Shown piece by piece: positions 1 through 64,000 of a stretch of 64,000 nt of DNA. Source of the DNA: Sphaerotilus uruguayifluvii (GTDB lineage Bacteria; Pseudomonadota; Gammaproteobacteria; Burkholderiales; Burkholderiaceae_C). The DNA is taken from contig NZ_JABSNM010000001.1 of the NCBI RefSeq assembly GCF_013294065.1, forward strand, positions 387,925-451,924. Direction: 5' to 3'. Numbering within the stretch: position 1 is the stretch's first letter; every line of letters begins with the position of its first letter. The notes under the pieces are model-generated. The model made no database searches and was not told the origin of the DNA. It saw nothing but the letters and a program-made list of their open reading frames with translations. Both the position numbers and the translations under genes were made by a program.

Positions 1-325
1 GCGGCACGGCGAAGAACAGCAGGTACATCAGGTGGTGCGTGCCGTGGAAGGCGGTGCGCTGCCAGCCCGGCATGGCCTTCTCGATCGAGGTCGGCAGCGC
101 CGGCGGACGGTTCGCCAGTCGCCACAGCAGCCGCGCGGCCGACAGCGCCAGGATCGTCACGCCGGCCCACTTGTGCCAGTTGTAGAGCTTGAGGCGCGTC
201 GGCGAGAAGGGCAGGCCGGTCATGTACACGCCGACGCCGAAGGCGCCGACGATGCCCACGGCCAGCAGCCAGTGCAGCGCGATCGCGGTGGCGCCGTAGC
301 GCGAGGGGGTGGAGGCGGTGGTCAT
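1..325 (-). CDS. Cytochrome b561 family protein (C-terminus outside window)
   Basis: Only the N-terminal ~108 residues are present, because the gene runs off the left edge. It begins at the ATG at 325. An early membrane segment carries the pattern IALHWLLAVGIVGAF, followed by YNWHKWAGVTILAL and a later HGTHHLMYLLFF. These paired histidines in hydrophobic helices are those expected for the haem-b ligands of the bacterial cytochrome b561 (CybB/YceJ) family, a membrane electron carrier. That family usually has four transmembrane helices and about 180 residues. The assignment rests on the helix and histidine pattern. The redox partner is not visible. Confidence 0.85.
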   Translation of the reverse strand, partial: MTTASTPSRYGATAIALHWLLAVGIVGAFGVGVYMTGLPFSPTRLKLYNWHKWAGVTILALSAARLLWRLANRPPALPTSIEKAMPGWQRTAFHGTHHLMYLLFFAVP

Positions 326-452
326 CGCGGCAGAACTCGTCTTGATCTGCCGCAAAGCTTACGGGGCCCGTCGTTCAGTCGGATTCATCGGTCTTGATGC
401 ATGCGTAGCAAGCATTTGAATGACGATGCCGGACCGCACGAGTCCGCCCGCC

Positions 453-1394
453 TCAGCCTGGGACCGTGCGGGCGCGCCAGCGGCCGACCTCGGCATGGAT
501 GCCGCCCAGCTCGGCCAGCATCAGCACGCCCTCGACGCCCCGGCGCTGCATCGCCGCCAGCGGCGTGCCGGCCCAGAGCTCGACCGGTGCGTCCAGCCGC
601 GCGCGCAGCTCGGCCAGGTGCTCGAGCGAGGCGCCGAGCGGGCTGACCAGCGAGAAGCCCAGCGCGACGATGTCGGCATGGTGCGCCCGCGCCGCCGCGA
701 CGATGTCGGGCAGCGGCGTCTGGCAGCCCAGGTTCATGCAGCCCGCGCCCTCGAGCGTCAGCAGCGCCTCGGCCATCAGCAGGCCCAGGCCGTGCTGGTC
801 GCCGGGAAAGGTCGTCAGCAGCACCCGCGGCGTGCCGTCGGCGCGCACCTCCGGCGCGGTGGCGATCGCCGCGCGCAGCACCGTCTCCAACGCCTCGCTG
901 CACAGGTGCTCCTCGAAGACCTCGAGCTGGCCGCGTGCCCAGGCCTCGCCGATCTCGATCAGCAGCGGCTGCGCGACCTCGGTGATGAAGTGCGCCAGAC
1001 CCCGGCGCAGCAGCGTCTGCATCAGCGCGCGGCGCAGCGCGACGACGTCATGCGCGCGCAGCAGCTCGTACAGCGCCTTCGGCTCGGCCTGCAGCGCCGG
1101 CTCGGCGCGGGCGCCGGGCGCGTCGCCCGAGAGCTGGCCGACGCGCTGCAGCTCCTCGAGCGGCAGCCCGACGATGCGCCCGGGCCGCCAGCCCGCGTCG
1201 AGCAGGCGGCGGATGTGGCGCAGCTGCTCGACCTGCTCGGGCGGGTACAGGCGCTCCCCGTTGTCGTCGCGCAAGGGGCGCGGGAAGCCGTAGCGGCGTT
1301 CCCAGACGCGCAGCGTGTCCTTGCCGAGGCGGGTGTCGCGTTCGACGGCGGCGATCGTGAACATGGTCAGTGAAGTGGGTGCCCGGTCATTCAT
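453..1394 (-). CDS. CarH/LitR-type MerR regulator with B12-binding photosensory domain
   Basis: The 313-residue protein has an N-terminal MerR-type winged helix (about 11-80, FTIAAVERDTRLGKDTLRVW), a four-helix cobalamin-shielding bundle and a C-terminal B12-binding Rossmann domain. It keeps the CarH-type W-x9-EH motif (W152, E162, H163) and the lower-ligand motif GDQHGLG (H201). In this family adenosylcobalamin holds a DNA-binding tetramer in the dark, and light breaks it to derepress target genes. The ATG at 1394 was chosen over one 8 codons upstream because GGAG lies just before it and the HTH starts soon after. It is divergent from a glutathione peroxidase, and a stress and lipid-modification operon follows, as in known LitR neighbourhoods. 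Light sensing is inferred from the conserved residues, not shown. Confidence 0.88.
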   Translation of the reverse strand: MNDRAPTSLTMFTIAAVERDTRLGKDTLRVWERRYGFPRPLRDDNGERLYPPEQVEQLRHIRRLLDAGWRPGRIVGLPLEELQRVGQLSGDAPGARAEPALQAEPKALYELLRAHDVVALRRALMQTLLRRGLAHFITEVAQPLLIEIGEAWARGQLEVFEEHLCSEALETVLRAAIATAPEVRADGTPRVLLTTFPGDQHGLGLLMAEALLTLEGAGCMNLGCQTPLPDIVAAARAHHADIVALGFSLVSPLGASLEHLAELRARLDAPVELWAGTPLAAMQRRGVEGVLMLAELGGIHAEVGRWRARTVPG

Positions 1395-1470
1395 CGGAGG
1401 GCTCCGAGTGTGCCGCACACGGCCCGGTGGGCCGACCTGTGGCGCTCATTGTCGTGGCATCGTCGACGTA

Positions 1471-1483
1471 TTGTCCTGGACAA
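1471..1483. promoter_or_regulatory. Candidate operator: TTGTCC/GGACAA inverted repeat
   Basis: TTGTCCTGGACAA is a perfect 6+1+6 inverted repeat between the divergent regulator and glutathione peroxidase genes. It lies just upstream of the -35 element proposed for the peroxidase. TTGT/ACAA arms are typical of MerR-class sites. A second, weaker pair of such arms overlaps it (ACAAAGCTTGT, 1480-1490). Binding by the adjacent CarH/LitR-type protein is an inference from position and symmetry. Confidence 0.5.
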
Positions 1484-1486
1484 AGC

Positions 1487-1515
1487 TTGTGGTCTTTGTT
1501 CCTGAGGCCTAATAT
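1487..1515 (+). promoter_or_regulatory. Sigma-70-type promoter for glutathione peroxidase, with palindromic -10
   Basis: TTGTGG (1487-1492), a 17-bp spacer and TAATAT (1510-1515) form a good housekeeping promoter about 35 bp before the peroxidase ATG. The -10 lies inside a perfect 12-bp palindrome, CCTAATATTAGG (1508-1519), so the same bases also give a TAATAT on the minus strand. There a TTGGGC at 1541-1536 stands 18 bp upstream. One symmetric -10 could therefore fire in both directions and feed the regulator gene too. Confidence 0.6.
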
Positions 1516-1549
1516 TAGGACCACATCCACTGTTTGCCCAAGACAAATC

Positions 1550-2134
1550 ATGTTCAAGGCAACGCTTTGCACCTTGCTGTGCACCTTGTCCGCGCTGGCG
1601 ATGCCGGCGCAGGCGGCCCCGTCCTCCCCGAGCGGCGCCGCCGCGGGAGCCTGTCCGGCGCTGTTCGACCGCACGGTGCCGCGGCTGCAGGACGAGAAGC
1701 CGCAGTCGCTGTGCCAGTACGCCGGCCGGGTGGTGCTGGTGGTCAACACCGCGAGCCAGTGCGGCTTCACGTCCCAGTACCGCGGCCTGGAGGCGCTGTA
1801 CGAGAAGTACCGCGAGGCGGGCCTGGTGGTGCTGGGCTTCCCGTCGAACGACTTCGCCGGCCAGGAGCCGGGCTCGAACGCGGAGATCGCCGCCTTCTGC
1901 GAGGACCAGTTCTCGGTGCGCTTCCCGATGTTCATGAAGACGCCGGTCACGGGGGCCAAGGCGCATCCCTTCTACGCCGACCTGGCGCGGCTGTCGGGCA
2001 GCACGCCGAAGTGGAACTTCCACAAGTACCTGATCGGCCGCGACGGGCGCACCGTCAAGGCCTACACCAGCCTCACCACGCCGGAGGACGGCGCGCTGCT
2101 GCGCGATCTGCGTGCCGAGCTGGATCGGCGCTGA
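1550..2134 (+). CDS. Exported glutathione peroxidase family protein
   Basis: This 194-residue peroxidase begins with a signal peptide ending near AMPAQA (about residue 22). The GPx core follows, with VVNTASQCGFT carrying the catalytic cysteine C71 in place of selenocysteine, then FPSNDFAGQEPGS and the WNFHKYLI block that supplies the catalytic tryptophan and asparagine. Family members reduce hydroperoxides with thioredoxin or glutathione. The leader indicates action in the periplasm. It is divergent from the CarH/LitR-type regulator and preceded by a clear promoter with an operator-like palindrome. The ATG at 1550 is used because it starts the signal peptide directly after the promoter. Confidence 0.9.
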   Translation: MFKATLCTLLCTLSALAMPAQAAPSSPSGAAAGACPALFDRTVPRLQDEKPQSLCQYAGRVVLVVNTASQCGFTSQYRGLEALYEKYREAGLVVLGFPSNDFAGQEPGSNAEIAAFCEDQFSVRFPMFMKTPVTGAKAHPFYADLARLSGSTPKWNFHKYLIGRDGRTVKAYTSLTTPEDGALLRDLRAELDRR

Positions 2135-2473
2135 ACCGGCGCCGCGCGCGTCGCCTTCCTGGTCACGAGGAGTCCGGACATGTCTGCTCACAACTCGATC
2201 GCGCTGCCTCGCCGCAGGCGGGAACTTTCTGCGGCGCCAGCCTTCTCAGGCTATGCATCCGATCGGACGCGGGCTGCGTACAGGGTCCTCATGGACACCC
2301 ACCACCCCGACCGTTCGCAGGTTTTCACGCCGTGCAGCCTGTCCGGACCCCGTGTTCCGGCAGCCCCCCGGAGGCGGCTCATCTCCTCCTCCCTCCCTCC
2401 CTCCTTCGTCTCCGGGCGCTGCACGGCGTCTCTTCTTGCCGACCTCCGCGGCACCGCCGGGAGGGCCTGAGCC
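2135..2473 (+). promoter_or_regulatory. 339-bp leader with sigma-E/ECF-like promoter before the seven-gene operon
   Basis: No convincing gene lies here. GGAACTT (2221-2227), 16 bp, then TCTCA (2244-2248) matches the -35/-10 layout of extracytoplasmic-function (sigma-E type) promoters. Transcription from it would leave a leader of about 220 nt before the flavoprotein gene. The leader contains a pyrimidine run of CTCC/CCTC units (about 2378-2414). An ATG frame at 2180-2470 spans the promoter, but it has no G/C bias at third positions and no recognisable domain, so it was not called. Which sigma factor reads the promoter is not shown. Confidence 0.55.
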
Positions 2474-3820
2474 ATGCGACGCATCGCGATCATCGGCTCG
2501 GGCATCGCCGGCCTGTCGAGCGCCTGGCATCTGTCGGCCCCGGGCTCGGACTGCCGGGTCACGCTTTACGAGGCGGGCGACTACCTCGGCGGCCACACCC
2601 ACACCGTCGACGTGACGCTGCCCGGCCCGGACGGTCGGCCGCACACGCAGGGCGTCGACACCGGCTTCCTGGTCTTCAACCACCGCACCTACCCGGAGCT
2701 GCTGAAGCTCTTCGCCGAGCTGCGCGTCGACACCGCGCCGTCGGACATGTCCTTCTCGGTCCAGGCCGAGCAGGGGCGGCTGGAGTGGAGCGGCTGCAAC
2801 CTCGACACGGTGTTCGCGCAGCGCGCCAACCTGTTCAGCCCGCGCTTCCTGGGCATGCTGCGCGAACTGCTGCGCTTCAACCGCCGCACCACCGAGCTGG
2901 CCCGCAGCGGCAGCGAGGCGCAGCTGGCGCAGTCGATCGGCGACTTCCTCGATGCGGAGCGCTTCTCCGACACCTTCCGGCGCTGGTACTTCCTGCCGAT
3001 GATCGGCTGCATCTGGTCCTGCCCGACCGAGCAGATGCTGCAGTTCCCGATCGCGACGATGATCCGCTTCTGCCACAACCACGGGCTGCTGCAGGTCAGC
3101 GACCGGCCGCAGTGGCACACGGTGCTGGGCGGGGCGCGCCACTACGTGAACCGCATCGCCGCGCGGCTGTCCGACGTGAGGCTGTCGACGCCGGTGCATG
3201 CGGTCAGGCGCCTGCCCGAGGGTGGCGTGATCGTCACCGCCGCCGACGGCGAGGCGCGCTACGACGAGGTGGTGCTGGCCTGCCACTCCGACCAGTCGCT
3301 GCGGCTGCTGGGCATGGATGCCAGCGCGGACGAGCGCGCGGTGCTGGGCGCGATCCGCTACCACCCGAACCGCGCGGTGCTGCACACCGACGAGCGCCAG
3401 CTGCCTCAGCGCCGCAAGGCCTGGGCCGCCTGGAACTACGAGCACGCCGGCGACGAGGGCCGCGAGCGCTCGGGCGTGTGTCTGCACTATCTGCTCAACC
3501 GGCTGCAGCCGATGCCGTGGACGCAGCCGGTGATCGTCTCGCTCAATCCGGTGCGGCCGGTCCGGCGCGAGCACATCCTGGGCGAGTACGACTACAGCCA
3601 TCCGGTGTTCGACCTGGCGGCGATCGAGGCACAGCGCCGGCTGCCCGCGATCCAGGGTCGGCGCCACACCTGGTTCTGCGGCGCCTGGACCGGCTACGGC
3701 TTCCATGAGGACGGGCTGAAGTCGGGCCTGGCGGTGGTCGCGGCGCTGCGCGAGCGCGCGGCCGGCGCCGGTCCGCACCTGACGCTGGTCCGGCCGGTGT
3801 CGGCGGCGGAGGCGGCATGA
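2474..3820 (+). CDS. FAD/NAD(P)-binding amine-oxidase-like oxidoreductase
   Basis: This 448-residue flavoprotein has an N-terminal dinucleotide-binding fold GSGIAG (8-13) followed by an acidic residue (YEAGD), and the C-terminal FAD-contact segment WFCGAWTGYGFHEDGLKSG. It belongs to the NAD(P)-binding/flavin amine oxidase group related to phytoene desaturases. Homologues sit beside CFA-type methyltransferases in light- and singlet-oxygen-responsive operons. In Rhodobacter sphaeroides such a pair is needed for the singlet-oxygen sigma-E response. A role in oxidising or desaturating membrane acyl chains is an inference. The stop overlaps the next start (ATGA), so translation is probably coupled. 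It is first in the operon behind the ECF-like promoter. Confidence 0.88.
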   Translation: MRRIAIIGSGIAGLSSAWHLSAPGSDCRVTLYEAGDYLGGHTHTVDVTLPGPDGRPHTQGVDTGFLVFNHRTYPELLKLFAELRVDTAPSDMSFSVQAEQGRLEWSGCNLDTVFAQRANLFSPRFLGMLRELLRFNRRTTELARSGSEAQLAQSIGDFLDAERFSDTFRRWYFLPMIGCIWSCPTEQMLQFPIATMIRFCHNHGLLQVSDRPQWHTVLGGARHYVNRIAARLSDVRLSTPVHAVRRLPEGGVIVTAADGEARYDEVVLACHSDQSLRLLGMDASADERAVLGAIRYHPNRAVLHTDERQLPQRRKAWAAWNYEHAGDEGRERSGVCLHYLLNRLQPMPWTQPVIVSLNPVRPVRREHILGEYDYSHPVFDLAAIEAQRRLPAIQGRRHTWFCGAWTGYGFHEDGLKSGLAVVAALRERAAGAGPHLTLVRPVSAAEAA

Positions 3821-4569
3821 ACCCGCCGCGTGCGCTGATCGGCCGCGGCCCGGTGCGCCATGCGCGGCGCCGGCCGGTGCCCCGCGCCTTCCGCTACGAC
3901 ACCTGGTTCCTGCTGCTGCCGATGCGCACGCTGCGCCAGCAGCCCGATCCGGTGCTGGCGCGCAACCGCGCCGCGCCGGTCAGCTTCCACGACCGCGACC
4001 ACGGCGACGGCGGCGACGACGCGCTGGCCTGGTTCGAGCGCCTGCTGGTGACCGAGGGCATCGCGGACGCCGACGGCGAGGTCTGGCTGCACACCTATCC
4101 GCGCGTGCTGGGCTACGCCTTCAAGCCGGTGAGCTTCTGGTACGCGCACCGTGCCGACGGCTCGCTGCGCGCCATCGTCGCCGAGGTCAACAACACCTTC
4201 GGCGAGCGCCACTGCTACCTGCTCGACGCGCCGGCCTGGGGCCGCGAGCTGCGCGCCGACAAGGTCTTCCACGTCTCGCCGTTCTGCCGCGTCGAGGGCC
4301 GCTACCGCTTCCGCTTCCTGCGCACCCCGGAGCGCACCGTGGTGCGCATCGACCATGACGACGCCGACGGCCGCGAGCTGATCAGCACCAGCGTCAGCGG
4401 CCACCTGGAGCCGCTGACGCCCGAGGCGCTACGCCGCGCCTGGACCGCCCACCCGCTGCTGACGCTGGGCGTGATGGCGCGCATCCACTGGCAGGCGCTG
4501 CAGCTGTGGTGGCGCCGCGTTCCCTTCTTCCACAAGCCGGCGCCGCCCGCGGCGCTGGTGAGCCGATGA
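3817..4569 (+). CDS. DUF1365 family protein
   Basis: The 250-residue protein matches the DUF1365 pattern: GPVRHARRRPVPRAFRY near the N-terminus, the central block YPRVLGYAFKPVSFWY, then VAEVNNTFGERHCY and KVFHVSPFC. No catalytic function is established for the family. It is almost always found between a flavin amine oxidase and a cyclopropane-fatty-acid-synthase homologue, as here, which suggests a role in acyl-chain modification. There is no signal peptide, and the C-terminal hydrophobic stretch LLTLGVMARIHWQALQLWW may associate with the membrane. The start overlaps the preceding stop by 4 nt. Confidence 0.9.
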   Translation: MNPPRALIGRGPVRHARRRPVPRAFRYDTWFLLLPMRTLRQQPDPVLARNRAAPVSFHDRDHGDGGDDALAWFERLLVTEGIADADGEVWLHTYPRVLGYAFKPVSFWYAHRADGSLRAIVAEVNNTFGERHCYLLDAPAWGRELRADKVFHVSPFCRVEGRYRFRFLRTPERTVVRIDHDDADGRELISTSVSGHLEPLTPEALRRAWTAHPLLTLGVMARIHWQALQLWWRRVPFFHKPAPPAALVSR

Positions 4570-4591
4570 GCCCTACCGAGCGAGACCCACG

Positions 4592-5860
4592 ATGAACCAG
4601 CCCGTCCGTTCCGCCGCGCTGCCCGGCCTGCCGCTGCGCCCGGCTCCCTCCTCGTCGACCCCGGTCGAGATGCTGCTGCCGCGCGGCGCCGATCCGGCCG
4701 CCCGTGCTGTGCTGCGGCTGCTGCAGCGCCTGGAGCATGGCACGCTCGACCTGCGCTGGCCCGATGGCTCGCACCTGCGCCTCGGGCCGGGCGGCGAGCC
4801 GCGCGCCATGCTGGCGATCCGCGACGAGCGGGTGTTCCGGGCGGTGCTGCGCAGCGGCGACATCGGCTTCGCCGAGGGCTACATCGCCGGCCAGTGGCAG
4901 ACCGACGACCTGCCGGCGCTGCTGCGCCTGATGCTGGCCAACCGCGAGACGATCGAGCGGCTGATCTTCGGCGGCTGGTGGGGCTCGCTGCTGCACCGGC
5001 TGCACCACTGGCGCAACCGCAACAGCCGCGAGGGCAGCCGCCGCAACATCCACGCGCACTACGACCTCGGCAACGCGTTCTACCGTCTGTGGCTCGACCC
5101 GACGATGAACTACTCGAGCGCCTGGTTCGACGGCGATCACGCGATGGGGCTGGCCGACGCGCAGACCGCCAAGGTGGTGCGTGCGCTGGCCGAGGCCGGC
5201 GTGCAGCCGGGCAGCCGGGTGCTGGAGATCGGCTGCGGCTGGGGCGCGGTGGCCGAGGCGGCGGCGCGGCGCGGCGCGCACCTGACCGGCGTGACGCTGT
5301 CGACCGAGCAGCTCGCCTGGGCCCGGGAGCGCCTGGCGGGCCAGGGCCTGGCCGGACGCGCCGACCTGCGGCTGCAGGACTACCGCGACATCGCCGACGA
5401 GCCCTTCGACGCGCTGGTGTCGGTCGAGATGTTCGAGGCGGTCGGGCGCGAGTACTGGCCGTCCTACTTCGAGACGGTGGCGCGCTGCCTGAAGCCGGGC
5501 GGCCGGGCCTGCATCCAGAGCATCACCATCCGCGACGACCTGTTCGACCGCTACGTGCGCTCGACCGACTTCATCCAGCAGTACATCTTTCCCGGCGGCC
5601 TGCTGCCGAGCGACCGCGAGTTCCGCCTCGCCGCCGAGCGTGCCGGGCTGGTGGTCGAGCGTGCGCTTGCCTTCGGGCCGGACTATGCCGAGACGCTGCG
5701 GCGCTGGCGCCAGTCCTTCCACCTCGCCGCGGGCAAGGTGGCGCGGCTGGGCTTCGACACGGCCTTCGTGCGGACCTGGGACTTCTATCTGGCCTATTGC
5801 GAGGCCGCCTTCGACACCGGCAACACCGATGTCGTGCAGTACACGCTGAGGCGGCCATGA
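4592..5860 (+). CDS. CFA-synthase-family SAM-dependent methyltransferase
   Basis: This 422-residue protein carries the SAM-binding motif LEIGCGWG (211-218) and the family signature HYDLGNAFY (156-164) followed by LWLDPTMNYSSAWF. Enzymes of this family transfer a methyl group from S-adenosylmethionine to a double bond of a phospholipid acyl chain, giving a cyclopropane or a methylated chain that can lead on to furan fatty acids. The flavoprotein and DUF1365 partners favour a specialised photo-oxidative-stress homologue rather than the ordinary stationary-phase Cfa, but the exact product cannot be read from sequence. The stop overlaps the next gene (ATGA). Confidence 0.92.
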   Translation: MNQPVRSAALPGLPLRPAPSSSTPVEMLLPRGADPAARAVLRLLQRLEHGTLDLRWPDGSHLRLGPGGEPRAMLAIRDERVFRAVLRSGDIGFAEGYIAGQWQTDDLPALLRLMLANRETIERLIFGGWWGSLLHRLHHWRNRNSREGSRRNIHAHYDLGNAFYRLWLDPTMNYSSAWFDGDHAMGLADAQTAKVVRALAEAGVQPGSRVLEIGCGWGAVAEAAARRGAHLTGVTLSTEQLAWARERLAGQGLAGRADLRLQDYRDIADEPFDALVSVEMFEAVGREYWPSYFETVARCLKPGGRACIQSITIRDDLFDRYVRSTDFIQQYIFPGGLLPSDREFRLAAERAGLVVERALAFGPDYAETLRRWRQSFHLAAGKVARLGFDTAFVRTWDFYLAYCEAAFDTGNTDVVQYTLRRP

Positions 5861-6417
5861 CGACGCGGCGGGGCTGGCTGCAGGCCGCGCCGGCGGCGGC
5901 GCTGGGGCTGCTGGCGCCGGTCGCCCGGGCGACCGAGCCGCCGGCGGAGGTGCGCGCCGCGCTGCCCGAGCCGCGGCTGCAGGGCACGATGCGCTTCCGC
6001 TGGCTCGGGCTGTCGATCTACGACGCCCGGCTGTGGCGGCCCGGTGCGGCCGCGCCGCTGAGCGCCGACGACTATGCCGGCCGCGACTTCGCGCTGGAGC
6101 TGATCTACGCCCGGCGCCTGTCGGGCGAGGGCATCGCCGACCGCTCGATCGAGGAGATGCGTCGCCTCGACCGCTTCGACGAGGCCCGCGCCGAGGCCTG
6201 GCGCGCGGCGATGCGCGCCGCGTTTCCGGACGTGCAGTCCGGCGAACGCCTGGTGGGCGTGAACCGGGCGGGCCGGGGCGCGCGCTTCCTGCATCAGGGC
6301 CGCCCGACCGGCGAGGTGGCCGAGGCCGAGTTCGCGCGGCTCTTCTTCGGCATCTGGCTGTCGCCGCGCGGGGCCGAGCCGGCGCTGCGCGCCGCGCTGC
6401 TGGGGGCGGTCGGATGA
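5857..6417 (+). CDS. Chalcone-isomerase-like exported protein
   Basis: A 186-residue protein with a twin-arginine-like N-terminus (MTTRRGWLQAAPAAALG) and cleavage near ARA. The mature part shows the chalcone-isomerase-like fold pattern: LQGTMRFRWLGLSIYDARLW, FALELIYARRLSGEGIADRSIEEM and FFGIWLSPR at the end. Bacterial members are not flavonoid enzymes. Some bind fatty acids, which would fit the lipid-modification operon. The export prediction rests on the leader alone. It is translationally coupled at both ends by 4-nt overlaps. Confidence 0.8.
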   Translation: MTTRRGWLQAAPAAALGLLAPVARATEPPAEVRAALPEPRLQGTMRFRWLGLSIYDARLWRPGAAAPLSADDYAGRDFALELIYARRLSGEGIADRSIEEMRRLDRFDEARAEAWRAAMRAAFPDVQSGERLVGVNRAGRGARFLHQGRPTGEVAEAEFARLFFGIWLSPRGAEPALRAALLGAVG

Positions 6418-7691
6418 AGCCGCCGGTCGCCGGCGGGCTGGCCTACGGCGCGCTCGGGCTGCCGCTGGCCTTCGTCGCGCTGCCGCTCTACGTGGTGCTG
6501 CCGAACCATTACGCCGAGCAGTTCGGCGTGCCGCTGGCGGCGCTGGGCGGGGTGCTGCTGGCGGTGCGCTCGCTCGACGCGCTGCTCGATCCGTGGATCG
6601 GACGGCGGGTGGACGCGCTGCTGTCGGGGTCGCTGCCGCGGGCGCTGCGCTGGCTGGCGCTGGCGGCGGCGGTGCTGATGCTCGGGCTGACCGGGCTGTT
6701 CTTCCCGCTGCCGGCGCTGCACGGCGATCGGACGGCGCTGCTGGCCTGGTGCGCGGCGCTGCTGCTGGCGACCTGCCTGGCCTGGAGCGTGGCCAGCGTG
6801 CTGCACCAGGCCTGGGGCGCGCGGCTGGGCGGCGACGACGCGACCCAGGCGCGCCGGGTGGCCTGGCGCGAGGGCGCGGCGCTGGTCGGCGTGGTGCTGG
6901 CCAGCGTGCTGCCCTCGCTGGCCGGGCTGCCGAGCAGCCTGACCGTCTTCATCGTGACGCTGGCGCTGGGCGTGCTGGCGCTGGCCCGGGCGGACCGGCC
7001 GGCACCGGAGCCCGATCTGCCGGATGCCGAGGCGTCCTCGCCCGGGCCGTGGCAGGTGCCGGCCTTCCGGCGGCTGCTGGCGGTGTTCATGCTCAACGGC
7101 ATCGCCAGCGCGGTGCCGGCGACGCTGGTGCTGTTCTTCATCCGCGACCGGCTGCAGCTGCCGCAGTGGGAAGGTGCCTTCCTGGCGAGCTATTTCCTGG
7201 CCGGCGCGCTGTCGCTGCCGCTGTGGGTGCGTGCGGTCGATCGCTTCGGCCTGCTGCGCGCCTGGGCTGCCGGCATGGCGCTGGCGGTGCTGACCTTCTG
7301 CAGCGCGGTGCTGCTGGGCGCGGGCGACGGGCGCGGCTTCCTGCTGGTCTGCGTGGCCAGCGGCCTGGCGCTCGGCGCCGACCTGGCGCTGCCGGGGGCG
7401 CTGCTGGCGGCGGTGGTGCGGCGCAGCGGCCTGGGCGGCCGGGCGGAAGGGCGCTTCTTCGGCTGGTGGACGGCCGCCTCGAAGCTCAATCTGGCGCTGG
7501 CCGCCGGCCTGGCGCTGCCGCTGCTGCAGTGGGCGGGCTACCAGCCCGGCTCGCGCGATCCGCTCGGGCTGGAGATGCTCGGCCTGACCTACGCGCTGCT
7601 GCCCTGCATCTTCAAGCTGATGGCGCTGGCGCTGCTGTGGCGGCTGGCCGGCGCGCTGCATCCGACATCCCTGCAAGGAGATCCGCGATGA
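6414..7691 (+). CDS. MFS transporter (GPH/MelB-like)
   Basis: The 425-residue, very hydrophobic protein has about 12 predicted membrane helices. An early RSLDALLDPWIGRRVD motif is typical of the glycoside-pentoside-hexuronide/melibiose carrier branch of the major facilitator superfamily. The substrate is unknown. The location between a lipid-modifying methyltransferase and a lipoprotein suggests that it moves a lipid-derived or membrane-active compound, but this is an inference. It shares 4-nt overlaps with both neighbours. Confidence 0.85.
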   Translation: MKPPVAGGLAYGALGLPLAFVALPLYVVLPNHYAEQFGVPLAALGGVLLAVRSLDALLDPWIGRRVDALLSGSLPRALRWLALAAAVLMLGLTGLFFPLPALHGDRTALLAWCAALLLATCLAWSVASVLHQAWGARLGGDDATQARRVAWREGAALVGVVLASVLPSLAGLPSSLTVFIVTLALGVLALARADRPAPEPDLPDAEASSPGPWQVPAFRRLLAVFMLNGIASAVPATLVLFFIRDRLQLPQWEGAFLASYFLAGALSLPLWVRAVDRFGLLRAWAAGMALAVLTFCSAVLLGAGDGRGFLLVCVASGLALGADLALPGALLAAVVRRSGLGGRAEGRFFGWWTAASKLNLALAAGLALPLLQWAGYQPGSRDPLGLEMLGLTYALLPCIFKLMALALLWRLAGALHPTSLQGDPR

Positions 7692-8245
7692 CATCCCTGT
7701 CCCCCCCGCTGCGCCGCGCCGCCGGCGCCGGCCTGCTCGGCGCGCTGCTGATGCTGGCCGGCTGCGCCTCGCCCGCGGTCGAGCAGTACGCCGCCGAGCA
7801 GCCGCGCCTGCTGCTGCGCGAGTATTTCGACGGACCGATGACCGCGCATGGCGTCTTCACCGACCGCTCCGGCCAGGTCGTGCGCCGCTTCACCGTGAAG
7901 CTGGTCGGGCGCTGGAACGGCCCCGAGGGCGTGCTCGAGGAGGACTTCGTCTACAGCGACGGCAAGACCGAGCGCCGCGTCTGGCGCCTGACCGACCACG
8001 GCGGCGGCCGCTACACCGGCCGCGCCGACGACGTGGTCGGCGAGGCGCGGGGCCAGGCCGCCGGCAACGCGCTGCGCTGGCGCTACACGCTGGCGCTGCC
8101 GGTCGACGGCCGCGTCTGGGAGGTGCAGTTCGACGACTGGATGTACCTGATGGATGCCGAGCGCAAGGTGATGCTGAACAAGGCGACGATGAGCAAGTTC
8201 GGCATCCGCCTGGGCGAGGTCACGCTGGCCTTCCACAAGCCATGA
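7688..8245 (+). CDS. DUF3833 family lipoprotein
   Basis: The 185-residue protein has a lipoprotein signal with lipobox LAGC, followed by the DUF3833 body: LREYFDGPMTAHGVFTDRSG, RRFTVKLVGRW, EDFVYSDGKTERRVW and DDWMYLMDAERKVMLNKATMSKFG. The family is lipocalin-like, has no known biochemical role, and recurs in CFA/DUF1365 operons. The lipobox places it on the periplasmic side of the inner or outer membrane. It overlaps the transporter stop and the dehydrogenase start by 4 nt each. Confidence 0.88.
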   Translation: MTSLSPPLRRAAGAGLLGALLMLAGCASPAVEQYAAEQPRLLLREYFDGPMTAHGVFTDRSGQVVRRFTVKLVGRWNGPEGVLEEDFVYSDGKTERRVWRLTDHGGGRYTGRADDVVGEARGQAAGNALRWRYTLALPVDGRVWEVQFDDWMYLMDAERKVMLNKATMSKFGIRLGEVTLAFHKP

Positions 8246-9033
8246 GCAGCGCCGGTCTCAATCCGCGCCTGCGCGACTGGCGCGGGCAGGGCGTCTGGAT
8301 CGTCGGCGCCTCGTCGGGCATCGGCCTGGCGACGGCCGAGGCGCTGGCCGCGGCGGGCGCGCGCGTGGTGGTGTCGGCGCGCAAGGCCGGGCCGCTGCAG
8401 GACTTCGCCGCGCGCCACGCCGGCGCGCTGGCGCTGCCGCTCGATGCCGGTGCGCCGGGGGCGCTGGCGGGCGCCGTGCCGCAGGTGCAGGCGCATCTGG
8501 GCCGGCTCGATCTGGCGATGTACTGCGCCGGCCACTACACGCCGATGCGCGCCGACCGCCTCGATCTGGAGGAGGCGCTGCGCCATCAGGACATCAACGT
8601 CGGCGGCGCCTGGCGGCTGCTCGACGCGGTGCTGCCGGTGCTGCTGGTGCAGCGCACGGGCCATGTCAGCCTGGTGTCGAGCGTGGCCGGCTACCGCGGC
8701 CTGCCGATGGCGCTGGCCTACGGGCCGACCAAGGCGGCGCTGAGCAGCCTGGCGCAGAGCCTGTGGCAGGACCTGCATCCGCGCGGGCTGGGCGTGTCGG
8801 TGGTCTGCCCGGGCTTCGTGGCCACGCCGCTGACCGCGGGCAACACCCACCCGATGCCGGCGATCATCGCACCCGAGGAGGCAGCGCGCCAGATCCTGCG
8901 CGGCTGGGCACGGGGCGAGTTCGAGATCCATTTCCCCAAGCGCTTCAGCCGGGTGATGAAGCTGCTCGGCCTGATCGGCCTCGTCAGCGATCGCGCGGCC
9001 TTCGCGCTGCTGCGACGCACGACCGGGCTGTGA
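8242..9033 (+). CDS. Short-chain dehydrogenase/reductase
   Basis: A 263-residue classical SDR with cofactor motif GASSGIG (22-28), catalytic tyrosine and lysine in YGPTK (Y160, K164) and a preceding serine in SLVSS. The C-terminal segment after residue 225 is basic and hydrophobic and may contact the membrane. SDR genes accompany the flavoprotein/CFA/MFS group in related operons. The substrate is not predictable, though an oxidised lipid or fatty aldehyde would fit. It is the last gene of the operon that starts at 2474. Confidence 0.88.
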   Translation: MSSAGLNPRLRDWRGQGVWIVGASSGIGLATAEALAAAGARVVVSARKAGPLQDFAARHAGALALPLDAGAPGALAGAVPQVQAHLGRLDLAMYCAGHYTPMRADRLDLEEALRHQDINVGGAWRLLDAVLPVLLVQRTGHVSLVSSVAGYRGLPMALAYGPTKAALSSLAQSLWQDLHPRGLGVSVVCPGFVATPLTAGNTHPMPAIIAPEEAARQILRGWARGEFEIHFPKRFSRVMKLLGLIGLVSDRAAFALLRRTTGL

Positions 9034-9055
9034 GGGCCGGCGCCGCCGGGCTGGC

Positions 9056-9670
9056 TCACTCGTCCCCGTCCTCGTCGTCTTCGTCCGTGTCGTCGCCGGC
9101 GGGCACCTGCTGCTGGCCCTCGGAGAGCGTGTGCAGCTGGAAGCTGCCGCCGCGGTCGATCAGCCAGAGCTCGTTCCAGACGACCTCGTCGAGACCGGCC
9201 GGCGGGCGCGGGTAGGGCGCAGCTGCGCGGATCATCCGCTCGATCCAGGGCAGGACCTCGCGTGCGACCGCCGGCTCTCGGGTGATCTCGATGCGGCGGA
9301 CCTGACCGGCGGCGTCGATCGTCGTGCGCACGCCGGCGATCGCGTGCAGCAGCGGCGGCAGCAGGCCGTCGTGGATGCGGTCCGCGTAGCGCAGGTAGAT
9401 GTGGCGGGCCGCGTCGATGCGGTAGGCCGGCTCTTCGGTGGCCATCGTCGCCAGCGGTGCGGCCATCGGCCGCGGCTCGGGCGCGCGCTCGAACTGGGCT
9501 GCGGCGGGCAGGGCGATGCCGATCAGCAGCCACCCTGCCAGCCAGCCTCTTGTCCCCCGCACGCGTGGCGGTGTGTCCGGGCTTTCCTTGTCCCGCCGCG
9601 GGCGCGACGGGCAGACCAGTCTAGCGAGGTGGTGGCGCAGCAGGCCGTGCATAGTGCACATCGTCCGCAT
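9056..9670 (-). CDS. Exported TonB-C-like protein with acidic tail
   Basis: The body contains ARHIYLRYADRIHDGLLPPL, TTIDAAGQVRRIEITR and NELWLIDRGGSFQLHTLSEGQ. This resembles the TonB C-terminal fold found in a group of Burkholderiales proteins. It ends in an acidic tail DDTDEDDEDGDE. A hydrophobic stretch GWLAGWLLIGIALPAAAQ looks like a signal peptide or anchor. The start is uncertain: ATGs at 9670, 9661 and 9652 are in frame, none has a strong ribosome-binding site, and the leader itself begins later. It lies 14 nt downstream of corA on the same strand. The function is not known. Confidence 0.6.
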   Translation of the reverse strand: MRTMCTMHGLLRHHLARLVCPSRPRRDKESPDTPPRVRGTRGWLAGWLLIGIALPAAAQFERAPEPRPMAAPLATMATEEPAYRIDAARHIYLRYADRIHDGLLPPLLHAIAGVRTTIDAAGQVRRIEITREPAVAREVLPWIERMIRAAAPYPRPPAGLDEVVWNELWLIDRGGSFQLHTLSEGQQQVPAGDDTDEDDEDGDE

Positions 9671-9684
9671 CGGTGACCGTCCGT

Positions 9685-10647
9685 TCAGCGCATCCAGCCC
9701 TTGCGGCGGAAGTACAGCAGCGGCGCCGCCACCGACGCCACCATCAGGCACAGCGCGAACGGATAGCCCCAGGTCTGGCGCAGCTCGGGCATGTGCTCGA
9801 AGTTCATGCCGTAGATGCTGGCGATCAGCGTCGGCGGCAGCAGCGCCACCGAGGCCACCGAGAAGATCTTGATGATCTTGTTCTGGTTGATGTTGATGAA
9901 GCCGACCGTGGCGTCCATCAGGAAGTTGATCTTGTCGAACAGGAAGGCGGTGTGGCTGTCGAGCGAGTCGATGTCGCGCATGATCTGGCGCGCCTCCTCG
10001 AACTGCTCGGCATTGAGCAGCCGGCTGCGCATCATGAAGCTGACGGCGCGCCGGGTGTCCATGACGTTGCGGCGGATGCGGCCGTTGAGGTCTTCCTGCA
10101 GCGCGATGGCCGACAGCGCCTCGCCGGCGGCACGGTCGTCGACCTCCTGCTTGAGCACGCGCGCGCTCACCTTCTCGAGCGCGTCGTAGATGCCCTCGAG
10201 CGCGTCGGCGGAATACTCTGCGTCGGCGTCGTAGAGCTTGAGCAGCACGTCCTTGGCGTCCTCGATCATCGCCGGGATGCGCCGCGCGCGCAGGCGCAGC
10301 AGCCGGAACACCGGCAGGTCCTCCGCATGCACCGAGAACAGCACGCCGTGCTTCAGGATGAAGGCCACGCGCACGTTGCGCGGCGTCTCGCCGTCATCGA
10401 TCAGGAAGTCCGAGCGGATGTGCAGCTCGCCGTTGTCCTCCTCGTAGAAGCGCGCGGATTCCTCGAGGTCGTCGTCGACGATGTCGTCCGGAATGCTCAG
10501 CTCGAAGCGGCCCTTGATCCAGCCCTTCTCGAGCGGCGTCGGCGCCTCGAGGTCGACCCACACCGGCGCGACATGCGCCAGCGCGTCGGGGTGTTCGATC
10601 TCTTCCTGGAACAGGCGGCCGTTGGCCAGCGTGAAGACGTTGAGCAT
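9685..10647 (-). CDS. corA: CorA-type magnesium/cobalt transporter
   Basis: The 320-residue protein has the CorA signature YGMNF in SIYGMNFEHMPEL, preceded by a long helical cytoplasmic domain and flanked by two C-terminal membrane helices (IIKIFSVASVALLPPTLIA and the one after GYPFAL). CorA forms a pentameric divalent-cation channel in the inner membrane. The start at 10647 (MLNVFTLANGRLF) is the usual family N-terminus. A longer frame extends upstream but lacks support. Confidence 0.93.
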   Translation of the reverse strand: MLNVFTLANGRLFQEEIEHPDALAHVAPVWVDLEAPTPLEKGWIKGRFELSIPDDIVDDDLEESARFYEEDNGELHIRSDFLIDDGETPRNVRVAFILKHGVLFSVHAEDLPVFRLLRLRARRIPAMIEDAKDVLLKLYDADAEYSADALEGIYDALEKVSARVLKQEVDDRAAGEALSAIALQEDLNGRIRRNVMDTRRAVSFMMRSRLLNAEQFEEARQIMRDIDSLDSHTAFLFDKINFLMDATVGFININQNKIIKIFSVASVALLPPTLIASIYGMNFEHMPELRQTWGYPFALCLMVASVAAPLLYFRRKGWMR

Positions 10648-10731
10648 CAGGAAGAGGCGGCGCGCGCGAGGGACAGTTCGGATCGAACCGATTATTGCAT
10701 CGCCACCATGGCAGGCCCTGAATGCTGGCAA

Positions 10732-10943
10732 ACCCGCAGGGTAGCGCCGTTCTCGCGGTACCAGCGCAATTCCACACGGACGTCTTCCGCAAGGCTTGTC
10801 AGCCTTTCATGAAAGGGTCACACTGGACTCACAGAACGATCACGGCCCGAACCGAAGGGCCTCCAAGAAGCAGTCCTTTTTCAGTCCTTTCCTGTCCGCT
10901 TGCAAAGCGTCTTCCCCACCCCAACCTCTCGAAAGGAGGACTC
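10732..10943 (+). promoter_or_regulatory. Upstream region of hpf with candidate promoter
   Basis: This 212-bp gap lies between corA and hpf and holds no gene. TTGTCA (10796-10801), a 17-bp spacer and CACACT (10819-10824) form a possible promoter; the -10 is weak. The spacer contains the palindrome TTTCATGAAA. A strong AAGGAGGA ribosome-binding site precedes hpf. No rpoN is present, although rpoN often precedes hpf in proteobacteria. Confidence 0.4.
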
Positions 10944-11291
10944 ATGAATCTGACGATCAGCGGTCACCATCTGGAAGTCACGCCGGCACTTCGCGAGTAC
11001 GTTCTCACGAAGCTGGATCGAGTGACCCGACACTTCGATCAGGTGGTGGATGTCAGCGTGTTGCTTACCGTGGAGAAGAACAAGGAGAAGGAGCGTCGCC
11101 AGCGTGCCGAAGTCACCCTGCACGTCAAGGGTCGTGACATCTTCGTCGAGAGCTCACACGAGGACCTGTATGCCGCGATCGATCAACTGATGGACAAGCT
11201 CGACCGGCAGGTCGTTCGACACAAGGACAAACTTCAGAACCACCATCACGTCTCTCCGAAGCGCATTCCCCAATCCGCCGAGGCCGCGTGA
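10944..11291 (+). CDS. hpf: Ribosome hibernation-promoting factor
   Basis: A 115-residue protein of the short HPF/YfiA family: [20 protein letters not shown] at the start, then [22 protein letters not shown] and [17 protein letters not shown]. It binds the 30S decoding region and promotes formation of inactive 100S ribosomes in slow growth. The short length and absence of a C-terminal dimerisation domain match the proteobacterial type. The ATG at 10944 follows a near-ideal AAGGAGGA. It is followed by ptsN and hprK, the usual Burkholderiales order. Confidence 0.95.
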
Positions 11292-11348
11292 GCCCGACGC
11301 GCGGAAGATACTGATCACGGCCTCATCCAGGCCGGGTTCTCCGGACCA

Positions 11349-11372
11349 GACGGCCCCTCCCGAGGGGCCGTC
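11349..11372 (+). terminator. GC-rich hairpin after hpf
   Basis: GACGGCCCCT and AGGGGCCGTC form a perfect 10-bp stem with a CCCG loop, 57 bp after the hpf stop. There is no clear T-tract, so termination strength is uncertain. It probably separates hpf from the ptsN promoter. Confidence 0.6.
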
Positions 11373-11462
11373 GCCATTTGCGGCTGTGCCTTGCCCGCGA
11401 CGGGAAAACCGCGGCAGTCGCAGGATCAGGGTGCGCGAGCGTGCATCGTCCCGCATGGTTCC

Positions 11463-11468
11463 TATAAT
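11463..11468 (+). promoter_or_regulatory. TATAAT -10 element upstream of ptsN
   Basis: A perfect TATAAT stands about 65 bp before the ptsN ATG and after the hpf hairpin. No good -35 is present at 16-18 bp, so it may need an activator or rely on the strong -10. Confidence 0.5.
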
Positions 11469-11533
11469 CGTCTTCCGATCACACCTGACTGCGCGCCTGC
11501 CAAGGCTCCGTGCTCAAACCGGCGCCCGATCCC

Positions 11534-12004
11534 ATGAACCGTCTCGCCGCGATTCTTCCCGCTGGCAATGTGCTGGTGAACGTCGACGCTTCCAGCAAGA
11601 AGCGCGCGTTCGAGCAGGCGGGCCTGCTGTTCGAGAACCAGCATGCCATTGCCCGAGCCACCGTCTCCGACAACCTGTTCGCGCGTGAACGGCTGGGCTC
11701 GACCGGTCTCGGTCATGGCGTGGCCATTCCGCACGGGCGCATCAAGGGCCTGAAGAACCCGCTGGCCGCGGTGATCCGCCTGGCTCAGCCGATCGCCTTC
11801 GAGGCGCCCGACGACGAGGCGGTCAGTCTGCTGATCTTCCTGCTGGTGCCGGAAGCGGCGACGCAGCGCCATCTCGAGATCCTGTCCGAGATCGCCGAGC
11901 TGCTGTCCGACCGCGACCTGCGCGAGCGGCTGAAGGTCGAGACCGATCCGGCGCGCCTGCACGAGATGATCTCCCGCTGGGAGCCGATGCGCTCGGTGGC
12001 CTGA
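11534..12004 (+). CDS. ptsN: PTS IIA-like nitrogen-regulatory protein PtsN
   Basis: The 156-residue EIIA-Ntr protein has its phosphorylatable histidine in [14 protein letters not shown]. PtsN is the terminal phosphoacceptor of the regulatory nitrogen PTS and affects potassium and nitrogen control. It lies directly before hprK, with 1 nt between stop and start, so both are probably one transcript from the TATAAT at 11463. An in-frame GTG at 11510 would add eight residues; the ATG gives the usual N-terminus. Confidence 0.93.
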
Positions 12005-12005
12005 G

Positions 12006-12965
12006 TTGAAGCCCACCGTCATCAGCGCGGAGGCGCTGTTCGATGCGCATCGCGCGACGCTGAAATGGGAGTGGATCGCCGGCCACGCCCATCCCGAGCG
12101 CCGCTTCGACGAGGTCGCGGTCCGCGACGCGCAGTCCTCGGCCGACCTGGTCGGCTACCTGAACTACATCCATCCCTACCGGGTGCAGATCGTCGGTCGC
12201 CGCGAGGTCGCCTACCTGCAGGAGTCCGACACCGAGACGCAGGAGCGGCGCATCTCGCGCATCGTGGCGCTCGAGCCGCCGGTGCTGGTGGTGGCCGATG
12301 GCTGCACGCCGCCGGACCGGCTGGTGGCGATGTGCGAGCGCGCCGACATCCCGCTGTTCTGCACCCAGGACTCGGCCGGCCATGTCATCGACGTGCTGCG
12401 CGGCTTTCTCGGCCAGCACTTCGCCGAGCGCACCTCGCGCCACGGCGTGTTCATGGACATTCTCGGCCTGGGCGTGCTGCTGACCGGCGAGTCCGGCCTG
12501 GGCAAGAGCGAGCTGGGGCTGGAGCTGATCTCGCGTGGTCACGGCCTGGTGGCCGACGATGTGGTCGACCTGTTCCGCGTCTCGCAGTCGGCGATCGAGG
12601 GGCGCTGCCCGGAGCTGCTGCGCGACCTGCTCGAGGTGCGCGGCATCGGCCTGCTCGACATCAAGGCGATCTTCGGCGAGACCGCGGTGCGCCGGAAGAT
12701 GCGGCTGAAGCTGATCGTGCACCTGGTGCGCAAGGAGACGCTCGAGCGCGACTTCGAGCGCCTGCCCTACGAGCCGCTGCACGAGACGGTGCTGGGCATG
12801 CCGGTGCGCAAGGCGGTGATCGCGGTCGATGCCGGCCGCAACCTGGCGGTGCTGGTGGAGGCGGCGGTGCGCAACACCGTGCTGCAGCTGCGCGGCATCG
12901 ACACCTACAAGGAATTCATCAAGCGCCACCGCGAGCTGATGGAGCGGGGCGACACCGGCCTCTGA
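12006..12965 (+). CDS. hprK: HPr kinase/phosphorylase
   Basis: This 319-residue enzyme contains the Walker A motif GESGLGKS (about 161-168), the following [11 protein letters not shown], and the HprK signature [16 protein letters not shown]. It phosphorylates and dephosphorylates HPr on serine. In betaproteobacteria it occurs with an incomplete, regulatory PTS rather than sugar uptake. The start codon is TTG at 12006, one base after the ptsN stop; the next residues ([14 protein letters not shown]) match the family start. Confidence 0.95.
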
Positions 12966-12986
12966 GCCGGCGGGCGGGCCGGCGCG

Positions 12987-13418
12987 TCAGCGGCCGTGGC
13001 GGTGCGGGCAGGCGTCCTTCGTGCAGTGAGCGTACAGCGCCAGCGTGTGTTCCTGCAGCGTGAAGCCGCGCTCCTGCGCGACCATGCGCTGGCGGGCCTC
13101 GATCTGCGGATCGTAGAACTCCTCGACATGGCCGCAGTCGAGGCAGACCAGGTGGTCGTGGTGCTGGCCCTCGTTGAGCTCGAAGACCGACTTGCCGCTC
13201 TCGAAGTGGTTGCGGCTGAGGATGCCGGCCTGCTCGAACTGCATCAGCACGCGGTACACGGTGGCGAGACCGATGTCCGAGCCTTCGGTCAGCAGGATCT
13301 TGAAGACGTCCTCGGCCGTCATGTGGCGCTGCTGGGCGCGCTGGAAGATTTCGAGGATCTTGATGCGCGGCAGGGTGGCCTTCAGGCCCGAGCTCTTGAG
13401 TTCTTCCGCGTTCGTCAT
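12987..13418 (-). CDS. fur: Ferric uptake regulator
   Basis: A 143-residue Fur: N-terminal winged helix (ELKSSGLKATLPRIKILEIF) and C-terminal metal-binding/dimerisation domain with GQHHDHLVCLDCG and CTKDACPH, giving the histidine/cysteine metal sites. It represses iron-acquisition genes when loaded with ferrous iron. It is divergent from bamE, a standard proteobacterial arrangement. The ATG at 13418 gives the usual N-terminus MTNAEELKSSGLK. Confidence 0.96.
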   Translation of the reverse strand: MTNAEELKSSGLKATLPRIKILEIFQRAQQRHMTAEDVFKILLTEGSDIGLATVYRVLMQFEQAGILSRNHFESGKSVFELNEGQHHDHLVCLDCGHVEEFYDPQIEARQRMVAQERGFTLQEHTLALYAHCTKDACPHRHGR

Positions 13419-13455
13419 GGGGTCGCCTGTGTCATGCAGGCCTCGGCGGCCTCGC

Positions 13456-13461
13456 TAGAAT
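13456..13461 (+). promoter_or_regulatory. TAGAAT -10 element upstream of bamE
   Basis: TAGAAT lies about 55 bp before the bamE ATG in the fur-bamE divergent gap. No good -35 is evident. Confidence 0.4.
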
Positions 13462-13516
13462 GCCCGGATCATATCGGGATGTGCCGATCCCGTCGGTCCC
13501 CGTCACCAAAATCGAC

Positions 13517-14892
<1,376 letters not shown>

Positions 14893-14915
14893 GCCGGCTC
14901 ACCGGGCCCGCACGC

Positions 14916-15575
14916 GTGAACGCGCTGACGCAGATCTGGTCCTCCGGCGACGGCGTGTCGCGGGCGGTGGCGCTGCTGCTGCTGGCGATGTCGGTGTCGG
15001 CCTGGGTGATGATCCTCTGGAAGGGCTGGGTGCTGGCGCGCGTGCGCCGCGACCTCGCCCGCGTGGTGCCGGCCTTCTGGGCCGCGCCCGACCTGCGCGC
15101 CGGGCGCGAGCGCCTGGCCTCGCTCGACCGCGAGCGCGTGCTGCTGCCGATGCTCGAGGCGGCGCTGCTGCCGGCCTCCGACGGCACGCTCGATGCCGGC
15201 AGCGACGCCGAGTCGCGTCTGACCCGCCGGCTGCGCGACGCGCTGCACGCGGCGCTGGCGCAGCTGCAGCTCGGCCAGGTGCTGCTGGCCTCGGTCGGCA
15301 GCACGGCGCCCTTCGTCGGCCTGTTCGGCACCGTCTGGGGCATCTACCACGCGCTGGTGGGCATCTCCGCCAGCGGCTCGGTCAGCCTCGACAAGGTCAC
15401 CGGCCCGGTCGGCGAGGCGCTGATCATGACCGCCGCCGGCCTGGCGGTGGCCATTCCCGCGGTGCTGGCCTACAACCTCTTCGGCAAGTGGGTCGGCCGC
15501 TGCGAGGCCGAGCTCGAGGGCTGGGCGCACGACCTGCGCGAGATGGCGCTGCAGCGCGCGCGCAGGGAGTCCTGA
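14916..15575 (+). CDS. exbB: MotA/TolQ/ExbB proton-channel family protein
   Basis: The 219-residue inner-membrane protein has a first helix (AVALLLLAMSVSAWVMILW), a cytoplasmic loop, and two later helices containing ASVGSTAPFVGLFGTVWGIYHAL and EALIMTAAGLAVAIPAVLAYN, the conserved pore segments of the family. With ExbD it converts proton flux into work on TonB- or Tol-type partners. The start is GTG at 14916. It lies 1 nt upstream of exbD. TolQ versus ExbB is judged only by the short length and the exbB-exbD pairing without tolA/B. Confidence 0.88.
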   Translation: MNALTQIWSSGDGVSRAVALLLLAMSVSAWVMILWKGWVLARVRRDLARVVPAFWAAPDLRAGRERLASLDRERVLLPMLEAALLPASDGTLDAGSDAESRLTRRLRDALHAALAQLQLGQVLLASVGSTAPFVGLFGTVWGIYHALVGISASGSVSLDKVTGPVGEALIMTAAGLAVAIPAVLAYNLFGKWVGRCEAELEGWAHDLREMALQRARRES

Positions 15576-15576
15576 G

Positions 15577-16014
<438 letters not shown>

Positions 16015-16023
16015 GGCTGGATT

Positions 16024-18987
16024 TCAGATCAGGCTGAACTGGCGCGTCGCATCCGCTGCGGCGATGCAGCGAGCCTGACGCAGCAGATCGGCCAGCCGTG
16101 CCTGCCCGCCTTGCCACTCGTCCACAAGATCCTCTCCGAGCAGGACGTAAGACCAGTGCCGGTCGGCTCGGGCGTCGGCCGGCAGGGCATTGATGCGCTC
16201 GCACCAGGCTACGGCCGCGCGGCGCTTGCGCTGCACATCGGGGTGGATGACTTGCTGTTGCGCCTTGGTCTCGACGAGATAGATCGCGTCGGCGGTGCGC
16301 ACGAGAAAGTCTGGTGAATAGAACGCCGGCAGCCCGTCTTCCTTCACATAGCGCAGTCGCATGAAGTCATGGCGGGTCTCGCTGATCTTGCAGAAGGCCT
16401 CGATGTGACTGTCGGCCTGGGCCCAGTGGATGAAGCGCTTCTCCAGTCCGCCGTTGCGCGCTGGATAGGGCAGGCGCGGATAGATGCACTTGCCGACCTC
16501 GATCGAACTGCTCTCGCGCACCAGCAACTGCCGCACTTCCGAGAGCCTGCGGTGGCGGACCTCGGTCTCGCCGACGGGGCGCGATTGGGCGGCTTCGCGC
16601 AGGGCGTGACCGAAGATGCGCGTGAGGTGGTCGATGACCGGTTTCAGCAACAGCACGCGCCAGTTCTCTCCGTCATGCGGATTGAAGGCGGCGTCGAACA
16701 GGTGGCTCCAGATGTAGTCGTCCAGCCAGCCGGTCAGCGCTGCGGTGTTCACCTGCAGGTAGGGCAGGTCGAGGTGATGGGCAATCTTGTTGCCCTTGGG
16801 CAGCGGTTGGCTCAGGGACTGTCCGATGCGGCGGGTCAGTCGCGACAGGTAGTCGTTGTAGCCGCTCACCGTCATCACCGCGCCGTCGACGCGGTAATCG
16901 CCGAACAGCGTGCTGCTCTGCAGATCCTGGGAAATGAACTGATCGCCCCGCCCCAGCAGATCGACGAGCTGCTCCCGCGACATTGCCGTGAAGGCGGGTA
17001 GCCTGGAGACTTCCAGCTCGTTGTGCGCGATGACCTCGTCGGCTTCCTGAAGGATGAACGGAATGGCGAAGTCGAACGCCTCGAAGCCCTCGCGCAGCCG
17101 GGCGGCCATCAGGTCGCCTGTGCTGGTGTCCCGGTCGCTTTGCTCGGTGGTGGTGCCCGCCAGCTTCTCGTCCATCAGCTCCTGGTAGAACGTGTTGAAC
17201 GCCGGGTGTTCGACGATGGTCAGCACATCGAGCAGGCTGCCCGGCTCCTGACCGTTGTTGATGCGCAGGCGGTTGTCGGCCTTGATCTCGTCGTATTCGC
17301 GGTCACGCCACATCAGCCGCAGGCCGCGCCCGATCGTCTGTTCCAGCAGGATCTGCGCCTGAGACGAGCGCAGCGGCACGATGACGCAGATGTTGTTCAC
17401 GTCGAAGCCCTCGCGCAGCATCAGCACGCTGACGATCACGCGGGGTGTGGCGTGGTGATCGACGCCAAACAGCCGTTCGCGCACGGCGGCCCAGTCCTTC
17501 TCGCCCAGTTCGGCCTTCTTGCCCGAGTCGACCGACATCACGGCGTCCTCGGCCAGCCCTTCTTCTTCGGTCAGGAAGCGGGCGACCAGCGGCGAGACGC
17601 TGGTGTCCTCGCAGACGACCAGCATCTTCGGGTGGCGTGTCGGGTCGATCTTCGCGAAGTCGGTTTCCAGCTTGCGCAGCTTCATCAGACCGGCGCGCAG
17701 CATGACGCGCTGGCCCGCGCTGAGTTCGACGGCTCGGCCCTTGTCGTCGCGCTCCACGGTGAAGTCGAGCGGCAGCGCGCCAACTTCCTTGCGCCGGTCC
17801 AGCACCAGCGACTTCACCAGCCCGGCGCGCATGGCGGCTTTCAGGTCGAAGTCGGTGACGATGTGCGGAAAGTAGACCTTGCGCTTGTTCTTCGGCGTGC
17901 CGACGTCGTTGTACGGGGTGGCCGAGAAATCGATCTGCACGAAGCGCTGGCCTTTCGGCTCGGCGATGCGCGACAGACTTTTCTGCCACTCGACCTCGGT
18001 GGCTTCGCCCTCGCGCCTGAGTTCGTGAATGTGGTGGGCCTCGTCGTTGAACACCATCAGGTCGGGCAGCGCGCTCAGGTACTCCAGCACGTCGCCGCGG
18101 GCGTAGCGGCGGTCGAGCGTGTCCAAGCTGTTGCCGTTAGCGCGGCCTGGGGTCAGCGGTAGCACGGCGTCGATCACGCGATGCGCTGCCAGCGGGAGCG
18201 GGGTATCGCTGGTTTCGTCGGTTGCGTCAGCCTCGTCGTCCACGCCGTTTAGGAGGTGCCAGTTCGTGATGGCGATCATCCCGTTCCCTGTCGCCTTCAA
18301 GCCGATCTCGCCCTTGGCGCAGACGTTGCCGCGCACGAATGCCAGCACGCTGTCGCGGTATGCCTCGGGGATGAACAGCTCGGCGTTGCGGGCCATGTCG
18401 GAGGTGCTGAAATCGCGACCGCTGCCCACCAGCCGGCCGCAGAACGCATCCAGCAGCCGCTCATAGACGATCAGGCCTGGCGCGACGACCAGGAAGCGGC
18501 GCGTGAAGCGTGGGTCGTCCACGCCCTCGGCCTGTGCGGCATTGCGGTTGAGCACCTGCCAGACCATCAGCGCCTGCATGACCCAGGTCTTGCCGGTGCC
18601 GGTGGCCATTTTCAGACAGTATTTCGGGTGGTCGTGCTTGTGCTGCGCGACCTCCTGGCGGCGTGCGCCGGTCAGCGCGTGCGGCGCGACCTGCTCGTAG
18701 AGGTCGAGCAGCGAGCTGGATTCGAGCACCTCGTGCGCGACGATGGTGTTCAGGATCGCTTGTTTCTGGCCCGCGTGGAAGTTCAGCGATCCGCGCGCGG
18801 TGCACATCTCGTCGCTGAACCACCAGTGGAGCAGGTCGGCGGTGTAGGGCGTGACCTTGTGGAGGATCTCGGCCGAGCCGTCTTCCAGCCCTCGGCAGAG
18901 GGCGCGGGTGTATTCGGTCAGCGCGATCGACAGCGCGAGCGGGTTCGGGCTGGTCGCCGTGGCCGGTTTCGTCTTGGCGGTGCTCAT
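16024..18987 (-). CDS. res: Type III restriction enzyme, Res subunit (helicase-nuclease)
   Basis: The 987-residue protein has a DEAD/DEAH helicase core: Walker A ATGTGKT (128-134), NDEAHH near residue 315, FSATPY, and [10 protein letters not shown] (motif VI). A C-terminal PD-(D/E)xK nuclease has SPDFL followed by YLVETKAQ (about 890-907). Res subunits work with Mod and cleave DNA with unmethylated sites after ATP-driven movement. All motifs are intact, so the gene is probably functional. The ATG at 18987 overlaps the mod stop (ATGA), showing a mod-res operon. Base use is somewhat less GC-biased than in flanking genes. Confidence 0.92.
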
Positions 18988-20921
18988 TGCGCGGCCTCCG
19001 CCACCGTAGTGACCACCTCGGCCTCGAAGCCGAACACATCCACCGCCCGCACGCACACGCGCCGCGGGCCGGCCTTGTGCGGCACGGTCAGTCGGGCGTG
19101 GGTGACGACGCGTAGCGCGTCGTCGTCGTTGGCGGTGTTGCCGCGGTAGTCCTGCCAGACCGAGCGGAAAACTTTGCCGTCGTAATCCGGGTCGACGGCC
19201 CAGTATTCGATCAGCGCGAGCGGCTCCTGGTTCATCACCGCCTGGAGTTTCTGGCGGTTGGCATCGTCGAGATTGATCGCCTCGGGCGACAGCAGCACGT
19301 AGTTTCTGAGCTTGACGGCCAGGTGGTCAGCATCGTCGCTGCGGGTGCGCTCGACCGGGTGAAGAGTCAGATATTGAAGCGACGAGAAGCGGACCTGGCC
19401 GCGCAGTTTGTCGATGCCGCCCTTTTTCTTCAGGCGGTCGAGCAGGTCGGGGGGAATAACCAGCACTTCGAGGCGGTTGTCGTTGAGCGCGGTGATGTCC
19501 TGGCCGATCGAGGGCTCGAAATTCCAGCCGAGCACGACCACGCGGTCCCAGCCGCCGAGCAGGTTGTCGCGCTGGGCGATGGCCTTTTTCAGCGTGGCGA
19601 TGCCGGTGAGCTTGTTGGGGGAGTCGGCCAATACCAGTGTCTTGCTGCTCTTGCGGGGGCCGAGGTCGAGGCCGGCAATTTGGCCGAGGTTGCGTTGCGG
19701 GTTGAACTCGGCGGGCAGCGGCTGGGCGCCGTAGAGCGACAGCACGATCTGCGACAGGTCGCCGATGCGGAACTCGCGGCCCAGCGTCGCCTTGGCGGCT
19801 TCGACCTGGTAGTCGCCGATGGCCTGGTACAGGAAGGGCTTGGCGCTCTGGTCGATCAGCCGCTTGCGCATGATCATGCAGGCGGGCTTGCCGAGGTCGG
19901 TCGTGATCCAGCGCCGGCCGAGCTTTTCAGCGACGGCAGCGGTGGTGCCGGAGCCGCCGTTGAAGTCGGCGACGAGATCTCCTCTTGAGGACGAGGCTTT
20001 GATGATCCGCTCCAGCAATGGGAGCGGTTTTTCGGTTTCGTAGCCAACGCGCTTGACACCGTCGATCGGGTATCTACCGGCAATGGCCATGTTCCACCAT
20101 GACTCTGGCACCTTGCCTTCGGTCGCCAGATCGTAGTTATCAGATACAAACCCAGAGCCAGCAAGACCTGCTTTGAAGTTCTCAAGCGTCTTGTCGCTGT
20201 GGGCGGTCCGGATTTCGCGATCGTTGAACTGCCATGTTTCGCTCTTCGAGTACCAGTAGATGGTGTCGTGTTTCCGATTGAACTGGCGCATTCCGGGTGA
20301 TCCTGGACCGTTGTAGCACCAGACGATTTCGTTTCTCAGGAAACGCTTCCCGAATACGTCGTCGAGGATGACCTTCACGTAGTGCGCTACATGCCAGTCA
20401 AGGTGAACGTAGATCGACCCGGTCTCGGCCAGCAGCTCGCGCATCAGGACCAGCCGCGGCGTGATCATCGCCAGATACGACGCCGTGCCATCCGCCCAGG
20501 TGTCGGAGTAGGCGAACTGCTCGATCACGGTCGGCTTCTGCTCCAGCTCGACGCCGGGCAGCGTGACCTTGGTGCGGTAGTCGGCCTTCGAGTCGAACGG
20601 CGGGTCGATGTAGATCAGGTCCACCTTGCCGCGCAGTGACGGCGTGTTGTCGTCGCCGGCCAGCAGCGCGGCCATCGCCAGCAGGTTGTCGCCGTAGATC
20701 AGGCGGTTGACCCAGGCGTCCTGCTCGGACTGCGCCAGCCGGTCCTCCCGGGCGGCGCCCTGAATCCAGTCGGTGGCGCTGCTGTCCTTCGAGGGCAGGA
20801 CCCACTCGCGGGTCTGCAGGCTCACGCGGTGGCGGCTTTCGAGGCTCTCCAGGATCTTCTCGGCTTGGCGGCGCCCGTTGGCGACGATCTCGGGCAGTTG
20901 TTCCAGCAATGACTTCGGCAT
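18984..20921 (-). CDS. mod: Type III DNA-methyltransferase, Mod subunit (adenine-specific, beta class)
   Basis: The 645-residue protein has the methyltransferase motif IV DPPF (106-109) before the SAM motif FNGGSGTT (320-327). This order defines the beta class typical of type III Mod proteins. Between them lies a target-recognition-like region. About 300 residues follow the SAM motif, a long C-terminal extension. Mod methylates adenine in the recognition sequence and guides Res. The gene starts at ATG 20921, next to the operator region shared with the divergent XRE regulator. The region 20040-20340 is AT-richer than the host average, suggesting transfer. Confidence 0.92.
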
Positions 20922-20966
20922 GACTTCTGGTTCAGTTTTTCACCAACAGGAAGTTTATGAATGAAG

Positions 20967-20981
20967 TGAACTGAAAGTTCA
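20967..20981. promoter_or_regulatory. Operator 1: TGAACT-GAA-AGTTCA
   Basis: A perfect 6+3+6 inverted repeat in the 92-bp gap between mod and the XRE regulator. Its centre is 33 bp, about three helical turns, from the second copy. Binding by the adjacent regulator is inferred. Confidence 0.65.
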
Positions 20982-20999
20982 TCAGGCGCAAGCCTTGGT

Positions 21000-21014
21000 T
21001 GAACTATTTGTTCA
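21000..21014. promoter_or_regulatory. Operator 2: TGAACTATTTGTTCA, overlapping the regulator start codon
   Basis: A second copy of the TGAAC-N5-GTTCA palindrome. Its last base is the A of the regulator ATG (21014). Such placement fits negative autoregulation. No ribosome-binding site precedes the ATG, so the transcript may be leaderless. Confidence 0.65.
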
Positions 21015-21436
21015 TGAAAGAGAAGATTGAATTCGCCGAGAGACTCCGCGACGCGATGACCCGTGCGGGTCATGCCGCCCGCCCGTCTGTGCTGGAGCGC
21101 GAATTCAATACCCGCTACTGGGGCAAGTCGGTCACGCTGCAGGCAGTGAGCCGCTGGCTGAACGGGCAGGCCATCCCATCCCAGGACAAGCTGCAGGTGC
21201 TGGCCGAGTGGCTCAAGATCGAGCCGCAGGTTCTGCGCTTTGGCGAAGGCGTGGCCAAGTCGGTTCATGAGTACCGCCAGCGCTGGGACGAGAAGCTGAC
21301 CTACCTTGAGCGCGAGACGGTGGACGCCTATTTGCAACTGCCTGCGCCGCAGCGCAAGGTCGTGCGGGAGGTGATCCTGACCTTCGCCCGCGTGCACGGA
21401 CAAGGCGGCGACGAGCCGGGCGACCGCTCGTCCTGA
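21014..21436 (+). CDS. XRE-family regulator adjoining the restriction-modification genes
   Basis: A 140-residue protein with an N-terminal lambda-repressor-like HTH ([13 protein letters not shown], then [26 protein letters not shown]) and a charged helical C-terminus ([21 protein letters not shown]). It is divergent from mod. Paired TGAAC-N5-GTTCA operators occupy the gap, one touching its own start codon. This is the layout of controller proteins of restriction-modification systems, which delay restriction after entry. It is longer than classical C proteins (about 80 residues), so the analogy is an inference. A TTG at 20999 is an alternative start but lies inside operator 2. Base composition is less GC-rich near the start. 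Confidence 0.82.
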
Positions 21437-21455
21437 GCCGCTGCGGGCCGCGGGC

Positions 21456-21461
21456 GATAAT
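21456..21461 (+). promoter_or_regulatory. GATAAT -10 element upstream of leuS
   Basis: GATAAT lies 35 bp before the leuS ATG within the inverted repeat GGCGAT-A-ATCGCC. The -35 is poor. With the restriction island inserted upstream, leuS appears to have its own promoter rather than relying on readthrough from exbD. Confidence 0.4.
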
Positions 21462-21495
21462 CGCCGGATTGCGCACACCGATGCCCGCCAGCCCC

Positions 21496-24168
21496 ATGAG
21501 CCTCCAAGACCGCTACGATCCCGCCGCCGTCGAAGCCGCCGCCCAGTCCGCCTGGACCGCCGCCGACGCCTACCGCGTCCTTGAAGACGCGAGCAAGCCG
21601 AAGTTCTACGCCTGCTCGATGCTGCCGTACCCGAGCGGCAAGCTGCACATGGGCCATGTGCGCAACTACACCATCAACGACATGCTGGCGCGCCAGCTGC
21701 GCATGCGCGGCTTCAACGTGCTGATGCCGATGGGCTGGGACGCCTTCGGCCTGCCGGCCGAGAACGCGGCGCTGAAGAACGCCGTGCCGCCCGAGAAGTG
21801 GACGCGCGAGAACATCGCCTACATGAAGGGCCAGATGCAGGCGATGGGCCTGGCGATCGACTGGTCGCGCGAGGTCGCCACCTGCGACCCCGAGTACTAC
21901 AAGTGGAACCAGTGGCTGTTCCTGAAGATGCTGGAGGCCGGCATCGCCGAGCGCCGCACCCAGACCGTCAACTGGGACCCGGTCGACCAGACCGTGCTGG
22001 CCAACGAGCAGGTGATCGACGGCCGCGGCTGGCGCTCAGGAGCCTTGGTCGAGAAGCGCGAGATCCCCGGCTACTACCTGAACATCGTCAAGTACGCCGA
22101 CGAGCTGCTGGGCGCCGTGGCCGATCCGCAGGACCCGAACTATCTGTCGGGCTGGCCGGAGCGCGTGCGCCTGATGCAGGAGAACTGGATCGGCAAGAGC
22201 GCCGGCGTGCGCTTCGCGTTCCCGCACGAGATCAGGGGCGCGGACGGCGCGCTGATCCAGGACGGCAAGCTGTTCGTGTTCACGACGCGCGCCGACACGA
22301 TCATGGGCGTGACCTTCTGCGCTGTCGCGCCCGAGCACCCGCTGGCTGCGCACGCCGCGGCGACGAACCCGGCGCTGGCCGCCTTCATCGCCCAATGCGC
22401 CCAGGGCGGCACGACCGAGGCCGAGCTGGCCACGCAGGAAAAGAAGGGGATGGCGACGGGCCTGTTCGTCACCCATCCGCTGACCGGCGCGCAGGTCGAG
22501 GTCTGGGTCGGCAACTACGTGCTGATGTCGTATGGCGACGGCGCCGTGATGGGCGTGCCGGCGCATGACGAGCGCGACTTCGCCTTCGCGAAGAAGTACG
22601 GCCTCGAGATCAAGCCGGTGATCGCGGTCGAAGGCGAGACCTTCAGCCTGGACGCCTGGGCCGAGTGGTATGGCGACAAGCAGCGCGCCGTCTGCATCAA
22701 CTCGGGCGAGCTCGACGGCCTGGGCCACAAGGCCGCGGTCGACAAGGTCGCCGAGCTGCTCGGCGCGAAGGGCCTGGGCGAGAAGAAGATCACCTGGCGC
22801 CTGCGCGACTGGGGCATCAGCCGCCAGCGCTACTGGGGCACGCCGATCCCGATCATTCACTGCGAGAGCTGCGGCCCGGTGCCGGTGCCCGAGAAGGACC
22901 TGCCGGTGGTGCTGCCGATCGACTGCGTGCCGGACGGCTCGGGCAATCCGCTGAAAAAGCGCACCGACTTCCTGAACGTCGCCTGCCCCTGCTGCGGCCA
23001 GCCGGCGCAGCGCGAGACCGACACGATGGACACCTTCGTGGACTCGTCGTGGTACTTCATGCGCTACTGCGACGCGCGCAACGACCAGCGAATGGTCGCC
23101 GAAGGCACCGACTACTGGATGCCGATGGACCAGTACATCGGCGGCATCGAGCACGCGATCCTGCACCTGCTCTACGCGCGCTTCTGGACCAAGGTCATGC
23201 GCGACCTGGGCCTGGTGAAGGTCAACGAGCCCTTCACCAAGCTGCTGACGCAGGGCATGGTGCTCAACCACATCTACTCGCGCCGCACCGAGAAGGGCGG
23301 CATCGAGTACTTCTGGCCGCACGAGGTCGAGAACGTACTGGACGCCGGCGGCAAGGTCGTCGGCGCGAAGCTGAAGGAAGCCAAGGGCGACCTGCCCGCC
23401 GGCACCGCGATCGACTACCAGGGCGTGGGCACCATGTCCAAGTCGAAGAACAACGGCGTCGATCCGCAGGAGCTGATCAACCGCTACGGCGCCGACACCG
23501 CGCGCCTGTTCGTCATGTTCGCGGCGCCCCCGGAGCAGACGCTGGAGTGGAACGAGTCGGCCGTCGAAGGCGCGCACCGCTTCATCAAGCGCATCTGGGC
23601 CTTCGCGTTCAAGAACGAGACGGTGCTGACCGGCGCGCCGGCCGAGGTGCCGGGCGAGCTGTCCGCCGAGGCCAAGTCGCTGCGCCGCGAGGTCCATCTG
23701 GTGCTGCGCCAGGTGAGCCACGACTTCGAGCGCATGCAGTACAACACCGTCGTCTCCGGCGGCATGAAGCTGCTCAACGCGCTGGAAGGCTACCGGCATG
23801 ACGGCAGCGCCGGCTCCGCCGCGGTGCTGCGCGAGGGCTTCTCGGTGCTGCTGCGCGCGCTCTACCCGGCCTGCCCGCACATCACCTGGAAGCTCTGGGC
23901 CGATCTGGGCTACGCCGGCGCACAGGGCGACCTGCTCGACACCGCCTGGCCGGCGGTGGTCGAGGCCGCGCTGGTGCAGGACGAGATCGAGCTGGTGCTG
24001 CAGGTCAACGGCAAGACGCGCGGCGCCATCAAGGTGCCGGCCGGTGCCGACAAGGCCGCCATCGAGGCCACCGCCGCCGCCAGCCCCGAGGTCGAGAAGT
24101 TCGCCGAGGGCCGCACGCCCAAGAAGATCATCGTCGTGCCGGGTCGCCTGGTGAACGTGGTGGTCTGA
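21496..24168 (+). CDS. leuS: Leucyl-tRNA synthetase
   Basis: The 890-residue class I synthetase has HMGH (51-54) in the [15 protein letters not shown] block, the TMSKS signature (646-650), a zinc-ribbon-like insert (CESCG and CPCCGQP) and an editing domain between. It charges tRNA-Leu. In-frame alternatives are ATG 21481 and TTG 21469; 21496 gives MSLQDRYDP, the usual start. It is followed by lptE and holA with short gaps, a standard operon. Confidence 0.96.
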
Positions 24169-24172
24169 GGCC

Positions 24173-24676
24173 GTGGTGCAGCCGTCACGCCGCCGCCTGC
24201 TGGGGGCCGCCGCGCTGGCCGCAATGCTGGCGGGCTGCGGCTTCCAGCTGCGCCGCCCGCCGGAGCTGGCCTGGAAGCGCGTCTTCCTGTCGGGCTTCGC
24301 CGAGGACTCGACGCTGGCCGACGAGCTGCGCCGCCAGCTGCGCGCCAGCCCGGGCGTGACGGTGGCCGAGACGCCGGCCGAGGCCGACCTGATCGTCGAG
24401 TCGCTGCAGGACGCCAGCGAGCAGGTGGTGGCCGCGACCACCGCCAACTCGCAGATCTCTGAGATGACGCTGCGCGCACGGCTGCGCTTCCGGGTGCGCA
24501 CCCCGGCCGGTCGCGATCTGATCGCCCCGACCGAGCTGGTGCAGAGCCGCGACATGAGCTACAGCGAGAGCAGCGCGCTGGCCAAGCAGCACGAGGCCGC
24601 GCTGCTGTTCCGCTCGATGCACGCCGACCTGGCGATGCAGGTGCTGCGCCGGCTGGCGGCGCTCGGACCGGCCTGA
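24173..24676 (+). CDS. lptE: LPS-assembly lipoprotein LptE
   Basis: A 167-residue lipoprotein with lipobox LAGC followed by GFQLRRPPEL, the invariant LptE start. LptE plugs the LptD barrel that delivers lipopolysaccharide to the outer leaflet. Its partner lptD lies at 40448-42910. The start is GTG at 24173, four bases after the leuS stop. It sits between leuS and holA as in most beta- and gammaproteobacteria. Confidence 0.93.
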   Translation: MVQPSRRRLLGAAALAAMLAGCGFQLRRPPELAWKRVFLSGFAEDSTLADELRRQLRASPGVTVAETPAEADLIVESLQDASEQVVAATTANSQISEMTLRARLRFRVRTPAGRDLIAPTELVQSRDMSYSESSALAKQHEAALLFRSMHADLAMQVLRRLAALGPA

Positions 24677-24691
24677 GCCGCGAGTCCGCCG

Positions 24692-25810
24692 ATGCAGATC
24701 CGCGCCGAGCAGCTCGCCGCCGCGCTGGCCAAGGGCCTGCGCCCGCTCTATGTCATCCACGGCGACGAGCCGCTGCTGGCGCAGGAGGCGGCCGACGCGG
24801 TGCGCGCCGCCGCGCGTGCGGCCGGCTGCAGCGAGCGCACGGTGCACACCGTCGCCGGCGGCCATTTCGACTGGGCCGGCCTGCTGGGCGACGCCGGCGC
24901 GCTGAGCCTGTTCGCCGAGCGGCGGCTGATCGAGATCCGCATTCCCTCCGGCAAGCCGGGCAAGGACGGCTCGGAGGCGCTGCAGCGCTATGTCGAGCAG
25001 CTCGGCGCCGACGACGTCACGCTGGTGATGCTGCCGCGCCTGGATCGCACCCAGCTCGGCAGCGCCTGGTTCGGCGCGCTCGACGGCGCCGGGCTGGCGG
25101 TGCGCGTCGATCCGGTCGAGCGCCGGGCGCTGCCGGTCTGGATCGCGCAGCGCCTGGCGCAGCACGGCCTGCGGGTCGAGGACGGCGAGGCGGGCCAGCA
25201 GGCGCTGGCCTTCTTCGCCGACCGGGTCGAGGGCAATCTGCTGGCGGCGCACCAGGAGATCACCAAGCTGGCGCTGCTGCACGCGCCAGCCGATCCACGC
25301 GGCGCGCCCGCGGTGCTGGCGCGCGAGCAGATCGAGGCGGCGGTGCTCGATGTCGCGCGCTACGACGTCTTCCGCCTCGGCGAGGCGGTGCTGGCGGGTG
25401 ACGCGGCGCGCGCGCTGCGCATGCTCGACGGCCTGCAGGCCGAGGGCGAGGCGGCGGTGCTGGTGCACTGGACGCTGGCCGACGACCTGCGCGGCCTGCA
25501 GCGGGTGCACGCGGCGATGCAGCAGGGCCGGCCGCTGCCGATGGCGCTGCGCGAGGCGCGGGTCTGGGGTCTGAAGGAAAAGCTCTTCGAGCGGGTGCTG
25601 CCGCGGCTGGACAGCGCGACGCTGGCCACGCTGGTCGATGCGGCCCACGCCTGCGACGGGATCGTCAAGGGGCTGCGCGATCCGCGCTGGCCGGACGATC
25701 CATGGGCGGCGCTGCAGCAGCTGGTGCTGATGACGCTGGCCGCGGTCGCGCCGAAGTCCGGGGTGCCGGCCCTGGCTGCGGCGGCACGACCGCCGGCCGC
25801 ACGCCAATAG
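24692..25810 (+). CDS. holA: DNA polymerase III delta subunit
   Basis: A 372-residue HolA: RPLYVIHGDEPLLAQEAADAV at the start (the degenerate ATPase fold), VEGNLLAAHQEITKLALL in the middle and a helical C-terminus (WGLKEKLFERVLPRL). Delta opens the sliding clamp as part of the clamp loader. The C-terminus has an Ala/Pro-rich extension. It ends with a TAG stop, one of few in this window, which matters for interpreting the amber codons in the next gene. Confidence 0.94.
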   Translation: MQIRAEQLAAALAKGLRPLYVIHGDEPLLAQEAADAVRAAARAAGCSERTVHTVAGGHFDWAGLLGDAGALSLFAERRLIEIRIPSGKPGKDGSEALQRYVEQLGADDVTLVMLPRLDRTQLGSAWFGALDGAGLAVRVDPVERRALPVWIAQRLAQHGLRVEDGEAGQQALAFFADRVEGNLLAAHQEITKLALLHAPADPRGAPAVLAREQIEAAVLDVARYDVFRLGEAVLAGDAARALRMLDGLQAEGEAAVLVHWTLADDLRGLQRVHAAMQQGRPLPMALREARVWGLKEKLFERVLPRLDSATLATLVDAAHACDGIVKGLRDPRWPDDPWAALQQLVLMTLAAVAPKSGVPALAAAARPPAARQ

Positions 25811-25902
25811 CGCTCGCTTCGGCGCGGTTTTCCATCGGCCGTGGCCGGCCGGGCTGGGCGATGCTCGGGCGTTCTTCCGCATCCGCAAACCGTTGCGCTG
25901 CC

Positions 25903-27543
25903 GTGCCCAAGCTGTTCCGTCGCCGTCCGCGCTCGCTGGCGCTCTACATCGCGTTGCCCTTTGTCGGCATGGTCCTGCTCTGGCAGGCCGTCGGCCTGTG
26001 GCTGACGCATGGCGCGATCGACCGCAGCGCGACCCGCTCGATCGAGGCCGAGCTGCTGACCGGCCGCCGCGTCTTCGAGCAGCTGCTGGCGCAGCGCTCG
26101 GGGCGGCTGGCCGAGGGGGCGCGGCTGCTGGCCAGCGACAACGGCTTCCGCTCCGCGGTCGCCGGCGGCGATCTGGCGGCGATGGAGAGCGCGCTGCGCG
26201 AGCACGGCCAGCGCCTCCATGCGGCGCTGGCGCTGGTGGTCGACACCGACTGGCGGCCGCTGGCCGCCACCGGCATCGACATGCGCACGCTGGCGCCGCT
26301 GCTGGTCGAGGCGCGCGAGCTCCAGCACGAGGCGCCGCGGGTGCCGGCCGGCGCCGATGCCGAGATGCATGTGCCCGGTCTGGTGGGCGTGCAGGAGCGG
26401 CCGCTGCAGATCGTCGCGGTGCCGATCCAGGTGCCGCGCCGGGTCGGCTGGGTGCTGCTGGGGTTCGAGATCGACCAGACGCTGCTGGCCCAGCTCGGCG
26501 CGATCACCGGACTGCGCTCGGTGCTGACGGTCGACCGGCCGGCCGGCGCGCGGATGCTGGCGGGCACGCTGCAGGCCCGGATGCTGCCGCCCTCGCACGA
26601 GCATGGCGGGCTGCGCTGCGACCTGATGCTGCAGCAGGACGGCGAGGACTGGCAGGCCTGCGACTTCCGCATCGACCTGCAGGTCGGCTCGGCGCCGGGC
26701 CAGCACGGGCACCTGCATCTGGTGCTGGCGCGAGCGGTCGCGCCGGCGCTGCAGCCCTTCCGCGAGCTGCAGCATCAGCAGATCGAGCTCGCGGCGGTCG
26801 CGCTGGTGCTGCTGGCGCTGGGCAGCATGGCGCTGGCGCGGCGCTTCAGCGCGCCGATCCTGGCGCTGCGCCAGGCGGCCGAGCGGCTCGGCGCCGGCGA
26901 GCTGGCCGAACCGGTCGCCCAGCCCGATCCGGCCCGCACGCCGCCGGACCTGCAGCGCCTGGCACGCTCCTTCGAGGCGATGCGCCAGGCGGTGCAGCAG
27001 CGCGAGCACCGCATCGGCCGGCTCGCCTACTGGGATCCGCTGACCGGCCTGCCCAACCGCGCGCAGTTCGTCGACCGCCTGGGCGCGCAGCTGGCGCTGT
27101 GCGACGCGGCCCGGCCGCTGGCGGTGCTGATGCTCGACCTGGACCGCTTCAAGCATGTCAACGACGCGCTCGGCCACCCCTTCGGCGACCTGATGCTGCG
27201 CAAGGTCGCCAGCCGGCTCGAGCCGACGGCACGCCAGGCCGGCGCGCTGCTGGCGCGGCTCGGCGGCGACGAGTTCGGGCTGCTGCTGCCGCGCGCCGGC
27301 GTCGAGCATGCGCGCGAGGTCGCGCAGGCGGTGCTGCAGGCGCTGCAGGCGCCGCTGCGCATCGACGGCCAGCTGGTCGACTGCTCGGGCGGCATGGGCA
27401 TCGCGCTGGCGCCGGCGCACGCGACGCAGGCCGAGGCCCTGCTCGGGCAGGTCGAGGTCGCGATGTACGCGGCCAAGCGGCGCCTGGCCGGCGTGCTGGT
27501 CTACGAGCCGTCGATGGACAGCCGCAGCAGCGGCTCGCTGTAG
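25903..27543 (+). CDS. Membrane sensor diguanylate cyclase (N-terminal part of a GGDEF-EAL gene, ends at in-frame TAG)
   Basis: The frame encodes a membrane helix (about 11-34), a periplasmic sensor region, a second helix (ELAAVALVLLALGSMALA), a HAMP-like segment and a GGDEF domain with the active motif GGDEF at 454-458, followed by the usual MYAAKRR end. It then meets TAG (codon 547) just before an EAL domain in the same frame. As it stands the product would be a complete diguanylate cyclase making c-di-GMP without the phosphodiesterase partner. The RxxD inhibitory site is absent (ARQAG stands there). The start is taken as GTG 25903; ATG 25861 is also in frame. Confidence 0.8.
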   Translation: MPKLFRRRPRSLALYIALPFVGMVLLWQAVGLWLTHGAIDRSATRSIEAELLTGRRVFEQLLAQRSGRLAEGARLLASDNGFRSAVAGGDLAAMESALREHGQRLHAALALVVDTDWRPLAATGIDMRTLAPLLVEARELQHEAPRVPAGADAEMHVPGLVGVQERPLQIVAVPIQVPRRVGWVLLGFEIDQTLLAQLGAITGLRSVLTVDRPAGARMLAGTLQARMLPPSHEHGGLRCDLMLQQDGEDWQACDFRIDLQVGSAPGQHGHLHLVLARAVAPALQPFRELQHQQIELAAVALVLLALGSMALARRFSAPILALRQAAERLGAGELAEPVAQPDPARTPPDLQRLARSFEAMRQAVQQREHRIGRLAYWDPLTGLPNRAQFVDRLGAQLALCDAARPLAVLMLDLDRFKHVNDALGHPFGDLMLRKVASRLEPTARQAGALLARLGGDEFGLLLPRAGVEHAREVAQAVLQALQAPLRIDGQLVDCSGGMGIALAPAHATQAEALLGQVEVAMYAAKRRLAGVLVYEPSMDSRSSGSL

Positions 27544-28347
27544 CTGCTCAGCGAGCTGCGCGCCGCGGTCGAGAACGACGCGCTGTGCCTGTACCTGCAG
27601 CCGAAGATCGAGCTCGATGGCGGGCGGGTGATCGGCGCGGAGGCGCTGGTGCGCTGGATCGACCCGGTGCGCGGCATCGTGCCGCCGATGCAGTTCATCC
27701 CCTTCGCCGAGCAGACCGGCTTCATCCGCGAGATCACCCGCTGGATGCTGTCGCACGGCGTGCGCGAGATGGCGCGCTGGAGCGAGCTGGGCCAGCCGCT
27801 GCGGCTCAGCATCAACCTGTCGACCCGTGACCTGCTCGATGTCGATCTGGTCGACTAGGTCGCCGGCCTGCTGGCGCAGCATGACGTGCCCGCCGGCCGC
27901 CTCTGCCTGGAGATCACCGAGAGCGCGATCATGGACGATCCCGCCCGCGCGATGCAGACGCTGCAGCGCCTGAGCGAGCTGGGCGTGCGGCTGTCGATCG
28001 ACGACTTCGGCACCGGCTATTCCTCGCTGGCCTACCTGAAGCGGCTGCCGGTCGACGAGCTCAAGATCGACCGCAGCTTCGTCATCGGCATGGAGCGCGA
28101 CCTCGACGACGCGCGCATCGTGCGCTCGACCATCGGCCTGGCGCACACGCTGGGGCTGACGGTGGTCGCCGAGGGCGTCGAGAACGAGAAGCTGATGGCG
28201 ATGCTCGAGCACCTGGGCTGCGACGAGGCCCAGGGCTACGGCATCGCCCGGCCGATGCCGGTCGAGGACTGGCTGCCGTGGGTCGAGCGCTGGCAGGCGC
28301 CGCAGACCGGCACCGTGCGCCTCGACACCGATTTCCAGCAGCTCTGA
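27544..28347 (+). pseudogene. Detached EAL phosphodiesterase domain, same frame, with a second in-frame TAG
   Basis: The reading frame of the upstream GGDEF gene continues without shift past TAG 27541-27543 and encodes a full EAL domain. It has EALVRW (E at 27640), the metal-binding asparagine in INLS, LEITES, IDDFGTGYSS, ELKIDRSF, AEGVEN and QGYGIARP. A second TAG at 27856-27858 falls between INLSTRDLL and the LEITES block. Both ambers could come from CAG glutamine codons by one transition each. All known catalytic residues remain, so decay is recent if this is a pseudogene. No obvious start or ribosome-binding site restarts translation after either TAG. Readthrough is possible but unproven. 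Confidence 0.8.
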
Positions 28348-28383
28348 GGGCGGCGCGCCCGGGCCGGGCGCCGTCGGCCGGGG

Positions 28384-29292
28384 TCAGTAGCCGCGGCTGC
28401 GCTCGACCCGGTTCGGCACCGGGCGGCCCTCGCGCCAGGCGCGGATGCCCGCGGCGGCGATGCGCGCGGCACTGCGCGGATCGGTCTGCGCCGCCGCGTG
28501 CGGCAGCAGCGTGATCGCCGGATGGCGCCAGAAGCGGTGCGCCGGCGGCAGCGGCTCCTGGTGGAAGACATCCAGCACCGCATGCGCGATCTGCCCGGCG
28601 TCGAGCGCCGCGAGCAGGTCGGCCTCGACCAGATGCGCGCCGCGCGCCAGGTTGACCAGGCTGGCGCGTGCCGGCAGCCGTGCCAGGAAGGCCGCGTCGA
28701 TCAGGCCGCGGGTGTCGGCGGTCAGCGGCAGCAGGTTGATGACGATGCGGCAGTCGGCCAGCACCGGCGCGAGCGGCTCGCCCCGGCGCCAGCCGGCGGC
28801 GCGGTAGCCGCGCTGGCGCAGCGCGTGCATCACCGTGCCGCCCATCTGGCCCTGGCCGAGCACGGCGACCTTGATCTCGTCGGCGCGCAGCTGCGGCAGC
28901 GCCTGCCAGACGCCGGCGCGCTGCTGGCGGGCGTACAGATGGAAATGGCGGTGCAGCGTCAGCACCGCCCACAGCGCGGTCTCGGCCATCGCGGCGTTCA
29001 TCGCCGGATCGACCATGCGCGCCAGCGGCACCTCGGCCGGCAGCGTCGGGTCGGCCAGCAGCCGGTCGACGCCGGCCCACAGCGACTGGATCAGCCCGAG
29101 CCGCGGCAGCCCGGCCAGCAGCCCCGGCGGCGGATTGGCGACGATGGCCACATCGATGTCCTCGCGCAGCGCGGGCTGCGCGGCCAGGTCCTGCGGCAGC
29201 AGCAGCCGCTCGCCCGGCAGCGCCGCCTGCAGCGCGGGCAGCCAGGCGGCCCAGTCCGCGGCGTCGAAGTCGCAGGCCAGCAGGACGCTCAT
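28384..29292 (-). CDS. D-2-hydroxyacid dehydrogenase (GhrA-like glyoxylate/hydroxypyruvate reductase)
   Basis: The 302-residue protein has the NAD(P)-binding motif VLGQGQMG, the conserved NLARG segment with its arginine, and an HQEPLPPAHRFW region near the catalytic histidine at the end (LLPHAAAQTDP). The short N-terminal domain with SLWAGVDRLL resembles GhrA of E. coli. It would reduce glyoxylate or hydroxypyruvate. Its start overlaps the stop of pncC (ATGA), so it closes the thiL-pgpA-pncC operon. Confidence 0.88.
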   Translation of the reverse strand: MSVLLACDFDAADWAAWLPALQAALPGERLLLPQDLAAQPALREDIDVAIVANPPPGLLAGLPRLGLIQSLWAGVDRLLADPTLPAEVPLARMVDPAMNAAMAETALWAVLTLHRHFHLYARQQRAGVWQALPQLRADEIKVAVLGQGQMGGTVMHALRQRGYRAAGWRRGEPLAPVLADCRIVINLLPLTADTRGLIDAAFLARLPARASLVNLARGAHLVEADLLAALDAGQIAHAVLDVFHQEPLPPAHRFWRHPAITLLPHAAAQTDPRSAARIAAAGIRAWREGRPVPNRVERSRGY

Positions 29293-29783
29293 CGCAGCGC
29301 GTCCAGCAGCACGGTCAGCGCGTGGTCGCGGGTCTGGCGGCGCACGGCCGCACGGTCGCCGTCGAAGCGGCGCATCTCGGTCCAGCTGCGTCCGGGCAGC
29401 GTCCAGCCGAACCAGACCGTGCCGACCGGCTTGGCCGCGCTGCCGCCGCCGGGCCCGGCGATGCCGGTGACCGCCAGCGTGCACTGCACCGGCGCGTGGC
29501 GCGCCGCGCCCTCGGCCATCGCGCGCGCCACCGGCTCGCTGACCGCGCCGTGCGCCTCGATCAGCGCGGCCGGCACGCCCAGCAGCTCGGTCTTGGCGGC
29601 GTTGCTGTAGGTGACGAAGCCGCGCTCGAACCAGTCGCTCGAGCCGGCCAGATCGGTGCAGGCCGCGGCGATCAGGCCGCCGGTGCAGCTCTCGGCGCTG
29701 GCCAGGCGCCAGCCGCGGCTGTGCAGTGCGGCCGCCAGCGCGTCCAGGTCCGGGGGCAGGGCGGAGGAAGAGGAATCGGTCAT
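29289..29783 (-). CDS. pncC: Nicotinamide-nucleotide amidohydrolase (CinA C-terminal family)
   Basis: The 164-residue CinA-C domain has SAESCTGGLIAA, SDWFERGFVTYSNAAKTELLGV and VTGIAGPGGGSAAKPVGTVW. The enzyme deamidates NMN in the pyridine nucleotide cycle. It is a stand-alone domain without the N-terminal CinA part, as usual in Burkholderiales. In-frame ATGs at 29789 and 29792 would add two or three residues, and the latter overlaps the pgpA stop. The choice is uncertain. Confidence 0.92.
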   Translation of the reverse strand: MTDSSSSALPPDLDALAAALHSRGWRLASAESCTGGLIAAACTDLAGSSDWFERGFVTYSNAAKTELLGVPAALIEAHGAVSEPVARAMAEGAARHAPVQCTLAVTGIAGPGGGSAAKPVGTVWFGWTLPGRSWTEMRRFDGDRAAVRRQTRDHALTVLLDALR

Positions 29784-29788
29784 GTGCA

Positions 29789-30406
29789 TCATCCCGCGAG
29801 CTGGCCGTGCAGCAGCCGTGCGAAGGTGATCGCCGCGGCGATCACGAACAGCGTGCAGCCGGCGGCGATCAGGTCGTCGAACAGGATGCCGAAGCCGCCG
29901 CGCCAGCCGCCGCCCTTGAAGCGGCGGTCGGCCCAGCGCACCGGGCCGGGCTTGGCCGCATCGAAATAGCGGAACAGCACGAAGGCGATGAGCTGCATCA
30001 CCGGCGTGGCCGGCATCAGCACCCACAGCACCAGCCAGAAGGCCAGCACCTCGTCCCAGACGATGAAGCCGGGATCGTCCGAGCGCGCACGCCGCGCGGT
30101 GGCGGTGCAGGCCCACCAGCCCAGCGGCAGTCCGATCAGCAGCGTCCAGCCCCAGGCGGCGGTGTCGAGCCAGCGCGACAGCAGCGCGAACGCGCCCCAG
30201 GCCCACAGCGTGCCGGCGGTGCCGGGCGCGACCGGGCTCAGGCCGCTGCCGGCGCCCAGCGCGATGAAGTGCGCCGGATGCGACAGCAGGAAGCGCAGGT
30301 CGATGCGCGGTCGTGGCGGCGTCGCGGTCGCGGCGCTCCCGTCGCCGGCATCGGCCTCGGAGTCGGCGCCGACGTCCGTCGGCTCGGTGGGAAAGGCGGT
30401 GCTCAT
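29789..30406 (-). CDS. pgpA: Phosphatidylglycerophosphatase A
   Basis: The 205-residue membrane protein has the PgpA patterns FIALGAGSGLSPVAPGTAGT, FIVWDEVLAFW and GGFGILFDDLIAAGC. It dephosphorylates phosphatidylglycerophosphate in phospholipid synthesis. The first 35 residues are an acidic, Ala-rich extension. The start overlaps the thiL stop by 4 nt. Confidence 0.93.
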   Translation of the reverse strand: MSTAFPTEPTDVGADSEADAGDGSAATATPPRPRIDLRFLLSHPAHFIALGAGSGLSPVAPGTAGTLWAWGAFALLSRWLDTAAWGWTLLIGLPLGWWACTATARRARSDDPGFIVWDEVLAFWLVLWVLMPATPVMQLIAFVLFRYFDAAKPGPVRWADRRFKGGGWRGGFGILFDDLIAAGCTLFVIAAAITFARLLHGQLAG

Positions 30407-31401
30407 CGGCTCAGGAAATGGTCGAAGGAGGCCCAGGCGGTGGCCAGCGGGCGGCCGTCGGCACCGATGACCTCGACCGGCGAGCCGGCCGGGCCGATCG
30501 TGCCGATGCGCGTCACGCCGCAGCCGGCCTGCGCCGCCAGCGCGGGCAGGGCCTCGCGGTCGGCCGGGTCGGCGCTGAACAGCAGCTCGTAGTCGTCGCC
30601 GCCGGCGAGCAGGCATTCGAGCTGCAGCGCCTCGTGCTGGCGCAGGATCGCCGCGCTGCGCGGCAGCGCCGCCGCCTCGATGCGCGCGCCCAGGCCGCCG
30701 GAGCGGCGCAGCACATGGCCGAGGTCGCCCAGCAGGCCGTCGGAGACATCGATGGCGCTGCGCGCCACGCCGCGCAGCGCCAGCCCGAGCGCCACCCGCG
30801 GCTGCGGGCATTCCATCGCCAAGCGCAGCCGGTCCAGGTCGAGCCCCTCGGTGCGCACGCCCGGCGTGCCGCGGAAGACCTCGAGCATCAGCCGGGCCTC
30901 GCCGAGCCAGCCGGGTTCGTCCGGGTCCGCCGGGTGGCTGATCCACAGGTCGTCGCCGGCGCGCGCGCCGCTGCGCAGCAGCGCGTCGCCGGCCGGCACC
31001 TCGCCGAACACGGTGATGCACAGGTTCAGCGGCCCGGCGGTGGTGTCGCCGCCGACCAGCTCGATGTCGTGGCGGTCGGCCAGCGCGTGCAGCCCCGCGG
31101 CCAGGCCGGCCAGCCAGGCGTCGTCGACGCGCGGCAGCGCCAGCGCCAGCGTGCAGGCCAGCGGGCGCGCGCCGCAGGCCGCCAGGTCCGACAGGTTGAC
31201 CGCCAGCGCCTTGTGGCCGAGCCGCTCCGGCGCGACGGTGGACAGGAAGTGCCGCCCCTCCACCAGCATGTCGCTCGAGACGGCGAGCTGCATGCCGGGC
31301 GCCGGCGCGAGCAGCGCGCAGTCGTCGCCGACGCCCAGCGGGCTGCGCCGCACCGGGCGGGTGAAGTGACGGGCGATGAGGTCGAATTCTCCGAGGGCCA
31401 T
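30403..31401 (-). CDS. thiL: Thiamine-monophosphate kinase
   Basis: The 332-residue enzyme has LGVGDDCALL, VNLSDLAACGA, LVGGDTTAGPL and SAIDVSDGLLGDLGH, the nucleotide and substrate loops of the AIR-synthase-like ThiL fold. It makes thiamine diphosphate from the monophosphate. It is first in the minus-strand operon thiL-pgpA-pncC-hydroxyacid dehydrogenase. The ATG at 31401 begins MALGEFDLIARHF, the normal family start. Confidence 0.95.
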   Translation of the reverse strand: MALGEFDLIARHFTRPVRRSPLGVGDDCALLAPAPGMQLAVSSDMLVEGRHFLSTVAPERLGHKALAVNLSDLAACGARPLACTLALALPRVDDAWLAGLAAGLHALADRHDIELVGGDTTAGPLNLCITVFGEVPAGDALLRSGARAGDDLWISHPADPDEPGWLGEARLMLEVFRGTPGVRTEGLDLDRLRLAMECPQPRVALGLALRGVARSAIDVSDGLLGDLGHVLRRSGGLGARIEAAALPRSAAILRQHEALQLECLLAGGDDYELLFSADPADREALPALAAQAGCGVTRIGTIGPAGSPVEVIGADGRPLATAWASFDHFLSR

Positions 31402-31430
31402 GCCCGCATTCTCGCCGCTTGTCGGCCTGC

Positions 31431-32090
31431 TCAGCCCAGGCCGGCGCCGCGCAGCAGGTTGGCCAGCTCGACCGCCGACTTCACGTCCATCTTGTCGAAG
31501 ACGCGTGCGCGGTGGACCTCGACGGTGCGCACGCTGATGTCGAGCTCGTCGGCGATCTGCTTGTTGGCCCGGCCGGCGATGACCAGGCGCATGACCTCCT
31601 GCTCGCGCTCGGTCAGCTCGGCAAGGTGGCGGCGCAGACCGTCGCGCTCGTGGCGGCGCGCCAGCGCCTCGCCGCTGCGTGCTAGCGCCTCGACCACCCG
31701 GTCGACCAGCGCATTGTCCGAGAAGGGCTTCTCGACGAAGTCGAAGGCGCCGCGCTTGACCGCCATCACCGCGGTGGCCACGTCGGCATGCCCGGTCAGG
31801 AAGATCACCGGCATCAGCTCGAGCCAGCCGCCCTCGATCAGGCGCTCGAACAGCGCCATGCCGTTCATGCCCGGCATGCGCATGTCCAGCAGCAGGCAGG
31901 CGGGCGAGTCGGCGCGCACCTCGCCCTGCTCGGCCGCGGCCCAGAAGTCGTCGGCCGAGGCGTAGGCGCGCGGCAGCAGCCGGCGCGAGCGCAGCAGCCA
32001 CGACAGGGCATCGCGCACCACCTCCTCGTCGTCGACGACGAAGACGGTGCCGCTGGGGTGCTGGACTCGGGCGCTGTGGGTCATGGTCAT
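31431..32090 (-). CDS. FixJ/DctR-type response regulator
   Basis: The 219-residue protein has a receiver domain with phosphoacceptor D69 in LLLDMRMPGMNG, the switch residues FLTGHAD and VEKPF, and a LuxR-type HTH (LTEREQEVMRLVIAGRANKQIADEL). It overlaps the kinase stop by 4 nt. The kinase is DctS-like, so C4-dicarboxylate sensing is likely but inferred. No transporter is adjacent; a malic enzyme gene is divergent from the pair. Confidence 0.9.
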   Translation of the reverse strand: MTMTHSARVQHPSGTVFVVDDEEVVRDALSWLLRSRRLLPRAYASADDFWAAAEQGEVRADSPACLLLDMRMPGMNGMALFERLIEGGWLELMPVIFLTGHADVATAVMAVKRGAFDFVEKPFSDNALVDRVVEALARSGEALARRHERDGLRRHLAELTEREQEVMRLVIAGRANKQIADELDISVRTVEVHRARVFDKMDVKSAVELANLLRGAGLG

Positions 32091-34180
32091 GAGGGCGGCA
32101 GGGACGGCGAGGTCGGCGATGACGACGACGAGGACGGCAGGGGCGGCGTCGCGGGAGCCGCGGCGGGAAGGGTAAACCGGAACACCGTGCCGCGGCCATC
32201 GGGTCCGGCCTCGAAGTCGAGCGCGCCGCCGTGCTGCTCCACCACCGTGCGGCACATCGCCAGGCCGATGCCCATGCCCTCGGGCTTGGTGGTGAAGAAG
32301 GGCGTGAAGAGCTGGCGGGCGATCGGCTCGGGAATGCCGGGGCCGCGGTCGACGATGCGCAGCTCGACCCAGCGCTCGCTCTGGGCGCGCACTTCCAGGC
32401 GCAGCTCGCGATCGCCCGCGGCCACCGTCTCGTCCTCCATCGCCTGGATGCCGTTGCGCGCCAGGTTCAGCAGCACCTGCTCGACCATCGTGCGGTCGCA
32501 CGACACGCGCGGCGGCGGCTCGGGCACATCGACCGCGATGCGGGTGTGGCTGCGCCGAGCCGCCAGCCGCACCAGCGGCAGCACCGCCTCGAGCAGCTCG
32601 GACGCACGCACGTTCTCGCGCAGCCGCTCGCGCCGGCGCACGAACTGGTGCACGCTGCGGATGACGCGCCCGGCGCGCTCGGCCTGCTCGGCGATGCGCG
32701 CCACCGCCTGGCGGATCATCAGCTGCGTCTCGAGGTCGGCCGGCGGATCCTGCTCGCCGGCGGGCATCAGGTTCAGCGAGCCGGTGGCGTAGCTGGCGAT
32801 CGCCGCCAGCGGCTGGTTGAGCTCGTGGCTGAGCAGCGTGGCCATCTCGCCCATCGTCGCCAGACGGGCCGCGGCCTGCAGCTTGTCCTGCTGCTGGCGC
32901 GAGAGCTCCTCGATGCGGCGCTGCGCGCTCACGTCGAGCACCGTGCTCATCCAGCCGCTGCGCCGGCCGCGCGCGTCGACCAGCGGCGCCTCGAAGATCA
33001 GCACCGGGAAGCGCTCGCCGCCGCGGCGCATGAACAGCGTCTCGTGGCCCTCGCGCGGCGGCGTGTCGCCGGCCTGGCGCTCGGCCTGGCGGCGGGCGTA
33101 GAGCTCGACCATTTCCGGCGGCCAGTACGGCGGCACCGTCGTGCCGAGCAGCTCCTCGGCGCTGAAGCCCACCATGCGGCAGAAGGCCGGGTTGACATAG
33201 GTGATGCGACCGTCGGCCGAGCGCGCGCGCAGGCCGGTCACCAGCGAGTCCTCCATCGCCTTGCGGAAGGTCAGCGCCTCGGCCAGCGCCTGCTCGGCCG
33301 CCGCGCGCCGGCGCACGTCGTACACCAGCAGCACCACCACGCCGCCGAGCGCGGCCGACAGCATCACCACCAGCGCCGCGCTCAGGTTCGGGATCAGCGG
33401 CGGCACGCCGCTCAGGCTGTCCAGGCGCAGCAGCGCGGTGAAGCCGGAAATGTCCACCAGCCGGTCGGCGACGAAGACGCCGGCGCCGCGCCGCGCCCCG
33501 GTGCGCGCCAGCCGCGTGCCGTCGGACTCGACCAGCATGACCTCGTGGCGGCGCACGATCTCCGGCGCGACCGCCGCGTGCAGCAGGTCGGGCAGCGCCA
33601 CCGTCGCGACGAGGGTGCCGTCGGAGCGGCCCTCGCCGGGCTGCGGGATGCACAGGTCGACCACCTCGACGCCCAGGCCGCCGGCCGAGGGCAGGAAATA
33701 GCTGCGCGAGAAGGCCGGCGAGGAAAAGCGCCGCGCCGTGGTGCAGGCGATCTCGGCATCGACCGACATCGCGCTGCGCGGGATGGTGGCGAACTGCTGC
33801 GGATAGGTCGGCGAGCGCATCGCGTCGATCACCGCGAAATGCGCGTCGCGTCGCTCGATGCGGATGATCTCGGGCGTCGTGCGCAGCAGCGCCTCGACCT
33901 GCAGGTGCCAGCCCGGACCTTCGGCGGTCTGCCACATCAGGCGCTGCAGCGCCTGCATGTCGTCGCCCAGGCGCTGGCGCATGTCGGCCGCGGCGGTCTG
34001 CGCCGCCGCGTCGGTGGCCTCCTGGACCTGCGACTGCTCGTGCTGCCAGGTCATCCACAGCAGCACCGCCAGCACCGCCAGCACCAGCGCCACCAGCGCC
34101 ACCCACAGCGGCGTGCCGCGCCAGCGGCGCGACAGGCCGAAGAGCATCGAGTGCGGGTCGGGCGGCGGCATGTCGGACAT
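32087..34180 (-). CDS. DctS-like sensor histidine kinase
   Basis: The 697-residue kinase has an N-terminal helix (PLWVALVALVLAVLAVLLW), a periplasmic sensor domain, a second helix near residue 270 (AALVVMLSAALGGVVVLLVY), a PAS domain (GRITYVNPAFCRMVGFSAEELLG), the HisKA box with histidine near 452 (LLSHELNQPLAA) and a HATPase (LNLARNGIQAM, DRGPGIP, GMGIGLAMC). This architecture is that of DctS/DctB-type C4-dicarboxylate sensors. It probably phosphorylates the co-encoded FixJ-type regulator. Confidence 0.9.
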   Translation of the reverse strand: MSDMPPPDPHSMLFGLSRRWRGTPLWVALVALVLAVLAVLLWMTWQHEQSQVQEATDAAAQTAAADMRQRLGDDMQALQRLMWQTAEGPGWHLQVEALLRTTPEIIRIERRDAHFAVIDAMRSPTYPQQFATIPRSAMSVDAEIACTTARRFSSPAFSRSYFLPSAGGLGVEVVDLCIPQPGEGRSDGTLVATVALPDLLHAAVAPEIVRRHEVMLVESDGTRLARTGARRGAGVFVADRLVDISGFTALLRLDSLSGVPPLIPNLSAALVVMLSAALGGVVVLLVYDVRRRAAAEQALAEALTFRKAMEDSLVTGLRARSADGRITYVNPAFCRMVGFSAEELLGTTVPPYWPPEMVELYARRQAERQAGDTPPREGHETLFMRRGGERFPVLIFEAPLVDARGRRSGWMSTVLDVSAQRRIEELSRQQQDKLQAAARLATMGEMATLLSHELNQPLAAIASYATGSLNLMPAGEQDPPADLETQLMIRQAVARIAEQAERAGRVIRSVHQFVRRRERLRENVRASELLEAVLPLVRLAARRSHTRIAVDVPEPPPRVSCDRTMVEQVLLNLARNGIQAMEDETVAAGDRELRLEVRAQSERWVELRIVDRGPGIPEPIARQLFTPFFTTKPEGMGIGLAMCRTVVEQHGGALDFEAGPDGRGTVFRFTLPAAAPATPPLPSSSSSSPTSPSLPPS

Positions 34181-34473
34181 GATCGCAGTATTCCCGCGCC
34201 AGGCCGCGCCTCGCTACGCAGTTCCTCGGATGAGACGCGCGGCGCGCGTGGCGCATCATCGCCGGACCGGTCCGGAGCGCCGGCGTGCGCGGTCATGACG
34301 CATGGGTATGCGCTGCGTGCATGGCTTCATGCGGCGGCCGGTCTGACAGGACAGCGCACGCCGACGAGCCGCTTCCTACAATCGCCAGCCGCCCCGGACC
34401 GGAGCCTCCCAGGCGCCGGACCGTCCGCACTCCCGAACCGAGACGCCCGACTCTCTCCCTGCGGAACACGAAC
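34181..34473 (+). promoter_or_regulatory. Gap between sensor kinase and malic enzyme, with -10 candidate
   Basis: This 293-bp divergent region contains no convincing gene. TACAAT at 34377-34382 is a plausible -10 for the malic enzyme, about 90 bp before its start, but no -35 of good quality is present at standard spacing. Control by the adjacent two-component system is possible and not demonstrated. Confidence 0.35.
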
Positions 34474-36768
34474 ATGACAACCTCCGAACAGAAGCAAGCC
34501 GAACTGCGCCGCGCCGCGCTCGAGTACCACGAGTTTCCGACGCCCGGCAAGATCGCCATCGCCCCGACGAAGTCGCTGGTCAACCAGCGCGATCTCGCGC
34601 TGGCCTACTCGCCCGGCGTGGCCGCCGCCTGCGAGGAGATCGTCGACGACCCGGCCAACGCCTTCCGCTACACCAGCCGCGGCAACCTGGTGGCCGTGGT
34701 CACCAACGGCACCGCGGTGCTGGGCCTGGGCAACATCGGCCCGCTGGCATCCAAGCCGGTGATGGAAGGCAAGGGCGTCCTGTTCAAGAAGTTCGCCGGC
34801 ATCGACGTGTTCGACCTGGAGATCGCCGAGAACGACCTCGACAAGCTGGTCGACATCATCGCGGCGCTGGAGCCGACCTTCGGGGGCGTCAACCTGGAGG
34901 ACATCAAGGCCCCCGACTGCTTCTACGTCGAGCGCAAGCTGCGCGAGCGCATGAGGATTCCGGTCTTCCACGACGACCAGCATGGCACCGCGATCGTCGT
35001 CGGCGCGGCGCTGCTCAACGGCCTGAAGGTGGTCGGCAAGGACCTGAAGCAGGTCAAGCTGGTGTCCTCGGGTGCGGGCGCGGCGGCGCTGGCCTGCCTG
35101 AACCTGCTGGTGAAGCTGGGCCTGCCGCGCGAGAACATCTGGGTGACCGACCTGGCCGGCGTGGTCTACGAGGGCCGCACCGAGCTGATGGACCCGGACA
35201 AGGCCGAGTTCGCGCAAGCGACCGAGCTGCGCACGCTGCGCGAGGCCATCAACGGCGCCGACATCTTCCTGGGCCTGTCGGCCGGCGGCGTGCTCAAGGC
35301 CGACATGGTGGCCTCGATGGCGGCCAGGCCGCTGATCTTCGCGCTGGCGAACCCGAATCCGGAAATCATGCCGGAGCAGGTCCGCGAGGTGCGCGACGAC
35401 GCCATCATGGCCACCGGCCGCACCGACTATCCGAACCAGGTCAACAACGTCCTGTGCTTCCCCTACATCTTCCGCGGCGCGCTGGACTGCGGGGCGACCA
35501 CCATCACCGACGAGATGGAGATCGCCGCGGTGCACGCGATCGCCGAGCTGGCGCAGGCCGAGCAGAACGACGTCGTCGCGGCCGCCTATGGCGGCGCGAC
35601 GCTGAGCTTCGGCCCTGAATACCTGATCCCGAAGCCCTTCGACCCGCGCCTGATGATGCAGATCGCGCCGGCGGTGGCCCGCGCGGCGGCCGAGTGTGGC
35701 GTGGCCTCGCGTCCGATCGCCGACATGGACGCCTATGTCGAGAAGCTGCGCGCCTTCGTCTATGCCGCCGGCACCGTGATGAAGCCGATCTACGCGATCG
35801 CCAAGCGCGCCAAGGCCCGCCGCGTCGCCTACGCCGAGGGCGAGGACCGCCGCGTGCTGCGCGCGGTGCAGGTCGTCGTCGACGAGGGCCTGGCCTACCC
35901 GGTGCTGATCGGTCGGCGCAGCGTCATCCGCACCCGCATCGAGAAGCTCGGCCTGCGCCTGGAGGAGGGCCGCGACTACGAGATCGTCAACATCGACGAC
36001 GATCCGCGCTACCGCGACTTCTGGGAGACCTACCACGGCATGATGGACCGCCGCGGCGTCACCGAGCAGCTCGCGAAGATCGAGATGCGCCGGCGCATGA
36101 CGCTGGTCGGCTCGATGCTGCTGCACAAGGGCGAGGTCGACGGCATGATCTGCGGCACCTGGAGCTCGACCTCCTACCACCTGCAGTACATCGATCCGGT
36201 GATCGGCCGCCGTCCCGGCGTCAAGACCTACGCGTGCATGAACGGCCTGGTGCTGCCGGGCCGCCAGATCTTCCTGGTCGACACGCACGTCAACTACGAC
36301 CCGACCGCCGAGCAGCTCTGCGAGATCACGCTGCTGGCGGCCGAGGAGATGCGCCGCTTCGGCATCCAGCCCAAGGTCGCGCTGCTGTCGCACTCGAACT
36401 TCGGCTCGAGCAACCAGCCCTCGGCGGTGAAGATGCGCGAGACGCTGGCGCTGCTGCGCGAGCGCGCGCCCGACCTGCATGTCGACGGCGAGATGCACGG
36501 CGACACCGCGCTCGATCCGGCCTACCGCGCCGAGCTGATGCCGCGCAGCACGCTCTCCGGCGAGGCCAACCTGCTGGTGCTGCCCAACATCGACGCGGCC
36601 AACATCAGCTACAACCTGCTGAAGACGACCGCCGGCGGCGGCATCGCCATCGGCCCGGTGCTGCTCGGCGCGGCCAAGCCGGTGCATGTGCTGACGCCCT
36701 CGGCCACGGTGCGCCGCATCGTCAACATGACCGCGCTGACGGTCGCCGACGCCAACGCCTCGCGCTGA
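34474..36768 (+). CDS. maeB: NADP-dependent malic enzyme (MaeB type, malic + phosphotransacetylase-like domains)
   Basis: The 764-residue protein has the malic enzyme half ([49 protein letters not shown]) followed from about residue 430 by a phosphotransacetylase-like domain ([28 protein letters not shown]). MaeB decarboxylates malate to pyruvate with NADP, and the PTA-like part is usually regulatory. A GC-rich terminator follows. The DctS/DctR-like pair upstream makes dicarboxylate metabolism a plausible common theme. Confidence 0.95.
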
Positions 36769-36817
36769 GATCCGGTCGGTCCGGGCGCGCGGACTGATCG
36801 ATCCGGCAACACGTCAG

Positions 36818-36843
36818 GCCCCCTGCGCCCCCGCGCAGGGGGC
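36818..36843 (+). terminator. Terminator hairpin after maeB
   Basis: GCCCCCTGCGC and GCGCAGGGGGC form an 11-bp stem with a CCCC loop, followed by TTG. It ends 93 bp before the ribonuclease gene. Confidence 0.7.
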
Positions 36844-36936
36844 TTGCCCCTGTCGGCATGCTGAAAATTGAGGCAGAAAGCTTGAGATCGGGGCCCTGAT
36901 TCGCTACCATCGCCCCTCCACGATTCAGGAAAACCC

Positions 36937-37401
36937 GTGTCAGATCAGGCTCGACCTGCGGTTCCATGGCTTGGCCAGGGGCTCCGCGGGCGTTTTGTCG
37001 CTGCGGCGGTCCAGGCGATGGTCATCGCCGGCGCGGTGTCGGTCGGTGCGCTGGCGGTATCCCTGCCCGCCTCGGCCCGCGCTGCAGGACAGTCCGTCGA
37101 CGCCGTCGCAAATCCGGTCCGGCTGGACGACCTGCCCGACGAGGCGGTCACCGTTCACCGGCAGATCCAGGCGGGCGGGCCCTTCCTCCACCCCGAAAAG
37201 GATGGCGTCGTCTTCGCCAACCGGGAGAGGCTGCTGCCGCGGGAGACCCGAGGATACTACAGAGAATACACCGTCCCGACTCCGGGATCGCGCGACCGGG
37301 GCGCGCGGCGCATCGTGTGCGGCGGCAGGGAGCCGAAGACTCCGGACGTTTGTTACTACACGCAGGACCATTACGCGAGCTTCCGCCGCATCGCGCCATG
37401 A
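36937..37401 (+). CDS. Barnase/RNase Sa-family secreted ribonuclease
   Basis: The 154-residue protein has a long leader with hydrophobic core (about 21-45, ending ASARAAG), then a microbial guanyl-RNase domain: DGVVFANRERLLP, RGYYREYTVPTPG, RRIVCGG and DVCYYTQDHYASFRRI. By alignment to the barnase/RNase Sa fold, E110, R125 and H145 are the probable catalytic residues, and C128 and C139 could form a disulfide. The barstar gene begins inside its stop codon (ATGA), the usual safeguard for such nucleases. The start codon is GTG at 36937. Whether it acts as a nutrient enzyme or a weapon is open. Confidence 0.88.
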   Translation: MSDQARPAVPWLGQGLRGRFVAAAVQAMVIAGAVSVGALAVSLPASARAAGQSVDAVANPVRLDDLPDEAVTVHRQIQAGGPFLHPEKDGVVFANRERLLPRETRGYYREYTVPTPGSRDRGARRIVCGGREPKTPDVCYYTQDHYASFRRIAP

Positions 37402-37835
37402 GTTCCGCGAGGATCGAGAGCCCCAAGGGACCATCCACCATGCTTATGCAGACCGTGCGTCCGAACATCGTGCAGGCGATCCGCGCCTTCCGTGTGGACG
37501 ACCTCATGTCGGCGGCCCAGGATCTGGGTCACCACTTCCTCTACGCCAATCTTTCCGGCACGACGACCAAGCAGGAAGTGCTGGAGACGATCGCCAAGGC
37601 CTTCCTGTTCCCGGCGCACTTCGGCAAGAACCTGGACGCGCTGCATGACTGCATGACCGACCTGGTCAACAAGTCCGGCACGCAGCCGGGCTTCGTCGTC
37701 GTGCTCGAGCAGCTGCCCGACAGCGCGAAATTCGATCGCGAGGCGCGCGAGCAGCTGCTCGACGTCTTCCGCGATGCGGCCGACTTCTGGGCCGAGCGGA
37801 AGATTCCCTTCCGGTGCTTCTATTCTTTTCAGTAG
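37398..37835 (+). CDS. Barstar-family ribonuclease inhibitor
   Basis: The 145-residue protein contains the barstar pattern: ANLSGTTTKQEVLETIAKAF, PAHFGKNLDALHDCMTDL and GFVVVLEQLPDS, ending FRCFYSFQ. Barstars block the active site of barnase-type RNases in the cytoplasm. The ATG at 37398 overlaps the ribonuclease stop; a second in-frame ATG at 37440 follows AAGGGA and could be the true start (131 residues). The stop is TAG. Confidence 0.9.
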   Translation: MSSARIESPKGPSTMLMQTVRPNIVQAIRAFRVDDLMSAAQDLGHHFLYANLSGTTTKQEVLETIAKAFLFPAHFGKNLDALHDCMTDLVNKSGTQPGFVVVLEQLPDSAKFDREAREQLLDVFRDAADFWAERKIPFRCFYSFQ

Positions 37836-37999
37836 CCCGCTCCCAGGACAACGGGCAATGGGAGCGGGCGGAAGTCGCCCAGGAGCCGGTCAAGCCGCCT
37901 CCTAAGCCGAGCAAGAACGCCGCGCCGGCCTTCGCGCCGCACATGCCGGTGATGAGCAGCGCCTTCGACACGTCGGGGCTGCTGGCCGTGGCCGCATGA
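37814..37999 (+). CDS. Possible small Pro/Ala-rich protein after barstar
   Basis: This short frame overlaps the barstar end by 22 nt in another phase and encodes about 61 residues ending HMPVMSSAFDTSGLLAVAA. From about 37865 to its TGA the third codon positions are almost all G or C, as in real genes here, while the GTG-started first part is not. The start is therefore doubtful, and part of the frame covers the hairpin at 37836-37868. No family is recognised. Confidence 0.35.
   Translation: MLLFFSVARSQDNGQWERAEVAQEPVKPPPKPSKNAAPAFAPHMPVMSSAFDTSGLLAVAA
37836..37868 (+). terminator. Hairpin immediately after the barstar stop
   Basis: CCCGCTCCC and GGGAGCGGG form a perfect 9-bp stem around a 15-nt loop, starting on the base after the barstar TAG. 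There is no T-tract, so it may act as a weak terminator or as an mRNA stabiliser. Confidence 0.45.
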
Positions 38000-38050
38000 G
38001 CCACGGGCCCGGCGCACCGGCCGGATGCCGGTGCAGCTGATCTGATCTCA

Positions 38051-38073
38051 CGGGCCCGCCTTGCGCGGGCCCG
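38051..38073. terminator. Bidirectional terminator between the barstar region and rsmA
   Basis: CGGGCCCGC and GCGGGCCCG form a 9-bp stem with a 5-nt loop, between converging transcription from the ribonuclease/barstar unit and lptD-surA-rsmA. ATTCATTT follows on the plus strand. Confidence 0.65.
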
Positions 38074-38085
38074 ATTCATTTCGGC

Positions 38086-38898
38086 TCAGGCCGCCGGTGC
38101 CGTCGGTACCGACGGGCTGCGCGGCGACAGCGCCTGCGCCAGCGCGACGTAGTCGGCCACCGGCACTTCCTCGGCGCGACGCTGCAGGTCGAACGCGGGC
38201 ACGCCCTCGCGGCCTTCCAGCCAGCGGCCGAGCGTGTTGCGCAGCACCTTGCGCCGCTGCGAGAAGGCGACCGTCACCAGTTCGCCCAGCAGCGCTGCGT
38301 CCAGCGCCGGCGCCACCGCCTTGGGCACCACCCGCACCACGGCCGAATCCACCCGCGGCGGCGGATCGAAGCATTCCGGCGGCACGTCGATCAGCGACTC
38401 GACGTCCTGGCGCCACTGCAGCATCACCGACAGCCGGCCGTAGTCCTTGCTGCCGGGCGCGGCGGCCATGCGGTCGACCACCTCCTTCTGCAGCATGAAG
38501 TGCTGGTCCTCGATCAGGTCGACCGCGTCCTGCAGGTGGAACAGGATCGGGCTGGAGATGTTGTAGGGCAGGTTGCCGATCACGCGCAGCCGCCGGCCGC
38601 TGCCCGGGGCCGCGCCCAGCGACTCGGCCAGCGCGCGGAAGTCGACCTTCAGCACGTCGGACTCGACCACGTTCAGCTCGGGGCGGCGGCGCAGCCGCGC
38701 GGCGAGGTCGCGGTCGAGCTCGATGACGGTCAGGCGCTCGCAGCGCTCGACGACCGGATCGGTCATCGCGCCCATGCCGGGGCCGATCTCGACCAGGATC
38801 TCGTCGGGGCGCGGATCGATGGCGCGCACGATCGCGTCGAGGATGCTGCTGTCGGTCAGGAAATGCTGGCCGAAGCGCTTGCGGGGAATGTGCTTCAA
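38086..38898 (-). CDS. rsmA: 16S rRNA dimethyladenosine transferase
   Basis: The 270-residue KsgA/RsmA enzyme has the start [16 protein letters not shown] motif [11 protein letters not shown] and catalytic NLPYNISSP. It dimethylates two adjacent adenines near the 3' end of 16S rRNA in late ribosome assembly. The start codon appears to be TTG at 38898, since no ATG fits the conserved N-terminus. It is last in the lptD-surA-rsmA operon. Confidence 0.95.
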
Positions 38899-38950
38899 GG
38901 TAGGGGGCCCGCGCGGGCGGGCCGTCAGGCAGGTTGGGGGCGGGGCGGCG

Positions 38951-40441
38951 TCACTGGCCGGGCGGATCGCGCAGCTCGACGTAGGCGCGCGCGCGCACGT
39001 CGCGGGCCCATTCGGCGTAGGCCTCGTCGGTCTTCTGCTCGCGCAGCGCGCTGCGGGCCATCTCGCGCTGCTCGCGCACGTCCAGGCGCACGTCGCGGCG
39101 CTCGAGCAGCTGGATCAGGTGCACGCCGAAGCGCGAGACCACCGGATCGGACACGCTGCCCGGGCGCAGCGCCGACAGCGCCTGCTCGAACTCCGGCACG
39201 AACTGGCCGGGGCCGGCCCAGCCGAGGTCGCCGCCCTGCGGCGCGCTGCCGTCCTCGGAATACTGGCGCGCGAGCTCGTCGAAGCGGGCGGTGCCGGCCT
39301 CGATCTGGCGTTTCCAGCCGCTCATGCGGCGCACGATGGTCTCCTGCGTCAGCCCGGCGTTCGGGCGCAGCAGGATGTGGCGGGCGTGCTGCTGGGTGAC
39401 GGTCAGCGCGGCGTCGCGGCGCTCGATCAGCTTCAGGACGTGCAGGCCGGCGCCCGAGCGCAGCACCTGCGGCGCGACCTCGCCGGGGCGCAGCGGCGCC
39501 AGCGCCTCGACGAAGAGATCGGGCAGCCGGTCGGCGCGGCGCAGGCCGAGCTCGCCGCCGTTGTCCTTCGCGGCGTCGGAGTACTGGCGCACCAGCGTGG
39601 CGAAGTCCTCGCCGGCGCGCAGGCGCTGCAGGATCGCCACCGCGGTCTGGCGCTTCTGCGCGACCACGTCGGGCGGCGCGCTCTCCGGCAGCGACAGCAG
39701 GATCTGCGCGACGTTGTATTCGGTGGCCGCGCCGTTCTTCGCACGCTGCTCGACCAGCCAGGACTCGATCTCGGCGTCGCCGATGCGGATGCGGCTCTGC
39801 ACCTCGCGCTCGCGCACCCGCTCGAGCAGGATCTGGTCGCGCAGCATGTCGCGGAAGCGCACGTAGTCCAGCCCCTCGCTGCGCAGGCGCTCGCGCAGCT
39901 GCATCACGCCGAGCTGGTTCTGCGCCGCGACGTTGGCGACCGCGCGGTCGATCTCGGACTCGTCGACGCGGGTGCCGCTCTCGCGGGCCTGGCTGAGCTG
40001 GGCGCGCTCGTCGATCAGCTGGTCGAGCACCTCGCGCTGCAGCGTGTCGCGGTCGGGCAGGCGCGCGTTGCCGCGCGCAGCGTCCTTCTCGATGCGCTGG
40101 ACGCGCTGCTGCACCTCGCTGTTGGTGACCAGCTCGCGGTTGACCACCGCGACGATGTAGTCGCCGCTGCGCCGGCCGGCGGGCGCGGCCGGCTCGGTCG
40201 CGGCCGGCGCGGCGGGGGCCGAGGCGGCCGCGGCGGCGGGCACGGCCGCGGCCGGCGCGGGTGCGGCCGGCGTGGCCGGGGCGGTCTTCGGCGCGGGCGT
40301 GCGCGCCGGCTTGCGGGTGGCCGCGGCGCCCGGTCCGGCGCTGCTCAGCAGGGCCAGCGCCAGCAGCGCGCCGAGGCCGCGCTGCCACGGCGAGGCCGTC
40401 GCGCGGCACGGTTCGGAAGGCGGGAACGTCGTCTCGGACAT
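38951..40441 (-). CDS. surA: Periplasmic chaperone/peptidyl-prolyl isomerase SurA
   Basis: The 496-residue protein has a signal region, then an unusually long Ala/Pro low-complexity linker (about 40-90), the SurA N-domain ([19 protein letters not shown]) and two parvulin domains ([10 protein letters not shown] onward, and [12 protein letters not shown] through [15 protein letters not shown]). SurA carries unfolded barrel proteins to the BAM complex. It lies between lptD, one of its main clients, and rsmA. The linker is longer than in E. coli SurA and may simply be GC-driven. Confidence 0.95.
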
Positions 40442-40447
40442 GGCGGG

Positions 40448-42910
40448 TCAGGGGGCACCGGGGTTGTCGGCGGCAGTGCCGCGCGGGTCGCGCAGCATCT
40501 GGTAACCGGGAATATTGTCCTTCAACAGCGACAGCGGGTTGCTGCCGGCGCTCAGGCGGGACAGGCCGACGAACTCGATCTGCAGCATCAGCTGCGTCGA
40601 GGCGTTCTGCGCGCTGGTGGACTGGCGTCGCGCCGCGAAGCGGCCGATCCAGCAGCCGGCGTCGTACTCGAGGCCGAGGATGGCGCTGCTCATGCGGCGG
40701 TCCTGCAGGCTGTAGTCGAGGCCGCCGACGCCGTAGAGCCGGCCGCGGCACTCGCCGGTCGGCGAGGCGGACGGGCGGGCGGCGGCCGCCGCGGCGCTGC
40801 CGCCCATCAGCCGGGCCAGCGGGCTGGCCAGGTCCGACAGCGGCCACTGCCAGGCCAGCGCCAGCTGCTCGCTGGCGCCGCGCTTGAGGCGGTGGCTGAG
40901 GTAGATCGAATGCAGCGGCTCCGGCGCCCAGCGCACGCTGGTGATGGTGCGCACGAGGCGGTCGGTGTCGGTGTTGAACTGCAGCGAGGTGTCGAAGGTC
41001 CACGACGGCACCAGGCCGACCGAGGCCTGCAGCAGCACGTCGGAGAAGCGGCTCGACAGCGGCACGCCGTCGGCGGTGATGCGCTGGTCGCGCAGCAGGT
41101 AGCGCTGCGCGATGCCGAAGCGCGCCAGCTCGGCGCCGCTGCTGCGGTCGAGGTAGCGCGTGGTCAGGCCGGCGGTGACCTGGTTGGCGTCCGAGACGCG
41201 GTCGACGCCGGAGAAGACGTTGTCCGAGAACACCGTCGTGGCGTTGAAGTCGAGCGCGGCGCTGTCGAAGTTGGGCAGCGCCGACTGGTCGCGCCACGGC
41301 GTGATCGCGTAGAGCAGCCGCGGCTCGAGCGTCTGCACCAGCGCGCGGCCGAAGCCCGCGGTCTCGCGCTCCAGCGTCCAGGCGCTGTCGAGGCTGAAGC
41401 CGGGAATCGTGCGGCTGGCGTGGCGCCGGCCGTCGCTCATCGGCGTGTCGGTCTGGTAGCTGGCGCTGTTGAGGCTCAGCTTCGGCGTGACCCGCCAGCC
41501 GGCGTCGCCCAGCGGCAGCGCGACCTGGCCGAGCAGGTGGGCGCGGCTGCCCTGGATCTGCGTCGTGTCGACGTTGGTGAAGCGGTTGGCTTCGGTCTGC
41601 AGCGACCACTGCAGCGCGCCGCCGTGATCGCTCCACTGCACGCCGACCTGCGGCGCGCGCTGGTAGGGCGTGGCGATGCGCGTGCCCGAGGCGCTGTCCT
41701 GCAGCAGCTGCCACTGCTGCACGCGGGCGTAGAAGCGCTGCTCGACGTCGCCGAGCCAGCCGCCGGTGCGCAGCAGCCGGGTCTGCCCGAGGCGGCCGCT
41801 GCTCGACAGCAGCCGCGGCGTCAGCGATTCGGCGCCGCGCAGGCCGTCCTTCCAGTAGTCGCCGTCGGACGCCCGCAGCACGCTCCAGTCGTAGCGCAGG
41901 CCGCCGGCGAGGTCGAGGCTGCCGCGCTGGGCCGAACGGAGCGCCCAGCGTGCCTGGCCGGTCTGCAGGTCCTTGGGCAGCGCGAACAGGTTGGCCTCGC
42001 CGCTCCAGCCGGGCTGCAGGTAGCGGTATTCGGTCTCGAGCGCCGCGCCGCGCTTGCTCATCAGCGTCGGCGTGAGCGTCATGTCCTGGTCGGGCGCGAT
42101 GTTCCAGTAGTACGGCGCCGACAGGCCCAGGCCGCTGTTGCTGGAGGTGCTGATCATCGGCGGCAGCCAGCCGGACTTGCGCGCGTCGGTGACCGGGAAG
42201 CTCATCACCGGCAGCGCCAGGATCGGCACGCCCTGGAAGCGCAGCACCGCGCCTTCGGCCACGCCCTCGTTGGCGTCGAAGTCCAGGCGCACCCGCCGCG
42301 TCGTCAGCACCCAGGCCGGCGTCTCGCCGTCGACCAGATCGCAGCTGCTGTAGGCGGCGGCGCGCACCACCATGCGGTTGCGGCCGATGAAGTCGACCCG
42401 CTCGGCGCGGCCGCCGGCCTGCGTGCGGCCGAGGTAGAAGCGCGGCGACAGGAAATAGCCTTCCTGGTGCTCGGTCTGCAGGTCCAGCTCGGTGCCGAGA
42501 AAGTGGCCGTCGTCGCGGTCCAGGCGCACCGAGCCGCTGGCGCGCACCCGGTCGTCGTCCTGCAGGTACTCGATGCGGTCGGCCTGCAGCGACAGCACGC
42601 CGCGGCGCAGCGTCGCGCGGCCCTCGGCCAGCAGCGAGCGGCCGGTCTGGCCGCTGAGCCGGTCGGCCTCGACCTGCACCTGCTCGGCGTCCGCGCCGCC
42701 GGCCTCGCCGGTCCACGGCAGCTGCAGGCCGCCGCCCTCGCGCACCCAGGCCGGCGCGCCGGGGCGGCACGCGGCCGGTGCGCCGGCCTGCGCATGCGCG
42801 CCGGCGGCCGCACCGCTGAGCGCCAGCAGCAGCAGGCAGGCACGGGTCACGGGGCGGAGCGCGCCGGGCAGGCGGCGGCAGGGCAGGGCGTTTTCGGTCG
42901 GCAACGGCAC
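40448..42910 (-). CDS. lptD: LPS-assembly outer-membrane protein LptD
   Basis: The 820-residue protein has a signal peptide (ACLLLLALSGAAAGAHAQ), an OstA/LptA-like beta-jellyroll (VQVEADRLSGQ through YFLSPRFYLG) and a large C-terminal barrel (SGWLPPMISTSSNSGLGLS, APYYWNIAPDQDMTLTP). Four cysteines are spread over both domains, as needed for the known interdomain disulfides. With LptE (24173-24676) it inserts LPS. The apparent start is GTG at 42910, and no ATG precedes the leader. It is first in the operon with surA and rsmA. Confidence 0.95.
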   Translation of the reverse strand: MPLPTENALPCRRLPGALRPVTRACLLLLALSGAAAGAHAQAGAPAACRPGAPAWVREGGGLQLPWTGEAGGADAEQVQVEADRLSGQTGRSLLAEGRATLRRGVLSLQADRIEYLQDDDRVRASGSVRLDRDDGHFLGTELDLQTEHQEGYFLSPRFYLGRTQAGGRAERVDFIGRNRMVVRAAAYSSCDLVDGETPAWVLTTRRVRLDFDANEGVAEGAVLRFQGVPILALPVMSFPVTDARKSGWLPPMISTSSNSGLGLSAPYYWNIAPDQDMTLTPTLMSKRGAALETEYRYLQPGWSGEANLFALPKDLQTGQARWALRSAQRGSLDLAGGLRYDWSVLRASDGDYWKDGLRGAESLTPRLLSSSGRLGQTRLLRTGGWLGDVEQRFYARVQQWQLLQDSASGTRIATPYQRAPQVGVQWSDHGGALQWSLQTEANRFTNVDTTQIQGSRAHLLGQVALPLGDAGWRVTPKLSLNSASYQTDTPMSDGRRHASRTIPGFSLDSAWTLERETAGFGRALVQTLEPRLLYAITPWRDQSALPNFDSAALDFNATTVFSDNVFSGVDRVSDANQVTAGLTTRYLDRSSGAELARFGIAQRYLLRDQRITADGVPLSSRFSDVLLQASVGLVPSWTFDTSLQFNTDTDRLVRTITSVRWAPEPLHSIYLSHRLKRGASEQLALAWQWPLSDLASPLARLMGGSAAAAAARPSASPTGECRGRLYGVGGLDYSLQDRRMSSAILGLEYDAGCWIGRFAARRQSTSAQNASTQLMLQIEFVGLSRLSAGSNPLSLLKDNIPGYQMLRDPRGTAADNPGAP

Positions 42911-42946
42911 GGCAGACGGCGGCAGGGGGCCGCCGGGGCGGCTCGC

Positions 42947-42952
42947 TAGAAT
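42947..42952 (+). promoter_or_regulatory. TAGAAT -10 element for the amgK-like gene
   Basis: TAGAAT lies 33 bp before the GTG start of the kinase gene, in the 75-bp gap divergent from lptD. The -35 is weak. Confidence 0.4.
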
Positions 42953-42985
42953 CAGCCGATTATTTCACGCAGCCCCGTTCCGCCC

Positions 42986-44107
42986 GTGACCACCGCCGAT
43001 TCCCAGCCCACCTCGTCCGCTCCGTCGTCTTCCTCCACCGAGATCGCCTGGAGCGATGACGCGCGCCGCGCGGCCTTCGCGCAGTGGCTGGCCGTGCAGG
43101 CCGCCGCGCATGGCCTGGACGCCGCCAGCGTGCGCCCGGCCAGCGCCGACGCGAGCTTCCGCCGCTATTTCCGCGTCGATGCGGCCGACGGCTCCGGCCG
43201 CAGCCTGGTCATCATGGACGCGCCGCCCAGCCACGAGGACTGCCGCCCCTTCGTGCAGGTCGCCGGCCTGCTGGGCACGGCCGGGCTGAACGCGCCCGAG
43301 GTGCTGGCCTGGGACGAGGCGCAGGGCTTCCTGCTGCTGACCGACCTGGGCGCGCGCACGCTGCTGGCCGAGCTGCAGGCGCAGGACTTCTCCACCCGCG
43401 AGGGCCTGAAGGCGGCCGACACGCTGTACCGCGGCGCGCTCGACGCGCTGATCGGGCTGCAGAAGATCGACGCGCAGGCGCAGGTGCCGGCCTACGACCG
43501 CGCGCTGCTGCGCCGCGAGCTCGACCTCTTCCCCGAGTGGTACGTCGCGCGCCACTGCGGCGTGACGCTGGACGCCAAGCAGGCGGAGCAGCTGGAGAAG
43601 TGCTTCGAGCTGATCCTGAAGACCTGCGAGGCCCAGCCGGCCGTGCTGGTGCACCGCGACTTCCACAGCCGCAACCTGATGGTGAACGTCGATGGCGACG
43701 CGACCCGGCCCGGCATCCTCGACTTCCAGGACGCGGTCTGGGGCCCGGTGACCTATGACGTGGTCTCGCTGCTGCGCGACGCCTACATCGAGTGGGACGA
43801 GGCGATCCAGATCGACTGGGCTGCCCGCTACTGGGAGCGTGCCCGCAAGGCCGGCGTGCCGGTGCAGGAGGACTTCGGCCTGTTCTGGCGCGACCTCGAG
43901 TGGATGGGCCTGCAGCGCCACCTGAAGGTGCTGGGCATCTTCGCGCGCCTGTCCCACCGCGACGGCAAGGACGGCTACCTGAAGGACCTGCCGCTGGTCT
44001 GGCGCTATGCGCACCACGTGGCGATGCGCTACTCGGTGCTGACGCCGCTGGCGCGCCTGCTGGAGCAGCTCGGCGACGTCAAGGCCGAGGACGGCTACAC
44101 CTTCTGA
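42986..44107 (+). CDS. amgK: AmgK-like sugar kinase (aminoglycoside phosphotransferase fold)
   Basis: The 373-residue protein has the kinase loop VHRDFHSRNLMVN and the metal-binding ILDFQDAVWGPVTYDV. It resembles AmgK, which phosphorylates N-acetylmuramate and N-acetylglucosamine at the anomeric position in peptidoglycan recycling. The divergent position from lptD-surA is typical. The usual partner murU (nucleotidyltransferase) is not adjacent; a BenE-type carrier follows instead. The start is GTG 42986. Confidence 0.85.
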   Translation: MTTADSQPTSSAPSSSSTEIAWSDDARRAAFAQWLAVQAAAHGLDAASVRPASADASFRRYFRVDAADGSGRSLVIMDAPPSHEDCRPFVQVAGLLGTAGLNAPEVLAWDEAQGFLLLTDLGARTLLAELQAQDFSTREGLKAADTLYRGALDALIGLQKIDAQAQVPAYDRALLRRELDLFPEWYVARHCGVTLDAKQAEQLEKCFELILKTCEAQPAVLVHRDFHSRNLMVNVDGDATRPGILDFQDAVWGPVTYDVVSLLRDAYIEWDEAIQIDWAARYWERARKAGVPVQEDFGLFWRDLEWMGLQRHLKVLGIFARLSHRDGKDGYLKDLPLVWRYAHHVAMRYSVLTPLARLLEQLGDVKAEDGYTF

Positions 44108-44126
44108 TGCCCGCCCGGACGCCGCA

Positions 44127-45305
44127 GTGAACCGCCTGACGGCCTTCGGCCGCGATCTCTCCGTGTCGGCGGTCGTCGCCGGCTTCGTGGCGATGCTGGT
44201 CGGCGTGACCAGCTCCATCGTCGTCGTCTTCCAGGCCGCGCAGGCGCTCGGCGCCGATGCGGCGCAGGTCACGTCCTGGATCTGGGCCACCTGCATCGGC
44301 ACCGGCCTGACCAGCCTGGGTCTGAGCGTCTGGTACCGCCGCCCGGTGCTGACCGCCTGGTCGACGCCCGGCGCGGCGATGCTGGTCAGCGCCGCCGCCG
44401 GCGTCACGCTGCCCGAGGCGATCGGCGGCTTCGTGGTCTCGGCGCTGCTGATCGCGCTGTCGGGCGCCACCGGCCTGTTCGCGCGGGTGATGGACCGCAT
44501 TCCGCAGCCGCTGGCCGCCGGGCTGCTGGGCGGCGTGCTGGCGCGCTTCGCGCTCGACGCCTTCGCGGCGATGCATGGCGATCCGCTGCTGGTCGGCACG
44601 ATGTTCCTGGCCTACCTGCTCGGGCGGCGGCTGTGGCCGCGCTATGCGGTGCCGGGCGTGCTGCTGACGGGCCTCGTGGTGGCGGCCGGCACCGGGCGCA
44701 TGCACCTGGAGACGGTCGACTGGCGCCTGGGCGCCCCCGTCTGGATGGCGCCGGAATTCACCTGGCGCGGCCTGTTCAGCGTCGCGCTGCCGCTCTTCGT
44801 CGTGACGATGGCCTCGCAGAACCTGCCCGGCGTGGCGGCGCAGAAGGCCGCCGGCTACGACACGCCGGTCTCGCCGGTCATCGCCACCACCGGCGTGGCC
44901 ACGCTGCTGCTGGCGCCCTTCGGCGGCTACGCGCTCAACTTGGCGGCGATCACCGCGTCGATCTGCATGAGCCGCGAGGCGCACGAGGATCCGGCGCGGC
45001 GCTGGCCGTCGTCCGTGATGGCCGGGATCTTCTATCTGGCTGTGGGGCTGGCGGCCGGCGCGGTGGCCGGGCTGCTGGGCGCCTTCCCGAAGGCGATGGT
45101 GCTGGCGGTGGCGGGCTTCGCGCTGCTGGGCACGATCGGCGGGGGGCTGGCCGCGGCGATGGGCGATCTCACCTGGCGCGAGCCGGCGCTGGTGACCTTC
45201 CTGGTCACGCTCAGCGGCCTGTCGATGGCGGGCATCGGCTCGGCCTTCTGGGGCGTGGTCGCCGGCACGCTGTGCGTGGCGGTGATGCGGCTGCGCGCGG
45301 GCTGA
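44127..45305 (+). CDS. BenE-family benzoate/H+ symporter-like protein
   Basis: The 392-residue membrane protein has about 11-12 helices. It carries the BenE patterns GVTSSIVVVFQAAQALGA, SWIWATCIGTGLTSLGLS, TAWSTPGAAML and ASQNLPGVAAQKAAGYDTP. The family couples aromatic-acid uptake to protons in characterised cases. No aromatic degradation genes are nearby, so the natural substrate is uncertain. It starts with GTG 19 nt after the kinase stop and may be co-transcribed. Confidence 0.88.
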   Translation: MNRLTAFGRDLSVSAVVAGFVAMLVGVTSSIVVVFQAAQALGADAAQVTSWIWATCIGTGLTSLGLSVWYRRPVLTAWSTPGAAMLVSAAAGVTLPEAIGGFVVSALLIALSGATGLFARVMDRIPQPLAAGLLGGVLARFALDAFAAMHGDPLLVGTMFLAYLLGRRLWPRYAVPGVLLTGLVVAAGTGRMHLETVDWRLGAPVWMAPEFTWRGLFSVALPLFVVTMASQNLPGVAAQKAAGYDTPVSPVIATTGVATLLLAPFGGYALNLAAITASICMSREAHEDPARRWPSSVMAGIFYLAVGLAAGAVAGLLGAFPKAMVLAVAGFALLGTIGGGLAAAMGDLTWREPALVTFLVTLSGLSMAGIGSAFWGVVAGTLCVAVMRLRAG

Positions 45306-45383
45306 GCCCGTCGCGGCAGGGCCGCGCGGGCTGTGCAACACTGCGCCGGATTCCCTCCCGCCAGCCTGCCCGCACGCACGACC

Positions 45384-46346
45384 ATGGACCTGCTCTTCGT
45401 TGCCGACCCGATCGAAACGTTCAAGACCCACAAGGACTCGACCTTCGCGATGATGCGCGAGGCCGCCCGGCGCGGCCACCGCCTGATCGTCTGCGAGCCG
45501 AGCGACCTGGTGTGGACGCGCGGCCACCGCGTCGTCGCCCGGCGTGCGCGCACGCTGGCGCTGACCGGGCGCGAGCAGGCCGACTGGTTCGAGGTGCTGG
45601 CCGAAGGCGAATGCGTCCTGGCCGAGACCGGCGCGGTGCTGATGCGCAAGGATCCGCCCTTCGACGCCGAGTACATCTACGCCACCCACCTGCTGCAGCA
45701 GGCCGAGCGCGAGGGCGCGCGCGTCTTCAACCGGCCGTCCGCGCTGCGCGACCACCCCGAGAAGCTCGCCATCCTGGAGTTTCCCGAGCTGATCGGCCCG
45801 ACGCTGGTGACCCGCCAGCCCGAGGCGATCCGCGCCTTCCACGCCGAGCACCGGGACATCATCCTCAAGCCGCTCGACGGCATGGGCGGCATGGGCATCT
45901 TCCGGGTCGGTCCGGACGGCATGAACCTGGGCTCGATCATCGAGACGCTGACCGACGACGGCGCCACCACCATCATGGTGCAGCGCTTCCTGCCGGAGAT
46001 CGCGCAGGGCGACAAGCGCATCCTGCTGATCGGCGGCATGCCGGTGCCCTTCGCGCTGGCACGCATTCCTCAGGGCGGCGAGGTGCGCGGCAATCTGGCC
46101 GCCGGCGGGCGAGGCGTGGCGCAGCCGCTGTCGCGCCGCGACCGCGAGCTGGCCGAGCACCTGGGCCCGATCCTGGCCGCGCGCGGCCTGCTGCTGGTGG
46201 GGCTCGACGTGATCGGCGAATGCGTCACCGAGATCAACGTCACCAGCCCGACCTGCTTCCAGGAGATCACCCAGCAGACCGGCTTCGACGTGGCGGCGAT
46301 GTTCGTCGACGCGCTGGAGGCGGCGCTGCGCGACCGCGAGGCCTGA
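45384..46346 (+). CDS. gshB: Glutathione synthetase
   Basis: The 320-residue ATP-grasp enzyme has the N-terminus LLFVADPIETFKTHKDSTFAM, FNRPSALRDHPEKLAI, the ATP-grasp KPLDGMGGMGIF and the C-terminal VTEINVTSPTCFQEI. It joins glycine to gamma-glutamylcysteine. It supplies the thiol on which glutathione-dependent peroxidases, such as that at 1550-2134, may depend. An opposed terminator follows. Confidence 0.95.
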   Translation: MDLLFVADPIETFKTHKDSTFAMMREAARRGHRLIVCEPSDLVWTRGHRVVARRARTLALTGREQADWFEVLAEGECVLAETGAVLMRKDPPFDAEYIYATHLLQQAEREGARVFNRPSALRDHPEKLAILEFPELIGPTLVTRQPEAIRAFHAEHRDIILKPLDGMGGMGIFRVGPDGMNLGSIIETLTDDGATTIMVQRFLPEIAQGDKRILLIGGMPVPFALARIPQGGEVRGNLAAGGRGVAQPLSRRDRELAEHLGPILAARGLLLVGLDVIGECVTEINVTSPTCFQEITQQTGFDVAAMFVDALEAALRDREA

Positions 46347-46349
46347 ACG

Positions 46350-46386
46350 AAAAAAAGGGCCGCACCCCGGACGAGGGATGCGGCCC
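46350..46386 (-). terminator. Rho-independent terminator for the DUF4397 gene
   Basis: On the minus strand a GGGCCGCA/TGCGGCCC stem is followed by seven T residues (seen as A7 at 46350-46356 on the plus strand). This is the best canonical terminator in the window. It also lies just after gshB and may partly stop transcription in that direction. Confidence 0.85.
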
Positions 46387-46424
46387 GCAAGGCCCGCATG
46401 GGCAGGGGTCTCGAGAGAGGAGGC

Positions 46425-47708
46425 TCAGCGTTCCTTGCGCAGCGCGCCGGTCACGCTGCTGCCGCTGGGCAGCATGAAGACGGTGTAGACGCCCTTGGCC
46501 GACAGCGTCACGTCGCCGAGGCTGTACAGCGCGGTCGACAGCGTGGTGTCGGTGACCTCGATCGACGAGCTCGATCCGGCCGTCACGCTGGTGTAGCCCG
46601 AGGCCTGGCCGAGCGCGATGTTCTCGGCGACGGCGGAGTAGTTCGTCGTCAGCGTCAGCGGGTTGCTGTCGGTCGAGGCGCCGTGGATCAGGCGGATCTT
46701 CGCGCTGGTGCTGCTGGTGGGCAGGCGGTTGTCGTCGCTGATCACGCTCAGGCTGGCGCTGGCGGCCGGGCCCCAGACCATCAGCGTCGAGTCGCTGCCG
46801 GCCGCCAGCGTGATCGCCGAGGTCGACAGACTCGCGCCGTTGACGGTGATCGTCGGCGTGGCGCTGCCGGCCTTGACCAGCGCGTAGCTGCCGATGGCAG
46901 GCGACGTGACCGAGGTGGCCAGCGTGCTGCCGTTGAAGGCGGCGCCGACCGTGCCGCTGCTGGCGACGGCCGAGACCAGGCGCACCCGTGCCAGATCGGT
47001 GTCGAGCGCGGTGATCGTGCCGCCCTGGCGCACCAGCAGGCTGTTGACCAGCACGCCGCCGCTGGTCGGCGTGACCACCAGCGCGTAGACGCCCTGGCTG
47101 TCGAGCGTCATGCTGCCCGCGTCCAGACGCAGGTCGGTGGTGCTGCCGGCCGCGGCGATGCGCAGCCGGTAGGTGCCGCTGCCGACGGTGGTGTAGCTGC
47201 CGCTGCTGCTGCCGGCGCTGACGGCGGAGGCCACCAGCGTGGCGCTGTCCAGCGTGTCGCTGCTGCCGCTGATGTAGACGTCGACGCTGCCGGCATCCGG
47301 CGAGGCGTTGAACACCAGCAGCTTGGCCCGGCCGGACGACGGCGCGCTCTCGCTGTCGCTGAGCTGTGCGGTCTTCAGGCTGCCGTCGGCCTGGTAGGCG
47401 ATGACGGTGGTGCCGTGGTCGCTGCTGAGCGAGCGCGAGACGCTGCTGAGAGCGGTGGTCGAGCCGGTGCGCGTCAGTGTCGTCGTGTGGCTGCCGTCCT
47501 CGAAGCCGATGTAGCCGCTGGTCTGGCCGTAGGCGATGGCCGAGCTGCGCAGCTCGTCGTCGACGTAGAGGTCGAGCGCACCGTAGTTCGTGCTGGCATT
47601 GATGACGCGCACAGTGGCGTCGTCGTCGGAGGAGGAGCCGCCGCAGCCGCCGATCAGGGCGACGGCGGCGGACAGCAGCAGGGCGTGGAGCCAGCGCAGC
47701 GAGGTCAT
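46425..47708 (-). CDS. DUF4397-domain lipoprotein
   Basis: The 427-residue protein has a lipoprotein signal (IGGCGGSSSDDD) and two to three DUF4397 units, recognisable by VRVINASTNYGALDLYVDDEL, KLLVFNASPDAGSVDVYISG and IRLIHGASTDSNPLTL. The sequence is very rich in Ser, Thr, Ala and Gly and low in charge, as in surface beta-repeat proteins. The function is unknown. It is monocistronic, ends in a strong terminator, and resembles in style the DUF4382/DUF5666 lipoprotein at 54196. Confidence 0.85.
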   Translation of the reverse strand: MTSLRWLHALLLSAAVALIGGCGGSSSDDDATVRVINASTNYGALDLYVDDELRSSAIAYGQTSGYIGFEDGSHTTTLTRTGSTTALSSVSRSLSSDHGTTVIAYQADGSLKTAQLSDSESAPSSGRAKLLVFNASPDAGSVDVYISGSSDTLDSATLVASAVSAGSSSGSYTTVGSGTYRLRIAAAGSTTDLRLDAGSMTLDSQGVYALVVTPTSGGVLVNSLLVRQGGTITALDTDLARVRLVSAVASSGTVGAAFNGSTLATSVTSPAIGSYALVKAGSATPTITVNGASLSTSAITLAAGSDSTLMVWGPAASASLSVISDDNRLPTSSTSAKIRLIHGASTDSNPLTLTTNYSAVAENIALGQASGYTSVTAGSSSSIEVTDTTLSTALYSLGDVTLSAKGVYTVFMLPSGSSVTGALRKER

Positions 47709-47841
47709 GTCAGGGCAGGGGTCCGGAGTCGGGAATGCCCCGAGTGGACCTGTGCCCTTTCAAGCCTTGATTGCCGAGCGTGTCGACCCGGTCGCCGGAT
47801 CGTGAAGAAGATCCCTGCCGCGATCAGGGGCGGGCGACCGT

Positions 47842-49578
47842 TCAGAAGCTTTCCCAGCTGTCGACCGAACCGCTGTCGTGGCTCGCGGCCACCGGGGCCG
47901 GCGCGGGAGCCGGTCGTGCCGCCGGTCGCGGGGCGGGTGCCGTGGCCACCGGAGCCGGAGCAGGGCGGGGTGCCGGGGCCGGGGGGGCTGAGCGGGGCGG
48001 AGCGCTGCGCGGGCGGGCGGACGCCGCGGGCGTGACGGCGGCCGTCGCGTCGATGCGGAAGCGCTGCACCGCCGCGTCCAGGCGCTCGGCCTCCTCGCGC
48101 AGGCCGTCGGCGGCGGCCGCGCTTTCCTCGACCAGCGCCGCGTTGCGCTGCGTCATCTCGTCGAGGTGGCTGATGGCGTGGTTGACGTGCTGGATGCCGC
48201 TGTTCTGCTCGGCGGCCGAGGCGGTGATGCGGCCGATCATCTCGGAGACGCGCTGCACCGAGCCGACCAGCTCGTCCATCGCCTGTCCGGCCTCCTCGAC
48301 CAGCCGAGCGCCCTGCTCGACGGTGCCGGTCGAGGCCTGGATCAGCGTCTTGATCTCGCGCGCCGCCGCGGCCGAGCGCTGCGCGAGGTTGCGCACCTCG
48401 CTGGCCACCACCGCGAAGCCGCGGCCCTGCTCGCCGGCGCGGGCGGCTTCCACCGCGGCGTTCAGCGCCAGGATGTTGGTCTGGAAGGCGATGCCGTCGA
48501 TCACGCCGATGATGTCGCCGATGCGCCGGCTCGACGAGGAGATCTCCTGCATGTTGCTGACCACCTGGCTGACGACCTGGCCGCCGCGCTCGGCGGCGGT
48601 GGCGGCCGAGCCGGCCAGGCGGTTGGCCTCCTCGGCGGCCTCGACGCTCTGGTGCACCGTCTGCGTCAGCTCGCCCATCGAGCCGGCGGTGTCCTGCAGG
48701 TTGCTGGCCGTCTGCTCGGTGCGCTGCGACAGGTCGAGGTTGCCGGCGGCGATCTCGGTGCTGGCGGTCTTCAGGGTGCCGGCGCTGCCGCGCACCTCGC
48801 CGACGAGCTGGCGCAGCGAGGCGGTCATGCGCTCGAGGCCGCGCATCAGGTCGCCGAGCTCGTCGCCGCGGCTGGTGTCGATGCGCGCCGTCAGGTCTCC
48901 GCCGGCGATGCGCTCGGTGGTGTCGATGGCCTCGCGGATCGGCTGCAGGATCGAGCGCGACATGCGCCAGGTCGACACCAGCAGCAGCGCGACCAGGCCG
49001 AGCATCATGCCGGTGACGATCTGCACCGTGGTCATGCGCGAGCGGGCGACCTCGCCCGAGAACTGCTCGACCTGGGCCTTCTGCGTCTGCACGAAGGCCT
49101 GCTGCGCGTTCATGTAGTCCTGGAGCCGGTCGCGCAGGCCGCGCATGCGGGTCTCGTCGATCGCCTCGCCGCCGGCCTGGGCAGCGGCGAGCTGCTTGCG
49201 CAGGTCCACATAGACCTTGCGGGTCTCGGCCACCTTGTCCAGCGCGGCCTTCTCGTCCGGGCGCTGCGCGCTCTCCTCGATGCCCTTCTGGATCTCGGTG
49301 ATGCGCGCCGAGGTGGCCTCCATCTCGGCCTTGATCCTGCCGCCCAGCGCGGTGTCGGTGCTGGCCAGCACCGTCAGCGCGCGTGCGGCGTTGGCCTCGG
49401 TCAGCGCGGCCCATTGCGCGGCGCGGTCGAGGTGCGAGTCCAGCTGCTGCTCGACCTGCCGGCCCTGCTCGATCTGGCCCCGGGTGCGCACGCTGACCGA
49501 GACGGCGACGATGCCGATGACCACGGCGGCCAGGACGGTGGGCAGCCACAGGCGCCGGTTCAGGGAGTTCTTCTTCAT
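47842..49578 (-). CDS. Methyl-accepting chemotaxis protein
   Basis: The 578-residue chemoreceptor has a first helix (about 11-32), a periplasmic four-helix-bundle-like sensor domain, a second helix (VTGMMLGLVALLLVSTW), a HAMP domain and the signalling hairpin QTNILALNAAVEAARAGEQG. A Pro/Ala-rich linker leads to the final residues SWESF (574-578), a close match to the NWETF-type pentapeptide that tethers CheR/CheB. This implies it is an adaptation-competent, abundant-type receptor. The ligand is unknown. The ATG at 49578 gives MKKNSLNRRLW. Confidence 0.93.
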   Translation of the reverse strand: MKKNSLNRRLWLPTVLAAVVIGIVAVSVSVRTRGQIEQGRQVEQQLDSHLDRAAQWAALTEANAARALTVLASTDTALGGRIKAEMEATSARITEIQKGIEESAQRPDEKAALDKVAETRKVYVDLRKQLAAAQAGGEAIDETRMRGLRDRLQDYMNAQQAFVQTQKAQVEQFSGEVARSRMTTVQIVTGMMLGLVALLLVSTWRMSRSILQPIREAIDTTERIAGGDLTARIDTSRGDELGDLMRGLERMTASLRQLVGEVRGSAGTLKTASTEIAAGNLDLSQRTEQTASNLQDTAGSMGELTQTVHQSVEAAEEANRLAGSAATAAERGGQVVSQVVSNMQEISSSSRRIGDIIGVIDGIAFQTNILALNAAVEAARAGEQGRGFAVVASEVRNLAQRSAAAAREIKTLIQASTGTVEQGARLVEEAGQAMDELVGSVQRVSEMIGRITASAAEQNSGIQHVNHAISHLDEMTQRNAALVEESAAAADGLREEAERLDAAVQRFRIDATAAVTPAASARPRSAPPRSAPPAPAPRPAPAPVATAPAPRPAARPAPAPAPVAASHDSGSVDSWESF

Positions 49579-49798
49579 CGTGGTCTTCTTCGTGTGGAGA
49601 GAGCGGTGAGGCGCGTGACGGGTGCGGCGGAGGCAGACCGTTTCGCGCTTCCGCAGCAAGTCGGCTGAAGTGGGCTCCGACTGGAGCGAGCGAGGAGCAC
49701 AACAGCCGGGTCGCTGCGGCGCAATTCCGCCTTTCCTCCCTTCGGGGGGAGGTCGAGCATCGCCACTCTGTGCGAGCCCCGAGCAAGGAGCCCCTGCC

Positions 49799-51532
49799 AT
49801 GCTGTCCTGGCTGATCAAGATCGATCGTCTCGTCCCGGTGCGCTACCTGACGCTGGCGGTCTGCGTGCTGATGGTGCTGGCCGGTGCGCTGGCCTGGTGG
49901 CTGGCCCATGGCGCCGGACCGTGGCTGCTGCTGGTCGGCGGCGCCGGCACGCTGCTGGGGGTGCGCGACCTGCGCCAGACCCAGCGCTCGGTGCTGCGCA
50001 ACTACCCGGTGCTGGGCCACATGCGCTACTGGCTCGAGTTCATCCGGCCGGAGATCCGCCAGTACTTCATCGAGAGCGACAACGAGGCCGCGCCCTTCTC
50101 GCGCCAGCAGCGCTCGCTGGTCTACCAGCGCGCCAAGGGCGATCCGGACAAGCGCCCCTTCGGCACGCAGGTCGACGTGCATGCCGAGGGCCACGAGTGG
50201 ATCAACCACTCGCTGGCGCCGACGACGCTGGACTCGCACGACTTCCGGGTGCTGATCGGCGGCCCGAACTGCCTGCAGCCCTACAGCGCCAGCGTCTTCA
50301 ACATCTCGGCGATGAGCTTCGGCGCGCTCAGCGCCAACGCCATCCTCGCGCTCAACGGCGGCGCGAAGAAGGGCGGCTTCATGCACGACACCGGCGAGGG
50401 CTCGATCAGCGCCTACCACCGCAGCCACGGTGGCGACCTGGTCTGGGAGATCGGCTCGGGCTACTTCGGCTGCCGCGACGCGCAGGGCCGCTTCAGCGAG
50501 GAGAAGTTCGTCGCCAACGCCACCTCGCCGCAGGTCAGGCTCATCGAGATCAAGCTGTCGCAGGGCGCCAAGCCCGGCCACGGCGGCGTGCTGCCCGGCC
50601 CGAAGGTCACGCCGGAGATCGCCGAGACCCGCGGCGTGGCCGCGGGCGAGGACTGCGTGTCGCCGGCGGCGCACACCGAGTTCGGCACGCCGGTCGAGCT
50701 GCTGCTCTTCCTGTCGCGGCTGCGCCGGCTCTCGGGCGGCAAGCCGGTCGGCTTCAAGCTCTGCATCGGCCATCCCTGGGAATGGTTCGCGATCTGCAAG
50801 GCCATGCTGGAGACGGGCCTGACGCCGGACTTCATCGTCGTCGACGGCGCCGAGGGCGGCACCGGCGCGGCGCCGCTGGAGTTCTCCGACCATGTCGGCG
50901 CGCCGCTGCAGGAGGGGCTGCTGCTGGTGCACAACACGCTGGTCGGCCTGAACCTGCGCGACCGCATCCGGCTGGGCGCCTCGGGCAAGATCGTCAGCGC
51001 CTTCGACATCGCCCGCGCGATGGCGCTGGGCGCGGACTGGTGCAACTCGGCGCGCGGCTTCATGTTCGCGCTGGGCTGCATCCAGGCCCAGCACTGCCAC
51101 ACCGGCGCCTGCCCCACCGGCGTGGCCACCCAGGATCCGCAGCGCCAGCAGGCGCTGGTGGTGCCCGACAAGATCGAGCGGGTGGCGCGCTACCACCGCA
51201 ACACGCTGCACGCGCTGCAGGAGCTGGTGCAGGCCGCCGGCCTGCACCATCCGGGCGAGATCACGGCCGCGCACATCGTGCGCCGCGTCGCCAACGACCA
51301 GGTGCGGCTGCTGCGCAACCAGCTCTGCTTCCTCGAGCCGGGCGAGCTGCTGGCCGCTGCCCGCGGCGAGGGCGACTGGCCGCACAACGTCTACCGGGTC
51401 TACTGGCCGATCGCGCGCGCCGACAGCTTCCAGCCGGTCGAGACCGAAGGTGCCGCGCCGCACCGGCCGGTCGGCGCGCTGCCGCGCCGGGTCGTGCCGC
51501 TGCACCCGGTCGCGGAGAGCGCCGGCCGCTGA
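49799..51532 (+). CDS. FMN-binding glutamate-synthase-family protein with N-terminal membrane helices
   Basis: The 577-residue protein has two N-terminal hydrophobic helices (YLTLAVCVLMVLAGALAWWL, PWLLLVGGAGTLLG), then the GltB central/FMN domain (NISAMSFGALSANAILALNGGAK, GAKPGHGGVLPG, DGAEGGTGAAPLEFSDHVG) and a CX5CX4C-like cluster region (CIQAQHCHTGACPTGVATQ). It lacks the glutaminase domain, so it is not a full glutamate synthase. Its reaction is unknown; membrane-anchored relatives are common in proteobacteria. AAGGAG precedes the ATG at 49799. Confidence 0.9.
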   Translation: MLSWLIKIDRLVPVRYLTLAVCVLMVLAGALAWWLAHGAGPWLLLVGGAGTLLGVRDLRQTQRSVLRNYPVLGHMRYWLEFIRPEIRQYFIESDNEAAPFSRQQRSLVYQRAKGDPDKRPFGTQVDVHAEGHEWINHSLAPTTLDSHDFRVLIGGPNCLQPYSASVFNISAMSFGALSANAILALNGGAKKGGFMHDTGEGSISAYHRSHGGDLVWEIGSGYFGCRDAQGRFSEEKFVANATSPQVRLIEIKLSQGAKPGHGGVLPGPKVTPEIAETRGVAAGEDCVSPAAHTEFGTPVELLLFLSRLRRLSGGKPVGFKLCIGHPWEWFAICKAMLETGLTPDFIVVDGAEGGTGAAPLEFSDHVGAPLQEGLLLVHNTLVGLNLRDRIRLGASGKIVSAFDIARAMALGADWCNSARGFMFALGCIQAQHCHTGACPTGVATQDPQRQQALVVPDKIERVARYHRNTLHALQELVQAAGLHHPGEITAAHIVRRVANDQVRLLRNQLCFLEPGELLAAARGEGDWPHNVYRVYWPIARADSFQPVETEGAAPHRPVGALPRRVVPLHPVAESAGR

Positions 51533-51551
51533 GCCGCGCTGCGGCCGGCCT

Positions 51552-52073
51552 TCAGTCGCTCAGCACGATCACCGCGACGCGGCGGTTCTGCGTCCGGCCG
51601 GCCTCGGTGGCGTTGTCGGCGATCGGGCGGGTCGCGCCCAGGCCGCGCGCCTGCAGGCCGGCGGCCGGGAAGCCGCGCGATTCCATCTCGCGCGCCACCA
51701 CCTCGGCGCGGCGCAGCGACAGGCGCTGGTTGACCGCGGCGTCGCCGACGCTGTCGGTATGGCCCTCGATGCGCACCCGCGTCAGGCCGACCTTCACCAG
51801 CGACTCCGTCAGCCGCGCCACGGTCTCGGTCTCGCCGGCGCCGAGCCGGTCGGCGCCGAAGCCGAACAGCACGCGGCTGCCCATGCTCAGCGTCCAGCCC
51901 TCGTCGGTCTCGACGAAGCCGAGGTCGCGCATCGTGCGCACCTGTTCCGGGCTGAACTTCGGGGCTGGCGGTGGCGGGGGCGTCGCGCAGCCGCTGGCCA
52001 GCGCCGCCAGCGTCAGGCCCAGGGTCATCATCCGCCGTCGCGAGGTCCGGGCGGGCAGGGGGAGCGAGAACAT
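51552..52073 (-). CDS. yfiB: OmpA-domain lipoprotein, YfiB-like
   Basis: The 173-residue lipoprotein (lipobox ASGC) has an OmpA-type peptidoglycan-binding domain: RVLFGFGADRLG, VRIEGHTDSVGD, NQRLSLRRAEVV and NRRVAVIVL. As the last gene after yfiR and yfiN homologues it corresponds to YfiB, which captures YfiR at the outer membrane and so relieves inhibition of the cyclase. The link to envelope stress is known from Pseudomonas and inferred here from gene order. Confidence 0.85.
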   Translation of the reverse strand: MFSLPLPARTSRRRMMTLGLTLAALASGCATPPPPPAPKFSPEQVRTMRDLGFVETDEGWTLSMGSRVLFGFGADRLGAGETETVARLTESLVKVGLTRVRIEGHTDSVGDAAVNQRLSLRRAEVVAREMESRGFPAAGLQARGLGATRPIADNATEAGRTQNRRVAVIVLSD

Positions 52074-52096
52074 CTTCTTTTCTCCAGGGGAGCAGG

Positions 52097-53341
52097 TCAG
52101 GTCGCGGCGCCCTCGGGGCTGCCGCGCAGGGGCCGGCGATGCTGCCGTCCGGCCTGCTTGGCGCGATACATCGCGCGGTCGGCGGTGTCGAGCAACGCCG
52201 GAATCGTGTCGCCGTCCTGCGGGAAGGTCGCGATGCCCGCGCTCAGGCCGCAGCGGAAGCAGCCCGACTCGCCGAGATCGAAGGGCACCTGCATGATCCG
52301 GCCGATCTCGCGCGCGATGCGGCGCGCGTCGTCGACCTGGCGCAGCGGCTGCAGCAGCACCGCGAACTCGTCGCCGCCGAGCCGGGCGACGACGTCGCCC
52401 TCGCGCACCACCGCACGCAGCCGCTCGGCCATCTGCACCAGCAGCCGGTCGCCGGCGGCATGGCCGGCGGTGTCGTTGACGGCCTTGAAGCCATCGGCAT
52501 CGAGGTAGAGCACGCCGAAGGGCTGGCCGTGCTGCTGCGAGGCCAGCAGCGCCTGCTCGAGGCGCTGCTGGAAGCTCGCCCGGTTGGCCAGCCCGGTCAG
52601 CGCGTCATGCCAGGCGCGCTGCGACAGGCTGTCGCGGTCCTGCTGCAGATGGCGGTGATGCACGTCGATCTCGGCCAGCATCGCGTTGAAGTCCTCGCCC
52701 AGCGCATGCAGCTCGGCGATCGGCGCGGCCGGCGCGCGCCGGTCGAAGGCGCGCTCGCAGCGGATCGAGCGCGTCAGCGCCGCCAGCCGGTCGATCGGCT
52801 CGACGATCGAGCGCTCGAGCCGGCGCGTCATCAGCGAGGCCACGCCCAGCGTCGCGGTCACGCACAGCAGACCCGCGCCCAGCCCCCAGAGCAGCAGCTC
52901 GATGAAGTCGCTGCCCTCGCCGCTGAGCTGCACCTCGCCGATGCGCCGGCCGTTGCCGTCGAGCACCGGGGCGCTGGCATGGTCGTGCATCAGCGTCTGG
53001 CCGATGCCGGCCTGCAGCGCGGCCAGCCCGGTGGGCGCCGGCGGGCGCAGCTCGACCAGCACCTGGCCGTCTGGCAGCACCACCCGCAGCAGGCCGAGCT
53101 TCTCGCGCCGCTGGATCGGCTGCAGCACCTCCCGGATCGCGTCGAGGTCGCGGAACATGACCGCCGCCTCGATCGAGTAGCCGGTGGCTCGTGCCAGCAG
53201 CTCCAGATGGCGTGCCTGCATCGAGCCCAGCACCGCATGGCCGATCAGGCCCAGCAGCAGGCCGAACAGCAGCAGCGTCACCGACGCGACCTGCCAGTGA
53301 CCGCGCCGCAGCACCCGCGCCAGGGTCGGTCGCGCCGTCAT
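52097..53341 (-). CDS. yfiN: YfiN/TpbB-like membrane diguanylate cyclase
   Basis: The 414-residue protein has a first helix (about 20-40), a small periplasmic PAS-like region, a second helix (about 148-172), HAMP and a GGDEF domain with GGDEF at 322-326 and the product-inhibition site RxxD (R313-D316) intact. It makes c-di-GMP and in relatives is held inactive by periplasmic YfiR. Its start overlaps the yfiR stop (ATGA). Confidence 0.9.
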   Translation of the reverse strand: MTARPTLARVLRRGHWQVASVTLLLFGLLLGLIGHAVLGSMQARHLELLARATGYSIEAAVMFRDLDAIREVLQPIQRREKLGLLRVVLPDGQVLVELRPPAPTGLAALQAGIGQTLMHDHASAPVLDGNGRRIGEVQLSGEGSDFIELLLWGLGAGLLCVTATLGVASLMTRRLERSIVEPIDRLAALTRSIRCERAFDRRAPAAPIAELHALGEDFNAMLAEIDVHHRHLQQDRDSLSQRAWHDALTGLANRASFQQRLEQALLASQQHGQPFGVLYLDADGFKAVNDTAGHAAGDRLLVQMAERLRAVVREGDVVARLGGDEFAVLLQPLRQVDDARRIAREIGRIMQVPFDLGESGCFRCGLSAGIATFPQDGDTIPALLDTADRAMYRAKQAGRQHRRPLRGSPEGAAT

Positions 53342-53895
53342 GGCATGCCCCCTTCGCCGCGCGGCTGGCCCAGGCGCAGCACCTGCGGATGAACCTTCAG
53401 GCCGCTGCGCGAGACGATGTCCAGATTGAGCTCGAGGCGCAGCCCCGGCGTGCTGCCGCGCGGCACCAGGCAGAACATGCCCCCGCGCGAGCAGAAGGCC
53501 GCTCCCTCGCCGATCGTCACCACCGGCAGGCCCGCCAGCCGAGGCAGCGCCGCCTCGGCCGCCGCTCCCGCGCCGAGGTAGATCACGTCGCAGTTGCCGG
53601 GCAGCTCGGCCCCGGCCGCCAGCGCCCGCACCGGCTGCATCCGGCCGGCGGGCACCTCCTCGTGCAGCTTCAGCAGGTCGGCGGCATGCAGGCTGGTGCT
53701 GCTGACGCACAGCTGCACCGGCCGCGCCGCGCCGGGCCAGCGGGTGTGGCCGATGATGCCGGCCACCGCATCGACCACCGCCAGCGGGGGCGTCGCCACC
53801 TGCGCCCGCACCGGATCCGCCTGCGGCAGCAGCAGCGCAGCCAGCATCAGAAGGCTGGAGCTGCGCTGGCGAAAGGGGGCGGAGCGGATGGACAC
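53338..53895 (-). CDS. yfiR: YfiR-family periplasmic repressor
   Basis: The 185-residue exported protein matches the YfiR/DUF4154 pattern: AGIIGHTRWPG, VQLCVSSTS, NCDVIYLGAGA, LPVVTIGEGAAFCSRGGMFCLV and LELNLDIVSRSGLKVHPQVLRL. Four cysteines stand at the positions used for disulfides in YfiR. It inhibits YfiN in the periplasm. The start appears to be GTG 53895. It is first in the yfiR-yfiN-yfiB operon, preceded by a CGTTC-TCTG-GAACG inverted repeat (53918-53931). Confidence 0.87.
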   Translation of the reverse strand: MSIRSAPFRQRSSSLLMLAALLLPQADPVRAQVATPPLAVVDAVAGIIGHTRWPGAARPVQLCVSSTSLHAADLLKLHEEVPAGRMQPVRALAAGAELPGNCDVIYLGAGAAAEAALPRLAGLPVVTIGEGAAFCSRGGMFCLVPRGSTPGLRLELNLDIVSRSGLKVHPQVLRLGQPRGEGGMP

Positions 53896-54195
53896 GGCCG
53901 GCGGTCAAGGCATGGATCGTTCTCTGGAACGCGGCGGATTCTCGGTCAGGGGCCACGTTAAGACACCCTGCTTGAGTTCGCATGAATTCCGCCTGGGCGA
54001 CTTTGTGCCGTGAAGAAAATCACGCGGTACCCCCAGGATCCTAGGTCGAGATGTTCGACCGGATCTGAAAAGTTGTGTCAAGCCGTTGCGAGGCGTGAAG
54101 TCCGCCGCGCCGAACCCATCCGTACCGCGGCAGCATCTGGATATTCGGCAAATGGGATGTTTTCCCATTTATTGCTCACTTCCGGAGAATCCGAC
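53896..54195 (+). promoter_or_regulatory. AT-richer divergent gap with several inverted repeats
   Basis: This 300-bp region separates yfiR from the DUF4382/DUF5666 gene and has no gene. It holds CGTTC-TCTG-GAACG (53918-53931), GGTCGA-GATGT-TCGACC (54044-54060) and AAATGGGA-TGTTT-TCCCATTT (54150-54170). The last is 25 bp before the downstream ATG and could be an operator or leader hairpin. No riboswitch consensus was recognised. Confidence 0.5.
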
Positions 54196-55677
54196 ATGTT
54201 CCGAACTGTTCCGACTGTCCGTCATCGCCTGCCGCGCAGGATGTCCCTCGGCCTGGGCTCGGCCGTGCTGGCGGCCGCGCTGGCCGCCTGCGGTGGCGGG
54301 GGCGACACCAGCGCCACCATGGCCTCTTCCACACCGACGGCCGCAGCCGCCTCGGTCACGCTGCAGACCTACATCACCGACAACCTGACGAGCGACTACG
54401 CCAAGGTCTGGGTGTCGATCCAGCGCATCGTCGCCACCGCCGCCGACGGCACCGAGGCGGTGCTGCTCGACGCCTCGGCCGAGCCGGTCGTGGTCGACCT
54501 GGCCTCGCTGGCGTCGGTGGGCGAACTGGTGTCGAGCGCCACCGTGCCGGTGGGCGTGTGGACCGGGGTGAAGGTGACGCTCTCGAACGCGGTGCAGCTG
54601 GTCTCGCTCGACGGCGCGAGCACCACCGAGGCCAAGTTCGCCGCCAGCGGCGACACCTACGACTGGACGGTGCGCGGCGTCACGCTCGACACCGCGACCG
54701 CGGCGCAGCTGGTGCTCGACTTCGACCTGCAGCACTTCAGCTACAGCGCCACCACCGGGCTGGTCACGCCGGACGTGAAGGTGCCCTCGACCAGCAGCGC
54801 CTTCGGCAAGTTCGTGCGCCAGCAGGGCCGGGTGCACGGCACGGTCAGCGCAGTCGATGCCACGGCCGGCACGCTGACGATCACCGATGCCCGCCTGGGC
54901 AGCGTCGTGGTGACGCTGGCCAGCGATGCGGTCATCACCAACGCCTCGACCGGCGCGACGATGACGCTGGCCGAGATCGCCGCCGGTGCCACGGTGCGGG
55001 TCAAGGGCACGGTCACGCCGGGCGCGACCACCGACGATCCGGTCACGGTGACCGCCACGCTGGTGCAGGTCGAGGCCGCCTCGTCGGCCAGCACCGCGAC
55101 GACGGTGGTGGTGCGCGGCACCGGCACGGTGGTGTCGCTGTCGGGCACGACGCTGACGCTCGCGCTGACCGAGGCCAGCTTCCTGCCCTCGAGCGCCACG
55201 CTGGTGCTCGATCTGGCCTCGGCCCGCTATGCGCACGGCACGGCGGCCGATCTGGTCGCGGGGGCCACGGTCAACTTCCGCGGCAAGCTCTCGGGCAGTG
55301 GCTCGTCGTCGAGCGTGAGCGCGTCGATGATCGACGTCGAGGGCGCCTCGTCGGCCACCGAGCGGGCGCGCCACGGCTCCGACAGCACGGCCGCGACCCT
55401 CGCGACGCTGGCGGGCACCGTCGGCACGGTGGCCGGCGACGGCACCTTCACCGCGACCGTGGCCGCCTCCAGCGCCGCCCGTGCGGTGGCGGCCGGCACC
55501 TACACGGTCGACCCGAGCGGCGCGGTCTGGCGCGCCGGCAGCGCGAGCTGCCTGGTGGCCGGGGCCAGCGTGCGCGCCACCGGCACCCTGGCCGACACCA
55601 CCTTCACCGCGAAGACGATCGAGGTGCCGGGCTGCAGCGGCACCACCCGCCGCTCGGTGGCGGGGCGCCGGCGCTGA
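54196..55677 (+). CDS. DUF4382/DUF5666 repeat lipoprotein
   Basis: The 493-residue lipoprotein (AACGGGGDTS after the signal) begins with a DUF4382-like domain (TLQTYITDNLTSDYAKVWVSIQ) and continues with repeated DUF5666 units, each running like GRVHGTVSAVDATAGTLTITD followed by VTLASDAVITNASTG and VRVKGTVTPG. Such beta-rich repeats occur on exported proteins of unknown function. It is Thr/Ser/Ala/Val-rich with few charges. An 8-bp hairpin lies just before the start. Regulation and role are unknown. Confidence 0.82.
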   Translation: MFRTVPTVRHRLPRRMSLGLGSAVLAAALAACGGGGDTSATMASSTPTAAAASVTLQTYITDNLTSDYAKVWVSIQRIVATAADGTEAVLLDASAEPVVVDLASLASVGELVSSATVPVGVWTGVKVTLSNAVQLVSLDGASTTEAKFAASGDTYDWTVRGVTLDTATAAQLVLDFDLQHFSYSATTGLVTPDVKVPSTSSAFGKFVRQQGRVHGTVSAVDATAGTLTITDARLGSVVVTLASDAVITNASTGATMTLAEIAAGATVRVKGTVTPGATTDDPVTVTATLVQVEAASSASTATTVVVRGTGTVVSLSGTTLTLALTEASFLPSSATLVLDLASARYAHGTAADLVAGATVNFRGKLSGSGSSSSVSASMIDVEGASSATERARHGSDSTAATLATLAGTVGTVAGDGTFTATVAASSAARAVAAGTYTVDPSGAVWRAGSASCLVAGASVRATGTLADTTFTAKTIEVPGCSGTTRRSVAGRRR

Positions 55678-55687
55678 GGCGGCCGCG

Positions 55688-56095
55688 TCAGTCGAGACCG
55701 CCGCCCGGTGCGGAGGCCAGGCGCTGCGTCGACGGATCGCCGAACTGCACATGGCGCACGCCGGCGCGCTGCAGGCCGGTCTGCAGCGCCTCGACGCTGG
55801 CGACCGGCGCCTGCGGGGCGATCTTCAGCACGATGCCCAGCGTGTCGGCGCTGCGGCCATCGGCGAGCGTGGCCGCGGCATGCGCGCAGTCGAGCTCGCG
55901 ACCGGCGCTGCGGCAGCGGCCGTCGGCCCCGACCTCGACATCGACGCGCTGGCGCGCCACCGGCTTCGGCGCCGGGCTGCAGCCGGCCAGCGTCGCCAGC
56001 ACCGACAGGGCCGTCAGCGCGAGTCGCGCCGACGGCCGCGCCGGGCGGCAGGAGGGGAAGGAGAGCCCGCAGCGGGCCGGCAGGTCGTCGATCAT
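55688..56095 (-). CDS. Small lipoprotein with ExbD-like periplasmic pattern
   Basis: The 135-residue protein has a signal ending LATLAGCSPAP (lipobox) and a body with VDVEVGADGRCRSAG, TLGIVLKIAPQAPVASVEALQTGLQRAGVRHVQFGD. That strand-helix pattern resembles the periplasmic domain of ExbD/TolR. It has no ExbD membrane helix, so it is not a channel subunit. Two cysteines (RCR and DCAH) could pair. The function is not known. Confidence 0.6.
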   Translation of the reverse strand: MIDDLPARCGLSFPSCRPARPSARLALTALSVLATLAGCSPAPKPVARQRVDVEVGADGRCRSAGRELDCAHAAATLADGRSADTLGIVLKIAPQAPVASVEALQTGLQRAGVRHVQFGDPSTQRLASAPGGGLD

Positions 56096-56241
56096 GGTTC
56101 GGCTGGACGGTGAGGCGATGGGCCGGGGCGCCCAGAAGCACAAGGGCCCCGACAGGGGCCCACAGGGTACCGGTTGCCGAGGCCACCGGTCATCACATCA
56201 TCGCATCGGCGCGCGGCACGAAGCCTGCGCACCTCGCGACA

Positions 56242-56442
56242 TCACTTCGACGCGGCAGCGGCCGGCGCTTCGGCAGCGGCAGCCTTCTTGGCCTTGTGGT
56301 GATGGTGCTTCTTCTTGTGCATCGGCTTGGCGGCCGGAGCGGTGGCAGCAGCCGGAGCAGCCGGATCCGCGGCCGGAGCATCGGCGGCGAAGGCACCAGC
56401 GGCGAACAGGGAGGCGATCAGGGCGGCGAGCAGCTTCTTCAT
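56242..56442 (-). CDS. Small exported His/Lys/Ala-rich protein
   Basis: The 66-residue protein has a clear signal peptide (KKLLAALIASLFAAGAFA) and a mature part of Ala/Pro repeats around a KPMHKKKHHHHKAKK cluster. The histidine cluster could bind metal ions, and the basic character is reminiscent of acid-shock proteins. Both ideas are inferences. ATG 56460 would add six residues. It is monocistronic. Confidence 0.7.
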   Translation of the reverse strand: MKKLLAALIASLFAAGAFAADAPAADPAAPAAATAPAAKPMHKKKHHHHKAKKAAAAEAPAAAASK

Positions 56443-56599
56443 GGTCGAGACAGTGTCCATGTGATTCCCGAGCCGGTGTCTTGCGGAGATCGGTCCTGCG
56501 CCGGCTCGCCGATTCAACGATGACCCTGTGGCAAACGTTGACGATTTTCCAGATCTTCACGTTTCTTTGCCGATGTTCACGAGGGTGTCGGAATCGGGC

Positions 56600-57163
56600 T
56601 CAGGCACCCCAGCGGCGCCGCCGGCCGGTGTCGAGGTGGACGAAGTCGTCGGCGCTGTAGAGGCCGACGCCGCCGGCCTCCAGCGACAGCGCCGCCTGGT
56701 GCAGTTCGGCCAGTGCCACGCCCTGCAGCCGCAGGTCGATCGCGCGGCCGTCCATGTGCAGGCTGTGCCGGGCGACGCCGCCGCCCCGGTGGCTGCGCAG
56801 GAACTCGTTGGTGTCGGGCGAGCGGTAGCCGGACACGATCATGACCGCGCCCCGGTGGCCGAGCTGGCGCTGCACCGCATGGATCTGGTCGAGCACGGCG
56901 GGATCGATGCGGCCGACCGCGCCGCTGTAGTGGTCGCGCAGGAAGAGGTCGATCCGGCGCAGCGCCGGATCGAGCCAGCGGCCGGCCTCGGCATAGGTGA
57001 TCTCGAGCACTTCGCCGGTGTGGGTGTGGTGCAGCTTCAGGCGGCGGTCCTCGTCGGGCGCGGCCCGGACTGCGGTCGGCAGCGCGGCGGCCGAGGCCAG
57101 GGCCAGGGCCTGCGGCAGGCCGTGGAGCAGGCGGCGGCGCACGGGGCAGGGCGGAGCGGTCAT
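56600..57163 (-). CDS. DUF882/peptidase M15-like peptidoglycan hydrolase (MepK-like)
   Basis: The 187-residue protein has a twin-arginine-like leader (VRRRLLHGLPQALALASAAALP) and the DUF882 zinc-peptidase pattern: HTHTGEVLEITY, MIVSGYRSPDTNEFLRS, VARHSLHMDGRAIDLRL and DDFVHLDTG. The histidine and aspartate residues are the expected zinc ligands. Relatives cleave peptide cross-links in peptidoglycan. It lies 2 nt after the L,D-transpeptidase stop, an instructive pairing since MepK-type enzymes cut L,D-cross-links. Confidence 0.88.
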   Translation of the reverse strand: MTAPPCPVRRRLLHGLPQALALASAAALPTAVRAAPDEDRRLKLHHTHTGEVLEITYAEAGRWLDPALRRIDLFLRDHYSGAVGRIDPAVLDQIHAVQRQLGHRGAVMIVSGYRSPDTNEFLRSHRGGGVARHSLHMDGRAIDLRLQGVALAELHQAALSLEAGGVGLYSADDFVHLDTGRRRRWGA

Positions 57164-57165
57164 CG

Positions 57166-58761
57166 TCAGGTCCTCCGGAGGCTGTCGGAGCGGCGGCGCA
57201 GCGCCGCGTCGAGCACGCGGTCCAGGCCGTAGAGATCGTCGAAGAAGGCGGTGCGGCCGTCGCGCACCAGCGCGGTGCCGTAGGCCAGCAGCACCGGCAC
57301 CGGCTCGGCCAGACGGATCGTCTTCGAGCTGCCGGCCTGCATCGCCGCGCGGATGCGCGTCTCGTCCCAGCCGGGCTGGTTCTTCAGCACGAAGCCGGCG
57401 AGCACCTCGGGCTGCTCGACGCGGATGCAGCCGTGGCTGAGGTCGCGGCGGTCGCGCGCGAACAGGCCGGTCGAGGGCGTGTGGTGCAGGTAGATCGCGT
57501 CGCGGTTCGGGAAGACGAACTTGATGTCGCCCAGCGCGTTGCGCGGACCCGGGCGCTGGCGCAGCCGCAGTCGGCCCTCGAGCACCGCGTCGAGCCGGTC
57601 GGCCGAGAGCGCCTCGATCGCGCGGCCCTCGCCGTCGACGAACTCGAAGCCCTCGCGGCTCCAGAAGCCCGGATCGCGCCGCAGCCGCGGCACCAGCTCG
57701 CCGCGTGCGATCGACGGCGGCACGTTCCAGTACGGGCTGAACTCGATCGAGCGCATGTCCTCGTCGAACAGCGGCGTGCGGTGGTCCAGCGCCTGCCCGA
57801 CGATGACGCGCATCTCGTGGCGCACATGGATCTCGCCGTCGGCGTCGACCTCGCAGGCGCGCAGCACGAACTCGGGCAGGTTGACGATGACGATGCGCGG
57901 CGCCTGGCGCAGCGGCGTCCAGCGCAGCCGCTCCATCGTCAGCTCGATCTGGCGCACCCGCGCGGCCGGCGGCACCTGCAGCTGCGCCAGCGTGGTGCGG
58001 CCCAGCACGCCGTCGGGCGTCATGCCGTGGCGGCGCTGGAAGGCGCGCAGCGCCTCGGTCAGCGTGGCGTCGAGCACCGGCGCGGACCCGGCCGGGCGCG
58101 GGCCGGCCAGATCGCCGCTGGCGCGCAGCCGCCGCTCGAGCAGCGGCACGCCCGCCCAGCGCCCGCCCGGCGCCAGAGAGCGGCCCGGCAGCGGCGGCAG
58201 CGTCTCGCGCCACGCGGCCGGATCGGCGGCGAGCCGGCGCCAGCGCGCCAGCGCGGCCCGCAGCGCGCGGTAGGGCTGCAGCGTCGGCGCGGCCTCGCGC
58301 ACCGCGCGGGCAAGGTCGCCAGCCGCCAGTGCGGCGTCTAGCCGTGCGCCCGCGTCGAACGCGCCGCGCGGCGGCGGCGTGAAGTCGCTGTGGATGCTGC
58401 GCGGATCGACGCGGCCGTGGTGCAGGTCGTCGAGCAGCCGGCGCATCGCGCGGGTCAGCGCGGCCTCGAAGGCGGCCGGATCGTCCGGGCGTGACGCGCC
58501 GGCCGGCAGCCGCGCGGCGAGCCGGTCGGCGTCGTAGTCCAGCGGATCGAGCCCGTCGTCGCCGGCCGCGGCCAGGAGCGCCAGCGCGGTGCGGGCGGCC
58601 GGCCGGGCCTGTCCGTCGGCATCGATCCAGCGCGGTGCGCTGTCCGCGGCTTCGGGATCCTGCGCTGCGGCCGGTGGCCAGGCGGGCAGCGCCAGGCAGG
58701 CGGCGCCCGCCTGCAGCAGCGCGCGCCGGCGCAGGCTTCGGGAAAGGAGGGGCGAAGTCAT
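57166..58761 (-). CDS. L,D-transpeptidase (YcbB/LdtD-like)
   Basis: The 531-residue protein has an N-terminal twin-arginine-like signal (LRRRALLQAGAACLALP), a scaffold domain, a peptidoglycan-binding helix bundle (LTEALRAFQRRHGMTPDGVLGRTTLAQL) and a YkuD catalytic domain ending with the active-site SHGCIRV. It forms 3-3 cross-links in peptidoglycan. It shares an operon with the M15-like hydrolase, mirroring the ycbB-ycbK order of E. coli. Confidence 0.93.
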   Translation of the reverse strand: MTSPLLSRSLRRRALLQAGAACLALPAWPPAAAQDPEAADSAPRWIDADGQARPAARTALALLAAAGDDGLDPLDYDADRLAARLPAGASRPDDPAAFEAALTRAMRRLLDDLHHGRVDPRSIHSDFTPPPRGAFDAGARLDAALAAGDLARAVREAAPTLQPYRALRAALARWRRLAADPAAWRETLPPLPGRSLAPGGRWAGVPLLERRLRASGDLAGPRPAGSAPVLDATLTEALRAFQRRHGMTPDGVLGRTTLAQLQVPPAARVRQIELTMERLRWTPLRQAPRIVIVNLPEFVLRACEVDADGEIHVRHEMRVIVGQALDHRTPLFDEDMRSIEFSPYWNVPPSIARGELVPRLRRDPGFWSREGFEFVDGEGRAIEALSADRLDAVLEGRLRLRQRPGPRNALGDIKFVFPNRDAIYLHHTPSTGLFARDRRDLSHGCIRVEQPEVLAGFVLKNQPGWDETRIRAAMQAGSSKTIRLAEPVPVLLAYGTALVRDGRTAFFDDLYGLDRVLDAALRRRSDSLRRT

Positions 58762-58803
58762 CCCCTGATGATGGACCGCCGCGTCTTCGCCGGGGATGAA
58801 GGG

Positions 58804-58821
58804 GCTTGCGCTGGCGCAAGC
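58804..58821. repeat. Perfect palindrome GCTTGCGC-TG-GCGCAAGC upstream of slyX
   Basis: An 8+2+8 perfect inverted repeat 26 bp before the slyX ATG. It could be an operator or a leader hairpin; nothing else supports a function. Confidence 0.4.
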
Positions 58822-58847
58822 GGGTCGGGATCGGGTCCAATCGCGCG

Positions 58848-59069
58848 ATGACGACCCCCGACGCCCGCCTGACCGAGCTGGAGATCAAGGCCAGCTATGC
58901 CGACGACCTGCTCGACCACCTCAACGGCGTCGTCGCGCGCCAGCAGCAGCAGATCGACCTGCTGGTGCGCGAGGTGGCGCGGCTGAACCGCCAGCTCGGC
59001 GAGGCTGCCGCCGCCTCGGGCGGAGCCGGTGCGCGTGACCCGCGCGACGAGATCCCGCCGCACTGGTGA
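58848..59069 (+). CDS. slyX: SlyX family protein
   Basis: The 73-residue coiled-coil protein has the SlyX pattern RLTELEIKASYADDLLDHLN, ARQQQQIDLLVREVARL, and ends DEIPPHW, the family terminus. The molecular role is unknown. A longer frame begins at 58806, but the ATG at 58848 gives the normal length. Confidence 0.9.
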   Translation: MTTPDARLTELEIKASYADDLLDHLNGVVARQQQQIDLLVREVARLNRQLGEAAAASGGAGARDPRDEIPPHW

Positions 59070-59112
59070 AGCGGAGGCGAGCCGTCACGGCCCGCGCCCC
59101 GCTCCCCGCGCC

Positions 59113-59748
59113 TCATTCGATGCCGACGATCTTGTGCATCTGCACGCCCAGGCGCCATTGCGGGTGGGCCATGCAGTAGTCGGTCGCGGCGCGGGTGTGG
59201 TCTCGCCGGTCCGGGCCGTCCATCGGCTGCAGGAAGAAGTGGTCGAAGGCCAGATGCTCGAAGCGCTCGGGCCGGGCCAGCGGCTGCGGGTAGACGAGCT
59301 TCAGCTCGTCGCCCGCGGTCAGCAGCAGCGGCGCGTCGGCCTTGGGGCTGACGCAGATCCAGTCCAGGCCCGCGGGTGCGGGCTGCGTGCCGTTGGTCTC
59401 GACCGCGACCTCGAAGCCGCGGGCGTGAAAGGCCTCGACCAGCTCGTCGTCGAGCTGCAGCAGCGGCTCGCCGCCGGTGCACACCACGTAGGGCCGTCCG
59501 CCGGCGCCTGCCGGCCAGCGCGCCGCCACCGCGTCGGCCAGCGCATCGGCGCTGGCGAACTTGCCGCCGTTCTGGCCGTCGGTGCCGACGAAGTCGGTGT
59601 CGCAGAAGGTGCAGACGGCCGTGGCGCGGTCGCTCTCGCGTCCGCTCCAGAGGTTGCAGCCGGCGAAGCGGCAGAACACCGCCGCGCGGCCGGCCTGTGC
59701 GCCCTCGCCCTGCAGCGTGTAGAAGATTTCCTTGACGGCGTAGCTCAT
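59113..59748 (-). CDS. queE: 7-carboxy-7-deazaguanine synthase (CX14CX2C type)
   Basis: The 211-residue radical-SAM enzyme has EIFYTLQGEG, an iron-sulfur motif of the CX14CX2C type (C31, C46, C49) instead of the canonical CX3CX2C, and the CTGGEPLLQ and VSPKAD segments. It converts carboxy-tetrahydropterin to 7-carboxy-7-deazaguanine in queuosine synthesis. The long motif is known from the structurally studied Burkholderia QueE. Its start overlaps the queD stop by 4 nt, so queD-queE is one operon. Confidence 0.94.
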   Translation of the reverse strand: MSYAVKEIFYTLQGEGAQAGRAAVFCRFAGCNLWSGRESDRATAVCTFCDTDFVGTDGQNGGKFASADALADAVAARWPAGAGGRPYVVCTGGEPLLQLDDELVEAFHARGFEVAVETNGTQPAPAGLDWICVSPKADAPLLLTAGDELKLVYPQPLARPERFEHLAFDHFFLQPMDGPDRRDHTRAATDYCMAHPQWRLGVQMHKIVGIE

Positions 59749-60863
59749 CAGACGGGCACCAGTTCGTCGGCGCGCGCGCTGGCCAGCACGATGGCGCCAT
59801 TGCCGCGGGTCTCGTAGACATCGATGCGGTCGAGCTGCGGCAGCACCGCGCGCCCCTGCGCCAGCACCCAGCGCGCCAGCGAGAGCGCGTCGCCGTCGTC
59901 GATGGCCTCGTTCTCGAACAGCGGGCGGTGGTCGATGGCCTTGAAGACCGGATCGAACAGCGTCTTGACGTCGCCGAAGTCGACCGTCCAGCCCATCACC
60001 GCGTCCAGCGGCGCGTTCAGGTGCAGCCGCAGCGCCCAGGTGTGGCCGTGGATGCCGCGCAGCGGGCTGCCCTCGGGCGCGTGCTTGAGCCGGATCGCGC
60101 TGTCGAAGGTCATCTCCTTCCAGATGCGGTAGTTCTGGCCGTCGAAGTTGGCCCCGCACGAGCCCGTCTCGTAGACCGTGACCCAGGACAGCTCGGGCAG
60201 CAGGGGCTTGAGGCGCCGCCACAGCCAGGCCGAGATCACCTCGCTGGTCGGGTTCTCCAGGCCCTCGATCTCGTTCAGGCACTGGTAGTTCAGCTCGAAG
60301 TGCAGCGGCGCCCAGATGTCGTCGATGCGGTCGTAGTCGAGGCCGAGGTCGCTTTCGCCGATGTCCTGGTCGGCATGCAGGATCACCTCGAAGCCGTGGC
60401 CGTGCATGCGGCCGCACTTGTGGCCGGCGGGCACGTTGGGCAGGCGGTGCGCGGCCTGGAAGCGGTAGCGCCGCCACAGGTGGGCGTGGCCGGCGCGGTC
60501 GAGGTCGACGCCGGTGTGCGCGGTGCTCTGCACGCCGACCTGCTCGATGCCGGGCACGCCGAACTCGCCCTCGAGGCGGCGGCGGATCCAGCGCGCGATG
60601 TTCTCGTCGGTCGGCGCGCCCAGGCCCTCGACCTCGTTGAGCAGCGCGTAGTCGAGCGGCGCGCAGCAGGCCTCCATGCGGCGCTGCAGCTCGGCGACCT
60701 CGCCGCCGGCGAAGGGCGCCCAGCCCGCGGGCAGCTCGGCGCGCACCGCGGCGAAGAAGCTGTGGCCGTGCAGCCGGCGCGAGCGGTGGCCCTCGGGCAG
60801 CAGATCGACATGCAGCGCGGCCTCGAAGCCGGCCGAGGCGGAATGGAAGGAGCGTGGGGACAT
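59748..60863 (-). CDS. queD: QueD-type 6-carboxytetrahydropterin synthase with three tandem T-fold domains
   Basis: The 371-residue protein is about three times the usual QueD length. The middle domain (about 131-247) is canonical: QAAHRL with zinc ligand H139, catalytic C150 in GHKCGRMHGH, the HGH pair at 154-156 and E232 in VYETGSCG. The first domain (1-125) keeps only HGH (32-34), and the third (248-371) keeps HGH (272-274) and E351, but both lack the catalytic Cys and the first zinc His. The enzyme makes carboxy-tetrahydropterin for QueE, with which it overlaps. The flanking domains look structural or regulatory. The start at ATG 60863 excludes an unsupported upstream extension. Confidence 0.9.
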   Translation of the reverse strand: MSPRSFHSASAGFEAALHVDLLPEGHRSRRLHGHSFFAAVRAELPAGWAPFAGGEVAELQRRMEACCAPLDYALLNEVEGLGAPTDENIARWIRRRLEGEFGVPGIEQVGVQSTAHTGVDLDRAGHAHLWRRYRFQAAHRLPNVPAGHKCGRMHGHGFEVILHADQDIGESDLGLDYDRIDDIWAPLHFELNYQCLNEIEGLENPTSEVISAWLWRRLKPLLPELSWVTVYETGSCGANFDGQNYRIWKEMTFDSAIRLKHAPEGSPLRGIHGHTWALRLHLNAPLDAVMGWTVDFGDVKTLFDPVFKAIDHRPLFENEAIDDGDALSLARWVLAQGRAVLPQLDRIDVYETRGNGAIVLASARADELVPV

Positions 60864-61019
60864 GGGGCGGGACGGCAATGCAGGGCGTGATTGTCGCCGT
60901 CCGGGGTGACCTTGGCGACAGCCGGGGCGCACTGGCGCGGCTACACTCGCCTCCCGGTGCCGTTCCGTGATCTGAATCTGCAAGAAGCCTGCAGAAGCCG
61001 ACACGAGCGCGGCACCTGC
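60864..61019 (+). promoter_or_regulatory. Divergent gap between queD and the FMN riboswitch
   Basis: This region must contain promoters for both queD and the riboswitch transcript. TACACT (60942-60947) is the best plus-strand -10 candidate, but no -35 at good spacing was found. No gene is seen. Confidence 0.3.
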
Positions 61020-61189
61020 GTTCTCAGGGCGGGGTGGAAGTCCCCACCGGCGGTCAGCCGGCCGGCGCGCTCCTTCGGGGGCGGGCCGGCCGTCGAGCCC
61101 GCGAGCGCCCGGCAGCCGTCCTGGTTGCCGGGGTCAGCAGATCCGGTGCGACTCCGGAGCCGACGGTCACAGTCCGGATGAAAGAGAAC
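61020..61189 (+). ncRNA. FMN riboswitch (RFN element)
   Basis: The conserved RFN blocks are all present in order. GTTCTCAGGGCGGGGTG opens the element, followed by AAGTCCCCACCGGCGGT, a variable GC-rich arm, AGCCCGCGAGC, GTCAGCAGATCCGGTG, then CCGACGGTCACAGTCCGGATG. The closing GAGAAC (61184-61189) pairs with GTTCTC (61020-61025) to form helix P1. FMN binding should lower expression of the following ribH. Between the element and the ATG lies a GGGC-CTCGA-GCCC hairpin (about 61263-61275) that could be part of the expression platform. Confidence 0.95.
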
Positions 61190-61287
61190 CGCGCTCGGCG
61201 CCGCCGCGTGACCGCGAGGGCGCCTGCGCGTTCCTGCGCCCTGATTCTGGCCTCCGTGTCCCGGGCCTCGAGCCCGTTTCGCTCACC

Positions 61288-61788
61288 ATGAATCAGTCCA
61301 CTGCTTCTCTTGCTTCTTCCTCCGCCGCTGGCGTGCGCCGCGTCGCGGCCATCAGCGCCTCCTGGCACACCGACATCGTCCACCAGGCGCGCGACGCCTT
61401 CGTCGCCGAGCTGGGGCGCAGCGGCGTCGCCGCCGAGGCGGTCGAGCACTTCGACGTGCCCGGCGCCTTCGAGATCCCGCTGCTGGCGCGCCGCCTGGCC
61501 GAGTCCGGCCACTACGACGCCATCGTCGCCTTCGGCCTGGTGGTCGACGGCGGCGTCTACCGCCACGACTTCGTCGCCACCGCGGTGATCGACGGCCTGA
61601 TGCGCGTGCAGCTCGACAGCGGCGTGCCGGTGCTCTCGGCGGTGCTGACCCCGCACCAGTTCCACGAGCACGCCACCCACCGCGAGTGGTTCACCGCGCA
61701 TTTCGTCATCAAGGGCCAGGAGGCCGCGCGCGCCACGCTGCAGACGGTCGCGCTGCACCAGCGGGTGTCGACGCTGACGGCGCGCTGA
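61288..61788 (+). CDS. ribH: 6,7-dimethyl-8-ribityllumazine synthase, type II (RibH2-like)
   Basis: The 166-residue enzyme has the lumazine synthase patterns AAISASWHTDIV, HFDVPGAFEIPLLARRL and VDGGVYRHDFVATAVIDGLMRVQL. The YRHDFV and LTPHQFHEH segments follow the type II group (as in Brucella RibH2) rather than the common icosahedral RibH. It makes the riboflavin precursor. It is the only gene under the FMN riboswitch; no other rib genes lie nearby, so a main riboflavin operon is expected elsewhere. Confidence 0.9.
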   Translation: MNQSTASLASSSAAGVRRVAAISASWHTDIVHQARDAFVAELGRSGVAAEAVEHFDVPGAFEIPLLARRLAESGHYDAIVAFGLVVDGGVYRHDFVATAVIDGLMRVQLDSGVPVLSAVLTPHQFHEHATHREWFTAHFVIKGQEAARATLQTVALHQRVSTLTAR

Positions 61789-61801
61789 GGCTCGGCCCGC
61801 C

Positions 61802-63175
61802 TTACTTCGCGTCGACCAGCGCGCCGATGTCGAGCAGCGTCAGCTCGTTGTCGTCCGGCTTGCCCAGGCGGCGGCCCGACGAGAACGGGAAGTTGTTGTC
61901 GTTGACGACGACGATGTGGCGCGCGTCGACCCGCGCCAGCCCTTCCGGCCCCAGGTGCGGCAGCACGAACACGTCCTCGTTCGGGCCGGCATGGGCCAGG
62001 CGCTTCGGGTTGGCGATCTTCGTCAGGTCGATGAAGGCGATCTTCTTCACGAAGCCGTCGGCGTCCGCCTGGGCCAGGTCGATCTTGTAGATGCGCTTGA
62101 ACTTCGCCGGCCGGGTGAAGCAGTCGGTGCGCGGCTCGTCCGGGCAGCCCGGGCCGGCGCCCTCGGTCGCGTCGTCGCGCTCGATCACCAGGCCGGTCGT
62201 GGCGTCGAGCAGCTGGAAGTCGGCCGCGACGTTGCCGGCCGCCTCGAAGCGGTATTTCCACTGCCGGCCGGTGTAGCGCCGGCTGGCGACGTCGAGTTCG
62301 AGGATGCGCGTGTACGGGCGGCCCTCGTGGCTTTCCTGCGCCTTCGCGGCGGCGTCCCACAGCGGCCACTCGAACATCGGGTAGAGCGTGCGGCCGTCCG
62401 GCGACTTCGCCATCGGCTCGAAGCCGCCCGAGCGGCGCACCTCCCAGCCGCCGGCCTCGCCGGGGTAGTTCGGCAGGCGGCCCTGCAGGTAGTGGTCCGG
62501 GCTGCGGTAGGTCCTGTCGCCGACCTGCGTCTCGATCAGGCCGAGCGCGCGGCCCTGCGCGTCGAAGCGGATCACGTAGGGGCCGAACTCGTCGCCGATC
62601 CACCACTCGTCGCCGACCTGCTGCAGCGACTCGATGTCGAGGTCGGCGCCGGTCAGGTAGCGCTCGCGGGTGGCCTCGTTCTGGATCGCGAACGGAATGC
62701 GCCGCTGCGGATCGCGCAGGAAGGTGGTGTGCTCGCGCTGCACCCGGCCGGTCGCCCAGTCGACCTTCAGGCGATGCACCATCAGCAGCGCGTCCTGCGA
62801 GTTGATCCTGCTGCCGAAGCCGTTGTCGGTCATCGCCAGGAAGCGGTCGCCGCCCAGCGAGACGATGGCCGAGAAGCCCTGCACCGACTGGCCGCGCACC
62901 GGCAGCGCGCCGCCGGACGCGCGCGGATGTTTCGGGTCGCCGACGAAGGTGTTGGCGGGGATGGCGCCGAGCGTCTCGGTGCGCAGCCTGCTCGGCGCGG
63001 TGAACTTGCCGGCCGTGGCGAAGAAGGCGCCGGCGTCACGCGGCGCGGCCACCGTGGTGTCGTGCGGCAGCAGTGCGTGACCGGCCAGCACGGCGGTCAC
63101 TTCGGTCTGGGCCTGCGCGGTCAGGGCGGCAGCGCCCAGGCAGGCGAGGGCGACGAGGCGGGACAGCAGGGACAT
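61802..63175 (-). CDS. Exported esterase-like phytase-domain protein
   Basis: The 457-residue protein has a signal peptide ending ALTAQAQ and the phytase-like esterase domain: GQSVQGFSAIVSLGGDRFLAMTDNGFG, LTGADLDIESLQQVGDEWWIGDEFGPYVIRFD, GRTLYPMFEWPL and VVVNDNNFPFSSGR. These acidic blade motifs fit a calcium-binding beta-propeller. The substrate is unknown but likely an organic phosphate or ester in the periplasm. It is monocistronic and convergent with ribH. Confidence 0.87.
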   Translation of the reverse strand: MSLLSRLVALACLGAAALTAQAQTEVTAVLAGHALLPHDTTVAAPRDAGAFFATAGKFTAPSRLRTETLGAIPANTFVGDPKHPRASGGALPVRGQSVQGFSAIVSLGGDRFLAMTDNGFGSRINSQDALLMVHRLKVDWATGRVQREHTTFLRDPQRRIPFAIQNEATRERYLTGADLDIESLQQVGDEWWIGDEFGPYVIRFDAQGRALGLIETQVGDRTYRSPDHYLQGRLPNYPGEAGGWEVRRSGGFEPMAKSPDGRTLYPMFEWPLWDAAAKAQESHEGRPYTRILELDVASRRYTGRQWKYRFEAAGNVAADFQLLDATTGLVIERDDATEGAGPGCPDEPRTDCFTRPAKFKRIYKIDLAQADADGFVKKIAFIDLTKIANPKRLAHAGPNEDVFVLPHLGPEGLARVDARHIVVVNDNNFPFSSGRRLGKPDDNELTLLDIGALVDAK

Positions 63176-63271
63176 CGGCGCATCCGGTGAGGCGGTGGGA
63201 ATGCGCCGGATGCTAGGCAGCGGGCGTGAAAGGGGCGTGACCGGCGCACACCGGTCACGCCGGCCGGCGCC

Positions 63272-64000
63272 TCAGCCCCGGCCGCCGGCCTCGAGCGCGG
63301 CCCACTTCGCCCGCACCTTCTCCAGATTCGCCGCCTTCACATGCCCGAAGCCGCGGATCTCCAGCGGCAGCCGGGCGATCTCGACCGCGGTGTCCAGCCG
63401 CTCCTTCGAGAGCCGCGCCAGCAGCGCCTCGACGCTGGCGCGGTACTGCTGGATCAGCGCCCGCTCGGTGCGGCGCTCATCTGTGCGGCCGAAGGGGTCG
63501 AAGGCGGTGCCGCGCAGGAACTTCAGCTTCGCCAGCCACGGTAGCGCCTTGTGCATCCACGGCCCGAAGGCCTGCTTGAGCGGTCGCCCCTGCACGTCGG
63601 TGCGGCCCAGGATCGGCGGCGCGAAGTGGTGCACCAGCTTGACTTCGCCCTCGAACATCTCGCCGATCTTCGCGGCGAAGGCGGCATCGGCGTGCAGCCG
63701 CGCGACCTCGTACTCGTCCTTGTAGGCCATCAGCTTGAACAGGCCCTGCGCGACCGCCTCGGTCAGCCGGGTGCTGGAGAGCGGCGCCTCGGCCTCGCGC
63801 ACCCGGGCGACGAAGGCGCGGTACTGCTCGGCATAGGCGGCGTTCTGGTAGGCCGAGAGGAACTCGGCGCGGCGGGCGATCGTCTCGTCGAGCGAGGGCC
63901 GGCGCACGATCTGGATCACCTTCTGCGCCGCGAACAGGCTGCGCACGCCCGACGGATCATGGGCGCAGCGCCGGCCCCATTCGAAGGCGGCCTGGTTGGC
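63272..64000 (-). CDS. Indolepyruvate ferredoxin oxidoreductase family protein (C-terminus only)
   Basis: The frame enters from the right edge and encodes 242 C-terminal residues: NQAAFEWGRRCAHDP, LFKLMAYKDEYEVARLH, GEVKLVHHFAPPILGRTD, GRPLKQAFGPWM, GTAFDPFGRTDERR and EIRGFGHVKAANLEKV. This is the tail of the large fused 2-oxoacid:ferredoxin oxidoreductase found in many Burkholderiales (usually over 1,100 residues). The catalytic thiamine-diphosphate and gamma domains lie outside the window. Confidence 0.88.
   Translation of the reverse strand, partial: ANQAAFEWGRRCAHDPSGVRSLFAAQKVIQIVRRPSLDETIARRAEFLSAYQNAAYAEQYRAFVARVREAEAPLSSTRLTEAVAQGLFKLMAYKDEYEVARLHADAAFAAKIGEMFEGEVKLVHHFAPPILGRTDVQGRPLKQAFGPWMHKALPWLAKLKFLRGTAFDPFGRTDERRTERALIQQYRASVEALLARLSKERLDTAVEIARLPLEIRGFGHVKAANLEKVRAKWAALEAGGRG

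Follow-up and report, generated by a model that had tools for sequence, protein, structure and literature searches.

Two in-frame amber codons in a GGDEF-EAL gene of Sphaerotilus uruguayifluvii: a probable recent truncation between cyclase and phosphodiesterase domains

Results

A composite c-di-GMP gene with two in-frame amber codons

Members of the Sphaerotilus group are sheathed, biofilm-forming freshwater filaments. The DNA analysed here (the window) is a stretch of 64,000 nucleotides from the 4.89-Mb draft genome of Sphaerotilus uruguayifluvii, which comprises 48 contigs. Positions 25903-28347 of its forward strand hold a single reading frame with the Pfam domain order dCache_3-HAMP-GGDEF-EAL and, as encoded, the frame belongs to the GGDEF-EAL composite c-di-GMP enzymes. 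The features of the locus are as follows.

24692-25810, + strand: holA (DNA polymerase III delta), upstream neighbour and syntenic anchor in relatives
25903-27543, + strand: open reading frame up to the first in-frame TAG, with dCache_3 sensor, HAMP and GGDEF (translation, Pfam)
26038-26553, + strand: dCache_3 sensor, residues 46-217 (Pfam, E 2e-09)
26833-27000, + strand: HAMP, residues 311-366 (Pfam, E 8.1e-09)
27025-27483, + strand: GGDEF, residues 375-527 (Pfam, profile positions 1-157 of 161)
27262-27276, + strand: GGDEF motif, intact, in a GGDEF domain without an RxxD I-site
27541-27543, + strand: TAG1, in-frame, codon 547, between the GGDEF and EAL matches
27544-27855, + strand: first part of EAL, with the EAL-motif Glu and the conserved Asn (Pfam)
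27856-27858, + strand: TAG2, in-frame, codon 652, the one TAG within the EAL match
27859-28347, + strand: remainder of EAL up to the terminal TGA (translation, Pfam)
28384-29484, - strand: D-2-hydroxyacid dehydrogenase-like gene, downstream neighbour (mechanical open reading frame bounds)

Translation confirms the first-pass annotation in placing both TAG codons in one frame, with the terminal TGA as the only other stop, and the Pfam matches all lie in that frame, in keeping with its statement that no frameshift exists. TAG2 splits the EAL match into two pieces, which align to 3-101 and 108-236 of the 236 profile positions. The open reading frame to TAG1 encodes 546 residues counted from the start chosen in the first-pass annotation, the exact start codon being uncertain. 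Within the window, TAG1 and TAG2 are the only in-frame stops that a composition scan finds flanked by coding signature; the scan detects only stretches of at least 50 codons passing its GC thresholds.

The relatives compared lack both stops

The comparison set of 118 homologous loci was drawn from the best 80 of 573 matches and from 30 loci of a sensor-region search. Removal of the window's own loci (L001 and L009) and of eight matches scoring 430 bits or less (L030 and the paralogues L002-L008) left 108 loci, from which seven duplicates were removed to give 101 non-redundant rows. None of these rows, among the matches listed, has a stop within the aligned domains, and none has at either place the TAG that conserved readthrough or recoding would lead one to expect. 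Both TAG codons are thus private to the S. uruguayifluvii genome among the rows examined, and the window copy is the only one of these dCache_3-HAMP-GGDEF-EAL homologues of Burkholderiales to be interrupted there. Outside the aligned domains, stops occur in 2 of the 108 loci: a TGA past EAL in L112, and a TAA in L028 that precedes the conserved N-terminal stretch. The 100 relatives searched include no second genome of the species, the nearest match having 65% identity in the sensor region. EAL relatives were common in a plasmid search.

Each TAG is, as had been stated, one transition from CAG, but the CAG origin that this implied finds little favour in the residues of relatives. Among the matches listed (n = 101), site 1 is occupied by Ser in 85, Thr in 12, Gly in 4 and Gln in none, so that CAG ancestry is contradicted and rejected there; site 2 is occupied by Lys in 66, Arg in 26, Gln in 2 and other residues in 7, so that CAG ancestry is disfavoured, though possible. 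Site 2 is Arg in both of the nearest named relatives and Gln in the nearest metagenome-assembled genome (L041).

The shared identity of the two stops is accounted for by composition. In the EAL region 64 of 2,394 single-base changes create a stop, and 51 of these 64 yield TAG; the TAG share is 0.80, 0.78 and 0.77 at transition weights of 1, 2 and 4, with corresponding probabilities of 0.64, 0.61 and 0.60 that two stops are both TAG. Two amber codons are therefore expected, since TAG makes up 77-80% of one-step nonsense outcomes, and an all-amber set of in-frame stops in a GC-rich gene is a compositional expectation, not evidence of suppression. The 44 coding-like open reading frames of the window end in TGA (40), TAG (3, TAG1 being counted among them by the script's rule) and TAA (1).

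The EAL region shows no sign of decay

The claim that the EAL catalytic residues survive is borne out: all nine checked positions are present in the window (E580, N638, E670, E673, D700, D701, K721, E757 and Q777), and each has the identical residue in 101 of 101 relatives among the matches listed. Under the standard code these residues do not lie on one translated polypeptide: all of them follow TAG1, and TAG2 divides them, so that the locus would not encode an active EAL phosphodiesterase. Separate translation of EAL is rejected, as TAG2 splits the domain; the piece after TAG2 is without the EAL-motif Glu and the conserved Asn.

Branch dN/dS was taken from a three-taxon split of Nei-Gojobori distances (window, S. 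natans = L040, L041). For EAL the window branch gives 0.29 (bootstrap 95% 0.12-0.69), with 0.34 (0.19-0.64) for S. natans and 0.49 (0.27-0.99) for L041; for the N-terminal part, where the measure is blind to recent loss, it gives 0.61, against 0.60 for S. natans and 0.57 for L041. Of the EAL columns, 84 are conserved in at least 97% of the other rows. The window deviates at one of these, a deviation common to S. natans and S. sulfidivorans; when the measure is applied leave-one-out to the 101 other rows, 62 deviate at none and 20 at one. Constraint on the EAL region of the window is undiminished, and the stops are therefore probably young, or else false or read through. Were the region neutral, a second nonsense change would precede every missense change at the 84 columns with a probability of 0.106-0.120. 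The value is low, so that two stops without such a missense change are somewhat unexpected under neutral decay after the first stop, and to that extent it counts against the truncation reading, but it is unremarkable. The private stops in an otherwise undecayed sequence are the mark of a recently nonsense-truncated gene.

The GGDEF half and the absence of the I-site

The GG(D/E)EF signature of diguanylate cyclases is intact in a near-complete domain (profile positions 1-157 of 161), and both Pfam and a motif check bear out the earlier statement that the product truncated at TAG1 would have a whole GGDEF domain without the RxxD site. The absence of this brake is no product of the lesion: RxxD occurs in 21 of 101 rows among the matches listed, and the three nearest relatives are also without it, which dates its absence to before the stops. 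The signature itself varies among relatives, with Asn at D456 in 14 of 101 and Ser at G454 in 17 of 101. Since the checked EAL residues do not vary and the GGDEF signature does, phosphodiesterase may be the main activity of the relatives, and the activity that truncation would remove is the most conserved one. The proposed switch from a bifunctional enzyme to a pure synthase is possible.

The gene in the genus

The closest named homologues, among the best 80 of 573 matches, are those of S. sulfidivorans D-501 and S. natans ATCC 13338, whose coding sequences from base 61 are identical to those of the congeners G005 and G010. The S. natans ATCC 13338 gene has 74% amino-acid identity to the window over residues 3-814, and in S. 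natans (G010, L209) it has the same neighbours, namely holA, the 2-hydroxyacid dehydrogenase gene and the gene after it.

A sensor-region match is present in 7 of 12 congeners and missing from 5, in a search that scored up to 20 first-look candidates per genome and could miss a weak homologue (20 were scored of 22, 26, 24, 22 and 20 in G001, G007, G009, G011 and G012). All 12 congeners have holA. In each of the five that give no sensor-region match, the 4.4-4.7 kb past the end of holA holds no homologue of the gene or of the dehydrogenase (E 1e-5). In G004 the homologue and holA lie on different contigs, and the stretch after holA is without the gene and the dehydrogenase. Since five of the 12 lack a match and have no homologue in that stretch downstream of holA, loss of the gene appears to be tolerated, and it looks dispensable in the genus. 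The sensor also evolves fast, as indicated by its 60-65% identity in the three nearest congeners, where holA is 94-96% identical, and by its pairwise dN/dS of 0.66-0.72.

No decoder for TAG is apparent

The first-pass annotation had raised amber readthrough to a minor full-length form and a suppressor tRNA as its possible agent, and neither proposal is upheld. All 63 matches to RF00005 (Rfam tRNA) in the 48-contig draft genome were passed to ARAGORN, and none of the 62 tRNAs that it called has a CTA anticodon. The PylS model scores above its cut-off in one of 14 control genomes; its three matches in the draft genome all fall short of that value (best 26.0 bits, cut-off 178.15 bits). RF1 is intact, with model positions 6-359 of 361 matched above cut-off and no stops. 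Within the reach of the RF00005 model, the draft genome thus yields neither a suppressor or Pyl tRNA nor loss of RF1. The 100 bases after TAG1 and TAG2 fold no better than shuffled sequences (z 0.17 and 0.10; controls near the first site of the S. natans gene and in the GGDEF interior of the window, -0.61 and -0.72).

Domain matches of four families were scanned genome-wide for internal stops: 53 GGDEF, 27 EAL, 93 ABC (6 below the family cut-off; 150 of 188 first-look candidates scored) and 73 HATPase (3 below cut-off). Among these 246 matches, which cover domains and not whole genes, two have an internal stop, the EAL match of 25903-28347 (TAG) and one HATPase match (TAA). Genome-wide recoding of TAG is rejected, the EAL match being the only one of the 246 with a TAG. 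The HATPase_c match, at C8:87592-87858 (-), has its single TAA in frame and possibly belongs to another interrupted gene of this genome.

Discussion

The reading that best accounts for the locus, and in which we have good confidence, is that a recent nonsense truncation removes the phosphodiesterase and probably leaves a membrane diguanylate cyclase. Translation would end at TAG1 and the EAL phosphodiesterase would never be made, while a membrane sensor-HAMP-GGDEF protein of about 546 residues would probably still be produced and may act as a diguanylate cyclase. One TAG presumably arose first and the other would be a passenger gained soon after, both being too young for decay elsewhere to show. 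Loss of one c-di-GMP enzyme is probably buffered, given the 53 GGDEF and 27 EAL matches in the genome. If real, the gene would be an example from nature of a composite c-di-GMP enzyme that has lost its degrading domain and nothing else, without unusual decoding.

The undiminished constraint on EAL counts against truncation insofar as it fits error or readthrough equally. A sequencing or assembly error, or a mutation in the sequenced clone alone, with the gene intact in the population, is the strongest competitor, albeit an unlikely one: it would explain why EAL shows no relaxation, and the assembly is a draft. It would also need the coincidence of two errors within 318 bases, both nonsense and neither a frameshift, with no missense at conserved EAL columns and no further such interruption in the composition scan of the window. 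Because so few single-base changes in the EAL region are nonsense, the two stops together are hard to attribute to random base-call noise. A real lesion of recent date is the probable case.

Death of the whole gene, with a truncated product that is unstable or inactive and a GGDEF half lost as well, is less probable still. It would suit a gene whose sensor-region match is missing from five congeners and whose main function may lie in EAL, given that the residues checked there vary less than the GGDEF signature. Both the GGDEF domain and its motif are nevertheless intact, and N-terminal dN/dS, blind as it is to recent loss, is close to that of the sister branches.

Functional readthrough, in which the TAG codons would be decoded at a low level under some condition, with a cyclase as the main product and an occasional full-length cyclase-phosphodiesterase through which EAL is selected, would also agree with the constraint on EAL and is raised for Shigella dgcQ and dgcN by the authors of PMC11327459 in the portion available, yet it is very improbable, as two successive TAG codons would compound the loss of yield, relatives lack the stops, and the genome shows no CTA tRNA, PylS match over cut-off, loss of RF1, other TAG in the 246 domain matches or unusual RNA structure downstream.

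Recent truncation has partial parallels in the literature. Premature stops in diguanylate cyclase genes of Shigella flexneri are described in PMC11327459, where c-di-GMP production is reported for two such genes, dgcE and dgcQ; the likeness lies in c-di-GMP enzyme genes carrying premature stops. The five stop-bearing genes there are interrupted ahead of GGDEF, with a Met nearby, whereas the window gene is cut after a whole GGDEF and loses EAL. A large-scale survey of prokaryotic genes, as far as the accessible text of PMC7918605 goes, finds in-frame stops to be widespread, with dN/dS below 1, and mostly short-lived in evolution. The window case fits the pattern given in that text, EAL having dN/dS below 1 despite an in-frame stop, except that the survey treats stops common to at least two species while those of the window occur in one genome only. 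All that sets the window gene apart is that TAG1 falls cleanly between two enzyme domains. A literature search on Sphaerotilus, genome and c-di-GMP returned only works unrelated by title.

Other observations

Three further features of the genome were recorded. On contig C9, positions 3908-3994 (L174:109-195) give a weak tRNA match of 30.7 bits without an ARAGORN call, which by eye looks like a tRNA-Val 3' half, carrying CAC in the loop, next to a disrupted 5' half; it may be what remains of the attachment site of an integrated element. On contig C1, past the right end of the window, a TGA at L189:11567 (+) has coding-like composition on both sides in the same frame and may separate two adjacent genes or interrupt one. 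Within the window, a large open reading frame at 18984-20921 (-) reads, by its motifs, like a putative DNA methyltransferase of a restriction-modification system.
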